Assembly: GCA_945905295.1 (NCBI GenBank)
Contig: CAMDPX010000056.1
Location: 1 to 34,683, forward strand
From: Planctomyces sp. SH-PL62
GTDB lineage: Bacteria > Planctomycetota > Planctomycetia > Planctomycetales > Planctomycetaceae
Length of the DNA: 34,683 nucleotides
Direction of reading: 5' to 3'
Shown: piece after piece, positions 1 to 34,683 of the stretch
How positions within the stretch are numbered: the first letter of the stretch is position 1
Layout: the number at the start of each line of letters is the position of its first letter
The notes under the pieces: model-generated
What the model was told of the DNA's origin: nothing
The model's database searches: none
What the model saw: only the letters and a program-made list of their open reading frames with translations
Position numbers and translations under genes: made by a program

Positions 1-58
1 CCCCCCGGTGGTCACGATGGCCATAAGAACCGGGGGGCTGACGCCGCCCCGCTCGCCA
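1..58. repeat. GC-rich palindromic element, copy 1 (left arm cut by window edge)
   Basis: Bases 1-9 (CCCCCCGGT) are the end of a left arm. Bases 29-58 are a right arm identical to 2561-2590: ACCGGGGGGCTGACGCCGCC followed by CCGCTCGCCA. The loop is about 19 nt. It is the same element as the complete palindrome at 2515-2590, so this is a dispersed repeat. Unlike copy 2, it lies inside an open reading frame. Confidence 0.7.
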
Positions 59-178
59 ACGCATCATGAGATGTCGCTCGTGAGACTGTTGGCGGCGCAG
101 GAGGGGGGCTATCGTGTTACCCCTGCACACGGAGAGACGCTCGATTTCACAATCCGACTTCCCACGGGAGGTGAGTGA
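2..178 (+). CDS. 3' end of an unidentified gene, possibly a sensor histidine kinase (partial at left edge)
   Basis: One frame is open from base 2 to the TGA at 176-178. Its last ~35 residues (from MSLVRLLAAQEGG to DFTIRLPTGGE) resemble the end of a GHKL/HATPase_c domain, where a helix followed by a Gly-Gly turn leads to a final strand ending in F-x-hydrophobic-x-LP. The first ~19 codons run through a GC-rich palindromic element (bases 1-58) that recurs at 2515-2590. So either the reading frame absorbed the palindrome or the true start is the ATG at 71, leaving only a small remnant. The G-box motifs of a kinase are not in view. The stop overlaps the ATG of the WD40 gene by one base (TGATG), which suggests translational coupling. 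The kinase assignment rests on a short C-terminal pattern only. Confidence 0.35.
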   Translation, partial: PPVVTMAIRTGGLTPPRSPTHHEMSLVRLLAAQEGGYRVTPAHGETLDFTIRLPTGGE

Positions 179-2490
179 TGGTTCGCCGACGAGTGGTGCT
201 GAGTCAGTGTTTGATGCTGCTGCCAATGCTGTTGGCCGGCGTCGTGGTTCTGGTCACGTTCGAGCCGCTGGCTGAACGTGCTCGCGCGGCGGAGACGGTC
301 GTCATCCCCGCCGAGCCGATCAAGATCAAACCGGGGAGTCCGTTGAGCGGTCGTGCTCTGGTGCAACGCCCCGCGAGTATCAACGGGCTGATGAGCTGGA
401 CGCTGGAGACACGGCGGCATCGGGGAGTGATCTATCACGTCGTCATCAGTCCGGATGGAAAGACTCTGGCGACTGCAGGTCTCGACGGCACGATTCGGTT
501 GTGGGACGTGGACACCGGCAAGTTCATCAAATGTTTGCTGGGACATAACAGTTGGGTCTTCCGGCTGGCCTGGTCGCCGGATGGGAACACGCTCGCTTCG
601 GCCGGAGCCTATGACGGCAGTGTGGGATTGTGGGACGTCAAGACGGGTGTGTTGCGTCGCGCGATTCGCAGCCCTCATGGAGTGGTCACGTATGTCGCGT
701 GGGCTCCGAGCGGAACGCAACTCGCCTTTGCCACGGGGGGCAGCGGTCACATGCTGGTCTACGACGTCGTGCGCGGTGAATACCTCAACAACGACAAAGA
801 GAGGGAGGTCGCGCTCGGAGTCGGGATCGCGGCCCTGGATTGGTCTCCGGACGGTCAGTTCGTGGGATTCGTCGGTGCGACCACGCCGGTCAGTTTGTGG
901 CAACTCTCGGCCGTGAGACAGAACAAATTTCTGTTGCCGGAGGAAGGGGGCGTGACGTACTCGCTGGCGTATTCGCGTGACGGCAAGGAAGTGGCGGTGG
1001 GCGGACTGAAGGACATCCGCGTGTTTGACTTTGAAACGGAGAAGTTGACACGCACGATCGCGGGCGCGGCGTATTCCGTGGCTTACTCACCCGATGGCAA
1101 GATGCTCGCGTCAGCTCCGCAGAATGGCGTCGTGCAAATCTGGGAAGCCGACACCGGCAAGCCGATCAAGACGCTGACCGGCAGCGCCACGATGTCGCTG
1201 TCGTGGTCCGCTGACAGCAAACGGCTCGCCACCATGACGTACTACACCGCCGTCGTGTGGGACGTGGAAACGGCGAAGCCCAAGCAGACGTTTGATGCGT
1301 GCGGCGTCAATCCTCCGATCTGGACGCCGAAGATGCCGTTCATCAACGGCATCGCCACGAATACTCCGTTGGTGTGTGATCCCGCGACTGGAAAGTTGCA
1401 GTGCAAGCTCGAAGGTCACACGGCTCCGGTCGGTTCCTTTGCCTGGTCGCGCGATGGCAAGACGCTGGCCACCGGATCGGCCGACACCACCGTGCGGTTG
1501 TGGGAGATGCCCTCTGGCACGCCGCTGGCCACTTACAAAGGACACACGGCCGTCGTGAATGCCATCGCGTGGATGTCGGATAGCAAATCGCTGGCCTCGG
1601 CATCGTCGGACAAAACCATTCGGGTGTGGAAAGTTCCCGAGAAGAAGTCCGCCGCCGGCAAGAAGGGGGACGAGGACAAGCCCGCCAGCGAAGCGACGAC
1701 CACCGAAACCAAACCAGCGACGGAACCCACCAAGAAGGTCGTCGGTAAGAAAGACGCGAAAGATCCATCAGACCCGCTGATCCAGGAATTCAAAGGGCAC
1801 GCCGGACCTGTCACGCAGTTGGTGTCACCTTCGGTCGGCCCAAAACTGTTGGTGTCGGGGAGCACCGACAAGACCATCAAGGTGTGGAACCTGACCTCGA
1901 ACAAGCTCGCCACAACAATTGACATTGGATATCCCATCCAGGCATTGGCCTGGTCCCCGGATGGAAAAGTGTTGTGCTCCAGCAGCGTGGACGAACGGCT
2001 GAGCTTTTGGAATGCCGCCAACGGCAAGCTGCTCAAGGACACGGGCAAATCGGGCCACGTGCCGTCGATGTCGTCGATGACTTTTTCTCCCAACAGCTCG
2101 CTCATCGCGGTGGGCTATCGCGGTGGCCACGCCTTGTCCTTGAGGGACACTCAAACGGACAAAGTCGTGCATTCGTTGACGGCGATGGCTCCGGTGAATT
2201 CGGTGACGTTTACTCTCAGCGGCCAGTCCATCGCGGCTGGATGCGAAGATCGGACCGTCCGCTTTTGGGACATCGCGAAAGGGGAACTCCGCGGACATCT
2301 GATTGCCGAAGAAGGGCAAGTCGCCGCTGTTTCCGCCGACGGACATTTCAAAGCCGAGCCGGGGATCGAAGCGGACTTGTTCTATGTGGCTCAGACGGAG
2401 AAGTCTCAAGAGACGCTGTCGATCAGCGATTTCACCGCCAAGGCGAAGTGGAAGAACAACGCGGCTCAAGCGGCGGTGATTGGGAAGTAG
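178..2490 (+). CDS. Secreted WD40-repeat protein
   Basis: Predicted 770 residues. The ATG at 178 is chosen over the in-frame GTG at 175 because GGAGG (167-171) sits 6 nt upstream and the ATG overlaps the previous stop. The N-terminus is a signal peptide: MVRRR, a hydrophobic core of about 20 residues, then a likely cut after ARA (about residue 36). From about residue 78 onward WD40 blades follow one another, for example HRGVIYHVVISPDGKTLATA followed by DGTIRLWDV, with repeated SPDGK...LA and xxWD or VWK endings. They fall into two groups split by a Lys/Glu/Thr-rich linker at about residues 485-530, consistent with two beta-propellers or one large one. The last ~70 residues are not WD40-like. 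WD40 propellers are protein-interaction scaffolds, and the partner here is unknown. No kinase or caspase domain is fused to it. Confidence 0.9.
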   Translation: MVRRRVVLSQCLMLLPMLLAGVVVLVTFEPLAERARAAETVVIPAEPIKIKPGSPLSGRALVQRPASINGLMSWTLETRRHRGVIYHVVISPDGKTLATAGLDGTIRLWDVDTGKFIKCLLGHNSWVFRLAWSPDGNTLASAGAYDGSVGLWDVKTGVLRRAIRSPHGVVTYVAWAPSGTQLAFATGGSGHMLVYDVVRGEYLNNDKEREVALGVGIAALDWSPDGQFVGFVGATTPVSLWQLSAVRQNKFLLPEEGGVTYSLAYSRDGKEVAVGGLKDIRVFDFETEKLTRTIAGAAYSVAYSPDGKMLASAPQNGVVQIWEADTGKPIKTLTGSATMSLSWSADSKRLATMTYYTAVVWDVETAKPKQTFDACGVNPPIWTPKMPFINGIATNTPLVCDPATGKLQCKLEGHTAPVGSFAWSRDGKTLATGSADTTVRLWEMPSGTPLATYKGHTAVVNAIAWMSDSKSLASASSDKTIRVWKVPEKKSAAGKKGDEDKPASEATTTETKPATEPTKKVVGKKDAKDPSDPLIQEFKGHAGPVTQLVSPSVGPKLLVSGSTDKTIKVWNLTSNKLATTIDIGYPIQALAWSPDGKVLCSSSVDERLSFWNAANGKLLKDTGKSGHVPSMSSMTFSPNSSLIAVGYRGGHALSLRDTQTDKVVHSLTAMAPVNSVTFTLSGQSIAAGCEDRTVRFWDIAKGELRGHLIAEEGQVAAVSADGHFKAEPGIEADLFYVAQTEKSQETLSISDFTAKAKWKNNAAQAAVIGK

Positions 2491-2514
2491 AGCTCATCAG
2501 CGTCGTCGTTCTCA

Positions 2515-2590
2515 GGCGACCGGGGCGGCGTCAGCCCCCCGGTGGATCTGTCACGAACGCACCGGGGGGCTGACGCCGCCCCGCTCGCCA
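2515..2590. terminator. Long GC-rich inverted repeat between convergent genes (palindromic element copy 2)
   Basis: Arms 2521-2543 and 2561-2583 are perfect 23-nt complements with a 17-nt loop, and the pairing extends to about 30 nt (2515-2543 / 2561-2590) with two mismatches. It lies between the stop of the WD40 gene (2490) and the stop of the convergent prenyltransferase (2593), where it could act as a bidirectional terminator. No U-tract follows on either side. The same arm recurs at 29-58, so it is also a dispersed REP-like repeat. Terminator function is inferred from position and structure. Confidence 0.6.
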
Positions 2591-2592
2591 AA

Positions 2593-3456
2593 TTAGTTTT
2601 GCCACCACAGGTCCGCCGCTCCGAGCAACAACAGCCCGACGCCGATCACCGCGTTGACTTGAAAGAACGCCACTCCAACTCGGCTCAAATCGTCTGCACG
2701 CACCAACGAGTGCTCGTAGAACAACAGCAGCGACACGACCACGATGCCGACCAAGAAAATCGTCCCCAAGCTGGCGGCGTACCAAAACGCGAACAGGCTG
2801 ATTGCGGTCAGCAAATGACTGAACGCGGCGAATCGCAACGCGCGTGAAATCCCCCAGCGAGCGGGGATGCTATGTAGCTGGTGAGCTTGGTCGAACTCCG
2901 TATCTTGGCAGGCGTACAAAATGTCGAAGCCGCCCACCCAGAAGAACACGACGGCCGCGAGACTGACCGGAGTCCACGTCACCTCGCCACGCAACGCAAT
3001 CCAGGTCGCAATCGGCGAGAGCATCAGCGCAGCGGACAACCAATAGTGACACCAGCTCGTGAACCGCTTGGCGTACGAATAGCCGAGCAAGAACAGCAGC
3101 ACCGGCACCGCCAATCGAATCGGCCAAACGTTCGGCAGGAACAACAACGTCGAGCCAACGAATCCCGCACTGCACGCGACGGTGAAGGCGATGACCACCG
3201 GACCGCTGAGCAATCCGGCCGGCAGATGTCTGATCGCCGTGCGCGGGTTGGCGGCGTCGAACTTCCAATCGACCAGCCGATTGAACGCCATCGCCGCCGA
3301 CCGAGCAAAGACCATGCACAGCAGCAGGCCGAGCAATTCTCGCCACGAGAACGGCTCGGCTCGGCCATGCCATGCCAGAATCGCCGCCAGCAGCGCGAAC
3401 GGCAACGCGAAGACGGTGTGGCTGAAGCGGATCAGTTCGAGGAGATGTCGGAGCAT
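2593..3456 (-). CDS. ubiA: UbiA-family polyprenyltransferase (4-hydroxybenzoate/MqnP-like)
   Basis: 287 residues, very hydrophobic, with about eight or nine predicted membrane segments, which is the usual UbiA length. Both Asp-rich motifs are present: NRLVDWKFD (N59, D63, D67) and DILYACQDTEFD (D185, D189). These bind Mg-diphosphate of the prenyl donor in the UbiA superfamily. The family attaches a polyprenyl chain to an aromatic ring at the inner membrane in quinone synthesis. Sequence alone does not decide between 4-hydroxybenzoate prenyltransferase and the MqnP-type enzyme of the futalosine menaquinone route. If the host is a planctomycete, the menaquinone role is more likely (inference). 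The TAA stop abuts the palindrome at 2515-2590. The ATG has only a weak Shine-Dalgarno. No other quinone gene is adjacent. Confidence 0.88.
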   Translation of the reverse strand: MLRHLLELIRFSHTVFALPFALLAAILAWHGRAEPFSWRELLGLLLCMVFARSAAMAFNRLVDWKFDAANPRTAIRHLPAGLLSGPVVIAFTVACSAGFVGSTLLFLPNVWPIRLAVPVLLFLLGYSYAKRFTSWCHYWLSAALMLSPIATWIALRGEVTWTPVSLAAVVFFWVGGFDILYACQDTEFDQAHQLHSIPARWGISRALRFAAFSHLLTAISLFAFWYAASLGTIFLVGIVVVSLLLFYEHSLVRADDLSRVGVAFFQVNAVIGVGLLLLGAADLWWQN

Positions 3457-3528
3457 GTCGGGCGGTCGAGATCGTCTTGAAAATCAAGCCACGGAAGTTG
3501 CGGCAGGCCAAGTTTATTGTTTTCGGAT

Positions 3529-3590
3529 CATGATGTCTTGGTGGTTGCTTGATGACGCAACCTTAGGTGTTTCTCAACGTAGACCGGCGA
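3529..3590 (+). repeat. Dispersed ~60-bp repeat, copy A
   Basis: Shares the exact 20-mer TTGGTGGTTGCTTGATGACG (3538-3557) with 8330-8349. Flanking similarity (CATGATGTC / CATGGTGTT on the left, GTTTCTC and CGGCG on the right) extends over about 60 bp. The two copies are in the same orientation, 4.8 kb apart, and bracket the decayed signalling region and the transposase. Confidence 0.65.
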
Positions 3591-3600
3591 TTGTTGGTGA

Positions 3601-3648
3601 TGAGCGTCAGAAAGGGGGCCAGTGTGAGCGAGTAAAAGGGGGCCACCT
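3601..3648 (+). repeat. 24-bp tandem direct repeat
   Basis: Two adjacent 24-bp units, TGAGCGTCAGAAAGGGGGCC + AGTG and TGAGCGAGTAAAAGGGGGCC + ACCT, share TGAGCG and AAAGGGGGCCA at the same offsets. Short repeated subterminal motifs of this kind occur at the ends of some insertion sequences (the IS21 family is one example). No transposase lies next to it, so an IS-end relic is only a guess. Confidence 0.4.
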
Positions 3649-4026
3649 GGGTGGTCAAAAAAAACCGGAGGGTTTCCGGGCGGTTAGTCGGGACGCTCGG
3701 AACTGGCTTGGCCGAATCCCGTGGTCAAAGCCGAATCAGAGTTGTTGATCGCTCCACGATCCATTGAGCTTGTTGAATTTCTTGGTCCATCGGACTTTGA
3801 TGTGGGTGGCTGAATTGACGAATCGGCTCTGCCGGGGCTTCTCTGGCAGGAGGCACGCCATTCACTCGGTCGGCCGCATTGCGCGTTTGTGCTTGTAGCG
3901 CGTGCGGGAACGTGTGGCGTGACTGATTTCGTATTGCGCGATCACGTTCAGGCGCAACTCTCCGCGTTTGGATTCCGCACACTGGAATCGAGTCGGTGGC
4001 GAACGGAGTCGCAGAGGGGCGTGGGT

Positions 4027-4680
4027 ATGAGACAGATCCGTTTGCTCTTGGTGGATGATCACGACCTTGTCCGTGCCGGCATTCGTTCGCTGTTGCAGAA
4101 CTGTGCGGACTTTGAAGTCGTGGCTGAAGCGGCGAATGGCCGGGTGGCGATTGAACTCTTGGAGAAATTCCAGCCGCATGTCGTGCTGATGGACATCATG
4201 ATGCCCGAGATGAATGGCCTGGATGCCACGGCTCGGATCGTGGCGTCCTGGCCGAACGTGCGTGTGATTATTCTGTCGATGAATTCGGCGGAGGAGTACG
4301 TGCTGCAATCGTTGCGGGCGGGAGCGGCTGGTTACCTTTTGAAAGACGTCAATCTTGTGGAACTCGAACAGGCGATCCGCACGGTGGCGCGTGGCGAGAT
4401 GCATCTCACCGCCGCCGTTTCTCGGCATGTCGTGGCCGGGTTCCTGAATCGGGCCGAGGGGGGCGTGACCTCGTTGAAGCGATTGACGCCTCGGCAGCGT
4501 GAGGTGCTGCAACTTGTCGCCGAAAGCAACTCGACCAAAGAGATTGCCCGAAAGCTTGGGATCAGCGTCAAGTCCGCGGAGGCGCATCGCAGTCAGTTGA
4601 TGGACGCGCTCGAAATCCACGACATCGCGGGGTTGGTGCGGTACGCCATCCGCACCGGCGTGATCACGCCAGATAAGTAG
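4027..4680 (+). CDS. NarL/FixJ-family response regulator (REC + LuxR-type HTH)
   Basis: 217 residues, typical for the family. The ATG at 4027 is chosen because the protein begins MRQIRLLLVDDHDLVRAGIR, the usual receiver start, and AGAGGGG (4013-4019) is a well-placed ribosome binding site; the open frame upstream has no homology. Receiver residues are intact: D10/D11 acidic pocket, D56 phosphoacceptor (LMDIMMPE), S84 and K106 (GYLLKD). The LuxR helix-turn-helix spans about residues 153-200 (LTPRQREVLQLVAESNSTKE, then IARKLGISVKSAEAHRSQLM). It should be a DNA-binding regulator activated by phosphorylation. No intact partner kinase is present in the window: the neighbours downstream are a broken HAMP array and a kinase fragment, so it is an orphan or works with a kinase elsewhere. 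Confidence 0.93.
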   Translation: MRQIRLLLVDDHDLVRAGIRSLLQNCADFEVVAEAANGRVAIELLEKFQPHVVLMDIMMPEMNGLDATARIVASWPNVRVIILSMNSAEEYVLQSLRAGAAGYLLKDVNLVELEQAIRTVARGEMHLTAAVSRHVVAGFLNRAEGGVTSLKRLTPRQREVLQLVAESNSTKEIARKLGISVKSAEAHRSQLMDALEIHDIAGLVRYAIRTGVITPDK

Positions 4681-4707
4681 TGGCGGTCGTTCAATGGCAC
4701 GCATTTT

Positions 4708-4774
4708 GAGCGGCACGGCGCTAGCCGCCGTTGTCGGTACTCGCGCAATACCGGCGGCTAGCGCCGTGCCGCTC
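4708..4774. terminator. 22-bp perfect inverted repeat after the response regulator
   Basis: Arms 4708-4729 (starts GAGCGGCACGGCGCTAGCC) and 4753-4774 (ends GGCTAGCGCCGTGCCGCTC) are perfect complements with a 23-nt loop. The element starts 28 nt after the response-regulator stop. It could form a strong RNA hairpin and end transcription, but no U-tract follows. It may instead belong to a dispersed palindrome family, and only one copy is visible here. Confidence 0.55.
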
Positions 4775-4882
4775 ATTCCTTCACGGACCGGCAACTAAGG
4801 TCTTTACCCTAGTCCCGGCCGAGGGTTTTTACTCGATTCCACTTAATGGTCAGACCTCTGCCGTCGGGCGACAATTCTGCGG

Positions 4883-6034
4883 ATGCTGACCGATTCGGTG
4901 AACGCGATGGTCGGCAACCTGACGTCGCAGGTGCGGAACATCGCCGAAGTCACCACGGCCGTGGCGCGCGGCGACTTGTCGCGCAAGATCACCGTCGATG
5001 TGCGGGGCGAAATCCTCGAGCTGAAGAACACGATCAACGTGATGGTCGATCAGCTCAACTCGTTCGCGTCCGAAGTGACCCGCGTCGCGCGTGAGGTCGG
5101 GACGGACGGCAAGCTCGGCGGTCAGGCCGAGGTGCGGGACGTCAGCGGCGTGTGGAAAGATTTGACCGAGAACGTGAACTCGATGGCCTCGAACCTGACG
5201 GCCCAGGTGCGGAACATCGCCGACGTGACGATCGCCGTGGCCAACGGCGACTTGTCCAAGAAGATCACGGTCGATGTGCGGGGCGAGATTTTGCAGTTCA
5301 AAGAGGCCATCAACGTCATGGTGGATCAGCTTCGGTCCTTCGCCTCCGAAGTGACCCGTGTGGCCCGCGAAGTCGGTACGGAGGGAAAGCTGGGTGGTCA
5401 GGCGCTCGTGCCCGGTGTCGCCGGCACTTGGAAAGATCTGACGGACTCGGTAAACGCGATGGCCAGCAACCTCACGGCGCAGGTGCGAAACATCGCGGGA
5501 GTGACGATGGCCGTGGCTCGCGGGGACTTGTCGCGCAAGATCACGGTCGATGTGCGTGGCGAGATCCTCGAATTGAAGGACACCATCAACACGATGGTGG
5601 ATCAGCTCAACGGATTCGCGTCCGAGGTGACTCGCGTGGCGCGTGAAGTCGGGACCGAAGGGAAGCTCGGTGGTCAGGCGCAGGTGCCGGGTGTGGCCGG
5701 GACGTGGAAGGATCTGACCGACAACGTGAACTCGATGGCCTCGAACCTGACGAATCAGGTGCGGAACATCGCCGAGGTGGCGACCGCCATCGCCGACGGC
5801 AACCTGTCGAAGAAGATCACCGTGAATGTGAGCGGTGAGATTTTGCGGCTCAAGGACACCGTCAACACGATGGTGGACCAGCTCAACGGGTTCGCGTCGG
5901 AAGTCACGCGCGTGGCGCGTGAAGTGGGGACGGAAGGGAAGCTGGGTGGTCAGGCGCAGGTGCCGGGCGTGGCCGGCACCTGGAAGGATCTCACGGACAA
6001 TGTGAACTCGATGGCGTCCAACTTGACGAACTAG
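4883..6034 (+). pseudogene. Poly-HAMP array: 5'-truncated remnant of a multi-HAMP histidine kinase, ended by a nonsense codon
   Basis: 383 residues made of tandem HAMP-like repeats with an exact 276-bp (92-residue) period. The motif [20 protein letters not shown] recurs at 4931, 5207, 5483, 5759 and, beyond the stop, 6035. Each unit then has [35 protein letters not shown] and a GTWKDLTD linker. This is the repeat type of group III (Nik1/Os-1-like) and related bacterial hybrid kinases, where it transmits signals to the kinase core. The array begins abruptly: similarity to a full unit starts just after the ATG (MLTDSVNAM matches DLTDSVNAM), there is no ribosome binding site and no membrane or sensor segment. 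The TAG at 6032-6034 replaces the CAG of the other units (NLTN-stop-VRN). No kinase domain follows. A short soluble poly-HAMP product cannot be excluded. Confidence 0.8.
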
Positions 6035-6534
6035 GTGCGCAACATCGCCGAAGTGACCACGGCGGTGGCTCGCGGCGACTTGTCGCGCAAGATCACCGTC
6101 GATGTGCGCGGCGAGATCGAAGTGGTCGGCGAGGCCGCCAACGGCCGCGAAGCGCTGGAGCAGACCAAGACACTGGCTCCGCGGGTCGTCGTGATGGATT
6201 TGATGATGCCGGAACTATGCGGAATCGAAGCCACGATCCAAATCACGCAAAAGTTCCCCGGCACTCGCATCATGATCATGTCCTTTGAATCGCGAGAAGT
6301 CCTCGTCAAGCAGGCATTCTTAGCCGGCGCGGCAGGTTTCATGTTGAAGGATTTCCATCCGGACGAACTGGCCGTTGCGGTCCAAGCCTTGGCCCGCGGC
6401 GAATAGTATCTGAGTGCCACCATCTGCAAGCAGGCGACTGAGGCTGGCTGGTCAATCCCGTTCAACCGGCAAGTGCGCTGCGACAACTGACGCAACGCCA
6501 ACGCGAGGTTCTGCAACTGATCGCCGATATGTAA
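6035..6534 (+). pseudogene. HAMP-receiver-LuxR fusion remnant (response regulator pseudogene)
   Basis: This continues the HAMP array in the same frame after the TAG at 6032-6034. About 28 residues of a fifth HAMP unit run to DVRGEI and then switch at GAGATC (6113-6118) into the middle of a receiver domain: EVVGEAANGREALEQTK, VVVMDLMMPELCG (phosphoacceptor Asp), MIMSFES and GFMLKDFHPDEL. The N-terminal third of the receiver with its acidic pair is missing. A TAG at 6404-6406 stands where a Tyr codon would be (ARGE-stop-YLSATICKQ). After a shift of frame, 6478-6534 still encodes LRQLTQRQREVLQLIADM, the start of a LuxR helix-turn-helix, before a TAA. So one deletion, two nonsense codons and one frameshift have accumulated. 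The receiver part is paralogous to the intact regulator at 4027-4680. Confidence 0.8.
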
Positions 6535-6661
6535 GGCACGCGGCGCAAGCCCGATCCCACAAAAGACAATTGTCCGGAGTGTGTTCCAGCTCGCAGGTGA
6601 ATCCGGAGTAATCCCGCACGGAATCAGTGATGGCAAAGACTTTGCATCTCCGTAACCCGTC

Positions 6662-7516
6662 GTGGCAAGCCGTTCCGCGGCGATCGACCTCCCGGCACCC
6701 TTTACTTCGGATGGATACCACATGACCGGAAGCTCGTCGTTCTCAAATGAATTGTTGTTGCGGCCAATCGTGGATCGGTCATCGAATGCCTCCGCCGCTT
6801 TGAAAAACTTGCGGGCCGCGGCGACTCCACAGGAAGCCCCGATCGCCCCGAGCACCGAGCAACAACGCCTGGCAACCGCGCTTCGAAACATCGAAGAACG
6901 ATTCCTCTCGGTGATCGAAGTCGTCTCAGAGGCAATGGTGCTGGTCGATGTGGCAGGTCAAATCGTGCTCGCCAATTCTCAGACCGAGGTGCTGTTTGGC
7001 TATTCGCGCGATGAGCTGGTGGGGGAGCCGATCGAACTCTTGCTGCCCGAGCGATTCCGCGAACGGCACGTTGCTCTTCGAAACCAGTTTTTCGCCGAAC
7101 CGTATCTTCTCACTCTGAGTGACTCTCCCAATCTGTTGGCTCGCCGCAAAGACGGCAGCGAGTGTCCGATCGAAATCAGCCTCCGTCCAATGCCGACAGA
7201 CATCATGATGTTGTTCGTGGCGACGATTCGCGACATCACCAAAAGAAGGAATCTGGAAGAGCAACTGCGGCAATCGCAAATGCTCGCGGCTGTTGGACGG
7301 CTCGCGGGGGGAGTGGCTCACGACTTCAACAATCTGCTGACCATCATCAACAGCTACAGCGAACTCCTGCTCGACGATACGAGCGATGATGATCCGCGAC
7401 GACCGCTGATTCTGGAGATCAAGAGCGCGGGAGATCGCGCAGCCGGACTCACGCACCAACTCTCGGCGTCAACCCCCAAGCAAGTCCTGGAACCATCGCC
7501 GCCGCCAGCGAACTGA
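6662..7516 (+). CDS. Truncated PAS-domain sensor histidine kinase (no ATPase domain)
   Basis: 284 residues from the GTG at 6662, or 264 from the ATG at 6722; neither has a clear ribosome binding site. A PAS domain spans about residues 80-195 (FLSVIEVVSEAMVLVDVAGQ, FGYSRDELVGEPIELLLPER, RKDGSECPIEISLRP, VATIRDITKRR). A HisKA dimerisation domain follows with the H-box GGVAHDFNNLLT (H220 from the GTG). The usual continuation, a Q-L-x-x-F-S-R-K-Q-V-L-E-P stretch and then the HATPase_c domain, is degraded to QLSASTPKQVLEPSPPPAN and stop. Without the ATP-binding domain it cannot autophosphorylate, so it is probably a decaying gene. The transposase element begins about 40 bases downstream, and no ATPase sequence is found beyond it. 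Confidence 0.75.
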   Translation: MASRSAAIDLPAPFTSDGYHMTGSSSFSNELLLRPIVDRSSNASAALKNLRAAATPQEAPIAPSTEQQRLATALRNIEERFLSVIEVVSEAMVLVDVAGQIVLANSQTEVLFGYSRDELVGEPIELLLPERFRERHVALRNQFFAEPYLLTLSDSPNLLARRKDGSECPIEISLRPMPTDIMMLFVATIRDITKRRNLEEQLRQSQMLAAVGRLAGGVAHDFNNLLTIINSYSELLLDDTSDDDPRRPLILEIKSAGDRAAGLTHQLSASTPKQVLEPSPPPAN

Positions 7517-7554
7517 AGCAAGAAAGGGAAGCAGCTCGGAGAGAAAAGGAGAGA

Positions 7555-8293
7555 AAAAGGGGTCAGGTCTCTTTTCGAGGGCGACCTCTTGGCCGAGTGG
7601 TGTTTTCCAGGCAGAGACGAACGGTGCTGCTCTTGATCCAGCGGTCGTCGCCGAAGGGCAGGCCGCGTTGAATGCAATGTCGCAAGGCATTGACTTCGGT
7701 CTCGGTCTCGGCCTTGTTGACCCAGGAACGCCATTGACGTGGAAGCGGCGGATCGTCGGGAGTTGCCAACCAACGGCGTTTGTCAGCGGCCTGTTGACGC
7801 GCTGCGGCAGAACCCCACGCCCACTCTTCCGCGAGTTCCACGAAGTTCGCACGGACGGGATTCCGTTCCACATACCGCATGGCGATCAGCAAGTGGTCGT
7901 CGTTTTGAATCGGGAACGACTTGAAGCGACCTTGGTACAGATGCCCGGTCCCACTGGTCTTGTAGTGCGCGTGATAGCGCATGGTGTGCATCACCGACAG
8001 CCGCTGGAAAAAGTTGCTGACTTGGTCGTCGGTGGTCGGTCGCACGATGAAGTGCCAATGATTCGGCATCACCGCCATCGCAAAGATCGGCAACGGCACG
8101 ATCTCCCAAGTCTCGTCAACCACTCGCAAGAAGGCGTCGTAGTCCGCCGGCTTCTCAAAGATCGTCAACCGCGCCACCGCTCGATTGAGCACATGAAACA
8201 CTTCGCCTCGCGGGCAAACTCGCTTACGTCTTGGCATGATTGGCGGAGCCTACCAACGGCTCTTTTCCAAAACAATGAGACCTGACCCCTTTT
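7555..8293. mobile_element. Y1-transposase element bounded by a perfect 17-bp inverted repeat
   Basis: AAAAGGGGTCAGGTCTC at 7555-7571 is exactly repeated in inverse orientation at 8277-8293, enclosing a single transposase gene on the minus strand. The element is about 739 bp. Immediately outside the right end lies dispersed repeat copy B (8321-8382). I see no target-site duplication, as expected for single-strand Y1 transposition. Long simple inverted termini are not typical of IS200/IS605 elements, so the repeat may be a REP-like or transcription-related palindrome around a RAYT gene. Confidence 0.6.
7563..8237 (-). CDS. REP-associated tyrosine transposase (Y1/IS200-like, RAYT)
   Basis: 224 residues, in the normal RAYT range. 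The catalytic His-hydrophobic-His motif is intact in AVMPNHWHFIV (H60, H62), and the candidate catalytic Tyr is Y122 in MRYVERNPVRANFV, a hallmark of this family. The N-terminal MPRRKRVCPRGEVFHVLNR and the GHLYQGRFKSFPI stretch also match it. Y1 HUH enzymes nick and join single-stranded DNA through a 5'-phosphotyrosine; RAYTs are thought to mobilise REP palindromes. The TGA stop (7563-7565) lies inside the left copy of the flanking 17-bp inverted repeat. All key residues are present, so it may still be active. It lies next to a broken histidine kinase. Confidence 0.88.
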   Translation of the reverse strand: MPRRKRVCPRGEVFHVLNRAVARLTIFEKPADYDAFLRVVDETWEIVPLPIFAMAVMPNHWHFIVRPTTDDQVSNFFQRLSVMHTMRYHAHYKTSGTGHLYQGRFKSFPIQNDDHLLIAMRYVERNPVRANFVELAEEWAWGSAAARQQAADKRRWLATPDDPPLPRQWRSWVNKAETETEVNALRHCIQRGLPFGDDRWIKSSTVRLCLENTTRPRGRPRKET

Positions 8294-8320
8294 CTGCTCC
8301 CTTTTCTGCTTTTCTGGCCC

Positions 8321-8382
8321 CATGGTGTTTTGGTGGTTGCTTGATGACGAGAACTTCAGCGTTTCTCGAGGTGAATCGGCGC
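8321..8382 (+). repeat. Dispersed ~60-bp repeat, copy B
   Basis: Same repeat as 3529-3590: the exact 20-mer TTGGTGGTTGCTTGATGACG is at 8330-8349, with flanking partial matches. It sits 27 bases outside the right inverted repeat of the transposase element. Confidence 0.65.
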
Positions 8383-8437
8383 TTGATAGAGGCACTCCGT
8401 CCATATTGTGCGTGGACTCAGTCGTAATGGCCAACAC

Positions 8438-8465
8438 TTGAGGTTGCGGGGAGCCGCACTATAAA
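8438..8465 (+). promoter_or_regulatory. Candidate sigma70-type promoter of the giant gene
   Basis: TTGAGG (8438-8443) and TATAAA (8460-8465) are separated by 16 nt. The predicted leader to the ATG at 8548 is about 75 nt and ends with AAAGGG about 8 nt before the start codon as a weak ribosome binding site. This is based on consensus match only. Confidence 0.35.
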
Positions 8466-8547
8466 GGCGCCGCTTTCCCTGACCGTTTTGGCAATTCATT
8501 CCCTCAATTGATAGCTCATCTCTAACCAGCAACAAAGGGCGATTCGA

Positions 8548-9984
8548 ATGAAGATGCACTCCTGGCTGAGTTCCCTGCGCCACCGTGTGAATCAACTTCG
8601 TCGAAGAACAACCAGAACAAGACGGGCGAATCCGCGGCAGTCGAAGGGGTTGGCGGGGGCATTCCTTGCGAGCGTCCTTGAGCATCTGGAACCTAAAGTC
8701 GTCCTCACGATTCCCGCTCAGGTTCCCACGGCGGATTTGCTGGCCTATTACTCCTTTGACGGAGATTTGAATGACGCTGTGGGGAGCGCCGATGGCGTGG
8801 CTGTCGGCGGCCCGACCTTCGTGGCCGGTGTTCACGGCCAGGCATTGCACACCTCAACGGGTCAGTACGGCACCGTCCCGGTCGGATCGGCCTATGTGCC
8901 TGGTAACGACAGCTTCACCGTCGGCTATTGGTTCAAGACCGCCGGAGTGGATCCGTCACTCAACGCGATCTTTGTCCCATTGGTCATCCTGCAAGGGGAC
9001 GATTTCTCCGAAGGTGGTCTGTCCGCGCTGGGCGGTCCCGACGCCGTCAACACGGATCGAGTGGCGGTCACACTTCACGATGGCAGCCAATCGACACTGA
9101 CCGAATACTCAACGGGCAGTTCGTTGCTCAACGAGTGGCACCACTTGACCTATACCGTCGATCGTTCGACGAGCACGACGACTCTGTATTTGGACGGTCA
9201 GAGTGTTGCCAGCAGTTCGTTGACGTTGGGGAGCATTGATCCCGGCCAAGACCTGCTCTTCGGGGCGTATGACTTCGGCTTTGCTCGCAATGGCCTGCCC
9301 CGATTTCTGGGGAGCGGCGGGACAGACCTGGATGACGTCGCCATCTATGACCGCGCACTCACGTCGGTTGAAGTCGCGAGTCTCGCAGCATCGTTTGACT
9401 TCGGTGACGCACCGGCACCCTATCCGACCACGTTGGCTGAGAACGGCGCGAGACACATGGCGACGGGACCGATGCTGGGAACTAATCGAGATAGTGAGGG
9501 CGACGGTACTTACTCAGCGACTGCGAACGCGGATGACTCGACAGGTTCTCCGGACGATGAAGATGGCGTCACGTTTGGGACAATTCGGGTCGGAGCCCTG
9601 GGAGTCACGGCGACGGTCAACGTCCAGAACGCGTCGGGCGGAGCCAAGCTCGATGCCTGGATTGACTTCGATGGCGACGGGAATTGGGGTGGGCCACTGG
9701 AACGGATCGCGGAGAATTTCAGTGTCTCAAATGGAGTCAATTCGCTGACGTTTGATATTCCGGGTTGGTCGCTGCCGGGAGCGACCGTAGCGCGGTTCCG
9801 AATCAGCTCGAGCGGCACTGCCACGTTCAGCGGTGTCGCGAACGATGGAGAAGTCGAGGACTATCAAATCATCATCAGCCCGGCCGTGTCAGGCAGTGGC
9901 ATCTTCCAGACAGCCCAAACAATTACGTCGGCTGTGGAACAACCGGAATTATTTTTTTTCCATCGACCTGGATCGCGACGGTGA
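8548..9984 (+). CDS. Giant secreted protein, N-terminal part (LEPR-xLL-like motif, LamG, GEVED), ends at a frameshift
   Basis: 478 residues as read. The N-terminus is basic (MKMHSWLSSLRHRVNQLRRR), followed by a short hydrophobic stretch and LEHLEPKVVL, resembling the LEPR-xLL motif found at the N-terminus of large secreted planctomycete proteins. Residues about 64-281 are a LamG/concanavalin-like fold (LLAYYSFDGDLND at the start, DDVAIYDRALTSVEV at the end). Residues about 282-446 are a GEVED domain: DFGDAP, then DDEDGV, WIDFDGDGNW and NDGEVEDYQI. After a T8 run (9952-9959) the frame ends at the TGA 9982-9984, while the next frame continues with calcium-binding DxDGDGD repeats. Removing one T joins the frames as PELFFSIDLDRDGD. 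It is therefore read as the 5' part of the gene that ends at 31531. AAAGGG is the only ribosome-binding-site-like sequence. Confidence 0.85.
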   Translation: MKMHSWLSSLRHRVNQLRRRTTRTRRANPRQSKGLAGAFLASVLEHLEPKVVLTIPAQVPTADLLAYYSFDGDLNDAVGSADGVAVGGPTFVAGVHGQALHTSTGQYGTVPVGSAYVPGNDSFTVGYWFKTAGVDPSLNAIFVPLVILQGDDFSEGGLSALGGPDAVNTDRVAVTLHDGSQSTLTEYSTGSSLLNEWHHLTYTVDRSTSTTTLYLDGQSVASSSLTLGSIDPGQDLLFGAYDFGFARNGLPRFLGSGGTDLDDVAIYDRALTSVEVASLAASFDFGDAPAPYPTTLAENGARHMATGPMLGTNRDSEGDGTYSATANADDSTGSPDDEDGVTFGTIRVGALGVTATVNVQNASGGAKLDAWIDFDGDGNWGGPLERIAENFSVSNGVNSLTFDIPGWSLPGATVARFRISSSGTATFSGVANDGEVEDYQIIISPAVSGSGIFQTAQTITSAVEQPELFFFHRPGSRR

Positions 9985-12900
9985 CACGGACGTGATTGTT
10001 CCATCAGCCGTCAACGGCGAGGTGGCCTGGTATGAAAACAATGGAAATGAAGTCTTCACCAAACACCTGCTTCAGACCGACGTCGTGGGTGCCACCAAAG
10101 TCTTTGCCGAAGACATCGACGGTGATGGCGACCTGGATGTGATCGCCACTCTCTTCCACAACGGTGTGGTGTGGTACGAAAACGATGGCAGTCAAGGCTT
10201 CACTACGCGCACCGTTTCGACCAACGGCAATGAGAACCCGCGTGGGCTATTCGTCGCCGATATCGAAGGCGACGGCGATCGCGACATTTTCTCGGCGACA
10301 CGGAGTAGCAGTCACGTCAACTGGCACGAGAACGACGGGGCGGAATCATTTACGACGCGAGCCATCACGAACCAAGCACAGCGGAGCTACGGTGTCATTG
10401 CGGCCGATGTTGATGGCGATGGCTTTATGGACTTGGCGTCGGCATCTGTCGATGACAATAAGTTTGCGTGGTATAAGAATGATGGGACTCAGGGATTTAC
10501 TCAGCGTGTCATCGACGCCGACGCCGCAGGAGCACTTTTCCTGGCAGCGAGTGACATTGATCTCGATGGCGACTTGGACTTCGCCGGTGCCGCAGTGTTT
10601 GGAGATGTGCTCGCCTGGTATGAAAACGATGGAACGGGAACATTCTCGAAGCACATTTTAAGCGCGACCGCGACACGGGCAAACAGCGTATTCCCGGCGG
10701 ACATTGATGGAGACGGCGACGTTGATATCGCCGCAACGTTCCAAGACACCGTCGTGTGGTTCCAAAATGACGGAGCGCAGTCATTTACTCAACGTACCGT
10801 GAGCAGTACCGAGGCCGGGGCGACGAGTGTGTTTGTGTCTGATGTGGATGGCGACGGGGTTCTGGATCTCGTCGCCAGTGCGTCGACTGGCAACAAGGTG
10901 GTTTGGTATCGGCAGCAAGCGGCGACTGGTGTCAGCGATGCACTGGATTTCGGCGATGCTCCAGATACGAGTGCTGATACCGGGACTGGCAACTATCAAA
11001 CATTGCTGTCCAACGGTGGTCCGAGTCACAACATCGCCACGACGCGGACAACGCTGTTCCTGGGGACCGGAGTCGATAGCGAGGCCGATGCCATTCCCAA
11101 CAACAACGCGAACGGCGACGACAGCACGACGTCGCCGGATGACGAGAACGGGTTGATCGAGCCGGCTCAGGACTTGGTGCTGACCGTCGGCACGGAACCA
11201 GTCGTGCGAGTGCGGGCGACGAACACGACCGGCGCGGAGGCGACGCTTTACGGCTGGATCGACTTCAACCGGGACGGCGTGCTCGACAATGCGACAGAGC
11301 GGACTTCTGTAGCCGTTCCCGACTCGATAACCAACGCCACGTTCGTACTGACGTTCCCGACGATCCCAATCGACACGACGGCGGGGGTGACCTACGCGCG
11401 GTTTCGATTAAGCACAGACGCAGCCGCGGCGAACTCCACCGGTGCTGCGTCCGACGGCGAAGTGGAAGACTACGCCGCGACGATCACCAGACGCAGCGAA
11501 GGGACTGTCGATAATGCGAAGTCCGTGAAGATCGCCGGCGAGCTGAATGGTGGTCCTCTGCTTGTGAACGGGGACAAATTTGGCTTTTCCGTAGCTGCGC
11601 TGGGTGATCTGGATGGTGACGGCGTGACCGATCTGGCCGTCGGGGCTTATGGCGATAACACGGGCGGTTCGGCTCGCGGCGCGGTCTATGTGCAATTCAT
11701 GAACTCGAACGGCACCGTGAAAAACCTCGTGAAGATCGCGAGCGGGACGAACGGTGGCCCGATACTCGAGAACTCTTACTTTTTTGGTTCTTCATTGGCA
11801 GCGCTGGGTGACCTGGATGGTGACGGCGTGACCGATCTGGCCGTCGGGGCACTGGGTGATAACACCGGTGGTGTCGTTCGCGGAGCGATTTATGTTCTGA
11901 TGTTGAACTCAAATGGCACGGTGAAAAACAGCGTCAAGATTGCCGACAGTACCAACGGCGGCCCGTCGCTCTCGGACGGTGACTTATTCGGCAGTTCCGT
12001 CACGTCGCTGGGTGACCTGGACGGCGACGGCGTGACCGATCTGGCCGTTGGAGCCCAGGACGATGACACCGGGGGAACATATTCGAATCGTGGAGCTGTG
12101 TATGTTTTCTTTTTGAACAACAACGGCACGGCGAAGAGCAGCGTCAAGATCGCGAGCGACACGACTGGTGGCCCGACGCTCGCAGACGAGGACCGTTTTG
12201 GGATTTCCGTCACAACCCTCGGTGACCTGGACGGAGATGGTGTGACCGATCTGGCCGTCGGAGCTAGAGGGGATGACACGAACGGCAGGGAGCGCGGTGC
12301 GGTACATGTCCTTTTTTTGAATAGCGACGGCACGGTGAAGAGCAGCGTCAAGATCGCGAGCGACACCAACGGCGGTCCCACGCTGGCGAATCGAGATCTC
12401 TTCGGTTGGTCCGTCGCGTCTTTGGGCGACTTAGACGGTGATGGTGTCGTGGATCTGGCCGTCGGAGCCCAAGCAGACGACACGGGCGAAGATCGAGCAG
12501 GCCAATCGGGCGAAGTTGAGGAGAGCGCCAATCGCGGGTCGGTGCATTTGGTGCTGCTGAATTCGGACGGTACGGCGAAGAACAGCATCAAGATTGCTGA
12601 CGAGATGAACGGCGGCCCTCAACTCGAAAATGAGGATCGTTTCGGAAGTTCCGTGACCTCTCTGGGTGATCTGGACGGCGACGGCGTGATCGATCTCGCG
12701 ATCGGAGCGTTTGCGGATGGAGGTGATGATGCCGATTCGTTTGGAGCAGTACATGTGCTGTTCTTAAATCCGTCCGTCACGAATCATGCTCCGACTGTTG
12801 CCAACGACATTGCCGATCAGAATGCGACCAAAGATGTGGCGTTCACATTCGCCTTCGCTGCGAATACGTTCGCGGATGTGGATGTGGAGGACTCGCTGAC

Positions 12901-15900
12901 GTTCTCGGCGACGCAGTCCGACGGCAGTGCGTTGCCGAGCTGGCTGACCTTCACGGCTGCGACGCGCATGTTCTCCGGCACACCGCGGAATGCGGATCTT
13001 GGAACGCTGTCGATCGCGGTCACGGCGACGGACGAAGGCAACGCGAGCATCAGCGACACGTTCGACATCGTTGTCCCGTTCGTGGAGGCGATCTCGGTGG
13101 CCGATCCGTCGTTGCCAAGCGTCACAGCGACAGCGACGAGTGAATCGGATCAATTCGCGATCAGCTCCGACGGTCGCTACGTCGCATTTCATAGTTTTGC
13201 GAGCAACTTAGTTCTCGGAGACACCAATGATGCGCCCGACGTCTTCGTGAAGGATCTAACGACTGGGATCATTACGCTCGTTAGTACCAACAGCGACGGA
13301 GTCCAGGGAAACAACGCTTCGTTGTTTCCCTCCATCGCGGCCGACAGCAGCGGCCATGTGTTCGTGACATTTGGCAGTTTCGCGAGCAACCTCGTCGCCG
13401 CAGACACACATGGCGAGTTGAACTTGTATGTGAAGGATCTCAGCACCGGGACGACAACACTCGTCAATACCGACATCAATCGAGCACCCGCACGCATCTC
13501 CTCGTTTGAATCAGCGGTGGCGGTTGATGACAACGGCCACGCCTACGTCGCATATTCCAGCAACGCAAACAATTTGGTCTCCGAAGACACCAACGAAAAC
13601 TTCGACGTGTTTTTGAAGGATCTGTCGACGGGGATCACCACATTGGTCAGCACGGACAGCTTTGGAGTACAGGGCAACTCGTCCTCCTCAACAGCCGCGC
13701 TCGCCGTTGACAGCAGCGGCCATGTCTATGTGCTGTTTGGTTCCGCAGCGTCGAATTTGGTTCCCGACGACACAAACAACACGATCGACGTTTTTGTCAA
13801 AGATGTCGACTCAGGAGTGACCACGCTCGTCAGCACAGACACCAACGGCACGCAGGGAAACAATGAATCGCTTCTCAGTTCGATCGCGGTTGATGGCAGT
13901 GACCACGTTTACGCCGCGTTCTACAGCTTTGCGAACAACCTCGTCTTCGGAGACACAAACGACCGGTCTGACGTCTTCGTGAAGGATCTAACGACTGGAA
14001 TCCTGACTCGCGTGAGTACAGACAGCGACGGACTCCAGGGAAACAGCGCTTCGTTGTTTGCATCGATTGCGGCCGACAACAACGGTCGCGTCTCCGTCGC
14101 ATTTACCAGCACTGCCAACAACTTGGTGCCGGGGGACACAAACGAACGATCCGACGTATTCGTGAAGGATCTGACGACAGGGACAACCACGCTGGCCAGC
14201 AGCAACAGCGTAGGTATTCCAGGAAATAACGACTCACCGTCCGGCGGCATCCGTCCCTCGTTAGCGATTGACGCCAGCGGCCAGATCTTGGTCGCATTCG
14301 CCAGCGCGGCGAGTACTCTCGTCGCGAATGATTTCAATTTAGGCTCCGACGTGTTTGTGAAGAACCTCACGTCCGGAACGACAACCGTTGTTTCCACGGG
14401 CGTTCCCGGTCTGCAGAGTCGGACGGCGGCGAGTTCCAGTAGCGGAGCCGCCGTCAGCCGCGACGGTCGCTACGTTGCGTTTACAAGTTTCGACAGCAAC
14501 CTTGTCGCCGGTGACACTAACAATGCGACTGACGTCTTCGTGCGTGATCGCGTTACCGGAACCACGACGCTGGTCAGTACCACCACCGATGGTTCGATGT
14601 CTGCGGGAACATTCGATTTCGCGCCGCCCTCATTGGCGGTTGACGTTCAAGGTCACGTCTATGTGGCCTTTTCCAGCTTGGCGACCAATCTTGTCGACGG
14701 GGACACGAACGAGGCGATTGACGTCTTCGTGAAAGATCTGACGACGGGCATCACGAGTCGTGTCAGTACCGACAGCGAGGGCCAGCAGGGGAACGATTCT
14801 TCGGGTGACTTCATCTCCCGGCCTTCCATAGCAATTGACATCGACGGCCACGTTTACGTCGCGTTCTCCAGCCGCGCGAGCAACCTGGTCGCCGATGATA
14901 CGAATGACTCTACCGATGTCTTTGTGAAAAACTTGACGGCCGGAATCACGACGCGAGTCAGCACGGGCAGTGACGGTACACAAGGGGATTTTGAGTCTGG
15001 TCAAGGATCTTCTCCGTCGCTGGCGGTTGATGAACATGGTCACGTCTATGTGGCCTTTGTAAGCGGCGCGACCAATCTCGTTCCCGGTGACACCAACAAC
15101 CATTCCGATGTGTTTGTCAAAGATCTGGCGACGGGCCAAACGGTTCGCGTCAACACGAGCAGCAACGGCGAGCAGGCGAATAATTCTATCGCATTCGGCA
15201 CTTCTCCCTCTTTGGCGGTGGATCACAACGGCCGCGTTTACGTCGCCTTCAGCACCGACGCGTCCAACCTGGTCGCGGGAGACACGGGAAATTACACCGA
15301 TGTCTTCGTCAAAGATCTGGCCACCGGCATCACGACGCGCGTCAGCACAGATCGCCAAGGCAACGCGGGGAACTTCTTTTCGAGTGCCTTCTCGTCACCC
15401 TCTTTGGCAATTGATGGCAACGGCCACGTCTACGTCGCGTTTGCCAGTGACGCCAGCAATTTGGTCGCGGGGGACACCAACGGTACGACCGATGTTTTTG
15501 TGAAGGATTTGACGGGGCCCACAACGCTCGTGAGCACCGACAGCAGGGGGCAACCAGGGAACTTTCCATCGTCTGCAATGGGACAATCCCCCTCTTTGGC
15601 CGTCGATGACAGCGGACATTTCTATGTCGCGTTTTCGAGTTTCGCGACGAACTTGGTCGCGGGGGATTTCAATCAGCAAACAGACGTGTTCCTGTTCACG
15701 GGAGTGATCGACAACGCTCCCTCGATCTCTTCCATCGCCGATCAAAGCCTGCCCCCCGGACAATCGACCGGCGCGATTCCCTTCACCGTGAGTGATTCTG
15801 AAACCGCTGCCGCGGATCTCATCGTGACGGTGACTTCCTCGAATCCCAACGCCGTTCCGCTCGACAACATTGTCCTGGAGGGTGACGGAACCGAGCGGAC

Positions 15901-18900
15901 CATCACCGTGACCTCGAACAACACGTTTGGGTTCAGCCGGATCACGGTCTCCGTCAGCGATGGCGTGAATTCCCGGAGCACGCAGTTCACGGTGAATCAG
16001 CCCTCTCCGTTCGACGCTGCCTACACCGGCACCTATGCCGGCGAGATTCTGTTTGATCCGGAGCACGACGGCACTTTTGAGTCGTTTGATTTTTCGTTCT
16101 TGGACCAGTCGCTGCTGGTCAGCGTGTTCGACGGTGTGGTGTCGGCCTACGTGCCGGGAATCTTCGGCGTGGGAAGCAGCACGCTGGATTCCAACGGTGG
16201 CTTCTCGGTGACAATTCATGGTTCGATCGTTCCCGGCGCGGACCTGACGTACTCCGGCAGCTTGGTGGACAACGATGGCGAATTGTCTGGGAGTGGCGTC
16301 TGGACAGTTACGAGCAACGGCGATTCTCAGGACATCGATTACCGAGGCGGCGGAACGTGGTCGCTGTCGCATGTCGCTCATGTGAACACGACGTTTGACG
16401 GCACCTTCACGATGCCGTTTAGCAGTTCGTTCCAAGGCTTCATCCTCGCGGATGGGCAGGCGATTTTTCCTCAGGATCATTCCTTGCAAGTCACGATCCA
16501 TCAGGGGATCGTGACGTTCGACGTCCCCGGCTTGAATGCCAGCGGGATCGGCCACCTCTTTTCAGATGGCCGGCTGACCGTGACCACCAGCGGGATTCTG
16601 GAGGGGACCGAATTCACCGAACAATTTGCCGGTCAGGTGAGTTCTTTTCCTGGCAACAACTTGGCGACTGGCTTTGGATTCTGGCGTGTCATCAGCACGC
16701 CGGATCTGTTTGACGGAGGCCAGTGGAGCATCTTCCGCGACGATCCGACCGATCAACAATTACGACTTTCGGATGCGGGGGGCGTCTATGAAGTGGTTGC
16801 CGATGGAGGTGACGTCGTCATACGAGCTCAAGATGGGACGGAGTTGTTCCGTAACTTCCGCACCTCGATTCGCACATTGTCGATCATCGGCGGCGACGGC
16901 GACGACACGGTCATTCTTCACGCCGACGACGCTTTGAATCTGATCGGGCAAGGCTTTTCGGTGTCTGGTGGCGGGCAGGGTGCCGGCGGTGATGCGGTGC
17001 AGATCGTCGGAAACCTTCCGTGGAGCTTCGACAGCTACGCCGCCTCAGGCAGCGACGAGAGCTTCATCAACGCGAGCGACATTCGGTTTGACCCGATGAC
17101 CGGCATCGGCGTCTTTCGCAACTTCACCGCCAGGCTGTCGGGCGTGGAGCAGGTGCGTGATGAGCTGGTGGTGTCGCAGCGCGTGGTCTCGCTGAGCAGC
17201 GCGGCCGACCAGAACATCGAGTTCAGCGATGTGGGCGACGCCAATGACGGGTTCATGAGATTGGCCTCCGAGGCAACGCACACTTCGTTGACATTCCGCC
17301 TGCCCTCGATCGCCGCGGCGCTGGACCCGAATTTCCAGACGGCCACGTTGAGCGTGTCTCTTGGCGGCGGAGCGGATCGCTTCGAAACCACATCGACGGA
17401 CAACGCGCTGGAGTCAGTCCTCTTTTCCGTTTCTGGCAACGCCGGGGACGATCAGATTCTGAATAGTGGCCTGAGCCACGACATGCTGTTTGGCGGCGAG
17501 GGAAATGACACGCTCGTCGGCGGCGCGGGGAATAGCGTTCTGGATGGCGAGGATGGGAATAACTCACTCGTTGGTGGAGCTGGCAACGACAGGCTGAACG
17601 GCGGCAACAGCGACACGCATACGAATACGTTGGAAGGGGGTGAGGGAATCGACGAAGTGTTCGTGGTGGGGGGAGATAACACCGCGTTCACAATGACGCT
17701 CTCCAACACACAACTTCTGTTTGATCAGGCCGAGTTCGCGACGCTGAATAGCATCGAGACGGCGCATTTGACATTGGACTGTGGCGAGCATTTCGTCGTT
17801 GACGCCAGTGCCTTCAGTGGCAGCTCGCACATTGAAGTCTCTTCCTTTGAAGGGGCGACCGTCACGGGCGGAGTGGGCAACGACATTCTTTCGGTCAACA
17901 GCGGTAGTGCAGTGTTCTTTGGTGGGGCCGGTGATGACACATTGACGGGTGGTTTTGGCGATGACGTCCTGGATGGCGGCGATGGCTCGGACGTGGTGAC
18001 CGCGACGGGAGACGTCGACTTCGAGTTGCGCGATGACCAATTGACCGGACTGGGGATCGACTCGCTGATCTCGATCGAGCATGCCCGCTTGACCGGCGGG
18101 TTCGGCGGCAATTTCATCAACGCGATCCATTTCACGCTGGGAGGCGTGACCTTGGACGGTGCTGATGGCGACGACCGGATCTTCGGCGGTAACTCGGACG
18201 ATGAACTGATTGGCGGTTTCGGCAACGACATTTTGGGGGGCTGGTTTGGCAACGATTTGATGAGTGGCGGTGAGGGCGACGATTCTCTGACGGGGTTCGA
18301 TGGCAACGACACGGTTCTGGGTGGTGCAGGCAATGATGAGCTGACGGGTGGCACGAGTCGCTTCAACGGAGACGAAGGGCACGATCCGCAAAACGCCACC
18401 GACGGCGCTGACTTGCTCGATGGCGGCGACGGCATCGACACGTTGTTTGCCGCCGGTGATTTCGATCTCGTTTTGACCGACACGTTGTTGGTTGGCCCCC
18501 GCTATGGCGAAGACTCATTGACGTCGATCGAGAATGCCAACCTTTCGGGAGCGAATCTGTCGGATGGAATCAGCGGAAACAACGTGCTCGACGCATCCGC
18601 CTTCACGTTAGGTGCCGTCACGATGGGTGGCGGTGCGGGCAACGACACGGTCATTGGCGGTTCGGGCAACGACGAAATCTTTGGGGACACTGGCAGCGAC
18701 GTTCTCATCGGCGGAGACGGCAACGACTTCATCTTTGACGACATCGATCCTGACGGGGACGACTTGATTGACGGCGGCAACGGCGACGATGCACTCAGTG
18801 GCGGGATTGGGAACGATACGGTCCGAGGCGGTGCAGGGAATGACTCCCTTCAAAACCTCGACGGTGATGAGGACCAATTAGATCGTTCGGGCGGCGACAT

Positions 18901-21900
18901 CCTGGATGGCGGAGATGGCATGGACACACTTCGTGTCGCCGCCCATTTCTCGGCGCAATTCGTGGTGCTCACGGATCTGGAGGTGGAGACACGCGATGCC
19001 AATGGTGGCGTCGTCGAACACGCCGCACTAGCAAGCATCGAATTCGCGAATATCGACAGCACGCACGAAACACCCGACATCGACGCCAGTGGCTTCTCTG
19101 GGAATACCCAAATCTTCGCCGTCAACGCGATCGCGTCCACGATCCTCGGCGGGAGCGGCAGTGATGTCATCTTTACCGCCGACGGCGACGATTTCATTTC
19201 CGGCGGCAATGGCAGCGACTCGATCTTCAGCGGTGGCGGCAACGACGCCGTCCTCGGCGGCGCGGGGAACGATGTTCTGGAGGCGGGTGACGGCAACGAC
19301 AACATGGATGGCGGAGCCGGCAACGATCTCGTTGTCGGGGGGAACGGCGACGACATTCTCACCGGTGGGGACGGCAGCGACCTGATCAATGGCGATACTG
19401 GTAACGACGTGATCGACGGCGGTGCCGATAACGATGTCTTGCAAGGCGAAGCGGGGGACGATCAGGTGCTCGGCGGACTGGGCGATGACACGCTCGGCGG
19501 CGGTCTTGGAAACAATGCCTTGGACGGTGGCGATGGATTTGATTTGGTTCTCGAATTCTTCAATGCCGTCTCGACACTGACGCTCACCGACACGACGTTG
19601 ATCGGAATTGACCTCGATGACTTCGAGTTTGTGAACGATTCGCTGTTGAGCATTGACGCGGCGAATCTCCAGGTGCCCAGCGTCGGTCCGCTGGTCGACG
19701 CGGGCAGCTTCCACGGACGGCTGACGGCTTTCGTGAACGGCAACGGAGACCAAGTCGCGACGTTGATCGGAGGATTCGGAGACGATCAGTTGTCTTCGGA
19801 TGGCCCTGTCTTCGGCGGCGATGGCAACGACCTGATCTCCACTCAAGTGGGATACCGCGTGGACGGCGGTGCGGGGTATGACCGGCTGCAACTTTTCGGA
19901 CCCAGCGAGATTGACCTGACGCTCGTCCCAGCCGGCCAGGTGACGTCGATTGAAGAGTTGGAGCCGTTGACCAGCCAACTCATTTTGAATCAGGAGACCG
20001 TCCTGAACTTCTCTGGTCCAGAGAACCTTCTGACGGTGACTCGTGACTTCAACTCGTTCGTCGTTGTGACTCTGGCCGACCTCGACGACTGGACGCAGGG
20101 AGCTTTCGAGCGGACCAACGGCCGGACCCTCGCCGTCTTCACGCAGGGGGACGCCACGCTGAAGGTGCATGTTTCCACGCAGATTCAAGGCCAAGTCTGG
20201 AACGACTTGAACGGCGATGGAATTCTCAACCGCGATCCAGAAACCAACCAACCTCTGGAACCGGGTCTCGAGGGTCGCACGGTCTTCGTCGATCTGAACC
20301 ACAACAGCTTGTTCGATAGCGGCGAACCGGTGGCTGTCTCCCTGTCTGATGGCAGCTACCTCATTCCCGATACACCGATCGGCGAGCAAGCGATTCGACA
20401 AGTTCTTCCACCGGGTTTGCGTGAGACACATGGAACACAAACCGTCGTCATCCCACCGGGCGGCTTGATTGGCCCAGCCGTTCTCAATGCCGACTTTGGC
20501 AGCCAAGTGATTCCTCCCGCGGAACTTCGCGGCGTCGCGTGGGACGATCGCAATGCCAACGGTCTGCGAGAATCTGACGAACCAGGTTTGGCCGGCGTGA
20601 CTGTCTTCCTGGATGCCAACCACAACGGCGCACTGGACGCCGGGGAGGTCAGCAGGCTGACGAGCGCGGATGATCCGGAAACGACCGACGTCGACGAGGG
20701 GGGCGTCTATCGCTTTGAAAACGTCGATCCCGGCACGTATGTCGTTCGCGAACAAACTCCGGCGGGAGCCATCCTGACCTTCCCGGAGATTCGCGGTCTC
20801 AACGATCCGCCATTTGATAGCTCCCTCTTTGGAAGCCGCACTATCAGCGCGGATGGTCGGTATGAAGTGTTTCTCAGCGATGAATCGGACTTGGTCGCTG
20901 GGGACACCAACTCAATCTCCGACATCTTCCGCCGAGACACATGGACCGGAGATGTGGTGCGCGTCAACGTGACGGCCGATGGAACCGAGTCGAACGGATC
21001 AGGCTCTGATCTGGCAATCAGCGCGGACGGCCGATTCGTGGCGTTCACATCGTTTGCCAACGACTTAGTGCCGAACACCATCGTCTTTGGCCAAAGAGTC
21101 TTCGTGAAAGACTTGGAAACGGGAGCGATCGAACATTTCGGTCAACTGCTGATCGCAGAACATTCGGGGCCAGGGCAATCTCATGCGTCATTGAGCGCCG
21201 ATGGCCGCTACGTCGTGTTTGATAGTTCCGACCGCTCGAATTTGGTCGCCGGCGACAACAATCGTCGCACCGATGTCTTCGTCGCGGATCGCGAGACGGG
21301 AGTCATCGAGCGAATCAGCGGTCAAGCGAGTGGCCTTGGGTCTAATTTCGGCGGCTTCGATCCCGCGATCAGCGACGATGGTCGCTACGTCGTGTTTGTT
21401 TCGGCATCGAACAATTTGGTTCCCGTGAGGCCAACGTTCAACGTGGGACTCTTCATCACGGATCGAGAAACGGGCGAGACCAAGCTGCTGTTTGAGGGCC
21501 GTCACGGCACTCCAGGTGGTGCGTCGTTGAGCCAAGACGGACAATTCATTCGTTTTGGTTCGGATGAAGGGGTCTCGCGAGTCCTCGCCAATCCATTCCT
21601 CACGCCAGGTTCTGATGCTCCGAATTTCGTCGTCACGGTGGACGTTGGCCAGGTTGTTTCAGATCTCGACTTCGGCAATTTCACAGAACCGTTTACCAGC
21701 TCGATTCACGGTGTCGTGTTCAACGATCTGAATGGGGCCGGTCAACAAGCCAGTTTCCCGGCTGCCCACAGCTTCGTGCTCCCGCGAGGCACGATTGATC
21801 CGCTGATTCTGGATCTCTCCGGCAACGAGTTGGTGCAATCCAACGGTCTGTGGATCACCAAGCAAGAAGTGTTGACCGTCCACGGAACGGCTCGACCGGG

Positions 21901-24900
21901 TGCAACGATCCGATTGGAGAGCGGCTCCGACGATGACTACGACGACGGCATTACGGTTGCGGGGACGGACGGAGTCTTTGAAATGCAGGTCACGCTCACG
22001 CATGACACGCAGAACTTGGGTGTCAACACCTTGAGATTCTCGACGTCTGACGCCGGAATGCAGGCCAGTTCGGAAACAGTCGTGGTGCATTACGCGATCG
22101 GTAGCGTGGTCCGCTTCGTCAGCAACCTGGGAACCTTTGATGTCGAACTCCTGGATTCCGATGCGCCGAATACGGTCGCCAATTTCAAGAGTTATTTGGA
22201 CGACTACACGAATTCGATCGTGCATCGTTCGATCAGCCAATTCGTGATTCAAGGAGGTGGTTTCACCGTGGACGGGGCGAACGTCTCGGCAATCGCGACC
22301 ACCGCGCCGATCGACAACGAATTCAATCCGGCCAATTCCAATGTCGCCGGCACTCTGGCAATGGCCAAGCTGGGCGGACAACCAAATTCCGCCACCAGCC
22401 AATGGTTTATCAACGTCGAGAATAACAGTGCCAATCTCGACTCTCAGAATGGCGGCTTCACCGTGTTTGGTCGTCTCATTGGAGAAGGCCTGTCTGTCTC
22501 CCAAACCATTAACTCTCTGCCGACGTTTGACCTCCGCAACACTTTGGGCACGGCTTTCACCGATGTCCCGATTCGTGAGCAATTCGATCCTGGCTCCGGT
22601 GCCTCTCCAAGCGGCGACGACTTTGTCGGTTTCCGTGGGATCAGTGAAATCCTTGTCCAAGGGGAAACGACTCCGAATGCTTTCGACACCATCACTCTTG
22701 ACGCGTATGAGGTTGCTCTCAGTCCCAACGATCCGGTGACAGTTGAAGTCACCGTGACGACTCCGATGGCCGGTGTCCCTCGCGACATTGCATTGGAATT
22801 GGACATCGGAGGTGTCGGCATTCAGGCGGAGGTCGCGCCGTTCCAATTCGAAAATGTGCAACCGGGTTCCAGCGTGACATTCTCGATTCGACTAACGGCG
22901 GAAAGTAGTTTTCCAAACGGCCGCATCGCGCTGCGCTCGAATTCCAATGGACTTGCCGGCCCCATTGCCGAGTTGCTCGTGACTCCCAGCCTGGACTCGG
23001 AACCGGGACTGTCCGGCAGGACCGTCTTCCTGGATCAGAACAACAATGGCGTGCTCGATGCTGGCGAAGTCAGCACACACACGGCCGCCGATGATCCCGG
23101 CACCCCGCAAAACGAAGCGGGCACTTACTCGTTCACAGGACTGGCCAGCGGGCTACAAGCCGTGGCCGAGCAATTGCCGATCTTCCGGACTCGTCCCAAC
23201 GAATTTGGGTTGATCTCCGCGACCGACGGTCAGTTCGTCTTTGGACCAAGGTATCTCCGAGTCGGACAGGGTGAGGCGCTGAACGGGGTTGATTTTGGGG
23301 ACTTGGAACTTCGCCGTGAAATTCATGGGACGCAATGGCTCGACGACAATGCCAACGGCATTCGTGATCCTGATGAATCCGGCTTGGCGGGCATCACGAT
23401 CTATCTCGATTTGAATCACAATGGCAGCGTGGATGCTGGCGAGCCCAGGACGCTCACGGCTGAGGATGATCCCGCGACGACGGGAGTTGATGAAACGGGA
23501 CGCTACCAATTCGTCGGATTGCTGCCCGGCAATTACGACGTGCGAGAAGTTGTCCCCAGCGGATTTCGCACGACGTTCGCGCCGACGATCCAGCGCGTCG
23601 ATGTGCCCGAAGACGAAACCTTGCCCAACGGTCGTACCGTTCAGAACTCTCAGGCTCAGATCAGCGGGGACGGCCGGTTCGTGGTATTCTTCTCGGACGC
23701 CACCAACTTCGTCCCCAATGACACGAACGGCGCGTCCGATGTCTTCGTCAAGGATTTGCAGACAGGCGTCGTGACCCGCGTCAGCGTCGCGTCAGACGGC
23801 ACGCAAGCGAATAGCGACTCCTACTTCCCGGCCATCAGCGCGAATGGCCGCTTTGTGGTCTTCACGTCCGATGCGTCGAACTTGGTCTCCGATGACACCA
23901 ATGGGTTTAGGATCGACACGTTCGTCAAAGATCTGCTCACGGGAGTCGTCGAGCGAATTGACAACGGACCAACGACGGGCAACACCGGGGAAGACGAGTA
24001 CTCTCCGTCGATTAGCGGTGACGGCCGTTATGTCGTCTTCTTGGGTGGTGATTTTGATTCCCCGGATGTTGTCCTCTACGACCGCCAGACGGGCACCAGT
24101 CGAATTCTCGGTGCGTTTGTTGATTTCGGTGGCTTCGGCTCCGGGGATCCGACCATTAGCGTGAGTGGCGAGTTTGTCGATTTTCACAACGGATTAGTTC
24201 TCAATCTCAGCACGGGCGAAGTCGATGATAGTCCGGTTGTGGGGCGTTTCGTGGCCAATGAAGTCGAGCGCGGTTTCATGGTGACGGACCTCGACACTCA
24301 GATCTCGCTCCGCCTGGACGTGCCGCAATTCGACCAAAATGCTTACGGAGGGTTCGCACTCTTCGCATTCGACACGTACTCGTTCAACTCGTTCACAGAG
24401 AACGGCGACCGTTTGCTTTTAGTTCGCACTCCGAACGCCTTCTATCAAACCGAAGTGGATTTCGTTCGGCCACGCCAAGTGGAGTTGTATGTCGTCCAGA
24501 ATCCATTCTTTGCCCTGGATGCCCTGCGCGTTCAGACGCTCGTCAGCATCTCTGTGGGTGACGTGCTGACGGGTGTCGATTTCGGAAGTTCGAGGTCAAC
24601 GGTCACTGCGGTCGCCAGCATCGCCAGCGCAGAGGCGACGGAAGGTTCGGGAGTGGTGTTCACGATTACGCTGTCGAACGCGCTCGACGTGGAATCGTCG
24701 GTGACGTTCTCAACGTCGAACGGAACGGCGACGACGGAAGATGGCGACTACTCGGCGATCTCAGCGCAGACGGTGGTGTTTGCGGCGGGAACCACTTCGC
24801 AAACAGTGACGGTCCACACCATCGGCGACGACAAGATCGAAGCCCATGAAACCTTCACGGCCAGCTTAAGCGCGCTCAGCGGCGGCAGAATCACGGTCTC

Positions 24901-27900
24901 GGACACGGAAGGTTCCGCCACCGGCACCATCAACAACGATGACATGCAAACGTTGTCGATCAGCAGTCCCACGGTGACGGAAGGGACGGGAGGAACGAAA
25001 ACCTTGACGTTCACCGTCACATCGGCCAGCGCGGTCCAAGGCGGATTCACCGTTGCGTTCAGCAATGCGACCGGGACAGCGGGAGCCAGCGATTTCTCGG
25101 TGACGACCGCTAGTCCGCTGACGTTTGCCGGAACGGCCAACGAGACGCAGACGATCTCGGTGGACATCGCCACGGACTCGATCATCGAAGCCAATGAGCA
25201 GTTCACGGTCACGCTGGGAACTGTGTCGGCCGCGACGGCGACTCAAAGTGCGGCGATCACGACCGGCGCGGTGGGAACGGGGACGGTCAACAACGATGAC
25301 GTCGAGACGTTGACGATCAGTAGTCCGACGGTGACCGAAGGGACCGGCGGCACGAAGACGCTGACATTCACCGTCACGTCGGCCAGCGCGGTTCAAGGCG
25401 GATTCACCGTTGCGTTCAGCAATGCGAACGGGACGGCGGGAGATGGCGACTACTCGGTGACGACAAGCAGTCCGCTCTCCTTCACGGGAGCGGCCAACGA
25501 GACGCAGACGATCTCGGTGGACATCGCCACGGACGCGATCATCGAAGCCAATGAGCAGTTCACGATCACGCTGGGAACCGTCGCTGGGACGACTGCGACG
25601 CAAAGCGCGGCGATCACAACTGGCGCGGTGGGGACGGGGACGATCAACAACGATGACGTCGAGACGTTGACGATCAGCAGTCCGACGGTGACCGAAGGGA
25701 CCGGCGGCACGAAGACGCTGACATTCACCGTCACATCGGCCAGCGCGGTGCAAGGGGGATTCACTGTCGCGTTCAGCAATGCGAACGGGACGGCGGAAGA
25801 TGGCGACTACTCGGTGACGACAAGCAGTCCGCTCTCCTTCACGGGTGCGGCCAACGAGACGCGGACGATCTCGGTGGACATCGCCACGGACGCGATCATC
25901 GAAGCCAATGAGCAGTTCACGGTCACGCTGGGAACTGTCGCGGGTGCGACGGCGACTCAAAGTGCGGCGATCACGACCGGTGCGGTGGGGACCGGGACGA
26001 TCAACAACGACGATGTGGAGACGTTGACGATCACCAGTCCGACGATCACGGAAGGGACCGGCGGCACGAGCGAGATGACGTTTACCGTGACTTCTCCCAA
26101 TGCGGTCCAGGGTGGGTTCAGCGTGGGGTTCAGGCTCGCCGACGTGACCACGGACGGCTCCGATCACGGGGCGTTTCCTACTGGTTCGCTGGCCTTTTCG
26201 GGAGCAGCCGGCGAGTCGCATGAGATCACAGTCACGGTCAACGGCGACACGCTGCCGGAACGAACCGAGACGCTGACGGCGACGCTGGAAGCCGTGTCGG
26301 GCACGACAGCGACACAGATTGCGGCGATCACAACGGGCGCGGTCGGGACGGGTTCGATCGCGAATGATGACCTGCTCGACCTCGTCTATGCCGACACCAA
26401 CAACGTCGGGCTTACGGCATCCGTGGTCAACGGCCGGGTGTTGGTCAGACTCAATGGGATCGCTCAGCCGCAGTTTGATCCGGAGGTCGTCCGGACGATC
26501 ACCATCACGGGTGGCACCAAGGACGACACCATCGACTTGACGGGGCTGACGACAGGGCCGCAAGGCGCGTACTCGCATCTGACGAGCATTGTCCTCGTCG
26601 GTGGTGCGGGGATCGACAGGATCACCGGCTCCGATTTCGATGAGACGATCACCGGCGGCGTGGGCAATGACATTCTCGATGGCAAAGGTGGGACGAACAC
26701 CTTGGTCGAGACAGGGAACGTCGACTTCACGCTCACGAATACCGCTTTAACGGGCGTCGGTACGGACACGCTGGCTCGTTTCCAAATCGCCAACCTGACC
26801 GGCGGCGCGGGGGCCAACACCTTCACCGTCAGTGGCTGGACTGGCCGCGGCACGATTGATGGCTCAACCAGCCCCGGCAATACCGTTGATCGGATCGTGG
26901 CCGTTCACGATACGGACATGACGCTGACGGATACGTCACTGGCCGCCACAGGCTTCGGCACGCTGACATTGGTCGGGATCGAAACCGCGAACCTGACCGG
27001 TGGTGCCAGTGCGAATACTTTCGACGTCAGCGGTTGGACTCGCGCGGCCACATTGGTGGGTGGCGGAGGAGCCGACACGATCGCCGCCACGAAGGATGTC
27101 AACTTCACGCTCACGAACACCGGACTGCAAACCAGCGATGGCATGAACGTGTCGTTGAACACGAGCTTCTTGACGGCCAATCTCACGGGAGGCGATAGCG
27201 CGAACACCTTCACCGTCAGCGGTTGGACTCGTGCGGGATCATTTGCGGGCGGTGGCGGTGGCGACACGATCGCTGCCACGAAGAACGCGAGCTTCACGCT
27301 CTCGGACTCCGGGCTGCAAACCGGCGACGGCATGAACCTGTCGCTGGACAGCGAATTCACGATTGCCAACCTGACGGGGGGCGCGGCGGCCAACACCTTT
27401 AACGTCGGCGGTTGGACTCATGCCGGAACATTGGTGGGAGGCGGCGGTCCCTCCGACACGATCGTCGCCACCAAGGATGCGGACTTCACGCTCAGCAACA
27501 CGGGCCTGCAGACCAGCGATGGGATGAGCCTGGCATTCAACAGCAATTTCACGACCGCAAATCTGACCGGCGGCGCGAGCGCGAATACCTTTACGGTCAG
27601 CGAGTGGACTCGTGGGGGAGCATTGGCGGGCGGTGGCGGCGACGACACGATTGAGGCCGTCAAGAACTTCAACTTCACCCTCTCGAACTCGGGGTTGCAA
27701 ACGACCGACGGGATGAATCTGTCGTTGAACGGCGATTTCACGACGGCAAATCTGACCGGCGGCGCGAGCGCGAATATCTTCACCGTCAGTGGCTGGACTC
27801 ATGCGGGAGCATTGGCCGGCGGCGGAGGTGACGACACGATTGCCGCCACGAAGAATGTGGACTTCACGATCACCAACTCGGGACTGCAGACGACAGATGG

Positions 27901-30900
27901 AATGAATCTGTCGTTGAGCAGCGATTTCAGGATTGCGAACCTGACCGGCGGCGCGAGTGCGAATAGCTTCACCGTCACCGATTGGACTGGCAGCGGCACG
28001 ATCACTGGCCTGGCCAGCGCCGCCGGCACCTTCGACGAGATCGTGGCCGCTCACGACACGAACATGACGCTCACGAATACGTCACTGGCCGCCGCGGGCT
28101 TCGGCACACTGACGTTAGCCGGCATCGAAACCGCGACTCTGACCGGCGGCGCGAGTGCGAATGTCTTTAACGTCAGCGGCTGGACTCAGGCGGGAACATT
28201 CGCCGGAGGCGGCGGAGGCGACACGATCGCCGCCACGAGAAATGTGGGCTTCACGCTCTCGGACTCCGGACTGCAAGCCAGCGACGGAATGAATCTGTCG
28301 CTGGACGATGAATTCACGATTGCGAATCTGACCGGCGGCGCGGGGGCGAATACCTTCAACGTCGGCGGCTGGACTCACGCCGGAACATTGACGGGGGGCG
28401 GAGGAGCCGACTCGATCGTGGCTACCAAGGATGCGGACTTCACGCTCACCAACTCCGGCCTGCATACCAGCGATGGCATGAGCCTGGCCCTCAGCGGCAA
28501 TTTCACGACAGCGAATCTGACCGGCGGCGTCAGCGAGAATACCTTTACGGTCAGTGATTGGACTCGTGGGGGAGCATTGGCGGGCGGTGGTGGTGACGAC
28601 ACGATTGTGGCCGTCAAGAATTTCAACTTCACGCTCACCAACACGCAGTTGCAAACGAGCGATGGAATGAGCCTGTCGTTGAACAACAACTTCACGACCG
28701 CGAACCTGACGGGCGGCGCGAGCGCGAATACCTTCACCGTCAGCGGTTGGACGCATGAGGGTGCCTTGTTCGGCGGCGGCGGCGGCGACACGATCGCCGC
28801 GACGAAGAACGTAGACTTCACTATCAGCAACACGGCACTGCAAACGACCGATGGGATGAATCTGTCGTTGAACAGCGACTTCACGATCGCGAACCTGACG
28901 GGCGGCGCGGTTGCGAATAGCTTCACCGTCACTGGTTGGACTGGCACGGGAACGATCAATGGCATGACCAGTGCGGCCGGCACCGTCGATCAGATTATTG
29001 CCGTGTATGACGCGGACATGACGCTGACGAATACGTCGCTGGCGGCCGCGGGCTTCGGCACGCTGACATTGGCCGGCCTCGAAACTGCGAGCCTGACCGG
29101 CGGCGCGAGTGCGAATGTCTTCAACGTCAGCGGTTGGACTCGTGCTGGATCATTGGCGGGTGGTGGCGGTGGCGACACGATCGTCGCCACGAAGAATGTG
29201 AACTTCACGCTCGCGGATACCGGCCTGCAAACCAGCGACGGAATGAATCTGTCGCTGGACGACGAATTCGCCATTGCGAACCTGACCGGCGGCGCGGGGG
29301 CGAACATCTTCACCGTCGGCGGCTGGTCTCATGCCGGAACATTGACGGGAGGGGGAGGTGCCGACTCGATCGTGGCCACCAAGGATGCGGACTTCACGCT
29401 CTCCAACTCGGGCCTGCATGCCAGCGATGGACTGAGCCTGGTGTTGAGCGGCAATTTCGCGACTGCGAAATTGACGGGTGGCGCGAGCGAGAACACCTTC
29501 ACGGTGAGCGATTGGACTCGAGCAGCCACATTAACGGGAGGTGGCGGTGCCGACACGATTGCAGCCACGAAAGATGTCAGCTTCACGCTTTCCAATACCA
29601 AGCTCCAGACGACCGACGGGATGGTGGTGACGTTGAACAGCGATTTCACGATCGCGAACCTGACGGGAGGCGCGAGCGCGAACACTTTCACCGTCAGCGG
29701 CTGGACTCATGAGGGAGCCTTGGTCGGCGGCGGCGGTGGCGACACGATCGCCGCGACGAAGAATGCGAACTTCACGATCTCGAACAACAGGCTGCAATCG
29801 AGCGATGGGCTGGATCTGTCGTTGAACGGCGACTTCACGATTGCGAATCTGACGGGTGGCGCGAGCGCGAATAGTTTCACCGTCAGCGGTTGGACTGGCA
29901 GTGGCGCAATCAACGGCTTGGCCAGCGCCGCCGGCACCCTCGATCAGATCGTGGCCGTGCATGACGCGGACATGACGCTCACGAACACCTCGCTGGCCGC
30001 CGCAGGCTTTGGGACGCTGACATTGGCCGGCATCGAAACCGCGAGCCTGACGGGCGGCGCGAGTGCGAATGTCTTCAACGTCAGCGGTTGGACTCGTGCG
30101 GGAACATTGGCGGGCGGTGGCGGCGGCGACACGATTGCCGCCACAAAGAATTCCAACGTCACGCTCTCCAACACAGGTCTGCAAACCAGCGATGGAATGA
30201 ACCTGTCGCTGGACAGCGAATTCACGCTGGCGAACCTGACCGGCGGAGCGGGTGCGAATACCTTCACCGTCAGCGGTTGGACTCGTGCCGGAACATTGGT
30301 GGGGGGCGGAGGTGCCGACACGCTTGTGGCGGTCAAGAATTTCAACTTCACCCTCTCGAACTCAGGACTGCAAACGACCGACGGCATGAATCTGTCGTTG
30401 TTGAACGGCGACTTCACGACGGCCAACCTGACGGGGGGCGCGAGCGCGAATACCTTCACCGTCGGTGGCTGGAATCGTGCGGGATCGTTCGTGGGTGGGG
30501 GCGGCGGCGACACAATCGCGGCCACGAAGGATGTGGGCTTCACGCTCTCGAACACGAAGTTGCAGACGACCGACGGCATGAACCTGACGTTGAACAGCGA
30601 TTTCACGATCGCAAATCTGACGGGTGGCGCGAGCGCGAATACCTTCACCGTCGGTGGCTGGACTCGTACGGGAGCATTGGCCGGCGGCGGAGGTGGCGAC
30701 ACGATCGCCGCGACGAAGAATACGGGCTTCACGATCTCCAACTCGGGGCTGCAAACGACCGATGGGATGACTCTGTCGTTGAACAGCGATTTCACGATCG
30801 CGAACCTGACGGGCGGCGCGAGCGCGAACACCTTCATCGTCAGCGGTTGGACGGGTGGTGGTGTGCTGAGTGGCTTGACCAGCGCCGCCGGCACCTTCGA

Positions 30901-31531
30901 TCAGATCGTGGCTGTGCATGATGCGAACATGACGCTCACGAACACTTCGCTGGCTGCCGCGGGGTTCGGGACGCTGACACTGGCCGGCATCGAAACCGCG
31001 AATCTCAGCGGCGGAGAGGCCGACAATCAGTTGATCGCGAACCAATTCACGCTCGGTTCAGTGACCCTGCAAGGGAACGGCGGCAACGACATCTTAGTCG
31101 GTGGCTCGCAGAGAGATTCGCTGGATGGCGGAGCGGGGCGAGATTTGCTGATCGGTGGTGCCGGTGCCGACGCCATCAATGGCGGAACCGATGAGGACAT
31201 CCTCGTCGGGGGCACAACGACCGCCAGCGGTGGAGTTGGACCCGCTCCCGGTGTTGCTGATGTCGCCGCCATGAACGCAATCATGGCCGAATGGACCAGG
31301 ACCGATGCCAACTCTTCTCAAGAGGCTCGAATCGCCAATCTCATGGCGGGCGTCGGTCCGAATGGGACGAGGCTTGGCGAACGGACGGTCCAAAACGACG
31401 CCAACGCCGTTGACAACATCAAGGGAGGCCTGCCGGCTCCAAACAATACGGACCTCGATTGGTTCTTCCGATCCCCTGGCGATGTTCTGGACGCCATCAA
31501 CGGTGAAACCACGACGGTGCCGATCCCATGA
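9833..31531 (+). CDS. Giant mosaic extracellular protein, main part (VCBS/FG-GAP, propeller, RTX, cyclophilin, Calx-beta, higher-order repeat)
   Basis: The open frame is 7,232 codons, but its first ~39 codons are the out-of-frame shadow of the GEVED domain. Real sequence starts near 9950 (FFSIDLDRDGDTDVIV), and no start codon with a ribosome binding site lies there. Joined to 8548-9959 by removing one T, the product is about 7,660 residues. Order by base: VCBS repeats 9959-10930; GEVED 10940-11500; six FG-GAP units 11515-12770; Ig-like 12779-13085; propeller 13100-15700; Ig-like 15715-16000; duplicated unknown domain 16010-16740; RTX 17460-19550; SdrD-B-like 20170-20770; propeller 20820-21620; cyclophilin 22100-22570; SdrD-B-like 22990-23620; propeller 23640-24590; Calx-beta 24600-26370; 22-unit array 26700-31020; RTX and a conserved tail to the stop. 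The composition is Asp/Gly/Thr-rich and nearly Cys-free. It is most likely a calcium-dependent surface or secreted adhesin; a catalytic role is possible only through the cyclophilin. Confidence 0.85.
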   Translation: MSRTMEKSRTIKSSSARPCQAVASSRQPKQLRRLWNNRNYFFSIDLDRDGDTDVIVPSAVNGEVAWYENNGNEVFTKHLLQTDVVGATKVFAEDIDGDGDLDVIATLFHNGVVWYENDGSQGFTTRTVSTNGNENPRGLFVADIEGDGDRDIFSATRSSSHVNWHENDGAESFTTRAITNQAQRSYGVIAADVDGDGFMDLASASVDDNKFAWYKNDGTQGFTQRVIDADAAGALFLAASDIDLDGDLDFAGAAVFGDVLAWYENDGTGTFSKHILSATATRANSVFPADIDGDGDVDIAATFQDTVVWFQNDGAQSFTQRTVSSTEAGATSVFVSDVDGDGVLDLVASASTGNKVVWYRQQAATGVSDALDFGDAPDTSADTGTGNYQTLLSNGGPSHNIATTRTTLFLGTGVDSEADAIPNNNANGDDSTTSPDDENGLIEPAQDLVLTVGTEPVVRVRATNTTGAEATLYGWIDFNRDGVLDNATERTSVAVPDSITNATFVLTFPTIPIDTTAGVTYARFRLSTDAAAANSTGAASDGEVEDYAATITRRSEGTVDNAKSVKIAGELNGGPLLVNGDKFGFSVAALGDLDGDGVTDLAVGAYGDNTGGSARGAVYVQFMNSNGTVKNLVKIASGTNGGPILENSYFFGSSLAALGDLDGDGVTDLAVGALGDNTGGVVRGAIYVLMLNSNGTVKNSVKIADSTNGGPSLSDGDLFGSSVTSLGDLDGDGVTDLAVGAQDDDTGGTYSNRGAVYVFFLNNNGTAKSSVKIASDTTGGPTLADEDRFGISVTTLGDLDGDGVTDLAVGARGDDTNGRERGAVHVLFLNSDGTVKSSVKIASDTNGGPTLANRDLFGWSVASLGDLDGDGVVDLAVGAQADDTGEDRAGQSGEVEESANRGSVHLVLLNSDGTAKNSIKIADEMNGGPQLENEDRFGSSVTSLGDLDGDGVIDLAIGAFADGGDDADSFGAVHVLFLNPSVTNHAPTVANDIADQNATKDVAFTFAFAANTFADVDVEDSLTFSATQSDGSALPSWLTFTAATRMFSGTPRNADLGTLSIAVTATDEGNASISDTFDIVVPFVEAISVADPSLPSVTATATSESDQFAISSDGRYVAFHSFASNLVLGDTNDAPDVFVKDLTTGIITLVSTNSDGVQGNNASLFPSIAADSSGHVFVTFGSFASNLVAADTHGELNLYVKDLSTGTTTLVNTDINRAPARISSFESAVAVDDNGHAYVAYSSNANNLVSEDTNENFDVFLKDLSTGITTLVSTDSFGVQGNSSSSTAALAVDSSGHVYVLFGSAASNLVPDDTNNTIDVFVKDVDSGVTTLVSTDTNGTQGNNESLLSSIAVDGSDHVYAAFYSFANNLVFGDTNDRSDVFVKDLTTGILTRVSTDSDGLQGNSASLFASIAADNNGRVSVAFTSTANNLVPGDTNERSDVFVKDLTTGTTTLASSNSVGIPGNNDSPSGGIRPSLAIDASGQILVAFASAASTLVANDFNLGSDVFVKNLTSGTTTVVSTGVPGLQSRTAASSSSGAAVSRDGRYVAFTSFDSNLVAGDTNNATDVFVRDRVTGTTTLVSTTTDGSMSAGTFDFAPPSLAVDVQGHVYVAFSSLATNLVDGDTNEAIDVFVKDLTTGITSRVSTDSEGQQGNDSSGDFISRPSIAIDIDGHVYVAFSSRASNLVADDTNDSTDVFVKNLTAGITTRVSTGSDGTQGDFESGQGSSPSLAVDEHGHVYVAFVSGATNLVPGDTNNHSDVFVKDLATGQTVRVNTSSNGEQANNSIAFGTSPSLAVDHNGRVYVAFSTDASNLVAGDTGNYTDVFVKDLATGITTRVSTDRQGNAGNFFSSAFSSPSLAIDGNGHVYVAFASDASNLVAGDTNGTTDVFVKDLTGPTTLVSTDSRGQPGNFPSSAMGQSPSLAVDDSGHFYVAFSSFATNLVAGDFNQQTDVFLFTGVIDNAPSISSIADQSLPPGQSTGAIPFTVSDSETAAADLIVTVTSSNPNAVPLDNIVLEGDGTERTITVTSNNTFGFSRITVSVSDGVNSRSTQFTVNQPSPFDAAYTGTYAGEILFDPEHDGTFESFDFSFLDQSLLVSVFDGVVSAYVPGIFGVGSSTLDSNGGFSVTIHGSIVPGADLTYSGSLVDNDGELSGSGVWTVTSNGDSQDIDYRGGGTWSLSHVAHVNTTFDGTFTMPFSSSFQGFILADGQAIFPQDHSLQVTIHQGIVTFDVPGLNASGIGHLFSDGRLTVTTSGILEGTEFTEQFAGQVSSFPGNNLATGFGFWRVISTPDLFDGGQWSIFRDDPTDQQLRLSDAGGVYEVVADGGDVVIRAQDGTELFRNFRTSIRTLSIIGGDGDDTVILHADDALNLIGQGFSVSGGGQGAGGDAVQIVGNLPWSFDSYAASGSDESFINASDIRFDPMTGIGVFRNFTARLSGVEQVRDELVVSQRVVSLSSAADQNIEFSDVGDANDGFMRLASEATHTSLTFRLPSIAAALDPNFQTATLSVSLGGGADRFETTSTDNALESVLFSVSGNAGDDQILNSGLSHDMLFGGEGNDTLVGGAGNSVLDGEDGNNSLVGGAGNDRLNGGNSDTHTNTLEGGEGIDEVFVVGGDNTAFTMTLSNTQLLFDQAEFATLNSIETAHLTLDCGEHFVVDASAFSGSSHIEVSSFEGATVTGGVGNDILSVNSGSAVFFGGAGDDTLTGGFGDDVLDGGDGSDVVTATGDVDFELRDDQLTGLGIDSLISIEHARLTGGFGGNFINAIHFTLGGVTLDGADGDDRIFGGNSDDELIGGFGNDILGGWFGNDLMSGGEGDDSLTGFDGNDTVLGGAGNDELTGGTSRFNGDEGHDPQNATDGADLLDGGDGIDTLFAAGDFDLVLTDTLLVGPRYGEDSLTSIENANLSGANLSDGISGNNVLDASAFTLGAVTMGGGAGNDTVIGGSGNDEIFGDTGSDVLIGGDGNDFIFDDIDPDGDDLIDGGNGDDALSGGIGNDTVRGGAGNDSLQNLDGDEDQLDRSGGDILDGGDGMDTLRVAAHFSAQFVVLTDLEVETRDANGGVVEHAALASIEFANIDSTHETPDIDASGFSGNTQIFAVNAIASTILGGSGSDVIFTADGDDFISGGNGSDSIFSGGGNDAVLGGAGNDVLEAGDGNDNMDGGAGNDLVVGGNGDDILTGGDGSDLINGDTGNDVIDGGADNDVLQGEAGDDQVLGGLGDDTLGGGLGNNALDGGDGFDLVLEFFNAVSTLTLTDTTLIGIDLDDFEFVNDSLLSIDAANLQVPSVGPLVDAGSFHGRLTAFVNGNGDQVATLIGGFGDDQLSSDGPVFGGDGNDLISTQVGYRVDGGAGYDRLQLFGPSEIDLTLVPAGQVTSIEELEPLTSQLILNQETVLNFSGPENLLTVTRDFNSFVVVTLADLDDWTQGAFERTNGRTLAVFTQGDATLKVHVSTQIQGQVWNDLNGDGILNRDPETNQPLEPGLEGRTVFVDLNHNSLFDSGEPVAVSLSDGSYLIPDTPIGEQAIRQVLPPGLRETHGTQTVVIPPGGLIGPAVLNADFGSQVIPPAELRGVAWDDRNANGLRESDEPGLAGVTVFLDANHNGALDAGEVSRLTSADDPETTDVDEGGVYRFENVDPGTYVVREQTPAGAILTFPEIRGLNDPPFDSSLFGSRTISADGRYEVFLSDESDLVAGDTNSISDIFRRDTWTGDVVRVNVTADGTESNGSGSDLAISADGRFVAFTSFANDLVPNTIVFGQRVFVKDLETGAIEHFGQLLIAEHSGPGQSHASLSADGRYVVFDSSDRSNLVAGDNNRRTDVFVADRETGVIERISGQASGLGSNFGGFDPAISDDGRYVVFVSASNNLVPVRPTFNVGLFITDRETGETKLLFEGRHGTPGGASLSQDGQFIRFGSDEGVSRVLANPFLTPGSDAPNFVVTVDVGQVVSDLDFGNFTEPFTSSIHGVVFNDLNGAGQQASFPAAHSFVLPRGTIDPLILDLSGNELVQSNGLWITKQEVLTVHGTARPGATIRLESGSDDDYDDGITVAGTDGVFEMQVTLTHDTQNLGVNTLRFSTSDAGMQASSETVVVHYAIGSVVRFVSNLGTFDVELLDSDAPNTVANFKSYLDDYTNSIVHRSISQFVIQGGGFTVDGANVSAIATTAPIDNEFNPANSNVAGTLAMAKLGGQPNSATSQWFINVENNSANLDSQNGGFTVFGRLIGEGLSVSQTINSLPTFDLRNTLGTAFTDVPIREQFDPGSGASPSGDDFVGFRGISEILVQGETTPNAFDTITLDAYEVALSPNDPVTVEVTVTTPMAGVPRDIALELDIGGVGIQAEVAPFQFENVQPGSSVTFSIRLTAESSFPNGRIALRSNSNGLAGPIAELLVTPSLDSEPGLSGRTVFLDQNNNGVLDAGEVSTHTAADDPGTPQNEAGTYSFTGLASGLQAVAEQLPIFRTRPNEFGLISATDGQFVFGPRYLRVGQGEALNGVDFGDLELRREIHGTQWLDDNANGIRDPDESGLAGITIYLDLNHNGSVDAGEPRTLTAEDDPATTGVDETGRYQFVGLLPGNYDVREVVPSGFRTTFAPTIQRVDVPEDETLPNGRTVQNSQAQISGDGRFVVFFSDATNFVPNDTNGASDVFVKDLQTGVVTRVSVASDGTQANSDSYFPAISANGRFVVFTSDASNLVSDDTNGFRIDTFVKDLLTGVVERIDNGPTTGNTGEDEYSPSISGDGRYVVFLGGDFDSPDVVLYDRQTGTSRILGAFVDFGGFGSGDPTISVSGEFVDFHNGLVLNLSTGEVDDSPVVGRFVANEVERGFMVTDLDTQISLRLDVPQFDQNAYGGFALFAFDTYSFNSFTENGDRLLLVRTPNAFYQTEVDFVRPRQVELYVVQNPFFALDALRVQTLVSISVGDVLTGVDFGSSRSTVTAVASIASAEATEGSGVVFTITLSNALDVESSVTFSTSNGTATTEDGDYSAISAQTVVFAAGTTSQTVTVHTIGDDKIEAHETFTASLSALSGGRITVSDTEGSATGTINNDDMQTLSISSPTVTEGTGGTKTLTFTVTSASAVQGGFTVAFSNATGTAGASDFSVTTASPLTFAGTANETQTISVDIATDSIIEANEQFTVTLGTVSAATATQSAAITTGAVGTGTVNNDDVETLTISSPTVTEGTGGTKTLTFTVTSASAVQGGFTVAFSNANGTAGDGDYSVTTSSPLSFTGAANETQTISVDIATDAIIEANEQFTITLGTVAGTTATQSAAITTGAVGTGTINNDDVETLTISSPTVTEGTGGTKTLTFTVTSASAVQGGFTVAFSNANGTAEDGDYSVTTSSPLSFTGAANETRTISVDIATDAIIEANEQFTVTLGTVAGATATQSAAITTGAVGTGTINNDDVETLTITSPTITEGTGGTSEMTFTVTSPNAVQGGFSVGFRLADVTTDGSDHGAFPTGSLAFSGAAGESHEITVTVNGDTLPERTETLTATLEAVSGTTATQIAAITTGAVGTGSIANDDLLDLVYADTNNVGLTASVVNGRVLVRLNGIAQPQFDPEVVRTITITGGTKDDTIDLTGLTTGPQGAYSHLTSIVLVGGAGIDRITGSDFDETITGGVGNDILDGKGGTNTLVETGNVDFTLTNTALTGVGTDTLARFQIANLTGGAGANTFTVSGWTGRGTIDGSTSPGNTVDRIVAVHDTDMTLTDTSLAATGFGTLTLVGIETANLTGGASANTFDVSGWTRAATLVGGGGADTIAATKDVNFTLTNTGLQTSDGMNVSLNTSFLTANLTGGDSANTFTVSGWTRAGSFAGGGGGDTIAATKNASFTLSDSGLQTGDGMNLSLDSEFTIANLTGGAAANTFNVGGWTHAGTLVGGGGPSDTIVATKDADFTLSNTGLQTSDGMSLAFNSNFTTANLTGGASANTFTVSEWTRGGALAGGGGDDTIEAVKNFNFTLSNSGLQTTDGMNLSLNGDFTTANLTGGASANIFTVSGWTHAGALAGGGGDDTIAATKNVDFTITNSGLQTTDGMNLSLSSDFRIANLTGGASANSFTVTDWTGSGTITGLASAAGTFDEIVAAHDTNMTLTNTSLAAAGFGTLTLAGIETATLTGGASANVFNVSGWTQAGTFAGGGGGDTIAATRNVGFTLSDSGLQASDGMNLSLDDEFTIANLTGGAGANTFNVGGWTHAGTLTGGGGADSIVATKDADFTLTNSGLHTSDGMSLALSGNFTTANLTGGVSENTFTVSDWTRGGALAGGGGDDTIVAVKNFNFTLTNTQLQTSDGMSLSLNNNFTTANLTGGASANTFTVSGWTHEGALFGGGGGDTIAATKNVDFTISNTALQTTDGMNLSLNSDFTIANLTGGAVANSFTVTGWTGTGTINGMTSAAGTVDQIIAVYDADMTLTNTSLAAAGFGTLTLAGLETASLTGGASANVFNVSGWTRAGSLAGGGGGDTIVATKNVNFTLADTGLQTSDGMNLSLDDEFAIANLTGGAGANIFTVGGWSHAGTLTGGGGADSIVATKDADFTLSNSGLHASDGLSLVLSGNFATAKLTGGASENTFTVSDWTRAATLTGGGGADTIAATKDVSFTLSNTKLQTTDGMVVTLNSDFTIANLTGGASANTFTVSGWTHEGALVGGGGGDTIAATKNANFTISNNRLQSSDGLDLSLNGDFTIANLTGGASANSFTVSGWTGSGAINGLASAAGTLDQIVAVHDADMTLTNTSLAAAGFGTLTLAGIETASLTGGASANVFNVSGWTRAGTLAGGGGGDTIAATKNSNVTLSNTGLQTSDGMNLSLDSEFTLANLTGGAGANTFTVSGWTRAGTLVGGGGADTLVAVKNFNFTLSNSGLQTTDGMNLSLLNGDFTTANLTGGASANTFTVGGWNRAGSFVGGGGGDTIAATKDVGFTLSNTKLQTTDGMNLTLNSDFTIANLTGGASANTFTVGGWTRTGALAGGGGGDTIAATKNTGFTISNSGLQTTDGMTLSLNSDFTIANLTGGASANTFIVSGWTGGGVLSGLTSAAGTFDQIVAVHDANMTLTNTSLAAAGFGTLTLAGIETANLSGGEADNQLIANQFTLGSVTLQGNGGNDILVGGSQRDSLDGGAGRDLLIGGAGADAINGGTDEDILVGGTTTASGGVGPAPGVADVAAMNAIMAEWTRTDANSSQEARIANLMAGVGPNGTRLGERTVQNDANAVDNIKGGLPAPNNTDLDWFFRSPGDVLDAINGETTTVPIP
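9952..9959 (+). other. T8 homopolymer at the frame switch of the giant gene
   Basis: Eight T residues precede the point where homology passes from frame 1 to frame 2. Seven T's would give one continuous frame. The 0-frame stop comes 22 nt after the run. The options are a sequencing or assembly error, a real inactivating mutation, or polymerase slippage on a T8 run producing both short (478 aa) and long (~7,660 aa) products. Confidence 0.75.
9959..10930 (+). repeat. Seven VCBS/FG-GAP-like repeats
   Basis: Seven units of about 45 residues with the pattern D(I/V)DGDGDxD(V/I)..A...., VVWYENDG..Q.FTxRxVS. The DxDxDGxxD loops are typical calcium-binding sites of this beta-propeller family, so the block probably forms one seven-bladed propeller. 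Glu-Asn-Asp-Gly turns recur in almost every unit. Confidence 0.8.
10940..11500 (+). other. Second GEVED domain of the giant protein
   Basis: DALDFGDAPDTS at the start, DDENGL, YGWIDFNRDGVLDN, YARFRLSTD and SDGEVEDYAATI at the end match the layout of the first GEVED domain (9391-9885). The two copies flank the VCBS propeller. GEVED is a common beta-sandwich module of unknown function in secreted bacterial proteins. Confidence 0.75.
11515..12770 (+). repeat. Six FG-GAP (integrin alpha-like) repeats
   Basis: Six units share NGGP.L...D.FGxSV..LGDLDGDGVxDLAVGA and then a short strand ending in NSDGTxK(S/N)SVKIA. The DLDGDGVTDL loop is a calcium-binding motif. Bases coding for LGDLDGDGVTDLAVGA are nearly identical in the first three units, showing recent duplication. 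Confidence 0.85.
13100..15700 (+). repeat. About 14 TolB/PD40-like propeller repeats
   Basis: Fourteen copies of a ~60-residue unit: SxSLAVDxxGHVYVAFSS, A(S/T)NLVAGDTN..TDVFVKDL and TTGITT(R/L)VSTDSxGxQGN. The pattern fits blades of TolB/PD40-type beta-propellers, enough for two seven-bladed propellers in a row. Further copies of the same unit occur at 20820-21620 and 23640-24590. Confidence 0.75.
16010..16740 (+). other. Tandem pair of an unrecognised ~120-residue beta-rich domain
   Basis: Two successive segments start with A-Y-T-G-T-Y-A-G-E-I and T-T-F-D-G-T-F-T-M-P. Both then have a D(Q/H)SL.V....G.V..(Y/D)VPG. stretch, a G.F/R.LTVT..G strand and a GG.WS ending. I do not recognise the family. 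They sit between an Ig-like domain and the segment leading into the RTX block. Confidence 0.5.
17460..19550 (+). repeat. RTX calcium-binding nonapeptide repeat blocks
   Basis: Several blocks of GGxGxDxLxGG, for example LFGGEGNDTLVGGAGNSVLD, GGNGSDSIFSGGGNDAVLGG and GDGNDNMDGGAGNDLVVGGN. They are separated by spacers of the type V.L.D..L.G...DSL.SIE.A.L. These parallel beta-roll repeats bind calcium and fold after secretion; they are frequent in type I-secreted proteins. Confidence 0.9.
20170..20770 (+). other. Two SdrD-B-like domains in the giant protein
   Basis: Two units: QIQGQVWNDLNGDGIL with EPGLEGRTVFVDLNHNS and SDGSYLIPDTPIGEQAI; then ELRGVAWDDRNANGL with EPGLAGVTVFLDANHNG and GGVYRFENVDPGTYVVRE. 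This is the pattern of SdrD B-like/prealbumin-like beta-sandwich domains in cell-surface proteins, with DxNxDGxxD calcium sites. Similar units recur at 22990-23620. Confidence 0.75.
22100..22570 (+). other. Cyclophilin-type peptidyl-prolyl isomerase domain inside the giant protein
   Basis: About 157 residues (about 4518-4674 of the joined protein) match a cyclophilin: VRFVSNLGTFDVELLDSDAP then NTVANF, the active-site strand VHRSISQFVIQGGGFT (Arg of HR at 22226-22228 and Gln of QGG kept), and GTLAMAKLGGQPNSATSQWF followed by INV and NGGFTVFGRLIGEG. These are the positions that form the proline-binding pocket in cyclophilins, so the domain may be active. It lies between an Ig-like segment and SdrD-B-like domains. 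Confidence 0.85.
24600..26370 (+). repeat. Five Calx-beta domains, four on an exact 357-bp period
   Basis: The first unit (24600-24943) is divergent: TEGSGVVFTITLSNALD with FSTSNGTA and INNDD. The next four start at 24944, 25301, 25658 and 26015, exactly 357 bp (119 residues) apart: TLTISSPTVTEGTGGTKTLT, FSNANGTA and GTINNDD. Calx-beta domains are calcium-binding Ig-like folds found in exchangers, integrin beta4 and bacterial surface proteins. Units 25301 and 25658 are almost identical in DNA, showing very recent duplication. Confidence 0.88.
26830..31020 (+). repeat. Higher-order tandem repeat: 22 units (5 B of 198 bp, 17 A of 189 bp)
   Basis: A-units (63 residues) read ..SGWTRAGTLAGGGGGDTI, AATKNVNFTLSNTGLQTSDG, MNLSLNSDFTIANLTGGASA, NTFTV. 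B-units (66 residues) carry GSGTI.GL.SAAGT.D.IVA and HD.NMTLTNTSLAAAGFGTL. Anchored on the GWT codons, B-units lie at 26833, 27979, 28933, 29887 and 30844. A-units lie at 27031, 27220, 27409, 27601, 27790; 28177, 28366, 28555, 28744; 29131, 29320, 29509, 29698; 30085, 30274, 30466, 30655. So B+4A forms a 954-bp supermodule (957 in the last, 1,146 in the first with an extra A). All lengths are multiples of three. The pattern resembles an RTX-derived beta-solenoid (GGGGxDTI) that has expanded. Confidence 0.9.
31020..31528 (+). other. C-terminal RTX block and conserved tail of the giant protein
   Basis: LQGNGGNDILVGGSQRDSLD, GGAGRDLLIGGAGADAINGG and DEDILVGGTT are RTX repeats. The last ~90 residues contain VAAMNAIMAEWTRTDANSSQ, VQNDANAVDNIKGG and LDWFFRSPGDVLDAI. 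As I recall, this tail recurs at the end of many large planctomycete RTX-type proteins, with L..I..EW, D...D.L.GG, and DWFF...DVL. It may serve secretion or anchoring (inference). Confidence 0.65.
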
Positions 31532-31762
31532 CGCTGGGCGTGATTGACCGCGGCACTCCTGCGGGGCGGACAACCTTGTCCGCCGCTCGGTTTTGACGGA
31601 CGGGATTGTCCGTCCGACGAAAGAAACGCTCTGGACCCTTTCCGGCGAGTGCTTCTATAAACCCGCCCCCTTCCGGCGGCAGACTTTGCCGCTGGGTTGC
31701 CTGTCTCGTTTCCACTCGTGGTTTTTTCCCACCGTTCCTGTCTTTGCCCATCGGGAGTCCCC
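31532..31762. other. Intergenic region with hairpins, no gene
   Basis: About 230 bases between the giant gene and the LptD-like gene. They hold two adjacent hairpins (31565-31616), a third small hairpin GCGGCA-GACTT-TGCCGC (31677-31693), a TATAAA at 31657-31662 without a convincing -35 box, and the GGGAG ribosome binding site (31753-31757) of the next gene. Confidence 0.5.
31565..31616. terminator. Two adjacent hairpins after the giant gene
   Basis: Hairpin 1 is GGCGGACAA / TTGTCCGCC (31565-31573 / 31576-31584) with a 2-nt loop, followed by a TTTT at 31591-31594. Hairpin 2 is CGGACGG / CCGTCCG (31597-31603 / 31610-31616). They begin 34 nt after the stop at 31531 and are the likely terminator; the loop of hairpin 1 is short, so the closing pairs may open. 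Confidence 0.5.
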
Positions 31763-34683
31763 GTGTCGGGCCAGCGATTTCCTGACCGCCTGCGATGGTT
31801 CGCAATGTGGTGCGCACTCGGATTGTGCGTGCTCGGTCTGATGCTGCGCGCCGAGTTGAGCGCAGAGAACGGAGTGTCGGAGGTCGTCAACGACGATCCC
31901 ATTGCGATCGCGGCCGACTATGCGACCGAAGGCAAGACCGAGGATGGTCAGCGAGTTCTCATTCTGCGCGGTCACTGCCGCTTGCAGCAGGGCGGCACGT
32001 TGATGACCGCGCGGCAAATGGTCATCTGGCAGACGAGCCCCGTTGGGGCCGAGAAGCTCGCGTTGTATCTCGAAGACGATGTGCGCGTTGAACAGGTCGG
32101 GCAATCGGATCAGCAGCCCAGCGCGTTCGTGCAGTTGAGTACTCGTGTCGGCGGGGTTGTCTCGCAGTTTCGATTCTCGTCCCCCAGCAGCAAGATCGAC
32201 GAGGATGCGCTGTATCAGCGCGGGATCTCGCGGCGGCGCGACGCACAGCGAGCCACTCTGACTCAGACGCAATTCGTCGTCCCGTCTCAAGAGTCGACGC
32301 AGCCGAGCCTGCGCGCGCCAGCTTCGCGCGACGGCATGCGGCGCATTCGAGTTTCGCCCCGCACCTCGGCCACCTTTCAATGGGGTTCGGAGAAGTCCGA
32401 CAACTTGCCCCCCGAGCAGATCACCATTCTGACGGGGGGGGTGAGGCTCGTGATGGAAGGGGACGATCAACTCGACATCATCGACCTCTCCGCCGACCGC
32501 GTCGTGATTTGGACCGATGCCAGCGAGTCCGGCCAGTTCAACTTTGAGACGTCGCAATCCAAGGACGCGAAGTACCAAGTCTATCTGGAAGGCAACATCG
32601 TCGCGCGCCAGGGTGTCAGCGTGATGCGCGCCGAGCGTGCCTACTACGACGCGCGGGAAGAGCGTGGGCTGTTGCTCGATGCCGAACTGTCGTTCAAGCC
32701 GCCGGAACTGAATGGCCAACGCGTTCGCGTCCATGCGGAAAGGCTGCGACAGAATGCGAAGAACGAATTCCATGCCTCGAACGCCTGGACCTCCAGCAGT
32801 CAGTTCGGACGGCCGGGCTTTCGCATTCAGAGCAGCGATATCTTCGTCGAACCATACTACGCCGAACCGCTCGACCTGCCCCTTCTTGGCGGCGGATTTG
32901 ATTCCCAGCGCTTCGATCCGGTGACCGGCGCGCCGATCTATCGCGAAGTCCCTTACATCACCGCGCTGAACAACACGCTGCTGGTCGATGCGCCGTTCGT
33001 GAACGATGTCCCGCTGGGTTACGTCCCCTTCATCGCCGGACCGGCGGACGTGCCGAACATTCCGATCAAACGCGCGCAGTTCAATTCCGATCGCGTCTTC
33101 GGTTTGCAATTTCGCACGTCGTGGGATCTGTTTGCGTTGCTCGGTACCGAACGGCCGACGGGCACGATGCTAAATCTGGATGCGAACTATTTCTCACGGC
33201 GTGGTCCCAGCATCGGTCTCAACGGGGGCTATGCGGTGAACGACTTGTTCGGTTGGCCGGGGACGTCAATCGGCGAAGGGATTGCCAACTACATCCACGA
33301 CAGCAGCAACGACAACCTGGGGTTCGACCGCCGCAGCCTGGATGTGCCTGAGAACAATCGCGGTCGCCTGACATGGCGACATCGCCAGGAACTGCCCGAC
33401 GGGTTCCTGCTGCGCGGCGAGTTCGGATATCTCGGTGACCGCAACTACCTCGAACAGTATTACGAGAGCGAGTTTGACACGGGCAAAGACATCGAGACGC
33501 TGGTGGCCTTGCAGCAACAGCTCGACAACTGGCAGTGGAACGTGCTCGTTCGGCCGCAGCTCTTTGAGTTCGAGAACAACACTCAATGGCTGCCGCGCGG
33601 CGACTTCACGTTCCTCGGCGAGCCGCTGTTGGGAGGCTGGCTGTCGTGGTCCAGCCATTCGATGGGGGGTTACGCACAGCTTCATGCCGCCGACGCGCCG
33701 TTCGATCCCGTCGCCGATCGCTTTAACGCGCTGCCGTATTATTCAAACTTGAACGGCGGCTTGGCGATGACGCGGCATGAGTTGTCAGCCCCGCTCGACT
33801 TCGGGCCGTTCAACTTGGTGCCCTATGCCTGGGGCGAAGCCGCCGGCTGGAGCGACAGTTCGTCTGGTGACAGCATCAGCCGGCTGGTCGGCAGCGTGGG
33901 GGTTCGCGGCAGCATTCAGTTCGCGAAGTACATGCCTGAAGTGCAGAACCGAATCCTGGGACTCAACGGCCTGGCTCACAAGATGGTCTTTGATGTCGAC
34001 TGGTCGCTGACCGAATCGAATCGCGCACTGTCCACGATCCCGCAGTGGAACGAGTTCGATGACAACTCTCAGGAACGCTTTCGTCAACGACTGCTGTTCA
34101 ACACGTTTGGCGGCACGCTGCCGGCTCAGTTTGATCCGCGTGGCTTCGCCGTCCGTTCGGGAGCCGGCAGTAGCGTGACGGCTCCGTGGCATGAACTGGT
34201 CGATGACCTGCACGTCATTCGTTTGGGTTGGCGGCATCGCCTGCAAACGAAAGTCGGCCCGCTGGAGCGGCTGCGCACGAAAGATTGGATGACGCTCGAC
34301 CTGGAGATGTCGCTTTTCCCAAATACGAGCCGCGACAATTTCGGCGAGACGGCCGGGCTGCTCGGCGGACGCTACGCTTGGAATGTCGGCGAACGGACCT
34401 CGCTGTTGGCGAACGCCAATTACGACGTCTTCAATGGCGGAATGCAGTTGTGGAACTTCGGAGTGCTCAGCCAACGTGGCACGCGCGGCAGCTTGTACGC
34501 CGGAGTGCGGCAGGTGAAGGGCTTAGGCTTTGAGAGCCAAATCCTTACGGCTTCGGCCAGCTACGCCATGAGCGACAAGTGGATTGGAACTGTTGGTACC
34601 GCGTATGACCTCGCCGAGCATCGCAATCGCGGCCAGTCGTTCACGCTGACCCGTGTCGGAGCCGACTTCTTGTTCCACTTCGG
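31763..34683 (+). CDS. LptD/OstA-like outer-membrane protein (partial, runs off the right edge)
   Basis: Open from a GTG at 31763 to the window end, 973 codons in view. The GTG is chosen because GGGAG (31753-31757) lies 5 nt upstream and it gives a full signal peptide: MSGQRFPDRLRWFAMWCALG, then a hydrophobic core to AELSA. An internal ATG at 31805 is the alternative. Residues about 44-110 (DDPIAIAADYATEG, RVLILRGHCRLQQG, MTARQMVIW), about 220-250 (ITILTGGVRLVMEGDDQLDI) and about 270-310 (YQVYLEGNIVARQGVSVMRA, ERAYYDAREERGLLLDAEL) resemble the OstA/LptA-like repeats of the LptD N-terminal domain. The rest has alternating aromatic/polar strands ending ADFLFHFG, as in an outer-membrane beta-barrel. 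LptD inserts lipopolysaccharide into the outer membrane; whether this divergent member does so is unknown. Confidence 0.75.
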   Translation, partial: MSGQRFPDRLRWFAMWCALGLCVLGLMLRAELSAENGVSEVVNDDPIAIAADYATEGKTEDGQRVLILRGHCRLQQGGTLMTARQMVIWQTSPVGAEKLALYLEDDVRVEQVGQSDQQPSAFVQLSTRVGGVVSQFRFSSPSSKIDEDALYQRGISRRRDAQRATLTQTQFVVPSQESTQPSLRAPASRDGMRRIRVSPRTSATFQWGSEKSDNLPPEQITILTGGVRLVMEGDDQLDIIDLSADRVVIWTDASESGQFNFETSQSKDAKYQVYLEGNIVARQGVSVMRAERAYYDAREERGLLLDAELSFKPPELNGQRVRVHAERLRQNAKNEFHASNAWTSSSQFGRPGFRIQSSDIFVEPYYAEPLDLPLLGGGFDSQRFDPVTGAPIYREVPYITALNNTLLVDAPFVNDVPLGYVPFIAGPADVPNIPIKRAQFNSDRVFGLQFRTSWDLFALLGTERPTGTMLNLDANYFSRRGPSIGLNGGYAVNDLFGWPGTSIGEGIANYIHDSSNDNLGFDRRSLDVPENNRGRLTWRHRQELPDGFLLRGEFGYLGDRNYLEQYYESEFDTGKDIETLVALQQQLDNWQWNVLVRPQLFEFENNTQWLPRGDFTFLGEPLLGGWLSWSSHSMGGYAQLHAADAPFDPVADRFNALPYYSNLNGGLAMTRHELSAPLDFGPFNLVPYAWGEAAGWSDSSSGDSISRLVGSVGVRGSIQFAKYMPEVQNRILGLNGLAHKMVFDVDWSLTESNRALSTIPQWNEFDDNSQERFRQRLLFNTFGGTLPAQFDPRGFAVRSGAGSSVTAPWHELVDDLHVIRLGWRHRLQTKVGPLERLRTKDWMTLDLEMSLFPNTSRDNFGETAGLLGGRYAWNVGERTSLLANANYDVFNGGMQLWNFGVLSQRGTRGSLYAGVRQVKGLGFESQILTASASYAMSDKWIGTVGTAYDLAEHRNRGQSFTLTRVGADFLFHF

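Follow-up and report, generated by a model that had tools for sequence, protein, structure and literature searches.

In the dnaX gene of Thermus thermophilus a homopolymer of nine A's lies within the coding region and two products can arise, and slippage there is highly efficient, with 50% of the product being the shorter form (PMC1088944). In Citrobacter rodentium the tssM1 gene is interrupted beside a run of eleven A's, and the full-length form has been shown experimentally to be made by slippage that inserts bases (PMC4256274). For runs of T, plasmid reporters in E. coli indicate that the RNA polymerase of this bacterium gives approximately 10% rescue through deletion at eight T's in a +1 reporter; the A runs in the same study gave no such rescue (PMC6260861). 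The GeneTack survey contains frame changes found in one genome only, with homology on both sides and no conserved site, and its authors held that such single homology-supported cases in the 2013 data would be sequencing errors and not genuine indels (PMC3711429). That survey, which has one table row on Planctomycetes, was the only paper joining planctomycete and frameshifting terms among the part of our literature matches that we examined, and a review on recoding leaves the phylum unmentioned in its first 300,000 characters (PMC5009743).

Here we describe a run of eight T's (T8) in a giant gene from a planctomycete, located in a stretch of 34,683 nucleotides (the window) that makes up all of contig 56 in a draft assembly of 8.6 Mb, which has 476 contigs and a completeness of 97%. 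As in dnaX, a homopolymer stands in a coding region from which two products are possible, and as in tssM1 the gene is interrupted beside it. Those two systems, however, rely on A9 and on insertion at A11, respectively, whereas the present run would need the deletion of one base. The E. coli reporters carry the identical run and act in the same direction, deletion restoring the frame, but they are plasmid constructs in another phylum. The resemblance to the GeneTack singletons extends to the single genome, the homology on both sides and the lack of a conserved site, while the remainder of the T8 gene is unusually long and undamaged in comparison.

The frame change maps to the T8 run

On the + strand, the open reading frame at 8548–9984 encodes 478 residues and ends at a TGA stop (9982–9984). 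The open reading frame list and a domain search place in it an N-terminal leader with the motif LEPKVVLT, which resembles the LEPR-XLL leader of planctomycetes, a Laminin_G_3 (LamG) domain (8860–9378, residues 105–277) and a first GEVED domain (9649–9870, residues 368–441); the protein had no match at all in an NCBIfam search. The eight T's follow at 9952–9959 (+), as read from the sequence and the frame scores, and beyond them the giant remainder of the gene runs in the second frame from 9965 to 31531 (+; the open reading frame is listed as 9833–31531). An FG-GAP block comes straight after the run (9965–10909, +, by domain search and homology; an NCBIfam search of this part returned two weak matches only, far below the cut-off). 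The same frame contains a second GEVED domain (11246–11476, +), He_PIG, RTX nonapeptide (calcium-binding) repeats, SdrD_B, cyclophilin and Calx-beta domains, and, judged by eye, a tail made of a long series of repeats of approximately 60 amino acids. The cyclophilin-type isomerase domain lies at 22115–22531 and has matches in 61 of 170 family genomes, its own included; no orthologue of the whole giant was seen through it among the matches listed, and those outside this locus were rejected as giant orthologues because their open frames span only 393–2,113 amino acids. A search for the same DNA in viral contigs gave no match.

LamG and GEVED are thus read in frame 1 upstream of the run and FG-GAP in frame 2 immediately downstream of it. 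The GEVED homology of relatives reaches position 9942 and the FG-GAP homology begins at 9965, which confines the frame change to the 22 nt at 9943–9964 (+) containing T8. Codon scores agree with this placement, with the 300 nt upstream of the run favouring the first frame (21.4) and the 300 nt downstream favouring the second (27.4), under a codon model that was trained on the same loci and with a cut-off of our own choosing. The first-pass annotation, which had the run parting a protein of 478 residues from one of 7,660 with the homology switching frames at the T's, is borne out in both respects, and the figure of 7,660 is correct by arithmetic. The mere presence of T8 somewhere in the window is unremarkable, as two were found against 0.53 expected and 13 of 100 shuffles had at least two. 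The position of a T8 on the 22-nt interval of the frame change, in contrast, is remarkable as a chance event, with a probability of approximately 4 in 10,000 by our own arithmetic (120 places per 8.6 Mb).

Relatives keep one frame and a constant linker

The same interval is uninterrupted in G010, a genome of the same genus. There the GEVED match ends at query residue 465 (window 9942), the FG-GAP match begins at query residue 1 (window 9965), and the two are 21 nt apart within one open stretch of 6,495 codons, against 22 nt in the window. More broadly, tblastn of relative loci placed neighbouring GEVED and FG-GAP matches in one frame in 59 of 59 rows, several of which represent one place fetched twice. 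These rows derive from 109 GEVED pieces in 61 loci, with the own-genome loci at the window and the loci of the run survey (see below) set aside, and they comprise those GEVED matches for which FG-GAP homology began between –60 and +90 nt away.

A motif search yielded 34 distinct junctions from 24 relative loci, and the linker from GEVED to FG-GAP measured 33 codons (99 nt) in 32 of them, the other two having 32 and 35 codons. As the search admitted only in-frame, stop-free linkers of 24–60 codons with a typical ending, the set leans toward typical junctions and its in-frame state is given by construction; the evidence is therefore the constant length. The linker in the window is 100 nt, one base over the norm. 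The earlier suggestion that the gene would be continuous with one T fewer, in the arrangement usual among relatives, therefore holds for the G010 open stretch, the tblastn rows and the linker length alike. The longest A/T run among the 34 junctions is five, which goes against a kept site. Should T8 have no role in expression, the rigid 33-codon linker of the relatives still pins the one-base lesion.

A young lesion or an isolated error

The giant frame shows no sign of decay. There is no stop codon in the 21,564 nt after T8, although approximately one would arise from every 50 single substitutions there (2%), and the 95% bound on neutral divergence since the break is approximately 0.7%. The break is accordingly either young or an assembly error, and a long-dead gene is excluded, in keeping with the first-pass annotation; the lack of further disabling lesions in these 21,564 nt speaks against a decayed pseudogene, unless the lesion is young. 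Our favoured interpretation is that a single base was recently gained in the T run of a giant, probably secreted, planctomycete surface-protein gene, in the sampled strain or in part of its population, and that replication slippage is the likeliest cause. The gene as read would then give the 478-residue LamG-GEVED protein, leaving the remaining ~21.5 kb out of frame and undecayed. RNA polymerase would slip on such a run by its chemistry, and a minority of full-length product is thus to be expected, while DNA polymerase perhaps restores the frame in some cells. That such genes are broken elsewhere by different lesions is consistent with this interpretation: GEVED-FG-GAP genes with similar N-terminal leaders are cut by in-frame TAG codons in two relatives, at 13810 and 15043 in G009 (contig C15, 12889–15772, L158) and within GEVED in G040 (L216).

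A spotless downstream frame is equally what one would expect of an intact gene that in truth has one T fewer in its run and whose assembly is in error, and the genome is a draft of 476 contigs. As a control we surveyed how A/T runs of at least eight behave in this assembly. From 120 T8 places counted on both strands, 100 were listed and 96 entered the survey, four at contig ends being left out; merging longer runs, together with three pairs with identical contig-end flanks, left 83 distinct runs to be scored. Of these, 17 were in frame, 3 shifted frame on the same strand, 3 switched strand and 60 lacked clear coding signal on both sides. At least 17 other coding runs of 8–10 thus keep their frame, 11 of the 17 being T on the coding strand, which makes a systematic assembly error at such runs unlikely and leaves room for one isolated error. 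The three one-strand frame changes were T8 of the giant gene, the A9 site described below (L174), and L005, which was rejected as a frame change because no open frame of more than 49 codons crosses the run and it is not a gene. Sequencing error had been named as the plain alternative from the start, and the survey upholds it as a single event while speaking against any general trouble at runs. The expectation of the GeneTack authors (PMC3711429) moved our assessment slightly from lesion toward error, and we regard an error as a serious possibility that is nevertheless clearly the less likely of these two plain readings, which together we favour.

Slippage, frameshifting and phase variation at T8

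The long frame can be reached if the transcript loses one base or gains two, or if the ribosome shifts by +1. That a run of this kind is able to slip, as had been proposed, is borne out for E. coli by the reporters (PMC6260861), in which eight T's are long enough for a polymerase from another phylum; these data make a small full-length share plausible here without any design. It is a different matter whether T8 is kept so that the cell makes mostly the short LamG-GEVED protein, with the giant as a minor form. The deletion rescue in E. coli would be compatible with this, as would the 8-A runs that D. radiodurans and Nostoc carry in IS elements, which have been read as a sign that eight bases can be productive (PMC1088944), and the A9 run of the same genus, a probable conserved recoding site. 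However, neither the site nor the frame change is conserved, as seen in the 34 junctions and the 59 tblastn rows; 11 other T runs of 8–10 on coding strands lie within intact frames; an untranslated remainder of ~21.5 kb would be expected to invite polarity; and homopolymer deletions are rare genome-wide in E. coli (PMC5574713). Selection against A/T runs is evident from a length of nine in many bacteria (PMC1088944).

The RNA downstream of T8 is no more folded than its shuffles (z 0.40 and 0.18, in a test of local structure with pseudoknots and distant elements outside its range). Of the two-product proposal, the minor full-length share therefore stands as plausible, while a purposeful arrangement is unsupported, given an unconserved run, RNA folded no more than shuffles and a –1 frame that ends in a stop. 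We found no sign in the 34 junctions that selection built or kept T8 for slippage, and consider functional slippage possible but improbable. If it did work, a slip of a single base would decide whether a protein of 7,660 residues is made, and giant proteins might go unnoticed because gene callers report them as short.

A ribosomal route to the giant protein appears more doubtful still, to the point where we give it almost no weight. The end of the run reads T TTT TTC, which belongs to the –1 frameshift heptamers and stands in the proper register. A –1 shift, however, leads to a stop that begins 41 nt downstream of the first T and not into the giant frame, and the downstream RNA lacks the stability that might assist it. 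As to a +1 shift, the first frame has no stop codon after the run until 9982, and no strong SD sequence was seen upstream of T8 by eye. Re-initiation is the third variant: an in-frame GTG at 9992–9994 (+), noticed by eye, lies 7 nt past the stop of the 478-residue frame, and a GGTGA precedes it by 7 nt. This GGTGA arises from the usual DGD codons, and the product would have no signal peptide and a cut first FG-GAP repeat. The statement that no usable start codon follows the run was thus too strong, since this GTG exists, although re-initiation there is unlikely.

Alternatively, the run could change length by replication slippage so that cells flip a surface protein on and off, much as a G tract phase-varies the pili of Bifidobacterium (PMC9187656). 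Such a switch would suit a gene for a surface protein whose long open reading frame has a homopolymer close to its start, but the tract was not found in relatives (34 junctions), and we think phase variation quite improbable, somewhat more so than functional slippage. The two-product reading, for its part, is possible and finds no support in conservation.

An A9 site in the same genus resembles a conserved recoding site

The A9 run found in the survey (G000, contig C118, 12025–12033; L174, L280), which is followed by G, connects two frames, as judged from the survey and the domains. It terminates an open stretch of 829 codons with ThuA and LamG, and the reading then passes in the –1 register into a frame that encodes DUF6797 and cytochrome c domains; our literature search found no paper naming DUF6797. 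The view that L174 is a gene boundary was rejected on account of the conserved frame change across relatives. Among 12 genomes of the genus, CTGC-A9-GTAG with the same –1 relation stands at the join in all 10 with a close match, the own genome included (G001 and G008 show matches of 42% only and fall outside these 10). In the family, matches occur in 38 of 170 genomes; the 30 loci retrieved include the 10 of the genus, with eight matching genomes lying outside this set. The other 20 comprise 3 with A9-G in the –1 relation, 14 from other genera with both parts in one frame, and 3 without a LamG match; one locus, L267, has both parts in one frame despite an A9. A9-G and the –1 relation therefore occur together in all 13 loci retrieved from two genera (including L251–L261 and L264), three of which (L260, L261, L264) are from one other genus, where the first frame has no immediate stop.

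In the 10 genus loci there is no conserved start between A9 and the first ATG, only scattered CTG, TTG and GTG codons; a TTG lies nine bases before that ATG in nine of them and a CTG in L259. Upstream of the ATG the genus loci encode the peptide KITGHWGEDAVGFKWTEQDSVDN, whose 23 codons include 16 that vary silently, 2 that change the residue and 5 that are invariant, and this nearly exclusive silent variation indicates that translation of the DUF6797 frame already covers the stretch ahead of these candidate starts. The two AAA codons inside A9 are never AAG in the 13 loci, although elsewhere in the gene in G000 lysine is encoded more often by AAG than by AAA (70 against 34). RNA folding after the run is uneven, with hairpins of unrelated sequence and z from –9.7 to –0.9 in the genus of the window and weak values (–2.6 to –0.15) in the other genus, so that what stays constant is the run. 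A9 thus looks like a conserved recoding site that may act by transcriptional slippage or by –1 ribosomal frameshifting; A AAA AAG is the heptamer of the dnaX type.

T8 shows none of these marks of a kept site except the run, and for tests of recoding in Planctomycetes A9 is the better candidate. It is conceivable that this lineage regularly uses homopolymer slippage for alternative surface or periplasmic proteins, with the conserved A9 and, as a younger lineage-specific second case, a T8 that decides between 478 and 7,660 residues, but we hold this to be unlikely.

Lastly, several further features were observed. Palindromic elements of several unrelated sequences occupy the linker right after A9, and the –1 frame stays open in all 10 loci (L250–L259); similar in-frame repeats (RRGSPDPAA) occur within the open reading frame upstream of the run. 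An IS200-like Y1 transposase open reading frame, which could relate to these palindromes, is present in the window just upstream of the giant gene (7563–8237, – strand). An eight-G run at window 32434–32441 lies inside an open reading frame with an LptD_N-like match, which stays open across it, and the 383-residue open reading frame at window 4883–6034 consists mostly of HAMP domains, in four stretches.
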